A DNA stretch of 64,000 bases from positions 1 to 64,000 of the forward strand of contig JAFVYC010000026.1 of NCBI GenBank assembly GCA_017500855.1, given 5' to 3'. This DNA comes from Clostridia bacterium (GTDB lineage Bacteria > Bacillota > Clostridia > Christensenellales > CAG-314). Positions 1-64,000 of this stretch are shown in pieces (the stretch's first letter is position 1; each line of letters begins with the position of its first letter). The notes under the pieces were generated by a model that searched no databases, had not been told where the DNA came from, and worked only from the letters and a program-made list of their open reading frames with translations. Both the position numbers and the translations under genes were made by a program.

Positions 1-50
1 ACGAGATGTCAGAGTCAAAGTCTGATGCCTTACCGCTTGGCTATATCCCT
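1..50 (-). tRNA. tRNA-Gln (TTG), 3' part cut off by the window start
   Basis: Read on the minus strand, the 5' acceptor strand, the D arm (AGCCAAGCGGTAAGGC) and an anticodon loop with TTG are present. The T arm and 3' end lie outside the window. It is the last gene of a four-tRNA operon, after His, Arg and Gly. Confidence 0.9.
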
Positions 51-59
51 ATTTAGTTG

Positions 60-137
60 TGGGGTGAGCTATGGGAATCGAACCCACGACCTCCAGAGTC
101 ACAATCTGGCACTCTAACCAGCTGAGCTAAGCCCACC
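60..137 (-). tRNA. tRNA-His (GTG)
   Basis: A complete cloverleaf with anticodon GTG. The seven-base acceptor pairs, a discriminator C is followed by an encoded CCA, and an extra G (the His-specific G-1) is encoded at 137 opposite the discriminator. It sits 6 nt from tRNA-Arg, so the two are co-transcribed. Confidence 0.95.
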
Positions 138-143
138 ATGTAT

Positions 144-220
144 TGGCGTGCCTGAAGGGATTCGAACCCCTGACAAACGGCTTAGAAGGCCGTTGCTCTA
201 TCCTGCTGAGCTACAGGCAC
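144..220 (-). tRNA. tRNA-Arg (TCT)
   Basis: A complete cloverleaf with anticodon TCT, which reads AGA and AGG. The acceptor GTGCCTG pairs with CAGGCAC, followed by discriminator G and an encoded CCA. It lies between tRNA-Gly and tRNA-His in one operon. Confidence 0.95.
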
Positions 221-237
221 AGGCAAACGTTGTAGAA

Positions 238-311
238 TGGAGCGGGTGATGGGAATCGGACCCACGCGACCAGCTTGGAAGGCTGGGATTCTACCATTGA
301 ACTACACCCGC
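238..311 (-). tRNA. tRNA-Gly (TCC)
   Basis: A complete cloverleaf with anticodon TCC. The acceptor GCGGGTG pairs with CACCCGC, followed by discriminator T and an encoded CCA. It is the first gene of the operon, about 17 nt downstream of the -10 box. Confidence 0.95.
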
Positions 312-328
312 ACTTCAACAGCCTATTT

Positions 329-357
329 ATTATATATCACAGAGCAAAAACTGTCAA
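329..357 (-). promoter_or_regulatory. Consensus promoter of the tRNA operon
   Basis: On the minus strand a perfect TTGACA (352-357) is separated by 17 bp from a perfect TATAAT (329-334), just upstream of tRNA-Gly. A full-consensus sigma-A promoter is what a strong stable-RNA operon needs. Confidence 0.9.
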
Positions 358-408
358 CAATTTAATGATAATTTTTGCAAAAAAATTTTACAAATTTTCG
401 CCATTGCA

Positions 409-1581
409 CTACCAACTGGTTTTTAGCAGTGCACGCTTGTGAAGCATGATGATGGAATTTTGCGTGTCGGAAAAATTGATGACCACAACAATGTTGTTGC
501 CGTCGTTGTCCACGTTGCCGGTGTCTTCCGTTTTCAAATCGTCGTTGTAGCTACCCGTTCCCTCTTGCTTTTGCAACTTCAAGTACAAATCGTTGAAAAA
601 CTCGCCAACGTCATCCAACAAGGAATACTTTTCGTAGAACTTGCGATAGTTTTCCAGTTCCACAAACACGCCCTTTTCCACCTTGTTGCAAAGCGCCGAG
701 TAGTCGGCTTGGGAATTTGGGAAAAGTTTTACAAGGTGAAGCACTTCGTTCATGCAATGCACCAACGCCGAATACCTGAGGTACACGTTTTGACTTGTCA
801 GAAGAACGTAGGTTGCAACTTTGTTTGCATCCGACTCCCTCATCACTCCCTTGGAGTGCGCCATTTCGTGCGCCAAAGTGAATGGCAAATACATGCTGTT
901 TTCGTTACCACTGACGTTGACCTCGCCAAACGGCGCAAAAAAAACGCCCACAATGTGCAAGTGCGACATGATGGTTTTGTTGGCAATGCGCTTGGCATTT
1001 GGTTGATAGTTGGAAAAATAGTTGCCGTCCAAACGTTGGTATTCCAAGTTCAACATTTGGCAAAGTTCTTGGAAGGAAAATGGAAACACAACGTTGCCGG
1101 TTTCGTCGTGCTCCGTTTGCAAGTAGGCGTTGTTCAGTTCATCCACAAAGTCGTTGGCAAGTTGCAAAACTTCCTGGTAGGTGACGTCTTGTTGAGTGTA
1201 GGTTGTGTACACTTGGCTGGGCAAGTTTGCACGGTTGTAGCACACCGATGCCGTTGCCGTGTAGACGTTGACAAAGCCAAGCACGCCAACCGTCAAAGCA
1301 AGCAACAAAGTCGTCAGTTTGCTCCACCTGCGCCCCTTGACAAGTCGCACCAAAAACACAACTGCAACAATCAGCCCAACAATTGCGCAAATCAAAAACA
1401 GTTCGTAGGCGCTGAAAGGAAAAACACCAAAAACGTTGCCCCAAAACTTTACCCACCAACGGGAAAAGGACGTGGCAAAGGCTTCACTTGCCTGTGGGTT
1501 GTTGCAAACAATGCCAAGAGCCACACAAACAAGCAACAAAAAACCTGCTGTTGATGCCAAAACAATTTGGTGTTTTTTCAT
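409..1581 (-). CDS. DUF3810-family membrane zinc-metallopeptidase-like protein
   Basis: This 390-residue protein has three hydrophobic segments in its N-terminal part (about residues 8-25, 58-80 and 89-110), then a soluble domain. That domain carries HEMAH at residues 238-242, matching the HExxH zinc site, and a Glu in MRESDAN (249) that could be the third ligand. This architecture fits the DUF3810 family, whose substrate is not established. The gene starts 4 nt after hemZ and is the last gene of the recJ-relA-MBL-hemZ group. Membrane proteolysis is inferred from the motif only. Confidence 0.75.
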   Translation of the reverse strand: MKKHQIVLASTAGFLLLVCVALGIVCNNPQASEAFATSFSRWWVKFWGNVFGVFPFSAYELFLICAIVGLIVAVVFLVRLVKGRRWSKLTTLLLALTVGVLGFVNVYTATASVCYNRANLPSQVYTTYTQQDVTYQEVLQLANDFVDELNNAYLQTEHDETGNVVFPFSFQELCQMLNLEYQRLDGNYFSNYQPNAKRIANKTIMSHLHIVGVFFAPFGEVNVSGNENSMYLPFTLAHEMAHSKGVMRESDANKVATYVLLTSQNVYLRYSALVHCMNEVLHLVKLFPNSQADYSALCNKVEKGVFVELENYRKFYEKYSLLDDVGEFFNDLYLKLQKQEGTGSYNDDLKTEDTGNVDNDGNNIVVVINFSDTQNSIIMLHKRALLKTSW

Positions 1582-1584
1582 TTT

Positions 1585-2988
1585 CTACCTGAATAGTTGA
1601 ATTTTCTTTTCTACAAAATCTTGTGTGCGTTGGATGTAGGTTATAACGTCCTTGGCGTTGGCTTGGCGTTCGATGCGGTTTTCCCCAACAATAACCTTTT
1701 TGGAGATGGCATTTGTGCCACAAGCCAAAATGTTGGCAACTTCTTCCATGATGTCGATGTTGTACAAACACGGATACTGGGGCTTGCAGAAGCCAACGTT
1801 TTCCAAGTTGTCCATCACGTACTTTTGTCGATACATGTAGTACGGAACGTAGCCTGCTTTGTACAATGCCTTGTGGGAGTAGTCCACCATTTGCGCAACG
1901 CTTTGTTCGTCGGCGTAGTAGTTTTGATGTTTGAGCAAAGTGCCGTGTTTCAAAGCAAGCGTGTGCACTGTGATGTTTTCAGCACCAAGCGCAATTGCGC
2001 AATCCACGCTGTGGCAAAACATTTGGTAGGTTTCCGTGGGAAGCCCCGCAATCAAGTCCATGTTGACAACAAAACCGTACTTTTTGGCAATACTGTACTT
2101 GTCGTAGATGTCTTGCACGGTGTGTTTGCGACCAATTTCGTCCAAAACGCTTTGGTTGAAAGTTTGTGGGTTGATGGAAATGCGATGCACGCCGTGTTTT
2201 TTCAACACTTGCAGTTTTGCTTCGTCAATTGTGTCCGGACGACCTGCTTCCACGGTGTACTCGATGGGATTTACGTCAATTAGCGACATCACCCTGTCCA
2301 ACTGCTCGGCAGTTAGCGAAGTGGGCGTGCCACCACCAAAGTAGACGTTGCGAATTTCTATGCGTTGCTGTTTGGCAAATTGCAAAGTTTGGGAAACGTC
2401 CAAACAAAGCGCATCAACGTAGGGTTCTACGTACTTCTTCAAACGTTCCAGTTCGCCACTTGTGAAGGAACAGTAACTGCAACGGGAAACGCAAAATGGA
2501 ATGCCCACGTACAAATTTGCCGAGTTGGGCATGTGCTGACGCAAGTTGCCTTGCGTTGCCAAGATGTCCTCTACAAGTTGCACTTTGGGTTGGGAAACAC
2601 CCAAAACTTGGGAAAAAGTTTGCTTCCAATCCAACCCTTCGCTTTGAATTTGCACGGCAAGTTTTGTGGGGCGAATGCCCGTCAAACTGCCCCAGGGCAC
2701 AACCTTGCCCGTGACCTTTTGGAGCAAATTGAACAAGCAAATTTTTGCATGACGTTTGCGCAAGCGAATTTTGTGCAAGTAATCAAATTGTTCAACGTTG
2801 ACACTTTCGCTGTGTTGCTGTTGAAGGTAGTTTGCAACAAAACAAAACTCGTTGCCAAGTTGACTTTCCAACAAACAAACGTCTGCTTGCTGTTGCTCTT
2901 CCGTCAGCACAACGTCGTTGAAAAACAACTTTGCAACGTCGTGCACTTCCGTTGGATAGATGAAGTTTGTGAATAGATTCAGTGACAT
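1585..2988 (-). CDS. hemZ: HemZ-type radical SAM protein (coproporphyrinogen III oxidase-like)
   Basis: This 467-residue radical SAM enzyme has the CxxxCxxC cluster motif in GIPFCVSRCSYCSF (cysteines near residues 166, 170 and 173) and the downstream YFGGGTPTSL signature of the coproporphyrinogen oxidase family. The long N-terminal region before the cluster fits the HemZ branch. An ATG at 3045 is possible, but 2988 is preferred because the N-terminus then matches the family and an AAAGGAA element lies upstream. It overlaps the end of the MBL gene slightly, so translation is probably coupled. The family is named for heme synthesis, but many Clostridia carry it without a full heme pathway, so its true substrate is uncertain. 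Confidence 0.85.
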   Translation of the reverse strand: MSLNLFTNFIYPTEVHDVAKLFFNDVVLTEEQQQADVCLLESQLGNEFCFVANYLQQQHSESVNVEQFDYLHKIRLRKRHAKICLFNLLQKVTGKVVPWGSLTGIRPTKLAVQIQSEGLDWKQTFSQVLGVSQPKVQLVEDILATQGNLRQHMPNSANLYVGIPFCVSRCSYCSFTSGELERLKKYVEPYVDALCLDVSQTLQFAKQQRIEIRNVYFGGGTPTSLTAEQLDRVMSLIDVNPIEYTVEAGRPDTIDEAKLQVLKKHGVHRISINPQTFNQSVLDEIGRKHTVQDIYDKYSIAKKYGFVVNMDLIAGLPTETYQMFCHSVDCAIALGAENITVHTLALKHGTLLKHQNYYADEQSVAQMVDYSHKALYKAGYVPYYMYRQKYVMDNLENVGFCKPQYPCLYNIDIMEEVANILACGTNAISKKVIVGENRIERQANAKDVITYIQRTQDFVEKKIQLFR

Positions 2989-3584
2989 AGAAATACGTTG
3001 GTTTCCTTTTCTATAGATAGCAAAGTGGCAGGCCCGTGTCCGCAAAACACGGTGTAGTCACCTTGAATTTGCTTGATTTTTTGCAAAGAATTCTTCATTG
3101 CAGTTTTGTTGCTTTCGGCAAAATCCGTTCTGCCAATGGAGCCACAAAACAACGTGTCGCCTGCAAACATTTTGTCTTGGCACAAAAGCACAACGGAACC
3201 GTGCGTGTGCCCCGGCGTGTGCAAAACTTCAAACTCAAAACTGCCAACACAAAGTCTGCCTTGCCCATACGTCTTGGTGGGAAAACAGTTTTGGCAAGGC
3301 ACGCCCCAAGGGTTTTGCTGTGCCGTTTTGCACAGTTCAACGTCCTCGACATGCACAAAAACGTCGGCTTTGCCAACTGTTTGTAGCAAATGCTCAACGC
3401 CACCGCAATGGTCGAAATGGCCGTGAGTTAGCAACACTGCTTGCAATTGCAAGTTGTTTTGCAAAATGAAATTTTCTAGCTCTTGTGAAACAAAAGCCAC
3501 GTCCACAACAACACAAGTGTTTTGGTGTTGCAAAACGTAGCAATTTGTTGAAAGAAGCCCTTGTTGAAAGGTGTGAACTATCAT
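2979..3584 (-). CDS. MBL-fold metallo-hydrolase (glyoxalase II-like)
   Basis: This 201-residue cytoplasmic protein carries the metal-binding motif THGHFDH (His54, His56, Asp58, His59), the later HTPGHTHGS histidine and a GDTLF motif with a metal-bridging Asp. The length and motif order fit the hydroxyacylglutathione hydrolase-like subgroup, which acts on thioesters. The actual substrate cannot be read from the sequence. Its ATG overlaps the relA stop codon (ATGA), which indicates translational coupling. The relA-MBL-hemZ order is common in Clostridia. Confidence 0.88.
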   Translation of the reverse strand: MIVHTFQQGLLSTNCYVLQHQNTCVVVDVAFVSQELENFILQNNLQLQAVLLTHGHFDHCGGVEHLLQTVGKADVFVHVEDVELCKTAQQNPWGVPCQNCFPTKTYGQGRLCVGSFEFEVLHTPGHTHGSVVLLCQDKMFAGDTLFCGSIGRTDFAESNKTAMKNSLQKIKQIQGDYTVFCGHGPATLLSIEKETNVFLCH

Positions 3585-5764
3585 TGATGTGTGCGGTAAA
3601 CGTTGATGACTGCAGGAATAGACTTGATTTTGTTCATCAATTGGTTGACTTGATCGTGGTTGGAGATTTCTATTGTGACTTGCGCAATGGCGTTGCCACG
3701 CTTGTCCTTGCGGGCGTTGATAGCCATCAAAGGCAAACCTTCGTTGGCAATTGTTTTGGTTATTTCAGCAAAAATGTCGCCACGGTCTTCGGAAACAATT
3801 TCGATGGAAACGGGGAAATTGGTGTTGCCGTCGATTGCCGTCCACTCTGCCACCACCAAACGTTCCTTTTCCAACGTTTTGACAGCGGGGCAGTCGGCAC
3901 GATGCACGCAAACGCCACGACCACGAGAAATGTAGCCAACAATTTCGTCCCCGGGAACGGGACTGCAACAGCGAGAGAAACGCACGAGCAAATCTTCCAC
4001 GCCCTTGATGATGACGGTTTTTTCCTTGTTGTTGCCTGCCTTGGGGCGATGAACAACTTGTTGCGTTTTTTGGTTGGCAACCTTGCTTGCCGACATCAAC
4101 TTGTACACAACTTGGTTCAAAGAAATGCTTCCATAGCCAATGGATGCAAACATTTCGTCCACGTCGTTGAACAAGTAGCGTTCGCAAGTTGCCTTGATTG
4201 CTTCGGGAGTGAGCAAATCCGATGGAGAAAATCCACGGTGCTTTGCTTCCCTTTCCACCATGGAACGGCCTGTGCGAATGTACTCTTCCTTGAGTTCCTT
4301 CTTGAAGAATTGGCGAATTTTGCTCTTTGCAGATGCAGTTTTTACAATTTTTAGCCAATCTCGGGATGGGCCCTTGGCGTTGACACTGGTCATTACTTCC
4401 ACAGTGTCGCCCGTTTTGAGTTCCGTGTCCAAAGGCACGATTTTGTTGTTGACTTTTGTGCCAACGCACCTGTTGCCAACTTGGCTGTGAACTGCGTAGG
4501 CAAAGTCCAAAACCGTTGCGCCTGCAGGCAAACTCTTTACGTCGCCGTTTGGTGTGAAAACGTACACTTCGTTGGTGTTGGAAATGTCCTTGCGAATCAA
4601 ATCCAAAAACTCGCTACTGTCCTTGAAGTCGTCGTCGTAGGACAGCACTTCCTTTACCCAACCAAGTTTTGCATCCATGTCGGATTGCTGGGTAATGCCT
4701 TCCTTATACTTCCAGTGCGCTGCAACACCGTACTCGGCAATTTTGTGCATTTCGTGAGTGCGAATTTGCACTTCAATTGGGTAGTTGTGCCCTTCGTGGT
4801 TGATGAAAACCGTTGTGTGCAACGATTGGTACATGTTTGGTTTGGGAACGGCAATGTAGTCCTTGAAACGGCCCGGCATTGGCTTCCACACGGCGTGAAT
4901 TGCGCCAAGCGCTGCGTAGCAATCCTTGATTGTGTCAACGATAACACGCACGGCTGTCAAGTCGTAGACTTGATCCAAGGTTTTGTTTTGCCTTGTCATC
5001 TTTTTGTAGATGGAATAGAAGTGCTTTGTTCTGCCGTAGATGTCGAAATCGGTAATTTTTGCCCTGCCAAGTTCGGCTTTTACGTCGGCAATGAAGTCGT
5101 CTACAATGGCTTGTCTTTCCGGACGTTTCAAAGCAATACCGCTGGAAATGTGGTCGTAGGCAGGTCTGTCCAAGTACTTCAAGCACAAGTCTTCCAACTC
5201 ACTCTTTACAGGGGAAATACCAAGCCTGCCTGCAATGGGCGCAAAAATGTCTAAAGTTTCCTTGGCAATGACTTTTTGCTTTTCTTCCGACAAGTACTGC
5301 AAAGAGCGCATGTTGTGAAGCCTGTCGGCAAGTTTGATCATCATGACACGGATGTCTTTTGCCATGGCAAAAAACATTTTGCGCATGTTTTCCGCTTGCT
5401 CTTCTTCCTTGCTGTGGAACTTGATTTTGTCCAGTTTTGTAACGCCGGACACAAGAATGGCAATTTCTTCGCCAAACTTTTTGCTGATGTCGTCGTTTGT
5501 GATGTAGGTGTCTTCCACCGTGTCGTGCAAAAGCGCAGCGCAAATGGTAGACACGTCAAAGCCCATGTCAATAAGAATGTCGGCAACGGTTGTTGGGTGC
5601 GTGATGTAGGCACGACCACTTGCCCTGAATTGCCCTTGATGCGCCTCGTTTGCAAGGTTGAAAGCGCTTTCTATTTTGTTTACTTCGGATGCGTGGTAGT
5701 AGTGCCTTACTTTTGACAAAAAGTTGGCAATGGTTACCTCGGCTTTTTCCTTTTCGTTACTCAT
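3581..5764 (-). CDS. relA: Bifunctional (p)ppGpp synthase/hydrolase (Rel/SpoT)
   Basis: This 727-residue long RSH protein has an HD hydrolase domain (His56 and the HDTVEDT motif at about 80-86). A synthetase domain follows with GRFKDYIAVPKPN and EVQIRTHEMH, which retains the catalytic Glu. Then come a TGS domain (VFTPNGDVKSLP, about 400-460), a Cys-containing region RFSRCCSPVPGDEI near 600, and a C-terminal ACT domain. Both active sites look intact, so it should make and degrade the stringent alarmone in response to ribosome status. An AAGGTG element lies 4 nt before the ATG. It follows recJ closely and overlaps the MBL gene. Confidence 0.97.
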   Translation of the reverse strand: MSNEKEKAEVTIANFLSKVRHYYHASEVNKIESAFNLANEAHQGQFRASGRAYITHPTTVADILIDMGFDVSTICAALLHDTVEDTYITNDDISKKFGEEIAILVSGVTKLDKIKFHSKEEEQAENMRKMFFAMAKDIRVMMIKLADRLHNMRSLQYLSEEKQKVIAKETLDIFAPIAGRLGISPVKSELEDLCLKYLDRPAYDHISSGIALKRPERQAIVDDFIADVKAELGRAKITDFDIYGRTKHFYSIYKKMTRQNKTLDQVYDLTAVRVIVDTIKDCYAALGAIHAVWKPMPGRFKDYIAVPKPNMYQSLHTTVFINHEGHNYPIEVQIRTHEMHKIAEYGVAAHWKYKEGITQQSDMDAKLGWVKEVLSYDDDFKDSSEFLDLIRKDISNTNEVYVFTPNGDVKSLPAGATVLDFAYAVHSQVGNRCVGTKVNNKIVPLDTELKTGDTVEVMTSVNAKGPSRDWLKIVKTASAKSKIRQFFKKELKEEYIRTGRSMVEREAKHRGFSPSDLLTPEAIKATCERYLFNDVDEMFASIGYGSISLNQVVYKLMSASKVANQKTQQVVHRPKAGNNKEKTVIIKGVEDLLVRFSRCCSPVPGDEIVGYISRGRGVCVHRADCPAVKTLEKERLVVAEWTAIDGNTNFPVSIEIVSEDRGDIFAEITKTIANEGLPLMAINARKDKRGNAIAQVTIEISNHDQVNQLMNKIKSIPAVINVYRTHQ

Positions 5765-5776
5765 ATTTCACCTTTT

Positions 5777-8035
5777 CTACAACTTTGCCTGTGCAAAACA
5801 ATTGTAGATTGAAGAATTTTCCAAATTGGTTTTGGCTGTTTCGGGGAATTCCACCGTGTACTGGTCAACAACTTTGACAAGCCCAAGTTGTTGGAAAACC
5901 CTGATTGCAACAGCAAACTGATGGTAGGACATTTTGTTTTGAAGACCCTTGTCGAACAGGTTTTTGAAACTGTCAAACTTAGATTTGTGCTTGAGCGCAG
6001 AAAAAACTTGCGCACAAATTTCCCTTGTAAGCAACAAGTGGTACAGCGTTTGGTTCTTGGGTTGCACCTTGACGTAGCAACAGTTTTGCCCAAAGTTGCG
6101 CACCACCTTGTCGTTACCGCAAAACGCCACCACGTGGTTGAATTTTTCAAACGGATATGCTTCCACAGGGGAAACAACCACTACTTGCCTACTTGTGCTG
6201 TTCGGCAAGAAAATATCCACGGCAAAGTTGCCCAAATCCACAGTTTTTGCAACTTCCAAGTAGGTTTCGTAGTCGTCGAAAACGGCAAGTACGGAAGACT
6301 GTTGAAGAAGTCCCACGCCGTCGGCAAAACTACTCCACTGCCCTTGGAAAGGCTGGAAGTTTTTGAGCAAATTTTGCTTGTACAAATCGTCGAAACAAAC
6401 GGAATTGCACACGGCAATGTCTTCCAAAATGCCACAAATGTTTTTGGTGTAGGAATCCAAATCCAACGTGCAAAGGCAATCAACGTTGGCGCCACCCTTC
6501 AAAAATGGCGCATACTTGCCGTAGTTGAAAAATCCCTTTACTTCCAACCCACCGTTAAGTGTTGCCGAAAGATGCTCCTTGTTTTTGCCAAAAGCGTTTG
6601 CAAATTTGACAAAGTCCTTGACACGTACCACAAATTTGTCCTGTGGCAACATTGGTTGCAATGCTTGGCTGAGTTGGAAAACGTCGTTTACCGTCGTGCT
6701 TTCGTCCAACATCAAATCGTAGTAGCTAACCTTTTCGAAACTGCTTTGTGGGTAGGTGTTGTACACCTTGGCAAGCGCACTTCTCAGCTCTTGCAAGTTT
6801 TCTACCGAAACGGAAAAACCAACGGATGCTTTGTGTCCGCCAAACTTTGCAAGCAAGTGCTTGCATTGACAAAAACTCTCGAACAGGTCGATACCTTCCA
6901 CACCACGGGCGGAACCAACGTAGTTGTCGCCATCCTTTGTCATTACAATTGCAGGAACGCCAAATGCTTCCTTGTAGCGTACAGCAACAATGCCAAGCAC
7001 ACCGTGTTGCCAATAGTTGCTGTACAGGAACACCATTTTTTCCCGTTCAACAACCTTTGCGTCTATCATTGTGTCGGCATCGGCAACAATGTCGTTGAGC
7101 ATGGTTTTGCGTTCTTCGTTGAGTTGGTTGAGTTTTTCAAGGCATTTTGTGTCTACCTTGTCACGGCAAAGCAAAAAGTCCAATGCAACGTCCGGATGAC
7201 CAACTCTGCCCGCAGCGTTGATTCTTGGGGAAATTTTCATGGCAATGTCCGTTGCCGTCAAATTGCCCTTGCAACCCAAACTTTCCACAAGTTTGAGCAA
7301 GTTTTTGTGGTTGAGATTTTGCAAGCCCATCTTGACGATACTTCTGTTTTCGTCCTCCATGGGCATGATGTCGCCAATTGTGCCAATTGCTGCAAGCAAG
7401 CTGTACTTTTGCGCAACTTCCCTTCCGGCAAGTGCCTCAACAAGTTTCCACGCCACGCCTGCGCCGGCAAGGTTGGCAAACGGGTAGCCCATTTTTGGAT
7501 TGATGCACAAGCAATTTGGCAAAACTTCCGGCAATTCGTGGTGGTCGGTAACAATGACTTCCACGCCCAACTCTTGGATGATTTTGTCCACTTCCTCCAA
7601 GTTGGAAATGCCACAGTCTACGGTTATCACAAGGTCGTAGTACTTGCGAGAAAATGCACGAATAACTTTGTCGGCGTGCAAACCGTAGCCTTCCTCTCGG
7701 GAAGGAATCAACACGTCGTTGTCCACGCCGTTGTCGGAAAAGAACAACGACAAAATGCTACTTGCAGTAAGTCCGTCGGCATCGTAGTCACCACAAATAA
7801 GGATGCTACCACCACTGTCCATCACCATTTGAACAGTTTCCACAACTTCCTGCATGTTGGGCATCAAAAAAGCATCGTGAAAAACACTTTGTTCTTGGAA
7901 ATATTGCGCAAAATTTGCTTGACAAATACCCCGTGCGTCCAAACTGATGGCAATTGCACGAGGGAATCCCTTGTCAACCAAATATTCCACGTTTTTTTCG
8001 TCCCGAATGGGGCGTTGAACAAATCTTTCTTTCAT
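5777..8035 (-). CDS. recJ: Single-stranded-DNA-specific exonuclease RecJ
   Basis: This 752-residue protein has the DHH phosphoesterase motifs GDYDADGLTA, VITVDCG and VTDHHELPE, which bind the catalytic metals. The DHHA1 motif reads KFGGHKASVGFSV. A C-terminal region of about 180 residues resembles the extended RecJ of Firmicutes. RecJ degrades single-stranded DNA 5' to 3' in recombination and mismatch repair. No convincing Shine-Dalgarno element precedes the ATG, and a hairpin sits between it and the SecD-like gene, so expression may be low or read-through dependent. Confidence 0.95.
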   Translation of the reverse strand: MKERFVQRPIRDEKNVEYLVDKGFPRAIAISLDARGICQANFAQYFQEQSVFHDAFLMPNMQEVVETVQMVMDSGGSILICGDYDADGLTASSILSLFFSDNGVDNDVLIPSREEGYGLHADKVIRAFSRKYYDLVITVDCGISNLEEVDKIIQELGVEVIVTDHHELPEVLPNCLCINPKMGYPFANLAGAGVAWKLVEALAGREVAQKYSLLAAIGTIGDIMPMEDENRSIVKMGLQNLNHKNLLKLVESLGCKGNLTATDIAMKISPRINAAGRVGHPDVALDFLLCRDKVDTKCLEKLNQLNEERKTMLNDIVADADTMIDAKVVEREKMVFLYSNYWQHGVLGIVAVRYKEAFGVPAIVMTKDGDNYVGSARGVEGIDLFESFCQCKHLLAKFGGHKASVGFSVSVENLQELRSALAKVYNTYPQSSFEKVSYYDLMLDESTTVNDVFQLSQALQPMLPQDKFVVRVKDFVKFANAFGKNKEHLSATLNGGLEVKGFFNYGKYAPFLKGGANVDCLCTLDLDSYTKNICGILEDIAVCNSVCFDDLYKQNLLKNFQPFQGQWSSFADGVGLLQQSSVLAVFDDYETYLEVAKTVDLGNFAVDIFLPNSTSRQVVVVSPVEAYPFEKFNHVVAFCGNDKVVRNFGQNCCYVKVQPKNQTLYHLLLTREICAQVFSALKHKSKFDSFKNLFDKGLQNKMSYHQFAVAIRVFQQLGLVKVVDQYTVEFPETAKTNLENSSIYNCFAQAKL

Positions 8036-8050
8036 GACACTACAAAATAG

Positions 8051-8077
8051 AACAGCCTTCTGCGATAGAAGGCTGTT
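8051..8077 (-). terminator. Hairpin terminator after the SecD-like gene
   Basis: A perfect 11-bp stem (AACAGCCTTCT with its complement) with a 5-nt loop lies about 20 nt after the SecD-like stop. The following tract reads CTATTTTG rather than a pure T run, so termination may be partial, with read-through into recJ. Confidence 0.65.
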
Positions 8078-8098
8078 AGTAACTGATTATTTGCGATA

Positions 8099-9382
8099 TT
8101 ACTTGTTAATACCGAAGTTTGCAACGTTTTCTTCACCAAGTGGGCGAACGATTGCAGCAAACATTCTGTTGAGACCCATTGTTGCAACAAAGGACAAAAC
8201 AGCAACATATACCAATGCATTACCAAGGCCAACAGTAACTGCTGTGGGGATGAGCCACAAAATGATACCCAAAACAAGCAATGCGCCGTGTACGATGAGG
8301 TTCAAGATGTTTTCTTGTGCAAAGCCCATTTGTTTTGCGCTTTGGTAGGATTTGCCATCTGCAAGCAATGCTTGGATGCCGTCGAAAGCACGCATTGTGA
8401 GATAAACAAAACCGCAGTAGCCCAAAATTACAGCAATTGCGCCAAACAAGTTGAACACGCTGTAGTAAACAAGTCCGCCAAACAAAACAAATGCAAGAAC
8501 TGCAATTGCGCTGGAGAAAATGCCTGCAATGCCCAAAGCACGGTAGCGAACGTAGAACAAAGCCCAAGAAGCAAGCACAACAACTGCAAGCACAACAAGG
8601 AAAATAATTGCGCTGAGGTTGTTGGACTCAACGTCCAAAGTTTCGTTCAAAGTGAGAGTTGCGTTCAAAGAACCGAACTTTACAAAGCTCTTCAATGTGT
8701 CGGCTTGAAGTTGGCTGTTTGTGTACACTTGCAAAGTTTTGTCTGTGGAACTGTACACTACGCCGTAGCTAACAACTTGGTCTACCGAGCAGTATGCGCT
8801 CCAGTTAGATGCATAGCTGGAAAGACTTTCGGATGCAACCTTTTGACCATCTTTTGTCAAAGTGATCTTTACAATGTAGAACACTTGGTCACCGTTTACG
8901 TAACGGCTGGTAGAAGCGTTTTTGAAGTGACCTTCTGCATAGCTCATAAGAACGTTTTCTGCAGAGTAGGAACTGGATTGTGTTGTCAAAATTTCAACAA
9001 CGCCGTTGGAACCAATTGCATTCAAAATTGCTTCGGCAGAAGAATTTTCCTTGTTGGATGTTTTTGGAATGCTGATTTCCAAAACGCTACCTTCTGCGGA
9101 AATTGGTGTGTTGTAGTAGCTATACACGGAACCCAATCTATTGTTGAGAACCTTTTGTACGTTTTCCAACGTGCTTGTTTCGTCGTCTTCAACAAGTTCT
9201 ACGTTGTACACACCCTTGACGGATTGTCCCAAATCAGCGCCAAGTTGAATGAGACTGCTTGGGGAATTGTATTCGTTGTATTGTCCGTATTGAAGTCCAC
9301 CTGGCAAGAAAGAGAACACGCCTACAAAAAGAATAAGCGCAGTAAAAATGCTCAGTAAAACAATGGACGTATTTTTAGTCAT
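8099..9382 (-). CDS. secD: Divergent orphan SecD-like protein-export membrane protein
   Basis: This 427-residue protein has one N-terminal membrane segment (about 8-30), an extracytoplasmic region and a C-terminal block of about five membrane segments (from about 255). The segment FDGIQALLADGKSYQSAKQ aligns with the SecD motif FERIREELREGKSLRAA, and the gene lies near yajC; together these support a SecD origin. SecD and SecF use the proton-motive force to help secreted proteins leave the Sec channel. The conserved channel Asp of VDANVLIFER aligns with Tyr here, and no secF follows, so function may be altered. It has its own strong promoter and the SD AGGAGG. Confidence 0.7.
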   Translation of the reverse strand: MTKNTSIVLLSIFTALILFVGVFSFLPGGLQYGQYNEYNSPSSLIQLGADLGQSVKGVYNVELVEDDETSTLENVQKVLNNRLGSVYSYYNTPISAEGSVLEISIPKTSNKENSSAEAILNAIGSNGVVEILTTQSSSYSAENVLMSYAEGHFKNASTSRYVNGDQVFYIVKITLTKDGQKVASESLSSYASNWSAYCSVDQVVSYGVVYSSTDKTLQVYTNSQLQADTLKSFVKFGSLNATLTLNETLDVESNNLSAIIFLVVLAVVVLASWALFYVRYRALGIAGIFSSAIAVLAFVLFGGLVYYSVFNLFGAIAVILGYCGFVYLTMRAFDGIQALLADGKSYQSAKQMGFAQENILNLIVHGALLVLGIILWLIPTAVTVGLGNALVYVAVLSFVATMGLNRMFAAIVRPLGEENVANFGINK

Positions 9383-9419
9383 TATAAGCCTCCTTGAAAC
9401 TACCTAACTTAACCACTCT

Positions 9420-9448
9420 ATTATAATGGTTTGTCGAAATTAAGTCAA
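9420..9448 (-). promoter_or_regulatory. Promoter of the SecD-like gene
   Basis: On the minus strand TTGACT (9443-9448) and TATAAT (9420-9425) are separated by 17 bp. An exact TGTCGAA heptamer, which matches the Spo0A-box core, lies inside the spacer at 9432-9438 on the plus strand. The rest of 9449-9568 is AT-rich with no gene seen. Confidence 0.85.
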
Positions 9449-9568
9449 TTGTTTTTGCGATTTTTACTGGCTACTTTTGATAAATTATTTATAAAAATGA
9501 GTTTTTTCTTGGAAATTTGCCTTTCGCCACCCCTAATGAACTAATTTTATTATTTATAATAATAAATC

Positions 9569-9611
9569 AAAGGGCAACGGACGCCAAAATTCACAGCGCC
9601 AACTGCCCTTT
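9569..9611 (-). terminator. Possible terminator hairpin after the TIGR04086-type gene
   Basis: An 8-bp stem (AAAGGGCA with TGCCCTTT) closes a 27-nt loop just downstream of the stop codon at 9627. It is followed by a broken AT-rich tract rather than a clean T run, so this is a weak call. Confidence 0.4.
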
Positions 9612-9626
9612 TTGCAACACAGAATT

Positions 9627-9992
9627 CTAGTTGATTTTGCTCTTGACAATGCCCACAACAACGCCTGCAACCAAACAAAGTAGAAGGTCTACAAGCAACT
9701 GAACAACGTTGAACTGTCCACCAAGCAAACTGAACAACACGAAAGACAACAGCCAAAACACCACGCTTGCATCAATGCATTTGAGCAAAAACTTTTCTTC
9801 CTTGACGCACAACGCAAGCGCAACAACCAAGGCAACTACTTTTAGGCCCTGATTGATGTAGGGCAACAAGTTTTCCGACAGGGAAAATATTTGCGCAACC
9901 AAAGCCAACAGCAACACGCCCACGCAAGAGAACACCAAAGCAATACTTCCACATTTTGCACTTTGCAACAAAAAACCCAATTTGTTTTTCAT
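9627..9992 (-). CDS. Small four-helix membrane protein, TIGR04086-like
   Basis: This 121-residue protein is almost entirely hydrophobic, with four predicted membrane segments and a short basic C-terminus (VKSKIN). Its size, topology and position just downstream of yajC match the TIGR04086 family, which sits next to yajC in many Clostridia. Its function is unknown. The SD GGAGG lies 8 nt before the ATG but forms the 3' arm of the yajC terminator stem, so translation of read-through RNA may be limited by that hairpin. In many relatives the SCIFF peptide gene follows; none is seen here. Confidence 0.7.
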   Translation of the reverse strand: MKNKLGFLLQSAKCGSIALVFSCVGVLLLALVAQIFSLSENLLPYINQGLKVVALVVALALCVKEEKFLLKCIDASVVFWLLSFVLFSLLGGQFNVVQLLVDLLLCLVAGVVVGIVKSKIN

Positions 9993-9994
9993 AG

Positions 9995-10031
9995 AAAAAA
10001 CCTCCGAACAGTACTAGATACTATTCGGAGG
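9995..10031 (-). terminator. yajC terminator whose 3' arm is the next gene's ribosome-binding site
   Basis: On the minus strand the arms CCTCCGAA and TTCGGAGG form an 8-bp stem. One mismatch, four more pairs and a 5-nt loop sit inside it, and six T follow. The GGAGG of the 3' arm is also the only SD for the ATG at 9992, at 8-nt spacing. Confidence 0.85.
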
Positions 10032-10049
10032 CAAAGCGTTTTATGCAAA

Positions 10050-10427
10050 CTATTTGATTTCGTCTTGGTCGGAATCTTCTTTCTTTTGCGCATCCTTGGC
10101 AGGAAGTTCGCTAGCCAAAGAATGGTATGCTTGGCGCACCATTTTGATGACTTGCTTGTTTTCGCCAAGGCCTGTTTCAATCCAGAAGAATTGATCGTCC
10201 ATTTCCACGATTGTGCCAACCAAACCACCAAGTGTGATGATTTCGGCACCAACTTGCATTTTTTCGGCAAGTTCTTGGTCACGTTTCTTTTGCTTTCTTT
10301 TTTGTGGAAGAACTGTCAACAAAAAGAAACCTACAACAAGAACAAGCATAACAACAAGAGAAACCCAATTTTGGTTTTGTGGTGTTTCCGTGCTTGTTTC
10401 TTCAAAAAACATCAATAGATTATTCAT
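10050..10427 (-). CDS. yajC: Preprotein translocase subunit YajC
   Basis: This 125-residue protein has a short N-terminal tail, one membrane segment (about 21-38), the basic stretch PQKRKQKKRD and the YajC signature QVGAEIITLGGLVGTIVEM. YajC associates with SecDF in the cytoplasmic membrane. The start is set at 10427, because AAGGAG lies 6 nt upstream and the longer frame (ATG at 10502) adds an unlikely extension. It ends the ruvC-to-yajC operon and is followed by a strong terminator. Confidence 0.9.
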   Translation of the reverse strand: MNNLLMFFEETSTETPQNQNWVSLVVMLVLVVGFFLLTVLPQKRKQKKRDQELAEKMQVGAEIITLGGLVGTIVEMDDQFFWIETGLGENKQVIKMVRQAYHSLASELPAKDAQKKEDSDQDEIK

Positions 10428-10505
10428 GGTAAACTCCTTGTTTTTTCTTGTATTATACCCCATTCCAGCAAAAATTGCAACAAACTGCAACACATTGCTC
10501 AAAAA

Positions 10506-12895
<2,390 letters not shown>

Positions 12896-12920
12896 GGTAG
12901 TTTCTCCTTATACAAAGCAA

Positions 12921-13943
12921 TCAACACAAAAACATTGCATCGCCAAAACTGAAGAAGCGATATTTTTGTTCAACTGCCGTTTTGTAGATTTCCAGCACCT
13001 TTTCCTTGCTGCAAAATGCCGAAACAAGCATGATAAGCGTGCTTTCCGGCAAGTGAAAGTTTGTTATCAAACAATCCACCACCTTGAATTTGTAGGGCGG
13101 GTAGATGAAAATTTCCGTGTTGCCACTGCACTCCTTCAACAATCCGTTGCTGTCGCAAGCGCTTTCCAGCACACGCACGCTTGTTGTGCCAACGCAAACA
13201 ACTCGCCTACCTTCGGCCTTTGCTTGGTTGATGGCTTGCGCCGACTGTGCCGAAACGGCAAAGTACTCGGAATGCATGTGATGGTTTGTGACGTCTTCCA
13301 CCTTGACGGGACGGAACGTTCCAAGCCCAACGTGCAACAGCACTTCCACCACTTGCACGCCTTTTGCTTTGAGTTTTTCCATCAGTTGCGGAGTGAAGTG
13401 TAGCCCTGCCGTTGGCGCCGCTGCAGAACCTTCCACCTTGGAGTAGATTGTGTTGTAGCGAGCCTTGTCGGCAAGTTTTTGATGAATGTAGGGTGGCAAA
13501 GGCATTTCGCCAATTTCTTGCAAAATTTGTTCGAACACGCCTTCGTAGATAAATTCCACCACTCGACTGCCGTCTTGCCCAATACTTTCCACCTTGGCTT
13601 TCAGTTTGTCGCCAAAGCAAAAAACTGCGCCTACTTTGGCAATTCTGCCGGGCTTCAAAATGACTTCCCAATGCGTCAAATCAAGGCGCTTCAACAGCAA
13701 AAATTCAATTTTGCCACCGGTATGCTCTTTTGTTCCGTAGATACGTGCAGGCAAAACCTTTGTGTTGTTGACAACAAGCACGTCGCCACTGTGGAGATAG
13801 TCGCAAATGTCGTGAAATACCTTGTGTTCCACCTTGTCTTGTTGACGGTTGTACACCAACAAGCGGGAACGGTCCCTTGGTTCAACGGGGTGTTGAGCAA
13901 TCAGTTCTTCCGGTAGGTCGTAGTAAAAATCGCTTGTTTTCAT
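12921..13943 (-). CDS. queA: S-adenosylmethionine:tRNA ribosyltransferase-isomerase
   Basis: This 340-residue enzyme transfers and isomerises the ribosyl part of SAM onto preQ1-tRNA to give epoxyqueuosine. Signatures include the start [14 protein letters not shown] followed by RDRSRLL, and the downstream [12 protein letters not shown] and [10 protein letters not shown]. Length is standard. It begins right at the end of ruvB, and tgt follows two genes later. Confidence 0.97.
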
Positions 13944-13944
13944 G

Positions 13945-14991
13945 TTATTCTTCGCTGATGGAATCGTCGTAGATCATCAGCATTTCCATTCTTTCCTTTG
14001 TGAGTTTTTTGCCTAGATGTTTGTAGGCGTTGGGCATTGCAACACGGCCCCTTGGGGTGCGTGCAATAAAGCCGAGTTGCAACAAGTACGGTTCGTACAC
14101 GTCTTCGATTGTTGCCGTGTCCTCTCCCGTTGCCGAAGCAAGTGTTTCCAAACCAACGGGGCCACCGCTAAACTTGTCGATGATGGTAGAAAGCACGTTT
14201 TTGTCGACAGCGTCCAAACCAAGTTCGTCCACTTCCATCACGTTCATTGCGTGCTTGGTAACTTCCAGCGTGATGCGACCATCCCCCAAAACGTCGGCAA
14301 AGTCACGCACACGTTTCAACAGCCTGTTGGCAATACGTGGCGTTCCACGGCTACGGCGAGCAATTTCAAATGCTGCTTGTGGATCAATTTCCGCACCAAG
14401 TTTTTTGGCAGATTTGATGACGATGCATTGCAAATGTTCGGGTGTGTACAAATTCAGGCGCATTTGCATGCCGAACCTATCTCGCAAGGGGGCAGCAAGA
14501 TTGCCTGCTTTGGTTGTTGCGCCAATCAAAGTGAATTTTTCCAACTTGATGTTGACGCTTGTTGCGCTTGGGCCCTTGCCGACTACAAAGTCCAACCTGT
14601 AGTCTTCCATTGCAGGGTACAAAATTTCTTCCAAACTGCTGTGCAAACGGTGAATTTCGTCGATGAACAGCACTTCGTTAGGCTTCAATTTGGACAAAAT
14701 TGCCGACAAATCGAACTTGCCGGGAATTGCCGAGCCACTTGTGATTGTGATTGGCACGCCCATTTCGTTGGCAATGATGTGCGCAAGCGTTGTTTTGCCA
14801 AGCCCCGGTGGACCGTACAGCAAAACATGGTCCAAACTTTCGCCACGAGCAAGCGCAGCCTTGATGTACACCGACAAATTTTGCTTTACTTTGTCTTGCC
14901 CAACGTAGTCGTCGAAAGTTTTTGGGCGCAAAATATTTTCCGTGTCACGTTCCTTTTCCGTGAGTGTGCTTGTGAAAAATTGTTGTTCCAT
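13945..14991 (-). CDS. ruvB: Holliday junction branch-migration helicase RuvB
   Basis: This 348-residue AAA+ ATPase has Walker [13 protein letters not shown], Walker [11 protein letters not shown], the sensor segment IGATTKAG, and a C-terminal winged-helix domain ([14 protein letters not shown]). RuvB hexamers driven by RuvA move Holliday junctions during recombination. It follows ruvA by about 10 nt. Confidence 0.98.
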
Positions 14992-15002
14992 ACTGTCACC
15001 TG

Positions 15003-15596
15003 TCAGTTGATTCTAAATGCAAGGTTGATGAGTTCTTCCGTTGTGTTTGCGCCAAGTTTGCTTGCTGCTTCCACAAGTTTTTCTGCTTCCATTTGGCTCT
15101 TGCCAAGGGAGCAAAGCACGGCAATTGCATCGCTCATTGCCTTTGTCAACGGAATGTCGGGGTTGGTTGTCAATGGAGTCACGGCTGTTTGACCGTCCAC
15201 CACAACTTTTTCCTTGAGTTCCAAAATCAAGCGCTCGGCAGTTTTTTTGCCAAGGCCCTTGATGCGTGTCAAGGCTTTTGTGTCCCCCGTGAAAATGGCG
15301 TTTGCAAGGGAATTGCTGTCCAAACCGGACAAAATGGCAATTGCAACCTTTGCGCCCACTCCGGAAACGGAAATGAGGTGCAAAAACATGTTTTTTTCCT
15401 GCATGGTTGCAAAACCGTACAGGGAAATATCGTCCTCCCTCACTTGCAAGTAGGTAAACAACCTTTGGTTGCAACCAATTTTGCATTCGGCAAGCGTGTA
15501 GGACGAAGCAAACACTTCGTAGCCAATGCCACCAATGTCAACAACGACTTTGCCGTTGTCCAATTGAACAATTTCTCCTGATAAGTAGTTAAACAT
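15003..15596 (-). CDS. ruvA: Holliday junction binding protein RuvA
   Basis: This 197-residue protein has the N-terminal OB fold, a helix-hairpin-helix region ([13 protein letters not shown] and [13 protein letters not shown]) that grips junction DNA, and a C-terminal domain that contacts RuvB. Length and motif order are typical. SD GGGAG precedes the ATG. Confidence 0.97.
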
Positions 15597-15608
15597 TTTG
15601 TTCTCCCA

Positions 15609-16109
15609 TCAATTGATAAAGAATTTGTCGGAAAATCCGCCCGTTTGAATGTGCGTCAGCGCAACTGCCAACGCATCGGCTGCGTCGTCCGGCTTTGGGC
15701 GAGATGCCAAGCCAAGGTACACACGCACCATTTCTTGAATTTGCCTTTTGTCCGCCCTGCCGTAGCCCGTCATTGCTTGCTTGATTTGCAACGGCGTGTA
15801 CTCGTACAGCCTGCCACATTGATGAATTGCTGCAAGCAAAATCACGCCTCTTGCGTGCGCAACGTTGATACCCGTTGTGATGTTTGTGTTGAAAAACAAC
15901 TCTTCCACGGCAACATCGTCCGGCTTGTACTTTTCTATCAATTTGCAAATGCCTTGGTAGATGAGAGCCAAACGGGTGGGGAAACTTTCTTCTTTGGGGG
16001 TGTTGATGACGCCGTAGTCCACAACAGTTTTGTTGCTTGGGCCGTCGTAGTCAATAATTCCGTAGCCAACAATGGCAAATCCAGGGTCAAATCCAATAAC
16101 TCTTTTCAT
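15609..16109 (-). CDS. ruvC: Holliday junction resolvase RuvC
   Basis: This 166-residue endonuclease starts MKRVIGFDPGFAIVG, with the first catalytic Asp. It also has VAVEELFFNTN, with a catalytic Glu, and a C-terminal DAADALAVALTH with the remaining acidic residues. RuvC cuts the junctions moved by RuvAB. It is the first gene of the operon, with its own promoter and AAGG 6 nt before the ATG. Confidence 0.97.
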   Translation of the reverse strand: MKRVIGFDPGFAIVGYGIIDYDGPSNKTVVDYGVINTPKEESFPTRLALIYQGICKLIEKYKPDDVAVEELFFNTNITTGINVAHARGVILLAAIHQCGRLYEYTPLQIKQAMTGYGRADKRQIQEMVRVYLGLASRPKPDDAADALAVALTHIQTGGFSDKFFIN

Positions 16110-16137
16110 AGCGTACCTTGCGTAGTTTATAGTACTA

Positions 16138-16166
16138 ATAATATATCAAGCAAACGAAAAAGTCAA
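16138..16166 (-). promoter_or_regulatory. Promoter of the ruvC operon
   Basis: TTGACT (16161-16166) and TATTAT (16138-16143) on the minus strand are separated by 17 bp, about 30 nt upstream of the ruvC ATG. It would drive ruvC-ruvA-ruvB-queA-pilT-tgt-yajC. No LexA-like palindrome was noticed. Confidence 0.75.
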
Positions 16167-16202
16167 GTTTATACTAGATATAAGTTTGATATGCACGCCA
16201 CA

Positions 16203-16688
16203 CTACTGTTTTGTGACGAAATGTTGCACTGCATTTGGCAAATTTGTTGCCAAATCTTGCAAAAACACGGGAAAATGCGTGTGGTTTGGCAAGTCGGAAA
16301 TGGCAATCCAGCGTGCGTACTCCCTGCCGTCGATGCAAAAACTTTGGTGTTCGGGAAGTTGCTTTGTGCCACGGCTCTTCATCAAGTACACAAATGCAAC
16401 TTCGTGGCTGTCGTACTTGTTCAACACGCTTGCGCTTGTGTCGTGAAAGAAGTTTTCGTGCACGGCAACAAGCCTGTCCACCTTGTAGGGTACGCCAATT
16501 TCTTCCATCACTTCCCTTTCCACTGCTTGCTGGGTAGTTTCGCCAAGATGCACGCCACCACCAATTGTGTAGAAGTAGGTTGCCTTGCTGTTGCATGCCA
16601 AAAGCACGCACCCGTCTTCAATTATCAGCGCTGCAACCCTGAATCTGAACCTACTGTTTTCGCTGACAAAACAACAATCTGTTGCCAT
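16203..16688 (-). CDS. Nudix hydrolase
   Basis: This 161-residue protein carries the Nudix box GX5EX7REUXEEXGU, beginning at the Gly of GVHLGE and ending in REVMEEIGV, which binds Mg and hydrolyses nucleoside-diphosphate-linked substrates. The substrate cannot be predicted. The ATG at 16688 is preferred to the TTG just upstream, because AGGAGG lies 8 nt before it. It is a single-gene unit with its own promoter. Confidence 0.9.
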   Translation of the reverse strand: MATDCCFVSENSRFRFRVAALIIEDGCVLLACNSKATYFYTIGGGVHLGETTQQAVEREVMEEIGVPYKVDRLVAVHENFFHDTSASVLNKYDSHEVAFVYLMKSRGTKQLPEHQSFCIDGREYARWIAISDLPNHTHFPVFLQDLATNLPNAVQHFVTKQ

Positions 16689-16716
16689 CAAATTTTCCTC
16701 CTTGTTCGTTTAGTAT

Positions 16717-16746
16717 ATTTTACCAAGAAACACACACCCGTGTCAA
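16717..16746 (-). promoter_or_regulatory. Promoter of the Nudix hydrolase gene
   Basis: TTGACA (16741-16746), an 18-bp spacer and TAAAAT (16717-16722) on the minus strand, about 29 nt upstream of the ATG. Confidence 0.75.
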
Positions 16747-16764
16747 TACTTTTGCAAAAAATTG

Positions 16765-16795
16765 CAACAAAAAACCCAAACCAAAAGTTTGGGTT
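16765..16795 (-). terminator. Intrinsic terminator after yebC
   Basis: A perfect 9-bp stem (AACCCAAAC with GTTTGGGTT) and 5-nt loop are followed by a T run on the minus strand, about 12 nt after the yebC stop. Confidence 0.9.
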
Positions 16796-16806
16796 GAATG
16801 TGTTGA

Positions 16807-17547
16807 TTATTCTTCGTCTTCTTCGGGAAGTTGAACGTTGTGGTACACGTTTTGAACGTCGTCGTTGTCTTCCAAAGTGTCCAACATCTTGCGGAATTTT
16901 GCAAGGTTTTCGCCATCCAATGTGATCATTGTTTGGGGAATCCAAATCATTTCGGCAGAAACAAGGTTCAAGCCCTTTTCCACAACTGCATCTCTCACTG
17001 CTGCAAGAATTGAACAGTCGCAAGTCATTTCCACCATGCCGTCTTCCACGGAAACGTCGTCGGCACCTGCTTCGATTGCAAGTTCAAATGCGCTGTCGTC
17101 GTCCAAACCGATTGTGTTTTCGGCAACAACCACACCACGCTTGTCGAACATGTAGCTCACGCAGTTTGTTTGACCAAGGCTACCGCCGTTTTTGTCGAAT
17201 GCGCAACGAACGTCGCCTGCCGTGCGGTTTTTGTTGTCTGTCAAGCATTCAACAATTACTGCACTGCCACCAATTCCGTAGCCTTCGTACACAATTTCGA
17301 AGTAGTCCACTGTGGAAAGTTCGCCACTTGCCTTTTTGATGCTTCGCACGATGTTGTCGTTGGGCATGTTGTTTGCTTTTGCCTTTTGAATAACGTCGTA
17401 CAATTTACTGTTGGAACTTGGGTCTGGGCCACCTTGCTTTACTGCTACTGCAATTTCACGACCAATTTTTGTGAAAATTTTGGAACGTGCTGCGTCGCCC
17501 TTTGCCTTTTTGTTTTTGATGTTGTTCCATTTGCTATGTCCGGACAT
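16807..17547 (-). CDS. yebC: YebC/PmpR-family regulator (TACO1-like)
   Basis: This 246-residue protein begins MSGHSKWNNIKNKKAK, the invariant start of the family, which fixes the start at 17547 (SD GGAGG) rather than 17619. Other signatures are GPDPSSNSKL and ECLTDNKNRTA. Members have been described as transcriptional regulators and as factors that help ribosomes through difficult stretches such as polyproline; which applies here is unknown. It follows the trmH-like gene by about 20 nt. Confidence 0.95.
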   Translation of the reverse strand: MSGHSKWNNIKNKKAKGDAARSKIFTKIGREIAVAVKQGGPDPSSNSKLYDVIQKAKANNMPNDNIVRSIKKASGELSTVDYFEIVYEGYGIGGSAVIVECLTDNKNRTAGDVRCAFDKNGGSLGQTNCVSYMFDKRGVVVAENTIGLDDDSAFELAIEAGADDVSVEDGMVEMTCDCSILAAVRDAVVEKGLNLVSAEMIWIPQTMITLDGENLAKFRKMLDTLEDNDDVQNVYHNVQLPEEDEE

Positions 17548-17566
17548 GATAAGCCTCCATTTTTGT

Positions 17567-18307
17567 CTAGTTGTGTTGTGAGGTTGCAAACATTTGGTAC
17601 ATGATGACGCTTCCTGCAACGGAAACGTTGAGTGACTCGAAATTGTTTTGCATGGGAAGTGAAACTACTTGCGTTGCGTGACTTTTTGCCACAGGGGAAA
17701 CTCCATTGCCTTCGTTGCCCACAAGCAACGCCGATTTTGGCGCAAATTGCGTTTGAAAAACGTTTTGTCCGTCCATGTCGGCAACGACAAGCGGAACGCC
17801 ACCAAGGTGTTCAAGCACTTGTTCAAAACTGTCCACCACGTGCAAACGCACGCAAAAATGTGCGCTCATTGCCGAACGAACAACTTTTGGCGAGTACACG
17901 TCCACGGAATTGATGGCGTACACGTCGGAAAAACCACACGCAGCAGCCGTTCTGATGAGTGTGCCAACGTTGCCCGGGTCTTGCAAACAATCCAAAACAA
18001 GGGCGTTTCCCGTTGGGCAACAAAGTTGGTGTTGCTGTTGCTCCACCACGGCAATGACGCCTTGGGACGAAACCGTGTCGCAAACCTTGTTGAAAACGTT
18101 GTCGGCAACAACCAACTGGTTTTGGAAGTTATACTTTGCCTGTTGGCTTTGCTTGACAAAAACGGAAAGAATTTTGGCGCCATGCTTGATTGCATCATTT
18201 ACCAACCTTTCCCCTTCAACAACGTACAACCCAAATTGCTTGCGATACTTTTTGTCGGCAAGTTTTTTCAGTTGCGCAATTTTGCTGTTGTCCAAAGAAG
18301 TTATCAC
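17567..18307 (-). CDS. TrmH/SpoU-family RNA 2'-O-methyltransferase
   Basis: This 246-residue protein has an N-terminal substrate-binding domain (YVVEGERLVNDA) and a SPOUT knot domain with motif 1 (DPGNVGTLIRTA), motif 2 (ALLVGNEGNGVS) and motif 3 (IPMQ-like SLPMQNNFESLNVSVA). It would methylate a ribose in rRNA or tRNA; the target is not predictable. The start is GTG with GAGG 6 nt upstream. It follows the infC-rpmI-rplT terminator. Confidence 0.9.
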   Translation of the reverse strand: MITSLDNSKIAQLKKLADKKYRKQFGLYVVEGERLVNDAIKHGAKILSVFVKQSQQAKYNFQNQLVVADNVFNKVCDTVSSQGVIAVVEQQQHQLCCPTGNALVLDCLQDPGNVGTLIRTAAACGFSDVYAINSVDVYSPKVVRSAMSAHFCVRLHVVDSFEQVLEHLGGVPLVVADMDGQNVFQTQFAPKSALLVGNEGNGVSPVAKSHATQVVSLPMQNNFESLNVSVAGSVIMYQMFATSQHN

Positions 18308-18324
18308 AGTATACCTCTAACAAC

Positions 18325-18355
18325 GAAAAGGAGCCTTTCTTTACAAAAAGACTCC
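18325..18355 (-). terminator. Intrinsic terminator after rplT
   Basis: A 9-bp stem (GGAGTCTTT with AAAGGCTCC, including one G-T pair) and 8-nt loop are followed by TTTT on the minus strand, 12 nt after the rplT stop. Confidence 0.85.
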
Positions 18356-18367
18356 GTTTGTGCCTTA

Positions 18368-18721
18368 TTACTTCAAGTTTGCTTTTGCTTGTTCAGCAAG
18401 AGTAGCAAATGTTGTAGCATCGCTAACTGCGATTTCTGCCAAAGACTTTCTGTTGAGGTCGATACCTGCAACTTTCAAACCGTGCATGAGTTTGCTGTAG
18501 GACAAACCGTTAGCACGTGCTGCTGCATTGATACGTGCAATCCAAAGACTGCGCATATCTCTTTTTCTGAGACGACGGCCAACGTATGCATAGTTACCGC
18601 TCTTCATCACTGCTTGACGGGCAATGCGGTAGTTTGTGGACTTAAGACCAAAGTAACCTTTGGCTGCTCTCAATATCTTTCTACGTTTTTTAACTGCGTT
18701 TACTGCTCTTTTAATTCTCAT
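18368..18721 (-). CDS. rplT: 50S ribosomal protein L20
   Basis: This 117-residue basic protein has the L20 signatures [32 protein letters not shown] and [14 protein letters not shown]20 binds 23S rRNA early in large-subunit assembly, and in related bacteria it represses this operon through the infC leader. It is the last gene of infC-rpmI-rplT. Confidence 0.98.
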
Positions 18722-18736
18722 GATTCCACTCTCCTA

Positions 18737-18931
18737 TTAGTATGGCAACATGCTCTTGATAGTTGCAGCCTTTGTCTTGTCAACATAAGCTGTGCTACGA
18801 AGGTTGCGTGTTCTCTTGGTTGTTTTTTTGCCAAGTTTGTGGTTTTTGTTGCATTGTGCGCGCTTTACTTTGCCGCTTTTCAAAACGACAAATCTTTTCT
18901 TGGAAGCGCTATGTGTTTTTTGTTTAGGCAT
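18737..18931 (-). CDS. rpmI: 50S ribosomal protein L35
   Basis: This 64-residue basic protein begins MPKQKTHSASKKRF and carries HKLGKKTTKRTRNLR, both typical of L35. It lies between infC and rplT with 15-26 nt gaps, the universal order. Confidence 0.97.
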   Translation of the reverse strand: MPKQKTHSASKKRFVVLKSGKVKRAQCNKNHKLGKKTTKRTRNLRSTAYVDKTKAATIKSMLPY

Positions 18932-18956
18932 TTATTTGTCCTCCAATGATTATTTA

Positions 18957-19466
18957 CTAATTTTGCGGAGCAAGGAACATGGAAATGTTTCTTCCTTCCG
19001 TTATGGGCTGTTTGTCAATTTTTGCAACATCCGAAAGAATGTCGGCAAACTTTTTCATCACTTCCACACCTTGTTGTGCGTAAGCTTGTTGTCTTCCACG
19101 CATGCGAATGGTTGCCTTGACCTTGTTGCCGTCTTTCAAGAACTTTCTTGCAATGTTGGCTTTGGTGTTGAGGTCGCCAATGTCAATTGTCATCGAAAGC
19201 CAAACTTCCTTGACTTCAATGCACTTTTGATTGCGCTTCATTTCCTTTTCTTTTTTGTTTTGTTCGTACTTGTACTTGCTGTAGTCCATGATTTTGCAAA
19301 CGGGTGGAGTTGCATTTGGCGAAATTTTTACCAAATCCAAGCCTTCTTCATCTGCAATGCGTTGTCCTTCGTACGCCGAAACGATACCTAGTTGTTGTCC
19401 GTCGCTACCAATCAAACGAATTTCCCTGTCTCTGATTTGATTGTTGATTTGAAGTTCTTTGATAAT
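18957..19466 (-). CDS. infC: Translation initiation factor IF-3, started at an AUU codon
   Basis: This 169-residue IF-3 has the N-domain (NNQIRDREIRLIGSDGQQLG) and the C-domain (KATIRMRGRQQAYAQQG). The only ATG in frame (19520) lies inside a terminator-like hairpin and gives a non-family N-terminus. GGGAGGA is placed 5 nt before ATT at 19466, and the protein from there aligns with IF-3. AUU starts on infC are known from E. coli, where IF-3 represses its own rare start codon, so self-control is likely. Confidence 0.93.
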   Translation of the reverse strand: MIKELQINNQIRDREIRLIGSDGQQLGIVSAYEGQRIADEEGLDLVKISPNATPPVCKIMDYSKYKYEQNKKEKEMKRNQKCIEVKEVWLSMTIDIGDLNTKANIARKFLKDGNKVKATIRMRGRQQAYAQQGVEVMKKFADILSDVAKIDKQPITEGRNISMFLAPQN

Positions 19467-19479
19467 CGTGTCCTCCCAG

Positions 19480-19520
19480 AACAAAATAAAAAATGTGTGG
19501 AATTCAAGCAAATACCACAC
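19480..19520 (-). promoter_or_regulatory. infC leader attenuator (L20-leader-like)
   Basis: On the minus strand GTGTGG and CCACAC (19515-19520 and 19495-19500), with inner AT pairs, form a hairpin followed by a T-rich tract, ending just before the infC SD. The leader runs about 150 nt from the promoter and holds a second short hairpin (ACCCA/TGGGT). This layout resembles the L20-controlled attenuators of Firmicutes infC operons. Control by L20 is an inference. Confidence 0.7.
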
Positions 19521-19621
19521 AAACAGAATGCACCCAAAGAACTGGGTAGAAAACTATTGGATAACCGACATGCCGTTGCTTGTTCGGTGAGAAATGGTAT
19601 TTCTTCTTGAATAACACGTGT

Positions 19622-19650
19622 ATTATAGCAAAACATTTGCTTGTTGTCAA
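19622..19650 (-). promoter_or_regulatory. Consensus promoter of infC-rpmI-rplT
   Basis: A perfect TTGACA (19645-19650), 17 bp, and a perfect TATAAT (19622-19627) on the minus strand, placing the transcript start near 19615. Confidence 0.9.
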
Positions 19651-19733
19651 TTGATTTGCACCTGTTTTTGCAACAAATTTTGCGTTACTTTTTGCTGATG
19701 GCAAACAAAACTTTTCGCCACCAAAAAAAGCAA

Positions 19734-19774
19734 AAAAATTGTAGAAAAGGGGCAAAGATGGCCCTTGCCCCTTT
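19734..19774 (-). terminator. Terminator after thrS
   Basis: A perfect 10-bp stem (AAAGGGGCAA with TTGCCCCTTT) and 9-nt loop lie just after the thrS stop on the minus strand. The T run follows after a few bases. Confidence 0.7.
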
Positions 19775-19780
19775 CAAAAA

Positions 19781-21697
19781 CTACATATCGTTGCTTTTTG
19801 CTTGCACTTCGCCAAGAAGTTTTGCAACAAGATCTTCCACGCTCATCACGCCCATGTCGCCCTTTTTGCGATTGCGAACGGAAACTGCACCGCTTTCCTT
19901 TTCCTTTTCGCCAACAACAAGCATGTAGGGGATTTTTTGCAATTGCGCTTCACGAATACGGTAGCCCATTTTTTCGTTTCTTGCGTCAACTTCCGCACGG
20001 ATGCCAACTTGCAAAAGTTTTTGGCAAACTTGGTGTGCGTACTCTGCTTGGTTTTCGGAAATGGGAACAAGCATTACTTGAACGGGAGCAAGCCACAATG
20101 GGAATGCGCCTGCGTAGTGTTCCGTCAAAATTGCAATGAAGCGTTCGATGCTACCCAAAACAACACGGTGAATCATGACAGGACGGTGCTTTTCGCCGTC
20201 TTGTCCGATGTAGGTCAAGTCGAAACGTTCAGGCATTTGGAAGTCCAATTGAATTGTTCCACATTGCCAAGTTCTGCCAATGCTGTCTTCCAAGTGGAAG
20301 TCGATTTTGGGGCCGTAGAATGCGCCGTCGCCTTCGTTAATTTCGTAGTACTTGCCAAGTTTGTTCAAGGCGTTTTTGAGGGCGGAAATGGCGGAATTCC
20401 ATTGTTCGTCGGTACCCATGCTGTTTTCGGGGCGAGTGGAAAGTTCCAATTTGTACTTGAAGCCAAACACGCTGTACACCTTGTCGATGAGTTGAACAAC
20501 GTTTTCGATTTCGCTTTCGATTTGTTCCGGTGTCATGTAGATGTGGGCATCGTCTTGTGTGAAGCAACGCACTCTCATCAATCCGTGCAATGCGCCGGAA
20601 AGTTCGTGACGGTGAACAAGTCCAAGTTCGGCAACTCTTTCGGGCAAGTCACGGTAGCTGTGTGGCTTGCGCTTGTAGGCAAGCATGCCACCGGGGCAGT
20701 TCATTGGCTTGATTGCAAACTCTTCTTCGTCGATGTTGACAATGTACATGTTGTCTTTGTAGTGATCCCAGTGACCGCTACGAAGCCAAAGTTGTTGATT
20801 GAGCATAACAGGTGTTTTGATTTCTTGGTAGCCTGCCAAAACGTGCTCTTTGCGCCAAAAATCTTCCAAAGTGTTGCGAAGAACCATTCCCTTGGGGAAG
20901 AAGAATGGGAAGCCGGGGCCTTCCTCGAAGATGTCGAACAAATCCAATTCCTTGCCCAACTTTCTGTGGTCACGGCGCTTTGCTTCTTCAATGCGAACAA
21001 GGTATTCGTCCAGTTCAGCACGCTTTTCGAATGCTGTTCCGTAGATACGAGTGAGCATTTTGTTCTTTGTGTCGCCACGCCAGTAGGCGCCTGCAATGCT
21101 TGTGAGCTTGAACACTTTCAATTTGCCCGTGGAAGACATGTGTGGACCACGGCAAAGGTCAACGTAGTCGCCTTGACGGTACAAGGAAACAGTTTCCGCA
21201 TCCAATTCCGACAAGATTTCCACCTTGTAGTTGTCGCCATGGCTCTTGAAAAACTCAATTGCTTCCAATCTGCCAATTTCTTCACGCACGATAGGCAAAT
21301 TTTCCTTTACGATTTTTGCCATTTCGTTTTCGATTTTTTCCAAATCTTCCGGTGTTACAACTGCGCCTTCGAAGTCGATGTCGTAGTAGAAACCGTTTTT
21401 GATTGATGGGCCAATGGCAAATTTTGCATTTTTCCACAAACGGCTGATGGCTTGTGCCATCAAGTGCGCTGTTGAGTGGCGCAAAACTTCCAAGCCTTGT
21501 TCATCCCTTAGTGTGAACAATTTGAAGTCCACGTCTTTGTTGATAATTTTGTCCAATTGGCACATTTCGCCGTCGATTTCGCAACAAACGGCGTTTCTTG
21601 CAAGCCCCATAGAAATGCTTTCTGCAACTTGCAATGCCGAAACCGGTTGTTGGAATTGTTTGATACTGCCATCCGGCAATCTAACGTTGATAGCCAT
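19781..21697 (-). CDS. thrS: Threonyl-tRNA synthetase
   Basis: This 638-residue class II synthetase has the TGS domain (1-60) and the editing domain with HSTAHLMAQA. The catalytic core contains MNCPGG, RVRCFTQDDAHIY and IHRVVLGSIERF, whose Cys and His residues fit the active-site zinc. A C-terminal anticodon domain follows. SD GGAGGG precedes the ATG. It has its own promoter and a T-box leader, so expression should rise when uncharged tRNA-Thr accumulates. Confidence 0.98.
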   Translation of the reverse strand: MAINVRLPDGSIKQFQQPVSALQVAESISMGLARNAVCCEIDGEMCQLDKIINKDVDFKLFTLRDEQGLEVLRHSTAHLMAQAISRLWKNAKFAIGPSIKNGFYYDIDFEGAVVTPEDLEKIENEMAKIVKENLPIVREEIGRLEAIEFFKSHGDNYKVEILSELDAETVSLYRQGDYVDLCRGPHMSSTGKLKVFKLTSIAGAYWRGDTKNKMLTRIYGTAFEKRAELDEYLVRIEEAKRRDHRKLGKELDLFDIFEEGPGFPFFFPKGMVLRNTLEDFWRKEHVLAGYQEIKTPVMLNQQLWLRSGHWDHYKDNMYIVNIDEEEFAIKPMNCPGGMLAYKRKPHSYRDLPERVAELGLVHRHELSGALHGLMRVRCFTQDDAHIYMTPEQIESEIENVVQLIDKVYSVFGFKYKLELSTRPENSMGTDEQWNSAISALKNALNKLGKYYEINEGDGAFYGPKIDFHLEDSIGRTWQCGTIQLDFQMPERFDLTYIGQDGEKHRPVMIHRVVLGSIERFIAILTEHYAGAFPLWLAPVQVMLVPISENQAEYAHQVCQKLLQVGIRAEVDARNEKMGYRIREAQLQKIPYMLVVGEKEKESGAVSVRNRKKGDMGVMSVEDLVAKLLGEVQAKSNDM

Positions 21698-21709
21698 AGT
21701 TCCCTCCTT

Positions 21710-21935
21710 GAAATAAAAAAATCCTTATGACAAAATATCATAAGGACGAAAAATTTTCCGTGGTTCCACCTTAATTGACGGCAAGCGCCGTCCACTCTTT
21801 TTTGCTTTTTTCGCAAAGCAAATGCGTGCCAACAAAGTGGTACCAAACAATTTCGTTTGCGACAATCACACCATCTGCCACTCTCTGAAAAACTACCTTT
21901 GTTTGACGTGTCTTTGTTTACGGCATATAAACATA
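21710..21935 (-). promoter_or_regulatory. T-box riboswitch of thrS
   Basis: On the minus strand the T-box core AAGGTGGAACCACGG is present at 21758-21772. It is followed by a terminator stem (21721-21747, about 9 bp) and seven T. Upstream are Stem I hallmarks AGAGAG and GATGGTG. A likely specifier ACC at 21839-21841 (Thr), followed by a purine, is in the expected place. Uncharged tRNA-Thr would pair with the T-box bulge and prevent termination. Confidence 0.92.
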
Positions 21936-21940
21936 CTCCT

Positions 21941-21969
21941 ATTTTAGTACTCAACCAAAAATTAGTCAA
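21941..21969 (-). promoter_or_regulatory. Promoter of thrS
   Basis: TTGACT (21964-21969), 17 bp, TAAAAT (21941-21946) on the minus strand, directly upstream of the T-box leader. Confidence 0.85.
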
Positions 21970-21982
21970 CTGTTTTGAACAA

Positions 21983-22735
21983 CTATTCCAAAGGAAAATG
22001 TTGTGTTTTGAACAAATTTTGCATGAAGTGGCAAAATTCCTGCCCGGGCTTGGTTTTGTAGCACAACTTGACGTTTGTTGCATTCAAACAAAGCAGAGTC
22101 AAGGCAATTTCCTCTTCCATTGTGGCATTTTGCGCCAACGAGTACAACGGCGCAACAACCTTGCCGGAAGTTGTGAACAATTGGTAGCCGTCGTTGTGCA
22201 TTGTCACAGTCAGCAAGTCGGATTTGTGCGGTTGCGATTGCAACAGGTAGCGGAAAAAGTCGCAAAGCGCTTGGTCGTCGTAGTCGAGCAAATTGCCCTC
22301 CTGCACCATTTCCACCAATTCTTGCCACTTGCCTTTTAGCCATTTCAATGCAAAATTGTAGTAGCCCTCCACAAAAATGGGTTTGTCGGCATCCAACACG
22401 GTGGAAACAAAAGTTTTGTCGGCGTGGTTGTCGAGTGTGGAAAGCGTGTTGACAAGCAAATTTTGCCAAAAACCACCTCTTGTCAAGCCCAGTTTTTGTC
22501 TTATATAAATGTTTTTGTAGCCCAACGAAAGCGTTTCGGCAACGGCTTCTACAATTTGCTTTTTTGCAACGTAGGCAAAAAGTTGATTTGTTGCCACACT
22601 CAAAAACACCGTGTCCTTGCAGGAATAGTAGGTGCTGATACCACCCGACTGTTGCAAAAATTCGGCAAGTTTGTTGTGGATGTGTTCAAGTAGATACTGC
22701 CGTGAAGTTGGCATTGCAATGGTTGCTTCGAACAT
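21983..22735 (-). CDS. YtxC-like protein (putative sporulation protein)
   Basis: This 250-residue protein has no signal peptide or membrane segment. The middle segment FALKWLKGKWQELVEMVQEG and the following FFRYLL resemble the YtxC family, where a similar FRLKDYLEELEEIVDKAV segment precedes a short helical domain. YtxC also neighbours thrS in Bacillus. Its molecular role is unknown. No clear SD precedes the ATG at 22735, so a later start is possible. The match is weak and leans on context. Confidence 0.5.
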   Translation of the reverse strand: MFEATIAMPTSRQYLLEHIHNKLAEFLQQSGGISTYYSCKDTVFLSVATNQLFAYVAKKQIVEAVAETLSLGYKNIYIRQKLGLTRGGFWQNLLVNTLSTLDNHADKTFVSTVLDADKPIFVEGYYNFALKWLKGKWQELVEMVQEGNLLDYDDQALCDFFRYLLQSQPHKSDLLTVTMHNDGYQLFTTSGKVVAPLYSLAQNATMEEEIALTLLCLNATNVKLCYKTKPGQEFCHFMQNLFKTQHFPLE

Positions 22736-22797
22736 AGTTGTAGTTTATGCAACGTCTACGGCAAATATTTGGCAACGACAAATTATGCCAAGAAGGG

Positions 22798-23472
22798 CTA
22801 CTTTTTCATTGTCCTTGTCCACTGCTTGTCTTGGCTACTGACACGCAAAGAATCCCTCATTTTTTGCAAAGCCTTGTTGTAGCAAAAATCGTTGAGATTT
22901 TTTCCTTGATTTTGCATGAAGTGCTTGGTTTTGGTGGGATTTTTTGCCATTGCAGTTGCCACGAGCCAAGCAACAGCCATGTCTACGTAGTAGCCCTTTG
23001 CAACAACTTGCAAGCAAATTTCAAAAACTTTGTCCAAATGGCTGTCGTCCAAGAAGTTACCCAGCAAGTTGACAATGCCGTAGCGAGCAACGAATGGTCT
23101 GCCGTCACGTGCCATTTGGCAAAACAGTTGGAAATAGTTTTCTACGTCTTGTTTGACATTTTTGACAATGCAACCGTCGCAAACAGCCCAGTTTTCCAAA
23201 GTGCTTGCCAACTGCCAAAGCAAAGGCTGTTTTTGGCAAAAAGGCAACTTTGCACTGCTAACAACCATTGCAACAATCATGTCTACTTCAAAAAACTGAT
23301 GTGTGGGAAACTGCAAAACTTGGCTAACTGTGAACGTTTTGGAAAGTTTGCGCAAGAAAGGCACGGTGCAACCGATTGTTGGCACACCGCTGTTGACAAT
23401 TTTTGCATTGAATTGGTTGTAGGCAGGGTTGGCATTTTGTTGCAAGTACTCCACCAATTGCAAATAGTTCAC
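22798..23472 (-). CDS. DNA alkylation repair protein (AlkD-like HEAT-repeat family)
   Basis: This 224-residue helical protein starts with a GTG (AAGGAAG 6 nt upstream). It contains GVPTIGCTVPFLRKLSK and the helical repeat segment DMAVAWLVATAMAKNP, which fit the PF08713 alkylation-repair family. AlkD members remove bulky alkylated bases without flipping them. A smaller subgroup is catalytically uncharacterised, and this protein is at the short end of the family. It lies downstream of the acpP terminator. Confidence 0.8.
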   Translation of the reverse strand: MNYLQLVEYLQQNANPAYNQFNAKIVNSGVPTIGCTVPFLRKLSKTFTVSQVLQFPTHQFFEVDMIVAMVVSSAKLPFCQKQPLLWQLASTLENWAVCDGCIVKNVKQDVENYFQLFCQMARDGRPFVARYGIVNLLGNFLDDSHLDKVFEICLQVVAKGYYVDMAVAWLVATAMAKNPTKTKHFMQNQGKNLNDFCYNKALQKMRDSLRVSSQDKQWTRTMKK

Positions 23473-23512
23473 GTGATACTTCCTTTATCTATATATATGT
23501 GTGAAAAACAAC

Positions 23513-23545
23513 ATTAAAAAAGTCTAGGACTTTGCGCCCTAGACT
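23513..23545 (-). terminator. Terminator after acpP
   Basis: A perfect 8-bp stem (AGTCTAGG with CCTAGACT) and 9-nt loop, followed by six T on the minus strand. Confidence 0.92.
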
Positions 23546-23558
23546 TGATTTGCAAAAG

Positions 23559-23789
23559 TTATTTACCTTGTGCTTCGATGTACTTAACAATTGCATCAAC
23601 AGTTACAAGTTCGTTTGCAACTTCATCGGGAACGGTGATGCCAAAGCTATCTTCCAAGGACATGAGCATTTCAACAACGTCAAGGCTGTCTGCATGAAGA
23701 TCAGTAACAACGTTAGATTCCATTGTGATGCTGTCGGCAGAAACGTTGAGTTGTTCTGCAAGAAGCTTGCGTACTTTTTCAAAAACCAT
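23559..23789 (-). CDS. acpP: Acyl carrier protein
   Basis: This 76-residue acidic protein has the phosphopantetheine attachment motif DSLD, with the Ser at residue 35, and the typical helix III start (VPDEVANELVTVDAIVKYI). It carries growing acyl chains for fatty-acid synthesis. SD AGGAGG lies 7 nt before the ATG. It is transcribed alone from its own promoter. Confidence 0.97.
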   Translation of the reverse strand: MVFEKVRKLLAEQLNVSADSITMESNVVTDLHADSLDVVEMLMSLEDSFGITVPDEVANELVTVDAIVKYIEAQGK

Positions 23790-23819
23790 GGTTATATCCT
23801 CCTAGTATTTGGTATCTAT

Positions 23820-23848
23820 ATTATAGTACACAATTGTTAAATTTTCAA
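23820..23848 (-). promoter_or_regulatory. Promoter of acpP
   Basis: TTGAAA (23843-23848), 17 bp, TATAAT (23820-23825) on the minus strand, about 30 nt upstream of the ATG. Confidence 0.85.
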
Positions 23849-23889
23849 GTGTTTTTCACATATTTTGTAAAAAAACAATATTCTATACC

Positions 23890-24093
23890 ATGAAACACTG
23901 CAACAGAAAGAGATTTTTGAACGAACAAACCTACTTAGACACCGTTTGCAAGCGACGTTGCCCCAAACAGCCAAAGCATGTTCCACCACCAAACGGGTTG
24001 AATTGCAGTTTGACAACGCCAAAAGGCACAATCAGTTTCTACTGCAACGACTACTCGCAAGGCATCAGCATCGACTGGAAAAACCATTGCTAA
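23890..24093 (+). CDS. Possible small Cys-rich protein, uncertain
   Basis: This 67-codon plus-strand frame would encode a basic protein with seven Cys, including CKRRC. It is listed because its codons follow the genome's habits (AAC, TAC, GAC, TGC, ATC, TTG), which is unexpected for random intergenic DNA. No SD precedes the ATG and no promoter is obvious. It could be a remnant of a larger gene. The rest of 23849-24164 shows nothing else. Confidence 0.3.
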   Translation: MKHCNRKRFLNEQTYLDTVCKRRCPKQPKHVPPPNGLNCSLTTPKGTISFYCNDYSQGISIDWKNHC

Positions 24094-24164
24094 AAGCAGG
24101 AAATGCTAGAAACAGCCTTGCAAACCACCGACACGTGGTCTAAAATAATGCATGTTAGCAAGTT

Positions 24165-24198
24165 AAACAAAAAGCACTCCACAAAGATGTGGAATGCT
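24165..24198 (-). terminator. Terminator after the GSYTG small protein
   Basis: A 10-bp stem (AGCATTCCAC with GTGGAGTGCT, one G-T pair) and 6-nt loop, followed by five T on the minus strand. Confidence 0.85.
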
Positions 24199-24229
24199 TT
24201 GCGTTGGAAAACCCAACTTGATTTTGCCG

Positions 24230-24421
24230 TTACAAATCGTCGGCGTCTTGTACCGGTTGCTCGTACTTACCGAAGCCTACCGGATTGCCTGTGTAACTCC
24301 CAAACGGGTCGCTTTCGCTTTCTTGGGATTTGGACTTAGACGTGCTTTTGGAAGCACCCGTAGTCTTGCTTTTTGTGTTTTTTGTTGTTTTTGTGCCAGA
24401 ACAATTTTTTGTGTTTTTCAT
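24230..24421 (-). CDS. Small conserved-looking protein with a DPFGSYTGNP...PVQDADDL tail
   Basis: This 63-residue protein has a Lys/Thr/Ser-rich, probably disordered N-terminal half (residues 1-34) and an ordered-looking tail with DPFGSYTGNP and PVQDADDL. The start is set at 24421 by AGGAGG 7 nt upstream; the frame opens 30 nt earlier. Small proteins with the same GSYTG and QDADDL motifs recur in Clostridia as hypotheticals, to my knowledge without a described function. It is a single-gene unit with its own terminator. Confidence 0.75.
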   Translation of the reverse strand: MKNTKNCSGTKTTKNTKSKTTGASKSTSKSKSQESESDPFGSYTGNPVGFGKYEQPVQDADDL

Positions 24422-24602
24422 ATCTGCACCTCCTAGCACTAGTATTGTCACAATCCATCAAATTATACACAGCAACGTACAAATTTTTGCAAAATTGTTG
24501 CAGTTCTTTGCCAACCGTTATGTTGCGTTTTTACACACACGTGTGCCACTTTTTGTGCAAAGCAATCAAACCTTTTGCAGATGAAAGTCTTTCTCGACAA
24601 AC

Positions 24603-24632
24603 AAAAAAAAGGTTGGTAGATGTCTACCAACC
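24603..24632 (-). terminator. Terminator after asnS
   Basis: A perfect 9-bp stem (GGTTGGTAG with CTACCAACC) and 4-nt loop, followed by eight T on the minus strand, 15 nt after the asnS stop. It ends the division cluster transcript. Nothing else is seen in 24452-24602. Confidence 0.92.
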
Positions 24633-24647
24633 CTTTTGAGCCTTTTT

Positions 24648-26042
24648 CTAGAATTGTGCGTTGCCAACTGTACGTGGGAATGGAAGAACGTCACGGATGT
24701 TTGCAACACCTGTGAGGTACATCACAAGGCGTTCAAAGCCAAGACCAAAGCCTGCGTGCTTTGTTCCACCGTACTTGCGAAGTTCCAAGTACCACCAGTA
24801 GTCTTCCTCTTTCAAGCCAAGTTCCTGCATTCTTTGCAAAAGCACATCCATGCGTTCTTCACGTTGGCTACCGCCAATAAGTTCGCCAACACCGGGAACA
24901 AGCATGTCCGTTGCGGCAACGGTTTTTCCGTCGTCGTTCAGGCGCATGTAGAAAGATTTGATTTCCTTTGGATAGTCGGTGACAAACACGGGGCCACCAA
25001 CGATTTTTTCCGTGAGGTATCTTTCGTGCTCCGTTGCAATGTCGCTACCCCAAGCAACGGGGAATTCAAATTCGCCGTTGTGTGGAGCAAGTTTTTCGAT
25101 TGCTTCCGTGTAGGACATGCGAACAAACGTGGAATCCACAAGTTTTGTCAATCTTTCCTTCAAGCCCTTGTCAACAAAGTTGTTGAAGAATTGGATTTCG
25201 TCGGCGCAAACCTTCAAAACGTGCCTGATAACGTACTTCAACATGTCTTCGGCAAGTTGCATGTCGTCAGCAAGGTCGGCAAATGCAATTTCCGGTTCGA
25301 TCATCCAAAATTCCGCTGCGTGGCGAAGTGTGTTGGATTTTTCCGCACGGAAAGTTGGGCCAAAGGTGTACACCTTGCCAAATGCCATTGCGTAGGTTTC
25401 GGCGTTGAGTTGACCGGAAACAGTCAAGTTTGCCGATTTTCCAAAGAAGTCCTTGGAGAAATCCACCTTGCCATCTTCCGTTTTTGCAACGTCGTTCAAG
25501 TCCAAAGTGGTAACTTTGAACATTTCCCCTGCGCCTTCGCAGTCGCTTGCTGTGATGAGTGGGGTGTGAACGTACACAAAGCCGTTTTGATGGAAGAAAC
25601 TGTGCAAAGCAAACGCTGCTTCCGAGCGAACACGCATGGTTGCGGAAATGAGGTTTGTTCTTGGGCGCAAGTGCGCAATTTCACGCAAAAATTCCACCGA
25701 GTGGCGCTTCTTTTGCAATGGGTAGTCGGCTGTGGAACGGCCTTCAATTTCAATTTGTGTTGCCTTTACTTCCAAAGGTTGCTTGTTTTGTGGGGTAAGC
25801 ACCACCACTCCGTGAACGACAAGCGCACTGCCAACGTTCAACTTGGCAATTTCTTGAAAGTTGTCGATTTGACCTTGTTCAAACACAATTTGCAAACTTT
25901 TGAAGCAACTTCCGTCGTTGAGTTCAATAAAACCAAACACCTTGGAATCTCTGATTGTTTTTGCCCAACCACACACGGTAACTTGTTTGCATGCGTAGTC
26001 GGCGCTGTTGGTAAATAAATCTTTTATAAGTAGTCGTTTCAT
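24648..26042 (-). CDS. asnS: Asparaginyl-tRNA synthetase
   Basis: This 464-residue class IIb synthetase has the N-terminal OB anticodon domain ([12 protein letters not shown]) and class II motifs, including [21 protein letters not shown] and the C-terminal [15 protein letters not shown]. The AsnRS assignment rests on overall resemblance and on RHAAEFWM. It starts 2 nt after the ftsZ stop with AAAGG 5 nt upstream, so it is translated from the division operon. No T-box is present, unlike thrS. It may serve division-linked supply or simply ride along. Confidence 0.95.
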
Positions 26043-26043
26043 G

Positions 26044-27207
26044 TTAACCTTTCATTTTTCTGAGGAATGGAGGAATGTTTTTGTCTTCGGAAACGTCCAC
26101 AACGCCCGACAAGTCGGACTTTGCTTCTGCCTTTGCGCCAAAGTATTCCGATGCTGTGCCTTTTGTTGTGCCAAAAGGTGTGGAAGCAGGAGTTGCAACG
26201 CCTGTGCGAGCAACGTTTGTTGCTGCAACTTGTGTTGCTGCTTCACTGCTGAAGAAAGATGCCGTGCCGTCGCCCGTGCCGGAGAAGCCCGTTGCAATGA
26301 GAGTTACTTGCACTTCGTCTTCCATGTTTTCGTCGAATGCAACGCCAAACAAAACGTTTGCGTCCGGCGCAATAACTTGGCGAACCAAGTCAACACCAAC
26401 TGTGACTTCGTCCAAAGTGAGGTCGTCGCCACCACGGAAGTTGACAATCAAACTAGATGCGCCTTGAATTGTCGTTTCCAACAATGGGGAGTACACAGCC
26501 TTGCGAATTGCGTCGATAGTTTTGTTTTTGCCCTTTCCTTCGCCAATGCCCATGTGAGCCATACCGCTGTTGACCATAACGCATTTGACGTCGGCAAGGT
26601 CCAAATTGATGCGACCGTCTTGCACAACAATTTCGGTGATGCCACGAATGCCTTGCAACAAAATTTCGTCTGCCTTTACAAATGCATCCTTGATGGAGAA
26701 GTTCTTGTCCCTGTTGAGTTTTTCGTTTTGAACGATAACCAAAGAGTCTACGTTGCCCTTGAGGTTTTCAATGCCCAATTCGGCATTTTTCATACGGCGA
26801 GCGCCTTCAAAATTGAATGGCTTTGTCACAACGGCAATTGTGAGAATGCCCAATTCCTTTGCAATGCTTGCAACAACGGGAGCAGCGCCTGTGCCTGTGC
26901 CACCACCCATACCGGCAGCAATAAACAGCAAGTCCACGCCTTGAAGCGCATTTTGAATGTCTTCACGGCTTTCTTCGGCTGCTTCACGGCCAATTTCGGG
27001 GTTTGCGCCTGCGCCAAGGCCCTTTGTCAACTTTTCGCCAATTGCCATTTTCTTTGCGGAAAGTTTGCTGAGCGCTTGTTGGTCGGTGTTCATTGCAATA
27101 AATTCAACGTTGCGAATGCCTGCTTGCATCATGCTGTTGACAGCATTTCCACCGCCACCGCCAACGCCTACAATCATGATTCTTGCGATATTTCCTGTAT
27201 AATCCAT
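26044..27207 (-). CDS. ftsZ: Cell division GTPase FtsZ
   Basis: This 387-residue tubulin homologue has the GTP-binding signature [13 protein letters not shown], the N-terminal [14 protein letters not shown] and the T7-loop region. A variable linker leads to a C-terminal peptide ([11 protein letters not shown]) matching the conserved tail that binds FtsA and other partners. It forms the division ring. SD AAGGAG precedes the ATG. It follows ftsA and is followed by asnS, not by the spoIIGA-sigE-sigG genes usual in sporulating Clostridia. Confidence 0.98.
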
Positions 27208-27228
27208 AAGACTTGTCTCCTTTATAGT

Positions 27229-28377
27229 CTAGTTTTTGCGAAAGATAGAAAAAATGCTCTTTTTGCGTTTGGGAAGCATCACTGCTTCGTGGAGCAATCC
27301 GTAGCAAGAAGTGTACTCGTTGCGACGGGTTTGTGGGTTTGCGCTGTCGTAGGTAACGATGGGTTTGCCAAGGAAAGTAGACAACTTGTCGGCACCACCA
27401 CGAAGGTAGGTCAATCCGCCACCTGTCAAAATCACAGGTGTTGTTGCAGGAATTTCCTTGTCGCAGTAGCGGAAACTCTTGATGATGTACTCGGCAATTT
27501 GTTCAATTCTTGCCGAAACAACGTCGTTTGTTTTGGTTGCATCCATCATGCGACCGTTGACTGTGTAGGAATCGCCTTCTTGGAATTCCAAGTTGAGGTT
27601 GATTTTGCCAAGCAATGCCATTGCAAAGTTGAAGTCGCAACCCAACACACTGCAAATGTCGCTTGCAAGATAGCCACTGCCAAGCGCAAACGTGCGTGCA
27701 AACAACAAACTGTTGCCACTTGTCAGCATCACGTTGGACGTGATGTGGCCAACGTCAATTACCAACGCAGTGTTGGCAACGCCCATTGTGGAAGCAATCC
27801 AGTGCGATTGCGCATCGCAAGTGGCAACGTACTTGACGTCCTTGATGCCCATTTGCGACAAAACGGGGGAAACTGTTTTGTAGAAATAGTTGCGCATAAA
27901 GGAGAAAGAAACCAAACCCGTCAATTTGTTGGCAATTGCGCCAACAGGGTTTGTGGTTTTGATTGCTCCATCCAAAATGTAGTACACAGGCTTGCCACCC
28001 AACGGAATAAGTTCCGAACCACCGGCAATGATGTCGGCTTTGTGGATGATGTCTTGCGTGTCGTCGAAATCAATTTTCTTTTTGGAGTGGAAAGTCAGCG
28101 ATGCTTCGCTTGTTTCCGTAACGGAGAACACACCGGGAACGCCCACAACAATTTGCTTGATGGGTGTGCTCATTTTGGCGGACACTTGCGAAATTGCATC
28201 CTTTACTGCGCCGGCAATTGTTTCCGGTTCGTACCAAACGCTGTCGTCAAAACCGTTGTAGGAAACTTGTCCCACTGCTTTGATGATGAAATCGCCTTTT
28301 TCCGACACCTTGGATGCTGCCATGCAGGTGATTTTTCCAGATCCAAAATCCAGTACTGTTACAAAATTATCTTTCAT
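27229..28377 (-). CDS. ftsA: Cell division protein FtsA
   Basis: This 382-residue actin-like ATPase has LDFGSGKITCMAAS (phosphate 1), the inserted 1C domain, LVIDVGHITSNVML (phosphate 2) and VILTGGGLTYLRG (adenosine motif). A C-terminal amphipathic helix ends KKSIFSIFRKN, which anchors the protein to the membrane. The start is set at 28377 because AGAGG lies 7 nt upstream and the family N-terminus begins there. It tethers FtsZ filaments. Confidence 0.93.
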   Translation of the reverse strand: MKDNFVTVLDFGSGKITCMAASKVSEKGDFIIKAVGQVSYNGFDDSVWYEPETIAGAVKDAISQVSAKMSTPIKQIVVGVPGVFSVTETSEASLTFHSKKKIDFDDTQDIIHKADIIAGGSELIPLGGKPVYYILDGAIKTTNPVGAIANKLTGLVSFSFMRNYFYKTVSPVLSQMGIKDVKYVATCDAQSHWIASTMGVANTALVIDVGHITSNVMLTSGNSLLFARTFALGSGYLASDICSVLGCDFNFAMALLGKINLNLEFQEGDSYTVNGRMMDATKTNDVVSARIEQIAEYIIKSFRYCDKEIPATTPVILTGGGLTYLRGGADKLSTFLGKPIVTYDSANPQTRRNEYTSCYGLLHEAVMLPKRKKSIFSIFRKN

Positions 28378-28393
28378 AGAACTGCCTCTTTGG

Positions 28394-29194
28394 TTAATTT
28401 TTTGGGGTGATGATTGTTCCATCGCCCAGAACGGTGATTACCACACCATCCTTTTGCATGTCAAGTGTTTCGTTGAAGTACACGCTCAATGCATCGATCA
28501 ACCTGGACTGGAATTCTTGCTCCGGTTGTTGAACGACAATTTTGGCGCCAACTCTTGTTGACACAACAAAGTTGCCGTACGAATCCATGCTGAACACGTT
28601 GCCTTGTCCAATTACTGAAGGGATTTCTTCCATTTCCAACTTGCATTGCCACAAAGCGGAAAAACTTTGCAACGTGTAGTTCAATGCCTTGTTGTTGGCG
28701 TCGGAAGCAAACACCAACGGTTTGCCCACTTGATTTTGTAGCACGTCTCTTGTTCCAAAAACTGATGTGATGTCCACAGGTGTGAACTCTACATCTTGTG
28801 GTTGGCAAACGTACCCAAAACTGTCCAGGTACACGTCTACGCCGGCAATTTCCACCTTGGCAACAACAACTGTTTTGACAACGTGAACTTCCACAAGGTT
28901 GGGGAAGTACTTGACTACACCGATTGCTCGCCAACCGCTGTTTTGCGGATTGGTGTTGACGCTTTGCATCAGTTCTCCCTTAGACAACGTCACAATGTTT
29001 TTGCCCTTGCAAAATTGCAAAACGTCGTTTTCCGTTGGCATGTTGGAGCCTTCCACGTAGCTTGTTTCGGTGGAGTCAAAATTGTAGTAAACAATGCGTG
29101 CGTCGTTGATAGAAAAAATGCTGGACAAACACACTGCCGACACTGCGACAATGGCAACCACAACTATCAAAACTAATAACTTGTTATTTTCCAC
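28394..29194 (-). CDS. ftsQ: FtsQ/DivIB-type division protein
   Basis: This 266-residue protein has a very short cytoplasmic tail, one membrane segment (about 5-27) and an extracytoplasmic part with a POTRA-like segment (FPNLVEVHVVKTVVVAKVEIAG) followed by a beta domain. FtsQ/DivIB scaffolds FtsL and FtsB in the divisome. A frame opens at a TTG (29224) without SD; the GTG at 29194 has AGAGAGG 6 nt upstream and is preferred. The order murA-ftsQ-ftsA-ftsZ supports the call. Confidence 0.82.
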   Translation of the reverse strand: MENNKLLVLIVVVAIVAVSAVCLSSIFSINDARIVYYNFDSTETSYVEGSNMPTENDVLQFCKGKNIVTLSKGELMQSVNTNPQNSGWRAIGVVKYFPNLVEVHVVKTVVVAKVEIAGVDVYLDSFGYVCQPQDVEFTPVDITSVFGTRDVLQNQVGKPLVFASDANNKALNYTLQSFSALWQCKLEMEEIPSVIGQGNVFSMDSYGNFVVSTRVGAKIVVQQPEQEFQSRLIDALSVYFNETLDMQKDGVVITVLGDGTIITPKN

Positions 29195-29298
29195 AATTTG
29201 CCTCTCTGAATAGGGGTGTATCAATGATTCATCGTGTGTTGATGATTTTGTAGGTGCAAATGTTTCGACACTTGCCCACTCTACTATTGATTTTATAT

Positions 29299-29327
29299 AT
29301 TATACTACAACTATTTGCACTAGTCAA
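29299..29327 (-). promoter_or_regulatory. Promoter of ftsQ-ftsA-ftsZ-asnS
   Basis: TTGACT (29322-29327), 17 bp, TATAAT (29299-29304) on the minus strand, between the murA terminator and ftsQ. This makes a separate transcription unit for the late division genes. The leader to the ftsQ GTG is about 100 nt. Confidence 0.9.
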
Positions 29328-29399
29328 TAAAAAAGACAAAAAAGTAGCCAAATTATATTGCAAAAAACACTTGACTTTTTTGCAAAAAGCGTGTTGCAA

Positions 29400-29431
29400 A
29401 CAAAAAAAAGAGGGAAGCAACTCTTCCCTCT
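29400..29431 (-). terminator. Terminator overlapping the murA stop codon
   Basis: A 9-bp stem (AGAGGGAAG with CTTCCCTCT) and 5-nt loop, followed by eight T on the minus strand. The 5' arm overlaps the murA stop codon. Confidence 0.92.
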
Positions 29432-30674
29432 AGTTTTGAACTTCTATTCTTGCGCCAACGCTTTGCAAAGCCTCGGCAAGTTGGCTGTAGCCACGCAAAA
29501 CGTGATGTGTGTTTGTCACGGTGGTTTGCCCTTGCGCTCCCAAACCTGCCACCACCAACGATGCTCCACCACGCAAATCGCCACACCCGACAGTTGCGCC
29601 GTACAACTGCCCACCCACTACCGTTGCCGTTTGACCAACAACGGAAATTTGTGCGCCCATTTTGCAAAGTTGGCTTGCATTGTGCATCAACCTGTTTTCG
29701 AACATTTTTTCCGTGATTTGCGTTGTGCCCCCGTTAGACAGGCACGCAAGCGCAAGCAGTAGCGATTGCATGTCGGTGGGAAACCCCGGGTAGGGCGCAG
29801 TTGTCACTTTGCCAAAACTGCTTGGATAGTCGTTGCACGCTACTTGGATGGCGTTTTGGTACACTTTGACGGCAATTGGGCTGGGCAAAACTTGCAAAAA
29901 ACTGCGCAAATGCGTTGGGTTGCAGTTTGTCACAGTCAGTTGTCCCTTGGATGCAATTGCGCTTGCAATGTAGGTTGCGCACACAATTCTGTCGGGAATG
30001 ACTTGCCAAGTTACCCCGTGCAGTTTTTGCACACCTTCCACAACGACGGTGCTTGTGCCAACTCCATCAATTTTTGCGCCCATTGCCACAAGCATTTGTT
30101 GCAAATTCTCCACTTCCGGCTCGGTTGCGCAATTTGAAAGCACAAACTGCCCCTTGCCCAAAACGGATGCGCACACAAGGTTTTCCGTTGCGCCAACGCT
30201 TGCAATTGGCAACTGAAACTTTGCCCCCTGTGGAGTGCCGTTACAATGCAAATGTTCTTGCGACGTTACTTCCACGCCAAAAGTTTGCAAACCGTCAACG
30301 TGGATGTTGAGTGGCCTCTGCCCAATTGAACAACCACCGGGGCAGGGCAACACGGCATTGTGGCACTTACCAACCAAACTGCCAAGCACCAATGCCGAGC
30401 CACGCAATTTGTTGGCAAGGCTTTGGTTGACGGTTGTGTTGCAAACACTGCCAAACACACGCAAGGTGTCGCCACTTTCCCAACAAAACTTTTTGCCCAA
30501 ACCTTGCAACACAAGTAGCATGTTTTGCACGTCGGAAATGTTTGGGCAGTTGCGCAAAACGACGTCTTCATCCGTCAACACAGTTGCTCCAAGCAACGCC
30601 AACACGCAATTTTTTGCGCCGTACACAGGCAATTCACCACGCAACCTGTGCTGTCCGTCAATACAAAATTTCAT
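29430..30674 (-). CDS. murA: UDP-N-acetylglucosamine 1-carboxyvinyltransferase
   Basis: This 414-residue enzyme adds enolpyruvate to UDP-GlcNAc, the first committed step of peptidoglycan synthesis. The N-terminal GAKN motif supplies the catalytic Lys. The loop CPGGCSIGQRPLNIH keeps the Cys that fosfomycin alkylates, so the enzyme should be fosfomycin-sensitive. It sits between ftsW and ftsQ, an unusual place for murA within a division cluster, and ends in a terminator. Confidence 0.95.
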   Translation of the reverse strand: MKFCIDGQHRLRGELPVYGAKNCVLALLGATVLTDEDVVLRNCPNISDVQNMLLVLQGLGKKFCWESGDTLRVFGSVCNTTVNQSLANKLRGSALVLGSLVGKCHNAVLPCPGGCSIGQRPLNIHVDGLQTFGVEVTSQEHLHCNGTPQGAKFQLPIASVGATENLVCASVLGKGQFVLSNCATEPEVENLQQMLVAMGAKIDGVGTSTVVVEGVQKLHGVTWQVIPDRIVCATYIASAIASKGQLTVTNCNPTHLRSFLQVLPSPIAVKVYQNAIQVACNDYPSSFGKVTTAPYPGFPTDMQSLLLALACLSNGGTTQITEKMFENRLMHNASQLCKMGAQISVVGQTATVVGGQLYGATVGCGDLRGGASLVVAGLGAQGQTTVTNTHHVLRGYSQLAEALQSVGARIEVQN

Positions 30675-30683
30675 GCAACACTC

Positions 30684-31778
30684 CTAGAACAATTTGCTTG
30701 GTTGCTCCTTGGAAACGTTGAGCAACACACCCATTGCCGTCAAAAACACCACGAGCGACGTTCCACCGTAGCTGACAAAAGGCAACGGCAAACCCGTTGG
30801 CGGAATACTGCCTGTGACTACGGCAAAGTTCAACGCCGACTGCACGGCAACAACTGCAGTTATTCCACCTGCCAAAAAACAGCGAAATTTGTCCTTGCAG
30901 TTGATGGCAATTTTTACGCCACGAACAACCACTACGGCGTACAACGCCAAAATCATCAAGCACCCAACAAGACCAATCTCCTCTCCAATGATGGAAAACA
31001 CAAAGTCGCTTTCGGCAAAGGGCAAAAACAGGTACTTTTGTTGGCTGTTGAACAATCCAACGCCAAACCAACCGCCTCGCCCCAATGCGTACAGCGACTG
31101 GATGAGTTGATACCCTTCGTCCTTGGGGGAAGCCCAAGGGTCAAGAAACGCCAACAGCCGTTGAAGCCTGTACGGCTCAACGACAATAAGCAACGGCACT
31201 GCAAGAGCAAGTGGCACAAGCATTGCCAACAAGTGCTTGAGTTTTGCCCCACCCAAAAACAGCATGACCATCATCAGAATTGCAACGCACATTGTGATGG
31301 ACATGTTTGGCTCGGCAATGATGAGCCCACAAAACAATGCGCCCACACCAACAACGGGCAAAATTTTGCCAAACTTTGCCATGTCTACTTTGGACATGTA
31401 CACAGCGCAAAACAGCACGTAGGCAAACTTGGCAATTTCCGAAGGCTGAATGGAAAACCCACCAAAACCAATCCAACGCTTTGCGCCGTAGTTTTCTATG
31501 CCAATGCCGGGCACAAAAACCAACACCAACAGCACCACTGCAACAACTACTCCAACAACGTGCAGTTTGGCAAGTTTTTCCAATGGAATTTTTGTTGCCA
31601 CAAACAACGCAACGAATCCAACTATTGCGCCAAAAAGTTGCTTTGTCACAAAAAAGTAGGCGTTGCCGTAGGTTTTTTGCGCCGAGTACATGCTTGCGCT
31701 GTACACAAACACAAGGCCAATTGCCACCAAAACCACAACGGCAACAAGCAACACAACATCAATTTTGCCCCTAGTCAA
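30684..31778 (-). CDS. ftsW: FtsW, SEDS-family septal peptidoglycan polymerase
   Basis: This 364-residue membrane protein has about ten helices and SEDS signatures (GLVFVYSAS, GAKRWIGFGGFSIQPSE and PPTGLPLPFVSYGG). FtsW polymerises glycan strands at the septum with its partner class B PBP. The start is a TTG overlapping the end of murD, with AAAGGAA about 8 nt upstream, so translation is probably coupled. Confidence 0.93.
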   Translation of the reverse strand: MTRGKIDVVLLVAVVVLVAIGLVFVYSASMYSAQKTYGNAYFFVTKQLFGAIVGFVALFVATKIPLEKLAKLHVVGVVVAVVLLVLVFVPGIGIENYGAKRWIGFGGFSIQPSEIAKFAYVLFCAVYMSKVDMAKFGKILPVVGVGALFCGLIIAEPNMSITMCVAILMMVMLFLGGAKLKHLLAMLVPLALAVPLLIVVEPYRLQRLLAFLDPWASPKDEGYQLIQSLYALGRGGWFGVGLFNSQQKYLFLPFAESDFVFSIIGEEIGLVGCLMILALYAVVVVRGVKIAINCKDKFRCFLAGGITAVVAVQSALNFAVVTGSIPPTGLPLPFVSYGGTSLVVFLTAMGVLLNVSKEQPSKLF

Positions 31779-33060
31779 GCATCGTTTCCTTTACTACTTG
31801 TTGAAAATGACATCCACGGTGTTGGTAGTCGTCGTACATGTCGAAACTTGCGCATGCGTTGGACAGTAGCACGACTCCACCAATGTTTTTGATGGCGTGG
31901 TAGCACTTGGCAACTGCCTGTTGCATGTCGCAACACAACTCCACGCAAACGTTGTACTTTTGTGCGCATTGCTTGATTGCGCTCGCCGTTTGCCCAATTG
32001 CGCAGTAGTACACCACGTTGCGTTTTTGCGGAGAAAACAGGCTGTCGAATTGCATACCTTTGTCCGAACCACCCAAAATCAACGCAACGTTTTGGTGTCG
32101 GTAGGCATCAATTGCCGAAAGCGTTGCATGAACGTTGGTTGCCTTGCTGTCGTCCACAAAACAAACGCCGTTCTTTTGCAAAACAAGTTGAAGCCTGTGT
32201 GGCAAAAATTTATAGGTTGTTGCGCTTTGCACGGCTGTTGCAACGTCTACGCCAAGCAGGGTTGAAGCAAGAATTGCACCCAACACGTTGGAAAGGTTGT
32301 GCCTTGGCATTTCGCCAAGTTGTGGGCAAAAAACTTGGTTCAACTTGCCAAACAAATTGACAACCACGTGCAAATCCTTGTAGTAGCAGTTGGCAAAAAC
32401 GTTGTCTACCGAGTAGAACAAAGTGAAGCACTTGCTCTTTTCCGAAAGTTTTAGCACTTCTTTGTCGTCGGCATTGAAAATTGCGTACCAGTTTTTGCGC
32501 TGATGCACAAAGTTGTTGAGTTTGCTTTTTACGTAGTCGCCGTAGGTTGGGTGGTAGTCCAAGTGGTCTACGGCAAGCGACGTGAAAAGGCTTATGTACG
32601 GGGAAAAACTTGTTGCGTTGGCAAGTTGAAAACTGGAACTTTCCAACACAACGACGTCTTGCTCGGTGCAATTTTCCACTTGACTGCAAAATGGCACTCC
32701 ACCGTTGCCAAGCAATTTGCTACTTACGCCACAACTCGTCAAAATGTGATGTATCAATTGGCAAGTCGTTGTTTTGCCGTTTGTTCCCGTGACGGAAACG
32801 CACTTGCTTGGGCATTGTTCAAAACTGTACTGCAACTCTCCAACGACTTTTGCGCCACATTTTTTGCACTGAACGTAGCCAAATGCCGACGGTCGCACAC
32901 CCGGACTTAGCAACACAGTGTCGCTTTTGCAAAATGCGCTTTTGTTGCCGTCGAAGCCTGTGCTGTCGTCGAAAGTGCAAAAAGGCAGGTTGTTTTTTGC
33001 CAAAAGTTTGCAAAGCGCTTTGCCTGTTTTTCCTCTTCCGTACACAACGTATTGCCCCAT
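31771..33060 (-). CDS. murD: UDP-N-acetylmuramoylalanine--D-glutamate ligase
   Basis: This 429-residue Mur ligase has the nucleotide-binding P-loop VTGTNGKTTTCQL, the central motif DHLDYHPTYGDYVKSK and the C-terminal DDSKATN. It adds D-Glu to UDP-MurNAc-L-Ala. The ATG at 33060 has GGAGG 5 nt upstream and is preferred over the frame opening at 33072. It overlaps ftsW. Confidence 0.93.
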   Translation of the reverse strand: MGQYVVYGRGKTGKALCKLLAKNNLPFCTFDDSTGFDGNKSAFCKSDTVLLSPGVRPSAFGYVQCKKCGAKVVGELQYSFEQCPSKCVSVTGTNGKTTTCQLIHHILTSCGVSSKLLGNGGVPFCSQVENCTEQDVVVLESSSFQLANATSFSPYISLFTSLAVDHLDYHPTYGDYVKSKLNNFVHQRKNWYAIFNADDKEVLKLSEKSKCFTLFYSVDNVFANCYYKDLHVVVNLFGKLNQVFCPQLGEMPRHNLSNVLGAILASTLLGVDVATAVQSATTYKFLPHRLQLVLQKNGVCFVDDSKATNVHATLSAIDAYRHQNVALILGGSDKGMQFDSLFSPQKRNVVYYCAIGQTASAIKQCAQKYNVCVELCCDMQQAVAKCYHAIKNIGGVVLLSNACASFDMYDDYQHRGCHFQQVVKETMLD

Positions 33061-33061
33061 T

Positions 33062-34054
33062 CTAACCTCCAAAAATCATCAAAACAGCCACGGCAAGCAA
33101 CGTGATTGTGCCGTAGCAAACGCAAATTCTGGTTTCGCTCCACCCCTTCTTTTGCAAGTGATGATGAAAGGGCGCCATCAAAAACACACGCTTGCCACCC
33201 GTCAACTTGAAGTACGCCACTTGCAAAATTACCGACACGCAAGACACGACGAACATCACCCCCACGATTGGAATGAACAGCGTCATGCGAGAAAAAATTG
33301 CCACGCAAGCAACAAGCGCACCCAACGCAAGCGAGCCCGTGTCCCCCATGAAAACTTTGGCGTTGAAGCAGTTGAAGCACAAAAACGCCAACAATGCCCC
33401 GCAGGAAACGTAGCACAAAGTGACAATGTTGTTGACTTGCTCCAATGCGTAGGTATCCCCCTTGGCATCCAACAAAGTTGCTTCGCCGTTGAGTAGCAAA
33501 ATCATGCCCACCAAGTAGGCAAGTGTGGTTGTTGTGGCAAGGCCGTCGATGCCATCCGTCAAGTTGACACCGTTTGTGCATGCAAGGTACACGAATATCA
33601 CAAAAGGCACCACCCAAAAACCAATTTGCACTTGCTTGTCCGTGAAGGGAATTCGAATGCTACTGCCGGAAGCAACGTCGCCAAACACAAACAATGCAAC
33701 CAACACGGCAATGGCAACTTGCACCAAAATTTTTTGGTAGGCTTTTAGCCCCAAATTGCGCTTTTGTTTGATTTTGACAAAGTCATCCAAAAAGCCAACG
33801 ATGCCATAGCCAACAAACACGGCAATGGAAACTGCCACGCCCTTGACGGACAAATCGCAAAAAACTGACGCAACAATTGCAATTGCCAAAATGAAAGATA
33901 TTCCACCCATTGTTGGAGTGCCTTTTTTGCTGTTGTGTTCTGTTACATATTGCAAAATTTCTTGGTTGGCTTTGGCCTTTTTCAGCACCGGCAACAACAG
34001 CAAGTTTGCCACAAAGCACAACACAAACGCCACCAAAAAAGAAATTGTAGCCAT
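33062..34054 (-). CDS. mraY: Phospho-N-acetylmuramoyl-pentapeptide transferase
   Basis: This 330-residue membrane enzyme of about ten helices makes lipid I. Signatures are the DDFVKIKQKRN loop, the NLTDGIDGLA motif, the FMGDTGSLALG motif, and a cytoplasmic MAPFHHHLQ His motif. All four catalytic blocks are present. It lies between murE and murD, the usual order minus murF. Confidence 0.97.
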   Translation of the reverse strand: MATISFLVAFVLCFVANLLLLPVLKKAKANQEILQYVTEHNSKKGTPTMGGISFILAIAIVASVFCDLSVKGVAVSIAVFVGYGIVGFLDDFVKIKQKRNLGLKAYQKILVQVAIAVLVALFVFGDVASGSSIRIPFTDKQVQIGFWVVPFVIFVYLACTNGVNLTDGIDGLATTTTLAYLVGMILLLNGEATLLDAKGDTYALEQVNNIVTLCYVSCGALLAFLCFNCFNAKVFMGDTGSLALGALVACVAIFSRMTLFIPIVGVMFVVSCVSVILQVAYFKLTGGKRVFLMAPFHHHLQKKGWSETRICVCYGTITLLAVAVLMIFGG

Positions 34055-34074
34055 GTTGCTCCTTTACAAAAGTA

Positions 34075-35511
34075 CTATGTAGCGCTTTGAAAAATCAGTT
34101 TGCACACAACGTCCACGTCGGAGTAGGGCAACTTCTTCCCCTTGATTTCTTGGTAGCATTCCGAGCCTTTTCCCAAAATGGCAACTGTGTCCGACGGTTG
34201 CGCAATGCCCAAAGCAAACGCAGTTGCTTGACTGCGATTGAGCAAAATTTTGCAGTCGCACGTCACGCCACTACACACTTCCTTGGCAATTTCCGCAGGG
34301 TCTTCGTAGCGAGGGTTATCGTTGGTTACAACGGCAAAATTTGCGTACTTGGAAACGACTTGCCCCATCAGGGGACGCTTGAATTTGTCCCTGTTGCCTC
34401 CACAGCCAAACACCACAATCAAGTTGCCCTTGGTTGTGCTTTTCAGGTAGTTCAAAATGTTTTCCACGCCATCCGGAGTGTGAGCAAAATCCACCACAAT
34501 TCTTGCGCCGTCGTTGCGCACAAAAGTTTGGTTGCGACCGTCGATGCACTGCACGCTTTCCACGCCTTCAACAATTGTTTGAACGTCAACACCCATTGCG
34601 CTTGCGCAAGATGCCGAAGCAAGAATGTTGTACACGTTGAATGTGCCTTGCAACCTTGTGGAAACAGGCAACGTTTTGCCAAACAAGTGCAACAAAAAGT
34701 TGCTTCCGTTTGGGTGCAGTTGGATGTCAGTGGCAAAGCAATCGTCACTTTGTTTGCAACTGTAGCCAACGGTGTTTGGAAAGTTTTGCGCAATTTCCTG
34801 CCCCAAACTGTCGTCGACGTTGACAACACAATTGTTGACCTGTTGCTTGCAAAAGAAACTTGCTTTTGCCTTTTTGTACTGCTCCATCGTGCCGAAAAAA
34901 TCCAAATGGTCTTGGGAAAAATTTGTGAAAATGGCAAAGTCGCTTGTGATGCCTTGCATTTTGTTCAAGGCAATTGCATGGGCGGAAACTTCCATAATGA
35001 CAACGTTGACTTTGCAAAGGTACATTTGCTTGAACCATCCGTGCAAGCAAATTGGATCGGGCGTTGTCAGTTGATTGACGTGCTTTTGCCCGTTGAAGAA
35101 AATTCCGTTTGTGCCAACAACTGCCGTGTTGTAGCCTGCCTTTTGCAAAATGGCATCCAAAACGTAGGTTGTAGAAGTTTTGCCGTTGGTACCAACAACG
35201 GAAACGACTTGCATTTTTTCCACGCACCTGTCGAAGAAGTTTTTGCTTGCTACGGACATTGCCAGCCTGCTGTCTTGCACCACGATTTGCAACACCTTGC
35301 TGTCTAGCGGTTTTTCCGTGACGATGGCAACTGCGCCGTCGCAAACAGCCTTGGCAAAAAAATCGTGTCCGTCAAAACGCTTGCCCTTCAAGCAAAAGAA
35401 CAACGTGTTTGGCTTGACATCCGTTGTGGAAAAAGACAAATGCTCCACGTTGGGATTGCCCTTGCCAATTGTTGTGTAGCACAGCCCGTTCAAGATTTGT
35501 TGCAAGTACAT
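34075..35511 (-). CDS. murE: UDP-MurNAc-tripeptide synthetase, probably meso-diaminopimelate-adding
   Basis: This 478-residue Mur ligase has VVGTNGKTSTTYVLD, the middle-domain FSQDHLDFFG and the C-terminal TNDNPRYEDP. The DNPR motif is associated with meso-DAP rather than lysine, so the cell wall is probably mDAP-type. The start is set at 35511 by the purine-rich GGGAGAGG upstream; the longer ATG (35574) would read through a terminator hairpin. The nearest upstream gene is separated by that terminator. Confidence 0.93.
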   Translation of the reverse strand: MYLQQILNGLCYTTIGKGNPNVEHLSFSTTDVKPNTLFFCLKGKRFDGHDFFAKAVCDGAVAIVTEKPLDSKVLQIVVQDSRLAMSVASKNFFDRCVEKMQVVSVVGTNGKTSTTYVLDAILQKAGYNTAVVGTNGIFFNGQKHVNQLTTPDPICLHGWFKQMYLCKVNVVIMEVSAHAIALNKMQGITSDFAIFTNFSQDHLDFFGTMEQYKKAKASFFCKQQVNNCVVNVDDSLGQEIAQNFPNTVGYSCKQSDDCFATDIQLHPNGSNFLLHLFGKTLPVSTRLQGTFNVYNILASASCASAMGVDVQTIVEGVESVQCIDGRNQTFVRNDGARIVVDFAHTPDGVENILNYLKSTTKGNLIVVFGCGGNRDKFKRPLMGQVVSKYANFAVVTNDNPRYEDPAEIAKEVCSGVTCDCKILLNRSQATAFALGIAQPSDTVAILGKGSECYQEIKGKKLPYSDVDVVCKLIFQSAT

Positions 35512-35529
35512 TTTGCCCTCTCCCAAAAG

Positions 35530-35559
35530 AAAAAATCCACACAAAAACTTTGTATGGAT
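35530..35559 (-). terminator. Intrinsic terminator just upstream of murE
   Basis: On the minus strand an 11-bp stem (ATCCATACAAA with TTTGTGTGGAT, one G-T pair) and 3-nt loop are followed by TTTTTTC, ending about 15 nt before the murE start. The rest of 35560-35697 holds no gene. A TATAAT-like element abuts the stem, but no convincing -35 is present. Confidence 0.85.
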
Positions 35560-35697
35560 TATTATACTTTGCACAATTTGCTTTTATGATAGCCACGCCA
35601 AAACAACGTAACCACTCCGCTTTCAAGGCAAAAAATGCCAATTTTGATGTATTATGTCTGTGATAGTATGCTACAAATTGCCGTTTTACTGCAAAAT

Positions 35698-37431
35698 CTA
35701 GTCCAAAGGTTGAATTTTTTTGTAGTTGATGATTTGCTCGAACACCAACCTTGCGTAGGGCGCAGCAACAATTGAGCCGTAGCTTTGACCTTGCGGTTCG
35801 TCCACTATCACCAAGCAAAGGTACTTGGGACTGCTTGCGGGAAACACCCCCACAAAGGAAGAAACGTACTTGCCAACGGCAAGTTTGCCATCCACAAATT
35901 TTTGCGCCGTGCCGGTTTTGCCTGCCACTTGGTAGCCTTGGATGAAGGCGTTTTTGCCACCACCGTTTGCCACAACGTTTTGTAGCATTTGGCAAATTTG
36001 CTTGCTTGTTTCTTGGCTGATTGCCCTGTCTACCACCGTTGGCGAAAAGGTCTTTGCCGTTTGCCCCGTTGTTGGGTCAACAATGGCTTTGACCAAGTAG
36101 GGTTGCATTTGATAACCACCGTTGACGGCAGTTGCCGTTGCCACACACAGTTGCAAGGGCGTGACTGCAATGCTTTGCCCAAATCCAATGCGAGCCAAAT
36201 CTCCACGGGTGACTGTGCTTTGGCTGACAAGCAAACCACTTTGTTCCCCTGCAAAGTCAATTCCCGTTGGCGTGCCGTAGCCAAATTTTTGCAAGTAGTC
36301 GTACATCACGTCCTTGCCAAGTGACAGCGCAATGTCGGTGAAAATTGGGTTGCAACTGTTGTTCAATGCATCTGCCAAAGTTTGGTTGGAATGTTTGCCG
36401 TTGGCGTGCTTTGTCCAACAACTAATTTTGGAACCGTCCACAATGCGTGTGCCTGCGGAATTGAAAACGTGCGTTGGGGAAAATGCGTTGGCATTGCCCT
36501 TTTTATACTCTTCCAAACAGGCTGCCGCTGTCAAAATTTTGAAAGTTGACCCCGGTTCGTAGATGTCTGTCAACAACATGTTTTTGCTGTGAAGCATCAG
36601 TTGTTGCACGTCGTCTCTTGGCAAGTTGTTCAAGTCCACGCTTGGTTTGCTACTCATTGCCAAAATTTCCCCCGTTGTCACGTCCATCACAATGCACCTT
36701 GCGCCAATGGGATTTTGTTGGTGCATTGCCAACGCCAACACGTTTTCCACAATACTTTGAATTGTGAAGTCTATGGTCAGTTGCAAAGTCATTCCGTCCA
36801 CAGCCGGCACGTAGTAGGTTTCGCCATTTTCCAACTGACTACCCACCAAGTCACTTTCGGCAAGCAGTTTGCCGTCGATACCACGAAGGTATTTGTCGTA
36901 GTAGGCTTCCAGCCCCATTTGCCCCACTCCGTCGGAGGAAACAAAGCCCAAAACTTGGCTCAAAAAGTCACCGTACATATAGGTGCGCACACCGTTGCTT
37001 GCCAAGAAAATGCCTTGCAAATTGCAGGAACGAATTTCCCCTGCAACTTGTGCCGACACTTGCCTTTTCAACGTCACTTCCGACACACCACGCTTGCTGA
37101 TTTTTTCCAACAACTGGCCGTATTCCATTTGCAAAACGTTGCACAGCTTAGTTGCGCATTGCTCCTTGTTTGGGATGCTTTGTGGGCGTGCGTACACCGT
37201 GTAGGTTGTGTTGGTTGTGGCAAGAAGCACGCCGTTTGTGTCCACAATATCGCCACGGTTGGCTTTTAGCGGAACGGAGCGTTGCCATTGGCTCGTTGCC
37301 TTTTGTTGCAAATCCTTGCCCCAAACAATTTGTATATGCGCTAAACGGAAAAATATGATTGAGAACAAAAAAATTGCCGCCACCAAAAGTGACAGCAATC
37401 GTTTTTTACTTGTGAAATATTCTTGTTGCAA
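35698..37431 (-). CDS. Class B penicillin-binding protein (FtsI/SpoVD-like)
   Basis: This 577-residue protein has one N-terminal membrane segment, the RGDIVDTNG motif of the pedestal domain, and a transpeptidase domain. That domain has the active Ser in EPGSTFK, the SxN motif in NNSCN and the KTG motif in AGKTGTAQ. No PASTA domain is seen. It crosslinks septal peptidoglycan with FtsW. It starts at TTG with GGTGG upstream, immediately after the FtsL-like gene. Whether the role is vegetative division or spore cortex cannot be told from the sequence. Confidence 0.9.
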   Translation of the reverse strand: MQQEYFTSKKRLLSLLVAAIFLFSIIFFRLAHIQIVWGKDLQQKATSQWQRSVPLKANRGDIVDTNGVLLATTNTTYTVYARPQSIPNKEQCATKLCNVLQMEYGQLLEKISKRGVSEVTLKRQVSAQVAGEIRSCNLQGIFLASNGVRTYMYGDFLSQVLGFVSSDGVGQMGLEAYYDKYLRGIDGKLLAESDLVGSQLENGETYYVPAVDGMTLQLTIDFTIQSIVENVLALAMHQQNPIGARCIVMDVTTGEILAMSSKPSVDLNNLPRDDVQQLMLHSKNMLLTDIYEPGSTFKILTAAACLEEYKKGNANAFSPTHVFNSAGTRIVDGSKISCWTKHANGKHSNQTLADALNNSCNPIFTDIALSLGKDVMYDYLQKFGYGTPTGIDFAGEQSGLLVSQSTVTRGDLARIGFGQSIAVTPLQLCVATATAVNGGYQMQPYLVKAIVDPTTGQTAKTFSPTVVDRAISQETSKQICQMLQNVVANGGGKNAFIQGYQVAGKTGTAQKFVDGKLAVGKYVSSFVGVFPASSPKYLCLVIVDEPQGQSYGSIVAAPYARLVFEQIINYKKIQPLD

Positions 37432-38055
37432 TTAACCACCAAAAACACTGCTTATCCAATCGCACAAGCTATCAAACCAGTTGGTTTGAATGTCGAAATT
37501 TTGTGCAGGCCTTGTCTCTAGTTCTGTGTAGGTTTGGGTGTTGCTTCCCGTTGGGTAGTAGTAGCCCAAACTTTCTGCCTTTTGCGACAACGCTTCGTAG
37601 TCTTCTACGGAAAGTTGTTCTCTCAGTTGTTCCAACTGTGTGGAAACAGCGCCAAGTTCCGCCTTGAGTTGTGTTGTTGCTTGGAAACTTCCTGCAACGG
37701 AAACGGAACACAACGTAACTGCCAAAACCAACGCAAGCACCACCGTTACGTAGCTTGCTACCATAACTTTGGTTCTTGTGCTTACTTTTGCGCCTGCTTG
37801 AGTTTGCTTTTGGTACTCACGGGCGTAGCTCATTTGCAACGTGGAGTGGGAAGGCAAAACGTCGGGATCTGCCGTTCTTTCCTTGTTGGCAACGTCTGTT
37901 ACAATGCCAAGTTTTGCTTGGATATCAGCCAAGGAAAACTCCGACGTTGTGTCGGTGGAAGTTTTTGTTGTAGCAGAATAAGGCGAGGTGATGCCGGAGT
38001 AGACATCTTCGCCGAAATATTTTGTATCGGATGTGGTTGTGTAGGTTCTTTCCAT
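37432..38055 (-). CDS. FtsL-position protein with a long cytoplasmic tail
   Basis: This 207-residue protein has an unusually long, Ser/Thr-rich N-terminal tail of about 95 residues, one membrane segment (about 96-118) and a coiled-coil-like stretch (TQLKAELGAVSTQLEQLREQ). Its place between rsmH and the class B PBP, plus the topology, identify it as an FtsL-type divisome protein. Typical FtsL is about 120 residues with a short tail. ATG 38055 is chosen over an upstream GTG because AGGTGG lies 8 nt before it. Confidence 0.65.
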   Translation of the reverse strand: MERTYTTTSDTKYFGEDVYSGITSPYSATTKTSTDTTSEFSLADIQAKLGIVTDVANKERTADPDVLPSHSTLQMSYAREYQKQTQAGAKVSTRTKVMVASYVTVVLALVLAVTLCSVSVAGSFQATTQLKAELGAVSTQLEQLREQLSVEDYEALSQKAESLGYYYPTGSNTQTYTELETRPAQNFDIQTNWFDSLCDWISSVFGG

Positions 38056-38079
38056 TTTATGTACCACCTGACAAACAAA

Positions 38080-39012
38080 TTACTTTTTTTCAAAAACTCG
38101 TAGTTTTGCGCTTTGTGATCGACTGTTTTGCGCCAACTCTTCGTCGCTTGGTAAAATTGGTTTTCTTGTTACTACGCTACCTTGTGCTCTGTGGTCGCAA
38201 ACGCAAATGGGAAGGGACGGTGGGCAAATGCAGTCTGTTGCCAAATCTGCAAAACAATGCTTGACAATTCTGTCCTCCAACGAGTGGAAAGTTATCACAG
38301 CCAACCTACCACCGGGGTTGAGCCTGTCCACCATTCTGCGAAGAGCGTTGTCTAGACCGTCAAGTTCCTTGTTTACTTCGATGCGCAACGCTTGAAAAGT
38401 GCGTTTTGCTGGGTGTCCACCATTTCGCTTTGCAGCAAAAGGTATTGATTTGTCTATTATTTCAACTAGTTGTCCGCAAGTTTCTATTGGTTGTTTTTGC
38501 CTTGCTTGAACAATGTTGTAGGCAATTTTTTTGGCAAATTTGTCTTCGCCGTAATCTCGGATGATGGCAAACAGTTGCGCTTCCGTGTAGGTGTTGACAA
38601 CGTCCTTTGCCGAAAGGCTTTGGCTAGCATCCATTTTCATGTCCAACGGAGCATGGCTTGCCATGTAGGAAAATCCACGTTCGGGATTGTCGATTTGGTA
38701 GGAACTAACGCCAAGGTCGGCAAGAATTCCATCCACCTTGTCAATGCCAAACTCGTCCAAAACGTCGTCGAATTGCTTGAAGTCGCTGTGCGCAAACATC
38801 ACGTTGGGTTTGCCTTGAAAGCGGTTTTTGCAAACTGTCAGCGCTTCGATGTCCTTGTCGATGTCAACAAGTTTGCCACTTGCAAGTTTGTTGAGAATTT
38901 CCGACGAATGGCCACCACCACCGGCTGTGCAATCTACGTATATTCCGTTGGGTTTGATGTTGAGAGCGTCGATACATTCCCACAACAAAACTGACTTGTG
39001 AGCAAAGATCAT
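38080..39012 (-). CDS. rsmH: 16S rRNA m4C1402 methyltransferase
   Basis: This 310-residue SAM-dependent enzyme has VDCTAGGGGHSSEIL (SAM binding) and GILADLGVSSYQIDNPERGFS typical of RsmH/MraW, then the VITFHSLEDRIVKH motif. It methylates C1402 of 16S rRNA. The ATG overlaps the mraZ stop (ATGA), so the two are coupled. Confidence 0.97.
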   Translation of the reverse strand: MIFAHKSVLLWECIDALNIKPNGIYVDCTAGGGGHSSEILNKLASGKLVDIDKDIEALTVCKNRFQGKPNVMFAHSDFKQFDDVLDEFGIDKVDGILADLGVSSYQIDNPERGFSYMASHAPLDMKMDASQSLSAKDVVNTYTEAQLFAIIRDYGEDKFAKKIAYNIVQARQKQPIETCGQLVEIIDKSIPFAAKRNGGHPAKRTFQALRIEVNKELDGLDNALRRMVDRLNPGGRLAVITFHSLEDRIVKHCFADLATDCICPPSLPICVCDHRAQGSVVTRKPILPSDEELAQNSRSQSAKLRVFEKK

Positions 39013-39458
39013 TTTTGTTCCTGTGCCTTGTGAAGCTTTCTGTACAATTCGTCAAATGCTTGTGGAGTTGTGGATTGAGCAGCACGGTGTGCAAGCCAAC
39101 GTTTTTCGCTCCAAATTTCCGCCTTGGAAATTGCACCAACAATTTGAACGTTCTTTTCGATTTCGCAAATTTGAATAAGGTCTGTTGGCAACATGAAACG
39201 ACCTTGCGAATCGGCTTCCACAGTTGCGGAATATTCGGCAATGCGCCTGATCCAATCTGCACGATCCGGGTCCAACGAATCCAAGTCTTGAATTGCCGAC
39301 AAGAGCTTGTTGGTTTCGTCTTGCGAGTACACAAAAATGCATCCGTTCATACCGGGCATCAAAATGTACTTGTCGCCCAATTGTTCACGGAACTTCGCAG
39401 GAAGTCGTATTCTGTTTTTGTCGTCCAACGAATGTTGTTGATTGCCAACTAAAAACAT
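39009..39458 (-). CDS. mraZ: Transcriptional regulator MraZ
   Basis: This 149-residue protein has two SpoVT/AbrB-like halves with the DxxxR pattern: DDKNRIRLPAKFREQL and DSQGRFMLPTDL. MraZ binds short direct repeats upstream of its own operon and controls the division cluster. Here such repeats lie at 39505-39534. SD AGGAG precedes the ATG. It is the first gene of the mraZ-rsmH-ftsL-pbp unit. Confidence 0.96.
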   Translation of the reverse strand: MFLVGNQQHSLDDKNRIRLPAKFREQLGDKYILMPGMNGCIFVYSQDETNKLLSAIQDLDSLDPDRADWIRRIAEYSATVEADSQGRFMLPTDLIQICEIEKNVQIVGAISKAEIWSEKRWLAHRAAQSTTPQAFDELYRKLHKAQEQK

Positions 39459-39470
39459 GCCAATTCTCCT

Positions 39471-39486
39471 CTTGTACTAGTACAAG
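39471..39486. repeat. 16-bp perfect palindrome at the mraZ transcript start
   Basis: CTTGTACTAGTACAAG lies between the -10 box and the mraZ SD and would span the transcription start. It could be an operator or form a hairpin in the 5' leader. Confidence 0.6.
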
Positions 39487-39487
39487 T

Positions 39488-39516
39488 ATTCTAACATAAA
39501 CGAAAACCATTTTCAA
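39488..39516 (-). promoter_or_regulatory. Promoter of mraZ with extended -10
   Basis: TTGAAA (39511-39516), 17 bp, TAGAAT (39488-39493) on the minus strand, with TG one base upstream of the -10 hexamer (extended -10). The -35 box overlaps the presumed MraZ repeats. Confidence 0.8.
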
Positions 39517-39534
39517 CCATTTTTAACCATTTTG
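39505..39534 (-). promoter_or_regulatory. Three 10-bp direct repeats, probable MraZ operator
   Basis: On the minus strand AAAATGGTT occurs three times at an exact 10-bp period (CAAAATGGTT, AAAAATGGTT, GAAAATGGTT). Exact one-turn spacing and a TGG core match known MraZ boxes in other bacteria. They overlap the -35, so MraZ could repress its own operon. Confidence 0.7.
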
Positions 39535-39669
39535 TAGAAATTTTTTTTATTTTTTTTGAAAAACCCAATTTGTTTGCTACAAAAGCGAACGATTTGCTTT
39601 GCATTTTCTTTTTATTTTTGCAATTTAGAACATCCGTTCTACAATTTCGCACCACGTCCCCCGCAAAAC

Positions 39670-39707
39670 AAAAAAAGCGAGAGTTTGGAACAATGCCAAA
39701 CTCCCGC
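39670..39707 (-). terminator. Terminator downstream of the phosphoesterase gene
   Basis: A 12-bp stem (GCGGGAGTTTGG with CCAAACTCTCGC, one G-T pair) and 7-nt loop, followed by TTTTTT on the minus strand. It lies about 230 nt after the nearest stop codon (39939). The stretch 39708-39938 is AT-rich with repeated GCAAAAATT words and no convincing gene. Confidence 0.85.
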
Positions 39708-39938
39708 AGGGGTTTTGTTGATATTTTGTTGCTGAGCCTTGCAAAACGGCAACTGAAACAGGCAAAATTGCTTGCAAAACCGTTGCTAAATTGCGCTGTT
39801 TTGTAGGCAAATTTTTTCGTGTTTTGCGCCGTGTTTTCAAGCAAAAACTGCAAAGAACTTGCATGAAATTTTTGCAAAAAATTTGCAAAAATTCGTGTTG
39901 AAAACTTGGCAAAAATTCGCAAACGCAAAAGGCAATTT

Positions 39939-40634
39939 CTACAAAATTTGCGTCAGTTTGTTGCCCACCAAGTCGCAAGAAGTCAAGTAGAAATCCACGC
40001 CAAATTTTTTGAAGTACAAATTTGCTCTGCAATCCTTGCCGTGCAAGTGGCCGTACACCACCGTTAGCACGTCGTTGGCAACAAATTGTTTGGTGAACTC
40101 CGACTCCTCGTAGCGCCCGTTGAATGGCGGAAAATGCATGATTGCAATAACTTTGTCCGTTGGCTTGCGTTGAGCCTTCATTGCCGAAAGGGACAGTTTG
40201 AGGCGCTCCGATTCCCTCAGGTAAATTTTTTTGTCCTCTGCCGAAAGGTTGTTGCCGTCGGGGCAAACCCAACCACGAGTGCCACAGATCAGCACGTCGC
40301 CAAAGCGCAAACAATCGTTTTGCAAAGCAAAAAATCCTTGTGGAATGGATGCACGAACTTGCGAAAGGGTGTTCCACCAGTAGTCGTGGTTGCCACGCAA
40401 AATGACCTTTTTGCCGGGCAGTTGCGCCACTAGTTGGAAGTCGGGCAGGGCCTCTTCCATTCGCATTGCCCAAGAAAAATCTCCGGGCAAAAGCACAAGG
40501 TCATCGTCGGAAACTTTTTCCTTCCAGTCCTTGCAAATCATTTCAAAATAGTTTTCCCAGCTCTTGCCAAAAATGTCCATTGGCTTTTGGCACACGGTGG
40601 ACAAGTGCAAGTCGCTAATAGCAAATACTTTCAT
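39939..40634 (-). CDS. Calcineurin-like metallophosphoesterase
   Basis: This 231-residue cytoplasmic protein has the full set of metallophosphoesterase motifs: SDLHLS, PGDFSW, RGNHDYWW, MHFPP and YGHLHG. It would bind two metals and hydrolyse a phosphoester; the substrate is unknown. The ATG at 40634 gives the canonical MKVFAISDLHLS start; an upstream ATG (40685) adds a non-homologous extension. It follows the small zinc-ribbon gene by about 80 nt and may be co-transcribed with it. Confidence 0.9.
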   Translation of the reverse strand: MKVFAISDLHLSTVCQKPMDIFGKSWENYFEMICKDWKEKVSDDDLVLLPGDFSWAMRMEEALPDFQLVAQLPGKKVILRGNHDYWWNTLSQVRASIPQGFFALQNDCLRFGDVLICGTRGWVCPDGNNLSAEDKKIYLRESERLKLSLSAMKAQRKPTDKVIAIMHFPPFNGRYEESEFTKQFVANDVLTVVYGHLHGKDCRANLYFKKFGVDFYLTSCDLVGNKLTQIL

Positions 40635-40715
40635 ACCACTAGCATACCACAAAAAACGGTTTTTGTCCACAAAAAGTTGCACCACTTGCCCACGGACAGA
40701 AAAATTTGGTTTGTT

Positions 40716-40949
40716 CTAGGTGTCGACGTTGTTTGACTGCATCTTTCGCTTGCGCTTGGCAAAGCAGGCTTTGCACATCACTTCGTCCAAATCCATGGCG
40801 TTTTTGCCACAGTAGGGGCACACAAGATTGTCGCCCATTTGGTCGAAAATGCTTTGAATGCCCATGATTTCGTCTTGGCACACCTTGCACATTTCCTTGT
40901 CTTGGCAAATGTAGTTTAGTTGACATCTTGGGCACTTTTTGTACTTCAT
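40716..40949 (-). CDS. Small double zinc-ribbon protein
   Basis: This 77-residue basic protein has four CxxC or CxxC-like pairs: CPRC, CKVC, CPYC and CKAC. The first and second pairs, and the third and fourth, could each form one zinc ribbon. The start KYKKCPRCQLNYI resembles the N-termini of uncharacterised clostridial zinc-ribbon proteins. GGAG lies 7 nt before the ATG. Nucleic-acid or protein binding is possible, but no function can be assigned. Confidence 0.75.
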   Translation of the reverse strand: MKYKKCPRCQLNYICQDKEMCKVCQDEIMGIQSIFDQMGDNLVCPYCGKNAMDLDEVMCKACFAKRKRKMQSNNVDT

Positions 40950-40964
40950 TCAAAATCTCCACAG

Positions 40965-40993
40965 GCTATACTTCAACCTATGTTGTTTATCAA
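40965..40993 (-). promoter_or_regulatory. Possible promoter of the zinc-ribbon gene
   Basis: TTGATA (40988-40993), 17 bp, TATAGC (40965-40970) on the minus strand, about 15 nt from the ATG. Both boxes are imperfect. Confidence 0.5.
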
Positions 40994-41102
40994 ACATGTG
41001 TTACTTTTCCACAAGAACAAAACAAAAAGCGCATTTTTCACGCCAAACGTTGCAAAAAACTGCAAACATTACCTATTTGAATTGAATATTACAAAAATAG
41101 TG

Positions 41103-41131
41103 TTGACTTGAAGAATTTTGCATAGTAAAAT
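41103..41131 (+). promoter_or_regulatory. Promoter of the giant pseudopilin gene
   Basis: TTGACT (41103-41108), 17 bp, TAAAAT (41126-41131). The leader contains the inverted repeat GTGCG/CGCAC near 41138-41149 just before the SD. This is the first plus-strand unit in the long minus-strand run. Confidence 0.85.
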
Positions 41132-41179
41132 GTTATAGTGCGTTCGCACAAAAAACACTACTTCAAAAAGAGGTTTACT

Positions 41180-43909
41180 ATGCAAAAGAAAAAGCGCAAC
41201 GGTGGTTTCACTTTGGTTGAACTGTTGGTTGTCATTGCAGTGCTTGCTGTACTGGCAACGGTTTCCATTGTGGGCTACACCAGTTTTGTAGAAAAGGCAA
41301 AAGTTTCCGTAGACGTTCAAACGCTTGAACAACTCAATTTGGTGCTTATGGCAAACGAACAAAGTGGCAACGGCGCCCAAAACGTCAAGGATGCCTACAA
41401 CCAAATTTACCAAGCAGGGCTGATGCCAATGTACACGCCACAAGGTAGCAACCTTGGTGTTTGTTGGGATAGCCAAACAAACAGATTTGTTTTGTTCCAA
41501 AGCGGAGCAAACGCAAACCAAGGCAAAATTGTGCACTCCACCGACAGCAAAGTTAGCAACGGAGTGGAAGTTGACGTCAACAACGACAACAGATTTTTTG
41601 TGTACAACGAGCCTGCGCTTTGTCAGCACCAATGGGACGAGGGGCAAATTGTTCAACAACCAACTTGCACCGAACAAGGGCTCAAAACTGAAACTTGCAA
41701 AATTTGCCAAACAACGCAAAACAAACAAGTCGATGCCACAGGCCACAATTGGGACAATGGCACCACTACCACACCACCGACTTGCCAAAGCAACGGAACA
41801 ACAACGTTTTGTTGCACGCAATGTGGCGCAACGGAAACGGAAACAATTGCACCCACAGGTCATAGCGAAGTGGTAGACAACGCTGTTGAAGCAACTTGCA
41901 CATCCACTGGTTTGACTGAAGGCAAGCATTGTTCCGTTTGCAATGAAGTACTTGTTGCTCAACAAGTGATAGGCTTGAAACCGCATACTGAAGAAACCAT
42001 TCCCGCAATTGAGCCCACTTGTACTACTACAGGACTTACTGTTGGCACAAAGTGTTCGGTTTGTGGCGAAACGCTTGTAGCGCAAACTGTTGTAGACGCT
42101 CTAGGTCATACTGAAAGTTCTGTCGTTGTGGAGAACAGCATTGCTCCTCAATGTACAGTTGATGGTTCCTACGATAATGTGATTTACTGTACTGTATGTA
42201 ATATAGAATTGAGCAGAAATACAATAATAGTTGATGCTCTCGGCCATACTGAAGTAATAGACAACGCTGTTGAAGCAACTTGCACCAACACAGGCTTGAC
42301 GGAAGGCAAACATTGTTCCGTTTGCAATGAAGTTCTCGTTGCTCAACAAGTTGTAGATTTGAAACCGCATACTGAACAAAGCCTTCCCGCAGTTGAGCCA
42401 ACTTGTACAAATACGGGACTTACTGTTGGCACAAAGTGTTCGGTTTGTGGCGAAACCCTTGTGGAACAAACAGTTGTAGGCGCTCTAGGTCATACTGAAA
42501 GTTCAGTTGTTGTGGAAAACAGCCTTGCTCCTCAATGTACAGTTGATGGTTCCTACGACAATGTGATTTACTGTACTGTATGTAATATAGAATTGAGCAG
42601 AAATACAATAATAGTTGATGCTCTCGGCCACACCGAAGTAATAGACAGCGCTGTTGAAGCAACTTGCACATCCACAGGTTTGACGGAAGGAAAACACTGC
42701 TCCGTTTGTGAAGAAGTTCTCGTTGCTCAACAAGTAGTAGACAAGAAAGCACACACAGAAGAAACCATTCCCGCAGTTGAGCCAACTTGTACAAATACGG
42801 GACTTACTGTTGGCACAAAGTGTTCGGTTTGTGAAGAAATCCTTGTGGCGCAACAAGTTGTTGAAACTGTCGACCACAATATTGTTGATGGCAAGTGTTC
42901 CTACTGTGGTTTGCAAGTGGTAACCAAAACGTTTAGTGTGTACAGCGCAGATGCAGTGACCGTAGAAAATGGAACCTACACCACCAACTACGCTTCACAT
43001 ACTTCTACAAATAGCGACAGCATGTGGTACGCACTGACAACGAATCCCGACGCAGTTGTTTACAGACTCAACTCCAATGTTGAGAAGATGGACTTCTCAC
43101 AATTTTTCATTGCTGATGAACTTGCTGGCGACACCATCTACATCGACTTGAACGGTTGCACAATAGCAGGAGCAATCACTCTTTCGGCAAGTAACGTCAC
43201 TCTGTACGTTTTCGACAGTTCGGCAACAAAAGGCAAGGTTGGAAGCATCAACGTTGGAACTAGCGGTCAATTGTTTGTTTGGGACGTGGAAATTTCCAAC
43301 AGCAACAATAAGAGTGGTATCACGTCCAAAGGTGTTGACGTCACAATGTATAGCGGAAGTATTCATGGATGCTACTCGGAAATGGGTGGCGGAATCTACG
43401 CAAAGGACGCAAGTGTGTACATGTGGGGTGGAGAAATCTACAACAACGTTTCGTTTGGCGACGGTGGCGGAATTTTCATCACAGGAACAGAGCAAGAATT
43501 TGTGATGAAAGGTGGCCACATCTACGGAAACAGAGCAAATAACGGCGGTGGCATGAAAGTGAAAGGTAACGTCACAATTGACGGAGGAACAATTTCCGGC
43601 AACGTTGCACAAGGTCCAAATGGAAATGGCGGTGGTATATACCACTTTGGTGGAACTCTCACAATCAACGGTGGCACGATTGGTGGCGCAAACCCCTACA
43701 CACAAACAGGCGATGCAAAAACAATGGCAAACAGTGCGCAATCTCAAGGTGCGGAAATAATCTCGGAAAAGGATATAGTTATCAACAACGGCACCGTGTA
43801 CTTGCACGACTACGATCCACCATATAGCATCATCCACTATGGAACATTCAGCCACACAGGAAACCCATTTGTATGTCAATACCCTTACGATATGTACATT
43901 TCAAAATAA
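41180..43909 (+). CDS. Giant type IV pseudopilin with CxxC repeats and a beta-helix-like C-terminus
   Basis: This 909-residue protein starts with a class III signal (basic leader ending GG, cleavage before FTLVELL, Glu at position +5) and a hydrophobic helix (10-32), so a prepilin peptidase should process it. A pilin-like head follows (to about 150). Residues 156-578 hold about ten repeats of roughly 42 residues, each with one Cys, a CxxC pair and often a GH or PH. From about 580 the sequence becomes a beta-helix-like domain with GGGIY, GGEIYNN and NGGTI repeats. Typical pilins are 130-200 residues. Surface adhesion at a pilus tip is inferred. SD AGAGG fixes ATG 41180. Confidence 0.88.
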   Translation: MQKKKRNGGFTLVELLVVIAVLAVLATVSIVGYTSFVEKAKVSVDVQTLEQLNLVLMANEQSGNGAQNVKDAYNQIYQAGLMPMYTPQGSNLGVCWDSQTNRFVLFQSGANANQGKIVHSTDSKVSNGVEVDVNNDNRFFVYNEPALCQHQWDEGQIVQQPTCTEQGLKTETCKICQTTQNKQVDATGHNWDNGTTTTPPTCQSNGTTTFCCTQCGATETETIAPTGHSEVVDNAVEATCTSTGLTEGKHCSVCNEVLVAQQVIGLKPHTEETIPAIEPTCTTTGLTVGTKCSVCGETLVAQTVVDALGHTESSVVVENSIAPQCTVDGSYDNVIYCTVCNIELSRNTIIVDALGHTEVIDNAVEATCTNTGLTEGKHCSVCNEVLVAQQVVDLKPHTEQSLPAVEPTCTNTGLTVGTKCSVCGETLVEQTVVGALGHTESSVVVENSLAPQCTVDGSYDNVIYCTVCNIELSRNTIIVDALGHTEVIDSAVEATCTSTGLTEGKHCSVCEEVLVAQQVVDKKAHTEETIPAVEPTCTNTGLTVGTKCSVCEEILVAQQVVETVDHNIVDGKCSYCGLQVVTKTFSVYSADAVTVENGTYTTNYASHTSTNSDSMWYALTTNPDAVVYRLNSNVEKMDFSQFFIADELAGDTIYIDLNGCTIAGAITLSASNVTLYVFDSSATKGKVGSINVGTSGQLFVWDVEISNSNNKSGITSKGVDVTMYSGSIHGCYSEMGGGIYAKDASVYMWGGEIYNNVSFGDGGGIFITGTEQEFVMKGGHIYGNRANNGGGMKVKGNVTIDGGTISGNVAQGPNGNGGGIYHFGGTLTINGGTIGGANPYTQTGDAKTMANSAQSQGAEIISEKDIVINNGTVYLHDYDPPYSIIHYGTFSHTGNPFVCQYPYDMYISK
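41866..42880 (+). repeat. 384-bp coding tandem repeat (2 full copies and a partial third)
   Basis: The same word (GACAACGCTGTTGAAG, or one base different) occurs at 41876, 42260 and 42644, exactly 384 bp (128 codons) apart. Each unit encodes three different CxxC repeats in the order A-B-C, and the third copy stops after A-B. High DNA identity between copies points to recent unequal recombination. Confidence 0.9.
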
Positions 43910-44103
43910 TTTTTTGTAAAAATTTGGCTGTTAGACCTTGCCATTTCAACAACAACGGGCAAAATATTGTTTGTACGGAAAATGTGTACAACTATATAAT
44001 GTGGTATTGATTGTAAAATTGAGATTTCATGGCTTTGTTTGCTAAACAAGCAAATGCATTGTGTTTTGATTTCCAAATACCTTGAGTAAATACCTTATTA
44101 CAA

Positions 44104-44136
44104 CAAAAAAAACACCTGACAAAATCAGGTGTTTTT
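44104..44136. terminator. Bidirectional terminator between the pseudopilin and the Cys-bearing gene
   Basis: A perfect 10-bp stem (AAACACCTGA with TCAGGTGTTT) and 5-nt loop, flanked by A and T runs on both sides, placed between convergent genes. The stretch 43910-44103 after the pseudopilin shows no gene. Confidence 0.92.
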
Positions 44137-44146
44137 GCTTTGTTTG

Positions 44147-44791
44147 CTAGTTTGTTCCACCACCGTTTGTTGTGCGACAACTGCCCGGGTACAGTGGCAA
44201 CTCGAAGTAGCCGGAACATACTTCCTCGGTGTACTCTTGGCAGGGTGGAATCATTGCATAGCCATAGGTTGGCACAATCAGTTCCACGTCCATTGTTACC
44301 TTGAGAATGGCAGTCACACAGCAGTTTACAATGAAAATGTAGTAGGTCACACCGTCGATGACTGTTGTTTGGCTGTAGTTGCCTTCCGGGCTGACTGCCG
44401 ACACGCTTGCTTCAATGCGATAGGGAATGATTGAAGGTTCGGGCAGGAACATGACAACGTCCACGGGAACGGTCACGGTGCCGGTGCCACTACCTTCGTT
44501 GTTTTCCGCATCCAAATATGTAACTTCCACAGGAACGACAATGTCGGCTTGCACCCTGCCGTACTTGGGGCGTTCGGGCAAGCGTTCCACAACCAAGTTT
44601 TCCACCATGCCAACTGTCGTTGTGCTTTTTGCGCTTACAAAACGCAACGGAACAACGGGGCCTGTTGGCGTGACGTCGGAAATGCTGATTGCCACTTGCT
44701 GAAGCGTTGTTTGCTTCATGCAGGCATCGAACACCTTTTTGCCTTGAATACAAATTTTTTCTGTACAACCATCCATATTGTTTACTGGCAT
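44147..44791 (-). CDS. Unrecognised Cys-bearing protein, possibly spore-surface related
   Basis: This 214-residue protein lacks a signal peptide. Its N-terminus has DGCTEKICIQGKKVFDACMKQ-type spacing of Cys residues, a pattern I associate with uncharacterised clostridial proteins that begin with a C...KVFD.C motif. The rest is beta-rich with SVSAVSPEG and a C-terminal Cys cluster (PPCQEYTEEVC, PGSC). The start at 44791 has AGGAGG 5 nt upstream; the frame opens further up at 44887. It follows a TetR gene after a terminator. No function is assigned. Confidence 0.7.
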   Translation of the reverse strand: MPVNNMDGCTEKICIQGKKVFDACMKQTTLQQVAISISDVTPTGPVVPLRFVSAKSTTTVGMVENLVVERLPERPKYGRVQADIVVPVEVTYLDAENNEGSGTGTVTVPVDVVMFLPEPSIIPYRIEASVSAVSPEGNYSQTTVIDGVTYYIFIVNCCVTAILKVTMDVELIVPTYGYAMIPPCQEYTEEVCSGYFELPLYPGSCRTTNGGGTN

Positions 44792-44851
44792 TTTTACCTC
44801 CTTGGGATACTTGCTATATTGTATGCCAAGGGTGGCAAAAATGTGTGCAAC

Positions 44852-44880
44852 AAAAAAAATCCCACGAAAACCGTGGGATT
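44852..44880 (-). terminator. Terminator after the TetR gene
   Basis: An 8-9 bp stem (AATCCCACG with CGTGGGATT) and 5-nt loop, followed by a T run on the minus strand, about 20 nt after the tetR stop. Confidence 0.9.
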
Positions 44881-44900
44881 GTTGCAAAATTGCACTACTG

Positions 44901-45488
44901 CTATTCTTCGTCGAAGTGGTAGAACCTGTCCTTCATGTGGCCGAAGTAGAAGGTGATCAGTTCCCTTGTGTAGCGTTCTTGTTGTTCACGAGAATCTTCG
45001 TTGCGAAGAACCTTGAACAAACTTGTCAAGAAGCCGGAAGCAATTGCCGAGTAGAAATCTTTGTTGGTGATTTTGACGTTGATTTCCGGGAAAGCGTTGA
45101 CCAACATTTCTTCCACCTTTTTGGAAATGACTTCCTCGATGTAGTTGACAAAAGTGTCCTTGTGAACAGTTTTGCCCTTGCGAATGATCAACAATTCGTC
45201 GCTGTAGGTCATCAAAAATTGCACAAGCACTTCGCTGATTTCCTTCATAGATTTGTTTGTGAAAACAAAATCCTTTTCGATGGATTGCTTGATGCTTTCG
45301 ATGAATGGATTGATAACAGCAAAGTACAATGCTTCCTTGTTGGTGAAATATCTGTAGATATTGCCCAAAGAAATTTCCGCATTGTTTGCAATGTTTCTGA
45401 TTGATGCGTCTGCATAGCCGTGTTGCTTGAATTCATCTACGGCTGCTACCAAAATTTTGTCTCTGATTTCCTTTTTTAGATATTGCAT
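44901..45488 (-). CDS. TetR-family transcriptional regulator
   Basis: This 195-residue protein has the TetR helix-turn-helix near the N-terminus (GYADASIRNIANNAEISLGNIYRYFTNKEALY) and a helical ligand-binding C-terminal domain. The ligand is unknown. It has its own promoter, and a 10-bp palindrome (CTGTTGACAG, 45502-45511) lies near the transcript start, where an autorepressor would bind. The Cys-bearing gene downstream may be a target or only a neighbour. Confidence 0.92.
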   Translation of the reverse strand: MQYLKKEIRDKILVAAVDEFKQHGYADASIRNIANNAEISLGNIYRYFTNKEALYFAVINPFIESIKQSIEKDFVFTNKSMKEISEVLVQFLMTYSDELLIIRKGKTVHKDTFVNYIEEVISKKVEEMLVNAFPEINVKITNKDFYSAIASGFLTSLFKVLRNEDSREQQERYTRELITFYFGHMKDRFYHFDEE

Positions 45489-45512
45489 GATACCTCAACT
45501 CCTGTTGACAGT

Positions 45513-45541
45513 ATTGTACCACACATTCCATATAAATGCAA
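45513..45541 (-). promoter_or_regulatory. Promoter of the TetR gene
   Basis: TTGCAT (45536-45541), 17 bp, TACAAT (45513-45518) on the minus strand, about 25 nt before the ATG. Confidence 0.8.
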
Positions 45542-45576
45542 CTAATATCGCAAACTATTTTTTACTTTTTTCATTA

Positions 45577-46305
45577 TTAGTAGGCGCATTCCAACAACAT
45601 CTTGTCGGCAAGCAGGGCAATAAACTCGCCGTTGGTGGGTTTTTCCGCCGAGGTGTACACCTTCACACCAAAAATGCTGTTGATGTTTTCTATTTTGCCC
45701 CTGTTCCAAGCCACTTCGATGGCGTGGCGAATGGCACGCTCCACCTTGCTTGCTGTTGTGCCAAAGTGCTTGGCAATGGATGGGTACAAACTCTTTGTGA
45801 TGGCGTTGATGATTGGTGGGTTTTCCACAGCCAACTTGATGCCTTCCCGCAAAAATTGGTAGCCCTTGATGTGGGCAGGAATGCCAACGCTTACAAAAAT
45901 GCTACTGATGCGCTCGTCCAACGTCTTTTCGGAAACGCTCTTTCGGCGCAAAGTTTTGCTTCCCAAGTTGTCGCCCGTGGCAACGTTTGAAATGCGTTGT
46001 TCCAAAACTCTGTACTCAACCGGCTTTACCAAGTAGTACTTTGCGCCAAGGTCAAGCGCCTTGATGACAAAAACTTCGCTTTTCAATTCCGACGCAACAA
46101 TAAACTTGACGTTTGGGTACTGCTCCAAAAGGGCAAAACCGTCCTCGCCGGACATCACCAACTCCGTCACCACCACGTCCACGGGTGTTTCGTCCAAGCA
46201 CTTGCGTGCATCCTTGCCTTCCACGTCGAAAACAACCTGAAACGTGGCGTTGTCTTGCAGTTTTTCGCATAGGTCTTGCTGACCTATCAGTCCAATTTTG
46301 ATCAT
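45577..46305 (-). CDS. spo0A: Spo0A homologue with a degenerate receiver domain
   Basis: This 242-residue protein has a C-terminal Spo0A DNA-binding domain that is well conserved (IPAHIKGYQFLREGI, NAITKSLYPSIAKHF, SKVERAIRHAIEVAW, KPTNGEFIALLADK). The receiver domain is degenerate. It starts IKIGLIGQQD with no acidic Mg pair, and the phospho-acceptor Asp is Glu48 (VVVTELVM). Lys94 and Ser72 of the switch site are kept. A Glu can mimic the phosphorylated state, so it may act without a phosphorelay. AGGAGG sets ATG 46305. Two 0A boxes lie upstream. Confidence 0.9.
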   Translation of the reverse strand: MIKIGLIGQQDLCEKLQDNATFQVVFDVEGKDARKCLDETPVDVVVTELVMSGEDGFALLEQYPNVKFIVASELKSEVFVIKALDLGAKYYLVKPVEYRVLEQRISNVATGDNLGSKTLRRKSVSEKTLDERISSIFVSVGIPAHIKGYQFLREGIKLAVENPPIINAITKSLYPSIAKHFGTTASKVERAIRHAIEVAWNRGKIENINSIFGVKVYTSAEKPTNGEFIALLADKMLLECAY

Positions 46306-46371
46306 TGTGTGCCTCCTGTGTTTTGTAGACACATTGTAACACAACAAAAGGTGTCCTTTTCCGTGTGTTTC

Positions 46372-46398
46372 TGTCGAAAAGCGTGTTGTTTTGTCGAA
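46372..46398 (+). promoter_or_regulatory. Two exact Spo0A boxes upstream of spo0A
   Basis: TGTCGAA occurs at 46372-46378 and again at 46392-46398, 20 bp apart in the same orientation. Both are in the intergenic region 67 to 93 bp upstream of the spo0A ATG. They match the 0A-box core TGNCGAA and suggest autoregulation. Confidence 0.65.
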
Positions 46399-46414
46399 CT
46401 TTGCCCCTGCACAA

Positions 46415-46443
46415 CAAAAAAGCCAACCGAACACTCGGCTGGC
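46415..46443 (-). terminator. Terminator after the small membrane protein gene
   Basis: A 9-bp stem (GCCAGCCGA with TCGGTTGGC, one G-T pair) and 4-nt loop, followed by a T run on the minus strand. Confidence 0.88.
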
Positions 46444-46464
46444 AAAAATTTGGTGTTTTGGTGG

Positions 46465-46806
46465 CTAGTCTTGTTGACTGTCCGTTGGCTCGGCATCGTC
46501 AATTTCGTAGTGAGTTTTTTGCTGGCTTGCTTGGTTGTAGGCCTTCAAATCCGTCAAAATGCAAATGTAGAATGGCCAAGAAAACAAAAACATTGCAAAC
46601 TTGCAAAGCGCCATCACAACGATGTTCAGCCCGGGAATGAAGGAAAACAGCATGTAGACGGCTGTCAACACCATGTCCAACACAAACGACACGGCAAAAA
46701 GTGGCAAACCCACCACAAGGCACAAAGTCTTTGCCACGACGTAGAAGAAGTTTTTGCTTGTGTAGTTGAAAACCCAATGCAGTTTTTCTTGGTAGTACTG
46801 TTTCAT
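46465..46806 (-). CDS. Small two-helix membrane protein, unrecognised
   Basis: This 113-residue protein has two or three hydrophobic segments (about 20-45, 46-70 and 70-83) and an acidic, Gln-rich C-terminal tail. SD AAAGGAG and a strong promoter (-10 TAGAAT) show it is a real gene. It is a single-gene unit next to spo0A. No family was recognised. Confidence 0.75.
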   Translation of the reverse strand: MKQYYQEKLHWVFNYTSKNFFYVVAKTLCLVVGLPLFAVSFVLDMVLTAVYMLFSFIPGLNIVVMALCKFAMFLFSWPFYICILTDLKAYNQASQQKTHYEIDDAEPTDSQQD

Positions 46807-46826
46807 TTCAATTCTCCTTTGACACT

Positions 46827-46855
46827 ATTCTACTAGATAAAAACAAATGTGTCAA
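46827..46855 (-). promoter_or_regulatory. Promoter of the small membrane protein gene
   Basis: TTGACA (46850-46855), 17 bp, TAGAAT (46827-46832) on the minus strand, about 20 nt before the ATG. Confidence 0.85.
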
Positions 46856-47297
46856 CAATGTGATGGCAAAAGTTGAACTAACGTTTATTCAACCCACAAC
46901 ACATAATTGACGAAACCAACAATTTTAAGTGATATATTTGTTAAAAACTGTGTTATCTCTTAGTAAAGGTTGATTGAGAAGTAGTTGACAGGCAAGTCAA
47001 TCTAAGCAATGATTTGTTAAATGGGCAATGATTTCTTGCACAAGTATGCTCACGGATTTTGGGGGAATTTGAACGTCTTTTTTCAAAATGCAAAAGCCCA
47101 GCACAAGACATTTTGCACCACTTTTACCAAAATTGCAAGCAACAAATTGTACGGCGAGAAGAGAAGTTGAAATTTGTTGCACCGCCCTTCAACAAATCTT
47201 TGCCACGTAACCTTTGCTTGCAACACAAGTTTTTACCGTGGCAAGTTGGATTTGCTATGCATACAATAAAAAGGGTTGTTTTTGTTACAAAAAACTA
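46856..47297. other. Intergenic stretch with nothing recognised
   Basis: About 440 bp between the divergent promoters at 46855 and 47298. The short open frames here lack SD elements and have no recognisable protein. No strong hairpin or promoter was seen. Confidence 0.5.
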
Positions 47298-47326
47298 TTG
47301 ACAACAAACAATTTTAGGGCTACAAT
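47298..47326 (+). promoter_or_regulatory. Promoter of the mgtE transcript
   Basis: TTGACA (47298-47303), 17 bp, TACAAT (47321-47326), just upstream of the M-box. Confidence 0.9.
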
Positions 47327-47341
47327 ATAGATAGAATAAAT

Positions 47342-47549
47342 ATCCGGTAGGTGAGGCTACCACAGGGATAAGGGTTGCTACCGACAAATCGTGGAGACAC
47401 GTCAGGTCAGGTTAGCAGGCAATGTCGAAACCAAGGCATTACCTAACGCAATTTCATCGCCCTGTGATGCTAAAGCTTGTAATGGTAGGCGACGGTACCG
47501 TCGTGACTTTGTATCGTAGTCTGCGCTGTTACAAGCGTGGGCTTTTTTT
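47342..47549 (+). promoter_or_regulatory. M-box magnesium riboswitch with terminator, upstream of mgtE
   Basis: The motifs GGTAGGTGAGGCTACC, CAGGGATA, GGTTGCTACCG and GATGCTAAAGCT follow the M-box (ykoK leader) pattern in order. The terminator pairs GCTTGTAA (47475-47482) with TTACAAGC (47529-47536), then TTTTTTT. High magnesium should fold the aptamer and end transcription before mgtE. Confidence 0.93.
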
Positions 47550-47569
47550 GCTACCGAAAGGAGGATGCA

Positions 47570-48967
47570 ATGGAAGAATTGGAATTGATGGAAGGTTTGC
47601 AAGAAGAACTGAAAGAGCACACCAAGCAAGTTATGCAATTGCTCAAAGAAAAGAACTTCAGGGAAATCAAAGCCATCATCAACGACATGTACACGCAAGA
47701 CACGGCACAACTGTTGGAAGAACTGCCGGAAAAGGACATGCCACCTGTTTTTAGACTGCTCTCCAAGGAAAATGCAGCCGACACTTTTGTTGAAATGTCA
47801 ACGGACAGCCAAGAGTTGCTGATAAGCGTTTTTACCGATGCCGAACTCAAAGCCGTTTTCGACGAAATGTTCCTAGACGACGCCGTGGACGTTATTGAAG
47901 AAATGCCTGCAAACGTTGTCAAGCGCATCATCAACCAAGCCGACTCCAAAACAAGGCAACAAATCAACCAAATTTTGAACTACCCCAAGGACAGCGCCGG
48001 CACAATCATGACGGTGGAATACGTGAGTTTGCGTAGCCACTGGACGGTTAGAGAGTGCTTTGACAGAATTCGCCAAGTGGGCAGTGACAAAGAAACAATC
48101 TACAGTTGCTACGTCACCGACACAAAGCGCAAGTTGCTTGGCGTTGTTTCCGTCAGAGATTTGTTGATGCACGACTACGAAACGGAAATTGCCACCTTCA
48201 TGGAAACGGATTTTCTTGTTGCCGAAACAACGGACGACAAGGAAAGCGTTGCGCAACTCATTTCCAAGTACGACTTGTTCTCCTTGCCGGTTGTAGACAA
48301 GGAAAACCGAATGGTTGGTATCATCACCGTCGACGACATTTTGGACGTTGTGGAAGAAGAAACCACCGAGGACATTGCAAAGATGGCTGCTGTGCTTCCA
48401 TCCGACACACCCTACCTTGAACAATCGACTTGGCAAATTTGGAAAAACCGCATTCCTTGGTTGTTGGTTTTGCTCATTTCTTCAACCTTTACAGGAATTG
48501 TCATCAACGCCTACGAAGCAACTTTGTCGGCATTGCTGTTTGCTTGCGTGCCAATGATCATGGGCACGGGCGGTAACGCAGGTAGCCAAGCATCCAGCAC
48601 TATCACACGTAGTTTGGCTGTTGGCGAAGTGCAACCAAGGGATTTTTTGCACGTGCTGTGGAAAGAACTGCGTGCTTCCGTTTTGCTTGGACTTGTGCTT
48701 GCAGTTGCTTGCTTTGGCAAACTGATGCTAATTGACGGATTGCTGTTGGGCTACCCCTACACTTGGGACATTGCCTTGATTGTTTCCGTTGCACTACTGC
48801 TGACAATTGTGTTGGCAAAACTTGTTGGATGCTTGATGCCAATTCTTGCAAAAGTTTGCAAGTTGGACCCTGCCGTTGTGGCAAGCCCCTTCATCACAAC
48901 AATTGTAGACGTTCTTTCACTCATCATCTACTGCCAAATTGCAACAAGCCTGTTACCGGCAATCTAG
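47570..48967 (+). CDS. mgtE: Magnesium transporter MgtE
   Basis: This 465-residue protein has the N-terminal MgtE helical domain (LLEELPEKDM, DDAVDVIEEMPANV), two CBS domains (VSVRDLLMH, LPVVDKENRMVGIITVDDI) and about five membrane helices with GTGGNAGSQASST. The cytosolic part senses magnesium and gates the pore. It starts at 47570, where AGGAGG precedes the ATG, and is controlled by the M-box. A small TPR-like gene follows. Confidence 0.96.
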   Translation: MEELELMEGLQEELKEHTKQVMQLLKEKNFREIKAIINDMYTQDTAQLLEELPEKDMPPVFRLLSKENAADTFVEMSTDSQELLISVFTDAELKAVFDEMFLDDAVDVIEEMPANVVKRIINQADSKTRQQINQILNYPKDSAGTIMTVEYVSLRSHWTVRECFDRIRQVGSDKETIYSCYVTDTKRKLLGVVSVRDLLMHDYETEIATFMETDFLVAETTDDKESVAQLISKYDLFSLPVVDKENRMVGIITVDDILDVVEEETTEDIAKMAAVLPSDTPYLEQSTWQIWKNRIPWLLVLLISSTFTGIVINAYEATLSALLFACVPMIMGTGGNAGSQASSTITRSLAVGEVQPRDFLHVLWKELRASVLLGLVLAVACFGKLMLIDGLLLGYPYTWDIALIVSVALLLTIVLAKLVGCLMPILAKVCKLDPAVVASPFITTIVDVLSLIIYCQIATSLLPAI

Positions 48968-48989
48968 ACAACACCACACGGAGGACAAA

Positions 48990-49262
48990 ATGACACAAAA
49001 AGAAATTACGTTGGCATGTGCGCTGGCAAGCTACTCCCTTGAAATGGGGGAATTGAACTACAACAAGGGCAAGTACGAGGAAGCCATCGAGTTTTTTGAC
49101 CTTGCCGAAAAAGGCTACTTGGAAATTTTGCAACAAGCTGACCACGAAGAAAGCAAGCGTTGCTTGAAGTACTTGTACGAAATGCTTGTAGACATCTACG
49201 ATTGCATGGAAAACCAAGAATTGATGCAAAAGTACCAACAAAAACTTGCCCAGTTGAACTAG
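48990..49262 (+). CDS. Small TPR-like protein
   Basis: This 90-residue all-helical protein contains GELNYNKGKYEEAIEFFDLAEKG-type helices, consistent with a single TPR-like hairpin, and ends in a coiled-coil-like Gln/Leu segment. GGAGG precedes the ATG at 48990. It lies 22 nt after mgtE and is followed by a terminator, so the two form an operon. A link to magnesium is only contextual. Confidence 0.75.
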   Translation: MTQKEITLACALASYSLEMGELNYNKGKYEEAIEFFDLAEKGYLEILQQADHEESKRCLKYLYEMLVDIYDCMENQELMQKYQQKLAQLN

Positions 49263-49277
49263 AAATTTTTGAACAAA

Positions 49278-49318
49278 CCAACACCCCAAAAGCCAAATGC
49301 TTTTGGGGTGTTTTGCTT
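49278..49318 (+). terminator. Terminator of the mgtE operon
   Basis: A 14-bp stem (AACACCCCAAAAGC with GCTTTTGGGGTGTT) and 5-nt loop, followed by a T-rich tract. Confidence 0.93.
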
Positions 49319-49406
49319 TTTTGTGAAGTTTCGGGAAAAAGTTTTGCAACAACACACAAATTTTTACCAACACAAAATGCGCCTTGGTTGGCAAACAAAA
49401 GTAGTT

Positions 49407-49823
49407 CTACTCCGTGAACACCGAAAGTTTGATTTGTGGGTGTTGCTTCAACTGCTTCTTGAACAAAGAAATGGGGTTTAGGTACCACCTTGTGACGTGC
49501 GACAAAGACGAACACAGCAAAATTTCCGTTGCGCCAAGTTGGCAAGCAATTGGAACGGAAAATTCGGCGTTTTGCTTGGTAGTCATGGATTTGTCTTCCA
49601 CAACAAGTTTGCTACTTTCCACGCCTTGTGCAACAAGGTAGTCGTGCATGCGTTGCGCCTCGCTAACACCTGCTTTGGCATTTGCCACACCACCGGACAA
49701 GATGATTTTGTCGGGATTGAAAGCCTTGTTGAGCCTGATTGCCATTTGCAAACGCTCAACGAGCGTTGGCGCCATTGTTCCGTCGTCGTTAAGTCTGTAC
49801 CCAAGAATTACTGCCACATGCAT
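49407..49823 (-). CDS. YdcF-like DUF218 family protein
   Basis: This 138-residue protein has the DUF218 signatures AVILGYRLNDDG, NPDKIILSGGVANAKAGVSEAQ and VVEDKSMTTKQNA. Related proteins bind SAM (YdcF) or act in envelope glycan metabolism; no specific role can be given here. It is short and has no membrane segment. The start at 49823 has GGAGG 8 nt upstream; the frame opens earlier at 49973 without support. It is on the opposite strand to mgtE and rqcH. Confidence 0.85.
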   Translation of the reverse strand: MHVAVILGYRLNDDGTMAPTLVERLQMAIRLNKAFNPDKIILSGGVANAKAGVSEAQRMHDYLVAQGVESSKLVVEDKSMTTKQNAEFSVPIACQLGATEILLCSSLSHVTRWYLNPISLFKKQLKQHPQIKLSVFTE

Positions 49824-49845
49824 TGTTTGCACCTCCGTTGCCACT

Positions 49846-49874
49846 ATTATACTGTACAAATTGCCAAGGCGCAA
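49846..49874 (-). promoter_or_regulatory. Promoter of the YdcF-like gene
   Basis: TTGCGC (49869-49874), 17 bp, TATAAT (49846-49851) on the minus strand, about 20 nt before the ATG. Confidence 0.8.
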
Positions 49875-49956
49875 GTGGTTTTGCAAAAAATTTGCACGGT
49901 TTTGCCAATTTGCGCACACAATTTTTGACAAATTGCAAAACAAATCTACAGTTTGC

Positions 49957-49985
49957 TTGAAAAAAACCGACAAATATTGTAAGAT
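49957..49985 (+). promoter_or_regulatory. Promoter of rqcH
   Basis: TTGAAA (49957-49962), 17 bp, TAAGAT (49980-49985), with AAAGGAG (49991-49997) and ATG 50004 immediately downstream. Confidence 0.75.
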
Positions 49986-50003
49986 ATAGCAAAGGAGAAA
50001 ATC

Positions 50004-51704
50004 ATGGCTTACGATGCATTGAGTTTGTCGCTACTGACAAAAGAATTTGTTGATTTGCTGACGGACGGCAAAATCACAAAAATTTACCAGCCGGAAAGGG
50101 ACGAAATTGTGTTGTTTGTGTTCAACAAAAAGACCTACAAACTGCTCATTTCCTCCAACGCAGGCGTCAACAGAATTCACGTCACAAACATGCCAACGGA
50201 CAACCCAAAAGTTGCCCCTGCATTTTGCATGCTGTTGAGAAAACACATCACAAACGCAACAATTGTGGAAATTTCCCAAATGCCGTTTGAACGTGTTGTG
50301 GACTTTTTGCTACTTGTCAGCGACGACCTTGGCTACAAAAAGCACATGCACTTGATTTTTGAACTGACGGGCAAAACGTCCAACATCATTTTGACGGACG
50401 AAAAGTACGTTGTGTTGGACAGCATCAAGCACCTTCCGCAAGATTTGGAAAGCACACGTATTGTGATGGCGGGCGCAAAGTACAATTTCTTTACCCCACA
50501 GGACAAGTTGTTGCCATTTGATTTGCCAAGAATTCGCACGTTTTTGCAAACGTGCAACACACCGCTTCGCCAAACGCTTGCGCAAACCTTGCTTGGCGTT
50601 TCCCAAACGACGGTTGCGGAAATAATGTGGGGATTGGACGAAAACGACCACACCATTGTCAACAACGAAAAAGTCGTTCAACGCATTGCCAACTACCAAC
50701 ACAATTTGCAAAACCCAAAACCAAACGTTGTGTTGCAAAACGGCACGCCCATTGAAGTTTGCCCATTCGAGTACCAAAGCAAGAAAGGCGAAAGGCTGTA
50801 CTTCGACACGTTGAACCAAGCGCACGACAACTACTACTTTTTGCTAGACAAAACCCAACGTTGGAACGACAAAGCCAAGTCCGTTGCAACAATTGTGAAA
50901 AACGCCATTTCCCGCACGGAAAAGAAGTTGGCAATTCAAAAACAAAGCGTGTTGGAAGCAGAAGGGCGTGAGCAATTGCGCCAATTTGGTGACTTGATAC
51001 TTTCCAATTTGTGGAGAATAAAACCCAACAGCACGGTGCTTGTTTGCGACAATCACTTTGGCGAAGGGCAAGTTTCCATACCGTTGGATGCAACGCTTTC
51101 GCCACAGCAAAACGCACAGGCGTACTACAAAAAATACCGAAAAATGAAGAGCGCATTGCAACACAACACTGCGCTTGTGGAAGAAAACACCAAACTGCTG
51201 GACTACTTGCAAACCATCAAGCAAAGTTTGAAATTTTGCACCGAACCGGAAGATTTGCAGCAAATTCGCAGTGAACTTGCCGAACTTGGACTAATTCGAG
51301 AAAAGGCGCAAAAGAAACAGCAAAACACGCCTGCCAAACCGTTGAAGTACAACGTGCACGGCTACACGGTGTTCGTTGGAAAAAACAACGTGCAAAACAA
51401 CTTTGTCACTTTCAAACTGGCAAGCGCCAACGACGTGTGGCTACACACACAAAAAATACACTCCTCCCACGTGGTTATCGTCAACGACGGCCAAGGGGAA
51501 GTGCCCGACGAGGTTTTGCTTGGCGCAGGGGAAATTTGCGCATACTTTTCCCAAGCAAGTGGCGGAACAAAAATTCCCGTGGACTACACCCCAAGGGCAT
51601 TTGTGAAAAAGCCCAACAAAGCGCCACTTGGATTTGTTGTGTACAACACCTACAAAACAATGCTTGTTTCCCCCGACAGGCACATTGAATGGCTTGTAAA
51701 TTAG
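50004..51704 (+). CDS. rqcH: RqcH/NFACT family ribosome quality-control factor
   Basis: This 566-residue protein has an NFACT-N domain (APAFCMLLRKHI), a long coiled-coil middle and an NFACT-R domain (ASANDVWLHTQKIHSSHVVI, SGGTKIPVDYTPR). RqcH recruits tRNA-Ala to stalled 50S subunits to add alanine tails. It was formerly annotated as fibronectin-binding protein. The DR pair known to matter for tRNA recruitment in B. subtilis (residues 97-98) aligns with ER here (96-97); whether this alters activity is unknown. Confidence 0.93.
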   Translation: MAYDALSLSLLTKEFVDLLTDGKITKIYQPERDEIVLFVFNKKTYKLLISSNAGVNRIHVTNMPTDNPKVAPAFCMLLRKHITNATIVEISQMPFERVVDFLLLVSDDLGYKKHMHLIFELTGKTSNIILTDEKYVVLDSIKHLPQDLESTRIVMAGAKYNFFTPQDKLLPFDLPRIRTFLQTCNTPLRQTLAQTLLGVSQTTVAEIMWGLDENDHTIVNNEKVVQRIANYQHNLQNPKPNVVLQNGTPIEVCPFEYQSKKGERLYFDTLNQAHDNYYFLLDKTQRWNDKAKSVATIVKNAISRTEKKLAIQKQSVLEAEGREQLRQFGDLILSNLWRIKPNSTVLVCDNHFGEGQVSIPLDATLSPQQNAQAYYKKYRKMKSALQHNTALVEENTKLLDYLQTIKQSLKFCTEPEDLQQIRSELAELGLIREKAQKKQQNTPAKPLKYNVHGYTVFVGKNNVQNNFVTFKLASANDVWLHTQKIHSSHVVIVNDGQGEVPDEVLLGAGEICAYFSQASGGTKIPVDYTPRAFVKKPNKAPLGFVVYNTYKTMLVSPDRHIEWLVN

Positions 51705-51772
51705 CGCACCACGGGGTGGCACTTTTGAGTTTTTGCACAGCAAAAAACAACAACCAAAACACAAATTTTACA

Positions 51773-51806
51773 CAAAAAAATGCTCCCAATTTGGGGAGCA
51801 TTTTTG
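51773..51806. terminator. Bidirectional terminator between rqcH and the carbamoyltransferase-like gene
   Basis: An 8-bp stem (ATGCTCCC with GGGAGCAT) and 6-nt loop, flanked by A and T runs, between two convergent genes. Confidence 0.92.
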
Positions 51807-52643
51807 CTACACTTTGTGCATCAAGTACAACACAGCCATTGCCACGGAAACGTAGTTTGTGTCTCGCACGGTAACGCAGTTGTGCAAGTAGTTTTTTGAG
51901 CCAATGTTGTCGACAACGTGCCTTGAACCAAGCAACGGCACGTCAATTCGTGCAAGGTCAACAAGCTTTTCGGGGATGCCACCCGTTGAGCCGTAGTACT
52001 TGGCAGGGTCGGAAAAGGCCGACAAGCCAATGTCAACAATGGCATCTGCGCCGGAAAATGCGCCTTCGATGTTGTCGATGACAATGCCCTTTCTTGGGGT
52101 GACAAAGTCTTCCGTAGGCAAATACCAAATGAGGTCGGAGCCAAAAAGTTGCAAACAACGTGCAAATTCGTTGATTTTGTTGGTGTGTTTGTTGCCCACC
52201 ACCGACACGGAAACGTTTTGCAACGTGTCTAGTTTGTCGTGAAGCGTAAGCAAGTCGGCAAGCACGCCAATTGGGTCGTACTGCCCCGAGCCTGCATTGA
52301 CCACACCACACCTTGCGCCATTGGCAAAGGTTTGCACCAAATTGTCGTTTTCGCTGGCAACAACAACTGCGTTGACACCCATGTTGTCCATAGCTCTACA
52401 TTGTTGCAAAACGTCGTCGCTACCAAACACGGGGCAAACCGTGCCGGAAAGGTAGTTGGTGGCAAGCGCAAACGCCGTGCTGGATGGATTTGGTTTTGCG
52501 TACACCGTGCCAACAACGCTTCCAATAAGTTGTGGGCCCTTTTTGTAGCCGGCAGTTGCAATGCGACGCATTTGCGAAGCAACGTCGAAAATTTGGTTGA
52601 GTTCCGTCTTGGTCAAAGTCATCAAGGACAAGAGATTTTTCAT
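51807..52643 (-). CDS. Degenerate aspartate/ornithine carbamoyltransferase homologue
   Basis: This 278-residue protein has the carbamoyltransferase fold (VAIVVNAG-like region GVVNAGSGQYDPIGVLADLLTLHDKL, then the second domain), but key motifs differ. The STRT loop that binds carbamoyl phosphate reads NPSSTAF, the HPxQ motif is replaced by DPIG, and the Arg of the IRH motif is missing. It is also shorter than the usual roughly 305 residues. Catalysis of the classic reaction is unlikely. It follows lspA-rluD, the place where Firmicutes keep pyrR-pyrB, which suggests a relic or repurposed pyrB. Confidence 0.75.
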   Translation of the reverse strand: MKNLLSLMTLTKTELNQIFDVASQMRRIATAGYKKGPQLIGSVVGTVYAKPNPSSTAFALATNYLSGTVCPVFGSDDVLQQCRAMDNMGVNAVVVASENDNLVQTFANGARCGVVNAGSGQYDPIGVLADLLTLHDKLDTLQNVSVSVVGNKHTNKINEFARCLQLFGSDLIWYLPTEDFVTPRKGIVIDNIEGAFSGADAIVDIGLSAFSDPAKYYGSTGGIPEKLVDLARIDVPLLGSRHVVDNIGSKNYLHNCVTVRDTNYVSVAMAVLYLMHKV

Positions 52644-52650
52644 ACACGCC

Positions 52651-53562
52651 TCACTTGTTTTGATTTCGCAAAGAGTTGAGAATTTGTTGGAAGTAGGTTG
52701 GCAAAGGGGCGGAAAAACTCATTTCTTGCCCCGTTTGTGGGTGGCAAAAACTCAAAGTTTCGGCATGAAGCAATTGCCCTGCCAAATTCCATTTGCAGTG
52801 CTTGTAGCCATAGGCTTTGTCGCCAACAATTGGGTGCCCCAAGAACTTGGCATGCACACGAATTTGGTGTGTGCGACCTGTTTTGAGTTCGAATTTGCAA
52901 AGTGTGTAGTTGCGGAAAACTTCCACCACTTCAAAGTGTGTGACGGCATTTCTTCCGTCAGCCACAACGTCCATTTTTTTTCGGTCGGATTTGCTTCGGC
53001 CAATGGGTTGATCCACCACACCGCTGTGTTGCTTCAACACGCCTTCCAAAAGGGCGTAGTAGATGCGCCTGCATTGTTTTGTTTGAATTTGCTGTTGCAA
53101 GTTGACGTGGGAAGCGTCGTTTTTGGCAACGACAAGCAGTCCGCTTGTGTCCTTGTCCAACCTGTGCACAATTCCGGGGCGCAAAACGCCGTTGATGCCG
53201 GACAAATCCTTGATGTGGAACAACAATGCGTTGACCAAAGTGTCTTGGTAGACGTTGTTTGCAGGGTGCACAGTCATGCCTTGCGGTTTGTTGATTACAA
53301 CCAAACTTTCGTCCTGGTACACAATGTCCAAAGGGATGTTTTGCGCAGGCAAGTCCAACGGAATTTCGTCGGGCAATATTGCCACCACGCAATCGCCAAT
53401 TTTGGTACTTTGCGACGACTTTGTGCAAACTTTTTGGTTGATGCACACTGCACCGCTGTCAATCAACTTTTGTGCGTGGCTACGAGTCAAACTGGTGTTT
53501 TCGGAAATGCAAACGTCCAACCTTTTGTAGTCGCTTTCGCAAAGAAAATCAATTTTCCTCAT
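52651..53562 (-). CDS. rluD: Pseudouridine synthase, RluA/RluD family
   Basis: This 303-residue enzyme has an S4-like N-terminal domain (RSHAQKLIDSGAV) and the catalytic motif HRLDKDTSGLL, with Asp near residue 136, plus a C-terminal QIRVHAKFLGHPIVGD segment. It converts uridines in 23S rRNA (probably) to pseudouridine. GGAG sets the ATG at 53562; the longer frame to 53655 lacks support. It overlaps lspA slightly. Confidence 0.93.
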   Translation of the reverse strand: MRKIDFLCESDYKRLDVCISENTSLTRSHAQKLIDSGAVCINQKVCTKSSQSTKIGDCVVAILPDEIPLDLPAQNIPLDIVYQDESLVVINKPQGMTVHPANNVYQDTLVNALLFHIKDLSGINGVLRPGIVHRLDKDTSGLLVVAKNDASHVNLQQQIQTKQCRRIYYALLEGVLKQHSGVVDQPIGRSKSDRKKMDVVADGRNAVTHFEVVEVFRNYTLCKFELKTGRTHQIRVHAKFLGHPIVGDKAYGYKHCKWNLAGQLLHAETLSFCHPQTGQEMSFSAPLPTYFQQILNSLRNQNK

Positions 53563-54145
53563 GGTTGTTCTCCGAACTTTGCGCTTGTTGTTTTTGCAAC
53601 CTTTCTTGCTTGATGGATTTGACAAGGGAGTCGCCGTCAAACAGCAAAATGGCAAACACAGCCATGAAAACGCCCACTACCAAAAAACTGTCGGCAACGT
53701 TGAAAACAGGTGGGAAAAAGTTGAAAGAAATGAAATCCCTTACTTTTCCGCTAAAAAACATTCCTTGTGTTGTTTCGATGAAAGCACGGTCAATTGCATT
53801 GCCAATTGTTCCGCCAATGATAAAAGCAAAACCAAGTTGGCCACAAATGCTACGTGTGCGACTGCGCCACAAAAAGTAAGCAAAAAATGGAACACCCACC
53901 AACGTGATGATGAAGAAAATGATGTTTGCGCCGTCCTCCGTGCCAAGCCCAAAGGCTGCGCCTTCGTTCAAAACGGCAGTAAAACGCAAAAATTTGCCCA
54001 GAATTTCCACGCTGTTGCCTTCCTGACCTTGCAACAAATTACCAAAAATGAGAATTTTGGAAAGTTGGTCTAGAACCACGGTCACGGCAACAACAATTGC
54101 GTAGAGCAAAATAAACTTAGTTGTAGAAAGTGTCTTTTTTGTCAT
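53549..54145 (-). CDS. lspA: Lipoprotein signal peptidase
   Basis: This 198-residue membrane protein has four helices and the two catalytic Asp motifs GTIGNAIDR and FNVADSFL. It cleaves signal peptides of diacylglyceryl-modified lipoproteins. The C-terminal tail is longer than usual and rich in Gln and Asn. The nearby lipoprotein (58961-59467) would be one substrate. Confidence 0.95.
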   Translation of the reverse strand: MTKKTLSTTKFILLYAIVVAVTVVLDQLSKILIFGNLLQGQEGNSVEILGKFLRFTAVLNEGAAFGLGTEDGANIIFFIITLVGVPFFAYFLWRSRTRSICGQLGFAFIIGGTIGNAIDRAFIETTQGMFFSGKVRDFISFNFFPPVFNVADSFLVVGVFMAVFAILLFDGDSLVKSIKQERLQKQQAQSSENNHEEN

Positions 54146-54160
54146 AGAAAACAGTCCTTG

Positions 54161-55354
54161 TTAGTGTTTGAAAGTGAAAATGTCATCGGCAGACGGAGTA
54201 GAGAAAAACTTGCTCGACTTGACTTCCGCCGTGCCCAAAATACTGCGCTTTTGCAACTTTTTGTCGTACAAAACACCCAATAAAATGGCAATACCCACAA
54301 GCGCAAGCGCAACCACGCTAGACGTGTAGAGTGGGATGAGAAATGCAACGTAGTTGTTGACAAGTTGTCCCCTTGCATTTTGCAAAGTGGGCAGGAAATC
54401 TTGCGAACAAACGGCGTTGACAACAGTTTGGCTTGCAGTTTGGATGCGAAGCACAAAATCTTGCCCGTTTTGTTGCTCGATTTGTTCAAAAGTGTCGTTT
54501 GGGGTGTTCATCAACTGCTTGTTTGCATTGGTGCTTTCCACGTACGTCCAGTTGAAAAGGTCAAAATTGCCTGCAAAAAAACTTGCAACGGGAATGTCTG
54601 CCGTGCGGAAGGGCGTGTGGTCGCTACCTTGAATTTTTTCGTAGTAGCCGTAGCCAAACATGTCGTAGTTGTAGGTGCCAACTGCATGTGGTTTTTCCAA
54701 CAGTTGAACGGGACAATTTTGGCTGTTTTGCAAAAACATTTGCGCCATTTTTGTGGGAACGTTTTCGCAATGGACGTACAAATTGTCGCCGTTGGCAATG
54801 CTGTCGAAATTGATCATTGCCAATGTGTTTTCAATTTGTTCCTCCGTCATGTTTTCCACAAAGTAGTAGGAGCCAATCAAGCCAAGTTCTTCGGCGCCAA
54901 ACGCCACGAACACAAAGTCGCAAGGAAGGCTTGGCAAGTTGGCAATGGCTTTCAACGTTGCCCAAAGAGCAGTCACTCCACTTGCATTGTCGCCTGCGCC
55001 AACGCCCACGGCATCGTAGTGTGCGCCAACAATAACTTGCTCGGACGAAGTTGGGCAATCTAGCGTCACAACGACGTTTGCGCTGACGTCCCTTTCGTTG
55101 CACGCAAATGGAACGACGTTGACGGAAGAATTGTGCTTGCCTTGCACCACTTTTTCAAAAGTTTCCGCCAAAAATTGGCCTGCTTCCCTTTCCTGCTGAG
55201 TGCCAGCAACTCTGTTGGGGAATTTTTGGCAAAACTCTTGCATGAACAAGTACTCTTGAGTTTGTTGATAGTTAGTTTGCGCAACTGCCGTTGTGGGAAG
55301 CAACGCCACGGCAACGGCAAGAACAATCAAAATTGCTAGGAAAAACCTTTTCAT
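54161..55354 (-). CDS. Secreted M28-family metallopeptidase with C-terminal membrane anchor
   Basis: This 397-residue protein has a signal peptide (about 1-26, ending AVA), then an M28 catalytic domain: VGAHYDAVG, AGDNASGVTA, FGAEELGLIGS and a late GSDHTPF with His ligands. One C-terminal hydrophobic segment (about 345-370) should keep it on the outer face of the membrane. It would release N-terminal amino acids. The start ATG overlaps the stop of the preceding gene (TGATG), so translation is coupled. Confidence 0.88.
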   Translation of the reverse strand: MKRFFLAILIVLAVAVALLPTTAVAQTNYQQTQEYLFMQEFCQKFPNRVAGTQQEREAGQFLAETFEKVVQGKHNSSVNVVPFACNERDVSANVVVTLDCPTSSEQVIVGAHYDAVGVGAGDNASGVTALWATLKAIANLPSLPCDFVFVAFGAEELGLIGSYYFVENMTEEQIENTLAMINFDSIANGDNLYVHCENVPTKMAQMFLQNSQNCPVQLLEKPHAVGTYNYDMFGYGYYEKIQGSDHTPFRTADIPVASFFAGNFDLFNWTYVESTNANKQLMNTPNDTFEQIEQQNGQDFVLRIQTASQTVVNAVCSQDFLPTLQNARGQLVNNYVAFLIPLYTSSVVALALVGIAILLGVLYDKKLQKRSILGTAEVKSSKFFSTPSADDIFTFKH

Positions 55355-55857
55355 CACAACACCACCGTCACAAACACAAGCACAACAAACATAATGCCCA
55401 CACTACGGAAGTAGTGAACAACGGTCACGTCGTTGAAGTACAGTTTTGCCGTTACTTTGTAGAACAGCAACGTTGCCAAAAAAGTGCTGACAAAGGGGAA
55501 CAAAACGCCACCCCATGCCAAAAGTATTGGTGTGAACAAGTGAACAAGGTTCAAAAGCCCACACAGCAAAAATCCAAAAGCGCAAGCGCACGTCACCAAA
55601 AACGTGTACTCGGCAGTTGGAAGGTTGTAGAGTTTGAGCGTTTTGAGCAAAAAATCCACTGCAAAGGGAAGGATCAACACCATTGCAACTGCCACTACCA
55701 AACAGCAAGCAATTGCCAACAGCGTGTTGTTTTGCTCGGAAAAAAGCGCAACGGTAGCCGATGCCTGTTGCCAGTTTGCAAATGCAAAAGTCAGCACGAA
55801 CAGCACCTTGGAAAGCACGTTGGAAAATTTGAAGTTGTTTCTCAGTTTTGTTATCAA
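55354..55857 (-). CDS. Small membrane protein, unrecognised
   Basis: This 167-residue protein has four predicted membrane segments and no recognised domain. It starts at TTG with GAGG 6 nt upstream and ends overlapping the M28 gene. Its position between holA and an M28 peptidase suggests an operon. Its role is unknown. Confidence 0.65.
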   Translation of the reverse strand: MITKLRNNFKFSNVLSKVLFVLTFAFANWQQASATVALFSEQNNTLLAIACCLVVAVAMVLILPFAVDFLLKTLKLYNLPTAEYTFLVTCACAFGFLLCGLLNLVHLFTPILLAWGGVLFPFVSTFLATLLFYKVTAKLYFNDVTVVHYFRSVGIMFVVLVFVTVVL

Positions 55858-55865
55858 TTGCTACC

Positions 55866-56840
55866 TCACAGTGCAACAAGTTGCATGATCAACGTTGTCA
55901 TTATTTGGTCTTCGTCCAAAAATGCTTTGAGTTTTTGGTCGGCATTGCCAAACAAATCCAACGCACGTTTGAGTTGCATTGCCTTGTACTTGCCGGCAAT
56001 TTCCTTGGCAAAACCAATTGCCGAAGCTTTGACGGAAAGATACTTGGCAAGTTCCTCGGCGGAAAATGCCGAAGTTTTTGCGTAGTACGCCCTGCGATAG
56101 AAGTTGTACAGTAGCGCAAACAGCCCCCTTGGGTCTTCCCCTTGGGCAACAAGCCCCTTGTACAAACCGATGGCTTGTTGGGCGTTTTTGCTTGCAATGC
56201 TTCCGGAAAGGTGGAAAACTGCGTACTCCACGTCTTTGTGCACAAGCAAATCTACCGTTTCCAACGTCACAGTGCCGTAGTCAATCAACTTTTGCGTTTC
56301 CGTACTTATCCTTGCCATGTCGTTGAGGCAATAGTTGGCAATTCGGGTTGCGCAAGCGCCGTCAATTTGCACGTTTTGGCGTTTTGCAAAGGAAACAATC
56401 CACCTTGCAACGCTTTGCGTGTCCAGTTTGCTACAATCCAACATTTCCATGCCGTTGATGCCTTCGAACGGGGCTTTGTCGTCGGCAACAATCACCAAGC
56501 AAAACTCTCCGTTGGCGCTGGCAACAAGTTTTTGCAATTGACTGCGCACGTCGGTTTTTTTGCGTTTTTGCTCCATTGTGGGCTTGGCAAGAAATGCCTT
56601 GAAATCCTCGCACACAACCATTTTGATGGGGCAAAACATGGACGGAGTGAGGCAAGCAAGTTGCAAGTCGTCCATCGTGGGGTTGACCAACGTGTCAAAA
56701 CCAAATTGCTTGTCCACTTGGTAGATGGACACAAGGTTGTCTAGCGCACGCTTCTTTACCCAAGCATCGTTGCCAAACATGCAAAAGGCAGAGGGTTTTT
56801 GGCTGTTAAGTTTTTCTTTCATGTCCAAAAATTTGATCAC
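55866..56840 (-). CDS. holA: DNA polymerase III subunit delta
   Basis: This 324-residue protein has the HolA N-terminus (IKFLDMKEKLNSQKPSAF), the central AAA+-like region without a P-loop, and a C-terminal helical domain (LYNFYRRAYYAKTSAFSAEELAKY). Delta opens the sliding clamp in the clamp loader. It starts at GTG with GGGAG upstream. The order comEC-holA is common in Firmicutes. Confidence 0.88.
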   Translation of the reverse strand: MIKFLDMKEKLNSQKPSAFCMFGNDAWVKKRALDNLVSIYQVDKQFGFDTLVNPTMDDLQLACLTPSMFCPIKMVVCEDFKAFLAKPTMEQKRKKTDVRSQLQKLVASANGEFCLVIVADDKAPFEGINGMEMLDCSKLDTQSVARWIVSFAKRQNVQIDGACATRIANYCLNDMARISTETQKLIDYGTVTLETVDLLVHKDVEYAVFHLSGSIASKNAQQAIGLYKGLVAQGEDPRGLFALLYNFYRRAYYAKTSAFSAEELAKYLSVKASAIGFAKEIAGKYKAMQLKRALDLFGNADQKLKAFLDEDQIMTTLIMQLVAL

Positions 56841-56847
56841 GGTTTTG

Positions 56848-58974
56848 TCACTCCCAAAATACTATATATATTCTACCATCTTTTTTTGTTATTGTAAAGT
56901 TTCCGTGCTTGTTTGCTCCGTAATTGCCGTCGATTTCCGCCTGATATTGCGACAAAGTTACCAAATTTGGTGGGAAATCGAAGTTTTCGTTGAAGGCGTA
57001 GACGTCAACGTCCTGCCGTTGGTTGACAAAGTACTGGCACTTGTACTTGTTTCCGTAGCAAACGCCAACGGAAATTCCATCCACCTTGACAACAACGCCG
57101 GCAACACCACCGTTGTACACACTTTGCACCGTGACGGAATTGCCCACGATGCTGTTGTTTGTCACACGGACGAAGGTCAACCCATTTTTGGCAAGCATTT
57201 GCTCGGCGCCGTCGTTGCCGGAAGTATCCAACACGTACACTTTGACGTTGGCATTTGCCGTGACGTACCTTTGCAAAACGTCAATGTTGCATTTGGCAAA
57301 ATCCGTCACCACAACCGTCAAATTGTCAACTTTGTAGGTGGAAAGCAGTTTGTCGGTGCTGTCGAAAGCAAAATCGTCCTTGAAGTTGGCAACCACAACG
57401 GCATCGCCACTTTTGGAAACTGCCGAAACAACAATGTCTTGGTAGCCGAATTCCACCGTGACAACGTCCCTTGTGGCAACGGGCACGCAGGCAACCACAA
57501 CGGAAAGCACCACCAAAACGGCGCAAACTGCCGACAAAATTGCCTTGCCCCTAGTTTTCAAGTTGACGTAGCCACCCATGGCAAACTGCCACACCATTGT
57601 TGCAACAATTGCCAAAACGGCAGTAGAAAGCGCAACTGTGGAAAACGGAATGCTTGCAAAAACGTTGGCAATCCACGAAACTGCCACCAAAACGTAGTCC
57701 ACCACAAACAATACGTAGTGGAAAACCCACGGAAGCATTGCAAAAATACTTGCAACAAACACCACCGTCACAAGAGGAATGGCAACGATGTTTGTGAGCA
57801 CGCCAACCAACGATGCTTGCCCAAAGTAGTAGCAACTGACAAAGAACGTGGAAACAGAACAACACGCCGACATTCCCACCGTGGCAAGAAGCCATTTGAG
57901 AAAGGCATTTTTGACGTTTTTGACACGACGTTGAAATGCGAAAAACAGCGTTGCAATGCCGTAGACGGACAAAACTGAAAGTTGAAAACCAACGTCGAAC
58001 AGGTACAACGGTTGCGCAAGCAAAATGACAACCACAGCCCACGAAAGCGACGTTAGCAAATCGTACCTGCCCAAGAAAGTTTTGGCAAGGTAGGTGCAAA
58101 CAACCATCAGTATTGCACGCAAAACCGACGGCGTGAAGTTGCAAACATAGGCGTAGAAACCAAGTGGAACAATCAAAATTGCAATTTGCACAAGTGGGTG
58201 CAACTTGAATTTGTTGAGTACAAAGCAAAAAATAGAAACGATGAAGCCAACGTGCAAACCACTTACTGCAAGCAAGTGGATGATACCTGCGCTTTTGAAC
58301 GCTTCCGTTTGCTCAACGTCCATTGCGTTTCGGTCGCCCGTGAGCAATGCGTACACAATGTCGCCGTGCTGTGGCGCATAGGTTGTTGCCACGTTGTAGA
58401 CGTAGGCACGAACAGTTTCCGCAAGTGTCAGTTTGCCTGCAGTTTGCGCCACAATTTCGTGATCCGTCAGTTGGTAGCGCACGCCGTTGCGAACGGGAGA
58501 GGTGTCCACACCGTTTTTGAACACGTAGACGGAGCGCAACGTGCCCCTTGCAGTGACAACGTCGCCCGTTTGAAAGGTGCTTGCATCAAACACCACCACT
58601 TGCACTTTGCCACTCAATTTGCCATCCTGCGTTGAGCAATTTTCCAAGTACAGCACGTTTTTGGCGTTGCCGTTTCTGCCAATGTCGGAAACACGCCCTG
58701 TCAGCACAACTTGCTCGGCAACAATTTGGCGCTGTTGTTGGTTGTGGTAGCAAAGGTTGAGCAAGCCAAAGCCCAACAAAACGGAAAGGCAAACTGCAAC
58801 AAATTGCCAAACGTTCCACTTGAAAACAATTGTGCAAACCAAGTACGCCACGCACGCCACAGCCACAACGATGGGCAAAACGTACAATCCGTACAGACAA
58901 AACACAGCACAGAAAATGCCAACTGCAAGCCCCAAAGCGCAAAAAAGCGATGGGCGAAAATTAATCAATCTCAT
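56848..58974 (-). CDS. comEC: ComEC-type DNA uptake channel with a degenerate MBL domain
   Basis: This 708-residue protein has an N-terminal DUF4131 region with two membrane helices and an OB-like domain, then the ComEC core with many helices (SGLHVGFIVSI, LLTGDRNAMD, TPSVLRAILM). The C-terminal domain keeps an MBL-like length but lacks the VGQGDA and HxHxDH motifs; the matching place reads VVVTDFAKCN. ComEC takes single-stranded DNA across the membrane in transformation. Some bacteria carry such a domain without the nuclease site. Confidence 0.87.
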   Translation of the reverse strand: MRLINFRPSLFCALGLAVGIFCAVFCLYGLYVLPIVVAVACVAYLVCTIVFKWNVWQFVAVCLSVLLGFGLLNLCYHNQQQRQIVAEQVVLTGRVSDIGRNGNAKNVLYLENCSTQDGKLSGKVQVVVFDASTFQTGDVVTARGTLRSVYVFKNGVDTSPVRNGVRYQLTDHEIVAQTAGKLTLAETVRAYVYNVATTYAPQHGDIVYALLTGDRNAMDVEQTEAFKSAGIIHLLAVSGLHVGFIVSIFCFVLNKFKLHPLVQIAILIVPLGFYAYVCNFTPSVLRAILMVVCTYLAKTFLGRYDLLTSLSWAVVVILLAQPLYLFDVGFQLSVLSVYGIATLFFAFQRRVKNVKNAFLKWLLATVGMSACCSVSTFFVSCYYFGQASLVGVLTNIVAIPLVTVVFVASIFAMLPWVFHYVLFVVDYVLVAVSWIANVFASIPFSTVALSTAVLAIVATMVWQFAMGGYVNLKTRGKAILSAVCAVLVVLSVVVACVPVATRDVVTVEFGYQDIVVSAVSKSGDAVVVANFKDDFAFDSTDKLLSTYKVDNLTVVVTDFAKCNIDVLQRYVTANANVKVYVLDTSGNDGAEQMLAKNGLTFVRVTNNSIVGNSVTVQSVYNGGVAGVVVKVDGISVGVCYGNKYKCQYFVNQRQDVDVYAFNENFDFPPNLVTLSQYQAEIDGNYGANKHGNFTITKKDGRIYIVFWE

Positions 58975-59467
58975 AGTCGCCCTCGCTCACGTAGAATTTG
59001 TAGTAGTTGTCGTTGTAGAAGTTGCCAAGCGCAAGTTTCATTTCGTTGCGATTGGAAATTTTGCCGTTTTGCTCAATGTAGTCGGCAAGCGCATTGATGA
59101 CTTGCTCGTCCACACCATCCACAGGCAAGCGAGCAAGCACAAACATGCCGTTGACGTTGATGCTGTCGTACTTGACGCCATCAACGTGGAATGGCACGAT
59201 GACGGTGGCAATTTGCCCATCCACAATGCGATAGACGTAGTCCGGGTACACGCCCTGTGGCAACAGCACGGCTTGGTTGATGGCAAAGAAGTAGTCGTTG
59301 CCGGATGCAATTTGAAAGTAGCCGTCCGTTTCCACTGCGCCACAAATGTACAGCGTGTGCAAAACTTCGCCACCCGGCTCGCCAACGTCTTCGGGAGCAA
59401 GTGGACTGCACGCTGAAAGGCACAAAATAACTATGGACAGCAACACAATCAAAAATTTGTTTTTCAT
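58961..59467 (-). CDS. Lipoprotein of unknown function
   Basis: This 168-residue protein starts with a signal peptide (residues 1-18) ending in the lipobox LSAC, with Cys as the lipidated residue. The mature part is small and beta-rich, with no recognised domain. ATG 59467 is chosen because it gives a proper signal peptide; no good SD is seen. It overlaps comEC and follows a structured RNA, so it may be expressed by read-through. Confidence 0.75.
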   Translation of the reverse strand: MKNKFLIVLLSIVILCLSACSPLAPEDVGEPGGEVLHTLYICGAVETDGYFQIASGNDYFFAINQAVLLPQGVYPDYVYRIVDGQIATVIVPFHVDGVKYDSINVNGMFVLARLPVDGVDEQVINALADYIEQNGKISNRNEMKLALGNFYNDNYYKFYVSEGDYEID

Positions 59468-59479
59468 TTGTAAAAAAAA

Positions 59480-59659
59480 TCCCACCATAGCCGGGTTTTA
59501 CGATGGTTTCAACCTGAGTTAACAGGTGGGTAATCTGCCAACGGCCATCAGTCTTTCACCGGACAAAGTCTCTGACTCCACACGGAAGCCTTCGTGACCT
59601 GACATCAGCAATTGGACGCAATTCCCTTTTACGAAATGTGGTTGACGCAAATGTAAAAC
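59480..59659 (-). ncRNA. Structured RNA, candidate 6S RNA
   Basis: On the minus strand about 180 nt between 59659 and a T run at 59472-59479 hold several long-range helices. GUUUUAC (59653-59659) pairs with GUAAAAC (59495-59501), and UCAACC (59640-59645) pairs with GGUUGA (59509-59514). A small hairpin ACCUG/CAGGU lies on the 3' side. The rod with a central bubble and this hairpin fits Firmicutes 6S RNA. CCCACC (59525-59530) could instead pair with GGUGGG (59481-59486) to form the terminator. No clean promoter was found. Confidence 0.5.
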
Positions 59660-59802
59660 TTATCGTACAAGGCAGGATGTAGTATATTTACTATATGATA
59701 CTATATTTTGCGCAAATTTTCAACACAAATAACCAACAATTAAGCGAGATTGAAAGATAATTTTTCATTATTTTGCTATTTTCAATTTTTTTTTGCAAAT
59801 AG

Positions 59803-59831
59803 TTGCAATACCAAGTCAACTGTGGTATAAT
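59803..59831 (+). promoter_or_regulatory. Promoter of tRNA-Glu
   Basis: TTGCAA (59803-59808), 17 bp, TATAAT (59826-59831), about 18 nt upstream of the tRNA. Confidence 0.85.
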
Positions 59832-59849
59832 ATTGAAAGAAGTGAATTT

Positions 59850-59925
59850 GCCCTCATTGTCTAGCGGCCTAGGACGTCGCCCTCTCACGGCGAAAACAGG
59901 GGTTCGAGTCCCCTTGGGGGTACCA
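59850..59925 (+). tRNA. tRNA-Glu (CTC)
   Basis: A complete cloverleaf with anticodon CTC. The acceptor GCCCTCA pairs with TGGGGGT, followed by discriminator A and an encoded CCA. It is transcribed alone on the plus strand and lies next to the hairpin array and repeat-flanked gene, so it could mark a hot spot for inserted DNA. Confidence 0.95.
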
Positions 59926-59930
59926 AAAAA

Positions 59931-59968
59931 GAAGCAACTTTTGTCTACCAAAAGTTGCTTCTTTTTTT
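59931..59968 (+). terminator. Terminator after tRNA-Glu
   Basis: A perfect 13-bp stem (GAAGCAACTTTTG with CAAAAGTTGCTTC) and 5-nt loop, followed by seven T. Confidence 0.95.
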
Positions 59969-59969
59969 A

Positions 59970-60137
59970 TCCATTGCGAAAGCGATGGCATATCATCACG
60001 CTTTAGCGTGTATATCATCGCCGCAGGCGTATATCATCAACCGCAGGTTGTATCGCTTTCGCAATGATGATATACAATGCTTCGCATTGATGATATTCCG
60101 CAACAAGTTGCGGATGATATACAAGGCCTTGCCTTGA
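59970..60137. repeat. Array of short palindromic hairpins separated by ATATCATC/GATGATAT
   Basis: At least seven short hairpins follow one another, such as CATTGCGAAAGCGATG, CGCTTTAGCG, CAACCGCAGGTTG, CAATGCTTCGCATTG, CCGCAACAAGTTGCGG and CAAGGCCTTGCCTTG. Linkers read ATATCATC in the left half and GATGATAT in the right half, so the whole array is itself an inverted repeat around about 60055. The stems differ in sequence. This looks like a REP-like or MITE-like dispersed element. Confidence 0.85.
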
Positions 60138-60157
60138 TTTTTCTGGTTGCATCAATT

Positions 60158-60196
60158 CCCAATCTCACGGCCCTGTTTTAGGAACATGATGCGCAC
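60158..60196 (+). repeat. Left copy of an imperfect 39-bp direct repeat
   Basis: The stretch matches 60827-60865 with about 33 of 39 positions identical, starting CCCAATC and ending TGCGCAC. The two copies flank the AT-rich small gene at 60358-60726. Confidence 0.75.
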
Positions 60197-60229
60197 GTCG
60201 ATCTTTGTTTGAATTATATTTGGAATAAA

Positions 60230-60258
60230 TTGACAATTGAAAACTGTTATATTATAAT
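60230..60258 (+). promoter_or_regulatory. Promoter of the SHOCT-like small membrane protein
   Basis: A perfect TTGACA (60230-60235), 17 bp, and a perfect TATAAT (60253-60258). The leader to the ATG is about 93 nt. Confidence 0.88.
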
Positions 60259-60357
60259 TTATTATGATGATGGTTGGTTGATTTGTGCAATTGCAATCAG
60301 GTTTTGTAATCCTCAACGTGCCAACTTTGTCTAGTGCATTTTTACAGGAGGAATAAT

Positions 60358-60726
60358 ATGTTTAAGAACATCAGTAGTAAAATTAAAGGATTTGCACCAT
60401 TTTTTCTTTGCTTAGGCATTCTTGCATCCATTATAACCGGTATAGTTCTCATGGTTAAAGGTGCAGTCGCAGGATTATGGATATGTTTACTAGGTCCTCT
60501 TGCATCTTGGATATTCTCTTGCCTGTTTTATGGTTTTGGTGAACTTATTGAAAACACAAGTATTATTGTCAAAAATACTACCAAAGCAGAATCGGGAACT
60601 AAAGGTTCAACAACACAATCTAAAAGAGCCAAAGAACTAAAGAAACTTTATTCTCAAGGAAAACTTACCAAAGAAGAGTATGATGAAGCTGTTGAAAACC
60701 TAGCAGTACTAATAGACGAAGATTAA
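60358..60726 (+). CDS. Small two-helix membrane protein with a SHOCT-like C-terminus
   Basis: This 122-residue protein has two membrane segments (about 15-37 and 42-62), a linker and a C-terminal segment KKLYSQGKLTKEEYDEA resembling the SHOCT oligomerisation domain. AGGAGG precedes ATG 60358. Its codons (ATA, TTA, CTA, AGA) differ sharply from the rest of the window, and it lies between imperfect direct repeats next to a tRNA, so it was probably acquired. Function unknown. Confidence 0.85.
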   Translation: MFKNISSKIKGFAPFFLCLGILASIITGIVLMVKGAVAGLWICLLGPLASWIFSCLFYGFGELIENTSIIVKNTTKAESGTKGSTTQSKRAKELKKLYSQGKLTKEEYDEAVENLAVLIDED

Positions 60727-60742
60727 TATTTTTTAATATATA

Positions 60743-60776
60743 CAAAAATCCATCTTTTTCAGATGGATTTTTTTCA
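60743..60776 (+). terminator. Terminator after the SHOCT-like gene
   Basis: A 9-bp stem (AATCCATCT with AGATGGATT) and 5-nt loop, followed by a T run. Confidence 0.92.
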
Positions 60777-60826
60777 CCATTGACATTTCTTTGCTCGCAC
60801 ATCGATGTCGTAAAAAGAGAATAACC

Positions 60827-60865
60827 CCCAATCCCACTGCACTGTTTTTGGAACACGGTGCGCAC
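60827..60865 (+). repeat. Right copy of the imperfect 39-bp direct repeat
   Basis: About 33 of 39 positions match 60158-60196. Short related words (GCACATCGATGTCG near 60797) occur just to the left, similar to bases following the left copy. The rest of 60777-60932 holds no gene. Confidence 0.75.
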
Positions 60866-60932
60866 TTTGGGGTGCATTTCAAAACCAAGCCCTTTTCCTT
60901 TGCAACCACTGCAAAACCCCCAACCCGTGTAC

Positions 60933-60961
60933 AAAAAAAAGGCTCGCAAGAGCCTTTTTTT
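60933..60961 (-). terminator. Terminator after the secreted phosphoesterase gene
   Basis: A stem AAGGCTC with GAGCCTT and a 4-nt loop, flanked by A and T runs, about 10 nt after the stop on the minus strand. It could work on either strand. Confidence 0.9.
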
Positions 60962-60970
60962 GTTTGTGTG

Positions 60971-62083
60971 TTATCTGTTCAAATAGAACACGTGAGTTTC
61001 CACGTTCCATGGGTCGGCAGAGTTCATTGTGAAACTGCGACTGCCACGTGTTTCCGTGCTACCGTAGCCGTGTGTGCTACATCCCGGGGAGTAGCTGAGC
61101 ATAACGCCCTTGTACTCTACCATGTAGCTGTTCATGTGGTCGTGTCCGCTTACAGTTGCAACAACGTCGCCACGTTGTGTGAGAGTTGTGAACAAACCGG
61201 AGTTGATTGGAGATGCGCCAACGGGGTCAAGTTTTTCGCCATCCCACTTGGAAAGCGCATTTTTGTTTTGCCATGCGTAGTATATTTCTTGAAGTGGCAT
61301 GTGGAAAGCCATGATGCCCGGGATTGGTCCCAAGAAGTATTCTTCAAGCATCAAAGACGTTTGGTAGTACCATTGAATTTGGTCTGCGTGGATGTAGTCG
61401 TAGTAGCCACCCCATGCAGAGTAGTCAATGCCGGAAAAGTCGGGTTTGGAAATGGGCAACAATGCCTTTTGGTCTTCCGTGCTGAGCATGCTACCGGAGT
61501 CCAAGCACCAAATGAGGTGACTGATTGTGTCACTTTCGTACTCGTACACAGGCAAAACGTAGTTGCCAACACCCGTCAAGTTTTCGTCGCCACGTTTGGA
61601 AACGCAGTACTCGTAGGATTCATAGATGGCTTGCAATTCTTCCTTGCTCAATCCACCTTCTTGGTCGTGGTTGCCGTAGACGTGGCACCAAGGAATTTGT
61701 TGTTGCTCTATGTAGCCAACAATGGAGTCGAGTGCTTCACGCAGTTTTTGTTCGTTTGCACAAATTGCATTGTCGCCCGTGAAAAGCACAAGGTCGGGTT
61801 GTTCAGTATCGATGATTTTTTTGATGTCGTTTTGCACGTTGAGGTCGATTGCTCCACTTGCGTGCACGTCGGCAAGAACAGTCACCTTGAATTCGCCGTT
61901 TTCGTCGCATTGAAGGCGAATTTTGCTAGCCAAAACTTCCTCCACTTTTTCTTTTAGTTCGGCTTGCGCCCTTTTGTCGCTACTAGAGTTAGACACCAAT
62001 TGTCCTGCAAAGAAAGAGCCAACGCCCACAATAACAACAAGCGCTACCAACAAAACAATTTTCAAAACCTTATTTTGTTTCAT
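60971..62083 (-). CDS. Membrane-anchored or secreted metallophosphoesterase
   Basis: This 370-residue protein has an N-terminal hydrophobic segment (about 8-28) and a calcineurin-like domain with VLADVHASG, LFTGDNAICANE, VYGNHDQEGG, AFHMPLQEIYYA and VSGHDHMNSY. All metal ligands are visible. It likely acts outside the membrane on an unknown phosphoester, and resembles purple-acid-phosphatase-like clostridial proteins. AAGGAGG precedes the ATG. Confidence 0.87.
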   Translation of the reverse strand: MKQNKVLKIVLLVALVVIVGVGSFFAGQLVSNSSSDKRAQAELKEKVEEVLASKIRLQCDENGEFKVTVLADVHASGAIDLNVQNDIKKIIDTEQPDLVLFTGDNAICANEQKLREALDSIVGYIEQQQIPWCHVYGNHDQEGGLSKEELQAIYESYEYCVSKRGDENLTGVGNYVLPVYEYESDTISHLIWCLDSGSMLSTEDQKALLPISKPDFSGIDYSAWGGYYDYIHADQIQWYYQTSLMLEEYFLGPIPGIMAFHMPLQEIYYAWQNKNALSKWDGEKLDPVGASPINSGLFTTLTQRGDVVATVSGHDHMNSYMVEYKGVMLSYSPGCSTHGYGSTETRGSRSFTMNSADPWNVETHVFYLNR

Positions 62084-62151
62084 AATTCCTCCTTGATAGG
62101 TAAAAAATACTTGAAAACAGTTGCAAAAGTCGGCAACTATTCTACCACACT

Positions 62152-62180
62152 ATTTTATACCCAAAAAGTGCTTTTGTCAA
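62152..62180 (-). promoter_or_regulatory. Promoter of the secreted phosphoesterase gene
   Basis: TTGACA (62175-62180), 17 bp, TAAAAT (62152-62157) on the minus strand. The leader to the ATG is about 65 nt. Confidence 0.85.
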
Positions 62181-62233
62181 TAGGCATTTTTTACAAAATG
62201 GCAACAATTTTGGCAAAATAAATGATAGCGCAA

Positions 62234-62267
62234 ACAAAAAAAACGCAAACTGCATTGAGTTTGCGTT
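62234..62267 (-). terminator. Terminator after pfkA
   Basis: A 9-bp stem (AACGCAAAC with GTTTGCGTT) and 8-nt loop, followed by a T run on the minus strand, about 45 nt after the pfkA stop. Confidence 0.88.
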
Positions 62268-62311
62268 AGTTTTGCTATTGAAAAGTTGTGTTGTGCAATT
62301 TTGACTGTTGA

Positions 62312-63283
62312 TTAGAATGCTTCCACCAATTTGTTTGCAAGGTTGTACAAATCCATGTTGAAACTGCGACGTTGAGCCAAAGCGTCCACAATGTCGTCGT
62401 CGATGATTTCGTTGTTGCGAATGCCAACAACTCTGTTTGTTTTGCCTTCCAACAAGCAATTTACGGCGTGTTCCGACATACGAATTGCCAAAAGTCTGTC
62501 TTGGAAGGAAGCATCGCCACCACGTTGAATGTGACCAACGTTCATTGGGCGAATGTTGATGCCTTCGATTGCTTGAGCAATTTGAGCGCAAACGTCCGTT
62601 GCTTTGCCAACGCCTTCGGCAACAACAATGATGTTGTCCTTCTTGTCGTGTTGGATGTTGTGGCGAACACGTGCAATAACTTCGTTGATGTCGAAGCGCA
62701 CTTCGGGAACAAGAATAAGTTCCGCACCGCTTGTGATGCCTGCGTACAAAGCAATGTCTCCGCAGTTGCGTCCCATAACTTCCACAACACAGTTGCGGTC
62801 GTTGCTGGTCATTGTGTCACGAAGCATTTTGATTGTGTTCATTACTGCGTTTACAGCGCTGTCGAAGCCCAACGTGAAGTCGGTGTAGGCAAGGTCGTTG
62901 TCGATTGTGCCGGGAATGCCCATTGTTTTGATACCGTACTGTGTAGACAAAACTTTTGCGCCTTGGAAGCTTCCGTCGCCACCAATAACAATCAATCCTT
63001 CGATGCCGTTGTCTACCAATGTTTTTACAGCGCTTTTTTGACCTTCCACAGTTTTCATTTCGGGGCATCTTGCTGTTTTGAGAACAGTTCCGCCACGGTG
63101 GATGATTTCGTCCACGCTACGCATGTCCATTTTGTGAATTTTGCCTTCGATGAGCCCTTTGTAGCCCAAATCAATGCCGTACACTTCCATTCCGCAACCA
63201 ATTGCATATCTTACTGTTGCATACACGGCAGCGTTCATGCCTTGAGCATCGCCACCACTTGTCAACACGCCAATTTTTTTCAT
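62312..63283 (-). CDS. pfkA: ATP-dependent 6-phosphofructokinase
   Basis: This 323-residue enzyme phosphorylates fructose 6-phosphate. It has GVLTSGGDAQGMNAA (usually GGDAPGMNAA), IGGDGSFQGA, GIPGTIDNDL with the catalytic Asp, and MGRNCGDIAL. The Gly in GGDGS and PGTIDND mark it as ATP-type, not pyrophosphate-type. The usual first Arg of the AIRxVVR effector segment is Tyr here, so allosteric control may differ. It follows the GH20 gene by about 14 nt. Confidence 0.95.
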   Translation of the reverse strand: MKKIGVLTSGGDAQGMNAAVYATVRYAIGCGMEVYGIDLGYKGLIEGKIHKMDMRSVDEIIHRGGTVLKTARCPEMKTVEGQKSAVKTLVDNGIEGLIVIGGDGSFQGAKVLSTQYGIKTMGIPGTIDNDLAYTDFTLGFDSAVNAVMNTIKMLRDTMTSNDRNCVVEVMGRNCGDIALYAGITSGAELILVPEVRFDINEVIARVRHNIQHDKKDNIIVVAEGVGKATDVCAQIAQAIEGINIRPMNVGHIQRGGDASFQDRLLAIRMSEHAVNCLLEGKTNRVVGIRNNEIIDDDIVDALAQRRSFNMDLYNLANKLVEAF

Positions 63284-63297
63284 GATAAACCCCTTCC

Positions 63298-64000
63298 TTA
63301 GTTAGATTTGTTTTTTCTTTGTTGTTTGTTAAGTTCGAAGTTGGCATCCTTTTTGAAAAATGTGCCAACGCCAATCAATCTCGACACAACACATTGCCAT
63401 TTTGTGGCTGTGTGGTTGCACTCAAGATGCAATTTGTCGTACAGTTTTTGGTAGTTCTTTACCCTTGTGCAAAACTCCAAGTAGCCGTTGTTGGTGCCCC
63501 AAGCAACTTCCGCAAGAGCAAGCATGCGAGGAAGCATGTTGAAGTACAACTTCTCTCTTGTTGCAATGTACTCTGCCCACAGGCAACCTTCCACGCCCAA
63601 AACGTTGTTTTTGTTGGCAGGTTTGATGCCACGCAACGGGTTGAAACGGTAGGTTTTTGCAAATGGTGTCATTGCGTAGGGGTAGTCGAAGTACAAGTCG
63701 AAAAATGGCGACATGATGGTTTTGCGCCCGTCGTTGGCTTGTTTTTGCCCCTTTTTGCGAGTACCCATTTTCCAAACTTGGCTGATTACGTCCTGCGAGG
63801 TGTTTTTTGTGATGCCATCGTTCCAATAGATGACAGTTTTGCCCTTTTGTTGCAAATGTTGGCGGAAAACGTCCACCATGTGGTTTTGCAACTCATCGAA
63901 GTTTTCCAAGTGCAGGTCGGCAAGCATTTGCCTGCATTTTGGGCAATTGCACCACCTGTCCTTGGGAGTTTCGTCGCCACCAAGATGGAAGTACTTGCCG
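63298..64000 (-). CDS. GH20 beta-N-acetylhexosaminidase, 5' part cut off by the window end
   Basis: The frame runs to the window edge at 64000 and continues beyond it. The visible part starts near KYFHLGGDETPKDRWC, holding the Asp-Glu catalytic pair (HLGGDE) of GH20. Later come WNDGITKNTSQDV and GVEGCLWAEYIATREKL, which hold substrate-binding Trp and Glu residues. It would remove terminal GlcNAc or GalNAc from host glycans or wall fragments, feeding sugar to pfkA downstream. No signal peptide can be seen because the N-terminus is missing. Confidence 0.9.
   Translation of the reverse strand, partial: GKYFHLGGDETPKDRWCNCPKCRQMLADLHLENFDELQNHMVDVFRQHLQQKGKTVIYWNDGITKNTSQDVISQVWKMGTRKKGQKQANDGRKTIMSPFFDLYFDYPYAMTPFAKTYRFNPLRGIKPANKNNVLGVEGCLWAEYIATREKLYFNMLPRMLALAEVAWGTNNGYLEFCTRVKNYQKLYDKLHLECNHTATKWQCVVSRLIGVGTFFKKDANFELNKQQRKNKSN

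Follow-up and report, generated by a model that had tools for sequence, protein, structure and literature searches.

Within the window, as we call the whole 64,000-nucleotide stretch of clostridial DNA that was analysed, positions 41180–43909 of the forward strand (+) hold an intact open reading frame of 909 amino acids, which starts with ATG and has no internal stop. An AGAGG ribosome-binding site lies upstream of it, and a putative sigma-70-type promoter, TTGACT-N17-TAAAAT, is recognised at 41103–41131 (+) purely by its match to the consensus (score 10/12, 17-bp spacing). The gene is solitary: its neighbours, 39939–40685 and 44147–44887, are both on the opposite strand, and the pilus gene cluster of the genome is located elsewhere. 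Neither a c-di-GMP riboswitch nor any other known riboswitch reached the gathering score 5' of the pilins in the regions scanned; the scan of these regions gave only tRNA, Gut-1, THF and M-box elements, which are unrelated to the giant pilin gene. The window contains an M-box (Mg) riboswitch at 47336–47497 (+; 99.7 bits). Judged from its translation, the solitary gene encodes a very large modular pilus-type protein composed of a pilin stem, a stalk of ten Cys/His units and a beta-rich head.

The protein begins with MQKKKRNGG (41180–41206, +), a class III prepilin leader with a predicted cut after Gly9, followed by FTLVELLVVIAVLAVLATVSIV. The RNGG/FTLVELLVVIAVLAVLATVSIV junction has the features by which such signals are recognised: a hydrophilic leader ending in Gly or Ala (here Gly at −1), Phe or Met at +1 (here Phe), Glu at +5 and a stretch of about 20 hydrophobic residues. 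The protein matches Pfam N_methyl with an E-value of 4.7e-8 and 32.7 bits (cut-off 21.2), and TIGR02532 above its cut-off. The same prepilin-peptidase motif is present in 22 paralogues, and all 23 N_methyl proteins of the genome score above the curated threshold. An ordinary Sec signal, to be revealed by homologues, had been named at the outset as a possible refutation; for the window protein it is ruled out by the two family matches and by the motif in the paralogues. Together with the alignment of the paralogues, these results bear out the class III signal and the pilin stem that had originally been predicted from this DNA.

Behind the leader, the pilin module (residues 10 to ~115; 41207–41524, +) consists of the hydrophobic helix alpha-1 and a small domain. 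The module aligns over residues ~1–110 (~105 amino acids) with the majority of the large pilins encoded elsewhere in the genome (E-values of 1e-13 to 1e-21), and all PDB sequence matches of the window protein are type IV pilins, aligned over the stem. A low-confidence model places helices at residues 12–37, 46–57 and 65–78 and strands at residues 92–97 and 102–107 of the stem region. The stem is conserved among the paralogues and a separate large module stands behind it, which is the pattern of a modular pilin. Since the same stem occurs 18 times before differing large C-terminal parts, chance is no explanation for this architecture.

The stalk occupies residues ~148–580 (~430 amino acids; 41621–42916, +). 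It is composed of ten complete C-x9-11-CxxC-x12-15-H units of 39–49 amino acids each and a terminal half unit, and thus the long CxxC stalk of the original prediction is confirmed. The Cys, the CxxC and the His are found in all ten units at near-fixed spacing, and the DNA of the stalk contains a 384-bp higher-order repeat (2.6 copies, 89% match). In an alignment of 76 stalk fragments, Cys, Gly, Cys, Cys and His are at least 90% conserved. The AlphaFold2 model of three units, built with these 76 aligned fragments, is all-beta with a pLDDT of 97 and a pTM of 0.61, the placement of the units relative to one another being uncertain.

A PDB fold search with the three-unit model gave no match at E ≤ 0.001, and a PDB sequence search with the stalk gave no significant match. 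The VIA list for the stalk model is topped by the elongated G5-E stalks of staphylococcal Aap and SasG, with Z-scores of 4–4.7 and rmsd values of 4–8, a match too weak to support any claim. As elongated beta modules, these best structural neighbours are similar in kind to the stalk, and several of the matched PDB entries name Zn-dependent adhesion in their titles. However, no sequence similarity was found, to our knowledge there is no Cys in the G5/E scheme, and we do not claim that the stalk is a member of this group.

The stalk repeat is not confined to pilins. At least three lipoprotein-like open reading frames of the same genome carry this repeat closely behind the lipobox, and MAGs of other Clostridia have it in surface proteins of the Sec or LRR type. 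Because the same repeat stands on lipoproteins as well as on Sec-type and LRR surface proteins, it seems to be an all-purpose stalk for mounting on different anchors. In three lipoprotein-like frames (L066, L067 and L020; on contig C32, at C16:64001–82000 and on contig C31, respectively), CxxC repeats begin soon after the lipobox Cys and the C-terminal parts differ.

The C-terminal head (residues ~586–909, ~320 amino acids; 42935–43906, +) is beta-rich, with recurrent GGG(I/M) and NGGT/GGTI motifs. A profile search gave no Pfam match for this part, and the C-terminal 324 residues have no significant match to any other pilin of the genome. In the single-sequence model, the head shows regular short strands with pLDDT values of ~50–73; the full-length model of this type has a mean pLDDT of 37.8 and offers hints only. 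The best rows of the Foldseek list for the head are mostly beta-helices, all with E > 0.5 (0.6 or worse). The beta-helix tip that had been proposed thus holds as far as a beta-rich C-terminal end is concerned; in view of the missing Pfam match and the low confidence of the single-sequence model, the parallel beta-helix itself is likely but not proven.

A genome lacking pilus assembly genes had likewise been named at the outset as a refutation. The genome, G000, is probably that of a gut bacterium; its assembly comprises 1.52 Mb in 41 contigs and is 92% complete. A single cluster on contig C27 encodes PilB, PilC and PilD as well as two small pilins, and PF01478, PF00482 and PF00437 are all matched over cut-off there. 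The window itself encodes a PilT/PilU-type pilus retraction ATPase at 11633–12895 (−), which matches TIGR01420 over cut-off (E = 2.5e-118) as well as PF00437 and has tgt, queA, ruvB, ruvA and ruvC nearby. An absence of pilus genes from the genome is ruled out by the C27 cluster and by PilT. No match to the sortase family PF04203 was found in the whole of G000 at its 92% completeness, and cell-wall sorting seems to be absent from this genome.

By length, the 23 N_methyl proteins divide into 18 of 308–1532 residues and five of 117–164 residues. CxxC motifs are present in four pilins of the set. Pfam recognises a right-handed Beta_helix head in two of its members and a BspA-type LRR head in one. 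In a 1139-residue pilin, L065:4855–8274 (−), leucine-rich repeats of the BspA type make up the body (LRR_5, E = 2.4e-202).

We surveyed 61 genomes, namely G000 and 60 relatives. Any N_methyl protein is found in 12 of the 61, with G000 highest at 23 and the next genome at 12, and 21 of 24 congeners have none. Giant pilins of 444–1550 residues are present in seven relatives from the genus, family or order (G002, G004, G011, G026, G032, G034 and G052). One in G034 (L114:1902–6395, 1497 amino acids) bears, on a pilin stem, seven CxxC motifs along with CBM26 (five stretches) and CBM25 (two stretches), and is possibly starch-binding. L114 shows that stems of this kind do carry ligand-binding modules, and its CBM stretches are the best hint that the heads of giant pilins may bind ligands such as polysaccharides. 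A search of 11 pilin-bearing relatives yielded no full-length orthologue of the window protein.

Aligned leaders of ten large pilins revealed a conserved site, CACATAATGTATATTATGT. A whole-genome search allowing ≤3 mismatches gave 20 forward and 17 reverse matches; the reversed pattern, run as a control, gave 2 and 1, respectively. Because the site is almost a palindrome, many places are counted on both strands. Intact inverted pairs are found at nine loci, with arms that are 190–266 bp apart and perfect over 12 to 25 nt, and all nine are situated upstream of a pilin gene. Three further loci are interrupted by contig ends (C1, C4 and C40). Together, the twelve loci could control 13 pilins; a 970-residue CxxC pilin, which sits 111 bp downstream of a switched pilin, would be the fourteenth if the two are co-transcribed. 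Eleven segments show a promoter: ten contain one near-consensus TTGACA promoter, and the segment 5' of the 383-residue pilin of L060 has a weaker one with 18-bp spacing. Seven of these promoters are directed toward the pilin and three away from it, and the remaining one lies between divergent short pilins and is directed toward one of them. At L050 (C31:106000–114000), two divergent short pilins, 3298–3669 (−) and 4442–4795 (+), are separated by a 22-nt inverted-repeat pair with one promoter, an arrangement that has the appearance of an either/or switch, possibly of the major pilin.

The assembly contains evidence for both orientations. Contigs C2 and C4 start with 141 identical bases, comprising promoter and repeat, and then diverge, C4 into the pilin operon and C2 into a different flank; no other pair of segments shares even 30 exact bases. 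We infer that this fork represents one segment present in both orientations, as a k-mer assembler would leave it. The right end of contig C16 consists of 90 nt that repeat the contig's own gene-side flank perfectly in inverted orientation. Inverted repeats of 16, 31 and 16 nt are also found at about −240 and −85 before pilins of ~1500 residues in three congeners, and all three segments contain a TTGACT-type −35/−10 pair with 17-bp spacing, directed away from the pilin. The repeat sequence at these congener loci (L120, L122 and L124 in G002, G011 and G004, respectively) is unlike that of G000. A genome search for a serine recombinase as invertase found none; two tyrosine recombinases are candidate invertases, neither of them linked to a switch.

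A hydrophobic open reading frame of ~159 amino acids (MNMYV...YKRILYLRLCRLNS) is located ~140–250 bp upstream of nine switched giant pilins (L052–L059 and L063). It has no Pfam match and is present in none of 40 other genomes of the family, and a conserved hairpin-like sequence, GTTGGCACGGCTTGCCAAC, lies between it and the giant pilin. Three copies of a 28-nt GC-rich repeat (TGTAGGGACCGGCGTCCCCGACGGTCCG and its complement) stand in alternating orientation ~660–1260 bp upstream of the 383-residue pilin of L060.

The window gene is without the CACATAATGTATATTATGT switch of its paralogues, as no such site is found anywhere in the window at ≤3 mismatches. It has an inverted repeat of its own, a perfect 14-bp pair whose left arm, TTTTGCATAGTAAA (41116–41129), overlaps the −10 box and whose right arm, TTTACTATGCAAAA (41174–41187), overlaps the start codon; the 44 bp between the arms include the ribosome-binding site. 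The only other repeat in the window of at least 14 nt with a spacer of 20–300 bp is a perfect 15-nt pair, CATTGCGAAAGCGAT, with a 65-bp spacer at 59972–60066. Phase variation of the window gene by inversion of the 44-bp segment would be in line with the switches of paralogues and congeners. About 0.4% of intergenic sequences generated with a first-order Markov model contain a perfect repeat of this type, and a flip would alter the −10 box at its final two positions, turning TAAAAT into TAAACC, and remove AGAGG. However, the repeat is unlike the sequence common to the other switches, its spacer is far shorter than theirs and the contig is unbroken at 41116–41187; a regulator-binding dyad would look identical and is equally possible. 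We therefore consider a switch of this kind at the window gene distinctly unlikely.

The window protein is, in our judgement, probably a PilD-processed modular type IV pilin that carries its stalked head on or with the pilus. PilD would remove the leader and the PilB/PilC machine would carry the alpha-1 helix, so that the small pilin module would act as the carrier for the ~430-residue stalk and the beta-rich, probably beta-helical head, which could meet a ligand beyond the cell wall. The 18 giant pilins would have a common carrier and different heads, and one pilus machine could display these different heads; at least 13 pilins lie behind invertible-type promoter segments, and the window gene would do without such a segment or use another switch. 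We infer that the protein may serve as a pilus-tip adhesin, the role given to it at the outset. For a subunit of 909 residues, however, a position other than the tip is difficult to envisage, and one tip cannot hold 18 giant pilins at once; some of them may therefore remain membrane-anchored surface proteins. If this applied to the window protein, it would be an unpolymerised, stalked pseudopilin whose class III segment is a processed signal anchor only. The identical type of stalk directly behind the lipobox in other proteins suggests that the stem may be just another anchor, the lack of a sortase match calls for another anchoring route, and 18 giant pilins face a single PilB/PilC set. Against this, the pilin module is ~105 residues long and conserved across the paralogues, which exceeds the needs of an anchor, and PilB, PilC, PilD and PilT are all present; we thus regard an anchor function alone as rather unlikely. 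The modular pilin that we favour has further points against it in the head, which has no Pfam match and a poor model, and in the absence of a full-length orthologue from the relatives searched.

The stability of the stalk allows a similar choice. Each unit has four conserved potential ligands (the Cys, the CxxC and the His), as expected for a zinc-binding repeat, and binding of a metal by the repeats, as had been suggested originally, is plausible. As a unit contains three Cys beside its one His, pairing through disulfides alone would always leave one Cys over, and each unit is therefore most likely to bind one metal ion, probably zinc, through a Cys3His site. The unit would be a small all-beta module held together by this ion. 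Cys pairs are common in extracytoplasmic proteins, to which the window protein belongs, and a CxxC is able to form a disulfide. However, the presence of three Cys in all ten units implies an odd one in each, and the His is conserved as strongly as the Cys, which makes stabilisation by disulfides instead of metal doubtful.

The claim that the protein is of an undescribed type does not hold, as modular pilins with grafted functional modules have already been described, with more than 1,200 proteins and 264 architectures (PMC8179133). PilB and PilC of Streptococcus sanguinis, the former being the model for this kind of pilin, likewise combine a class III signal with a small pilin module that bears a large unrelated module, in PilB (454 residues when processed) a vWA adhesion module (PMC8179133). 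In contrast to these, the window protein has 909 residues, with a ten-unit Cys/His stalk separating the stem from the head; the small genome encodes 18 giant pilins in all, and invertible-type promoters precede most of the paralogues. The module of the window protein has no Pfam match; Beta_helix, LRR_5 and CBM26 are found in other giant pilins. ComZ, CofB and TcpB belong to transformation or T4b systems with one or few such subunits, for which we know of no Cys/His repeat stalk and no paralogue set. ComZ of Thermus is a pilin with a beta-solenoid module, and CofB and TcpB have been proposed to be located at the pilus tip (PMC8179133).

Promoter inversion has been described for type 1 fimbriae, capsules, Clostridioides difficile pdcB/pdcC and gut invertons (PMC11868660, PMC11892184). 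As in those systems, inverted repeats flank one promoter, whose flip would turn expression on or off, often of surface structures; here, by contrast, a whole giant type IV pilin set is placed under one repeat family. Phase variation of pilin by DNA inversion is known from Moraxella bovis (PMC11868660), which inverts pilin genes, whereas here only short promoter segments are involved. In a literature search of open-licence papers, no promoter-inversion repertoire of giant type IV pilins was found to be described. The unusual aspect is the context, an expanded and largely phase-switchable repertoire of giant pilins, and not the extra modules on a pilin stem.

Modular pilins have been proposed as the answer to an open question, namely how pili of rather simple build can fulfil such a variety of functions (PMC8179133). 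As a tentative proposal, which we hold to be possible but somewhat short of probable, type IV pilins may be the main, sortase-free form of surface display in this lineage: one machine would present ~18 giant stems with interchangeable heads, and DNA inversion would pick those shown per cell, including an either/or choice between two short pilins that may be the major ones. In this scheme, the window protein would be a member with a metal-stiffened stalk, and this stalk offers a testable metal-binding unit that is used on pilins and lipoproteins alike. With 18 giant pilins served by a single machine and the majority of them under promoters that can flip, a genome of 1.5 Mb would offer a natural setting in which to ask whether cells exchange pilus heads one at a time, much as Bacteroides does with its capsules.
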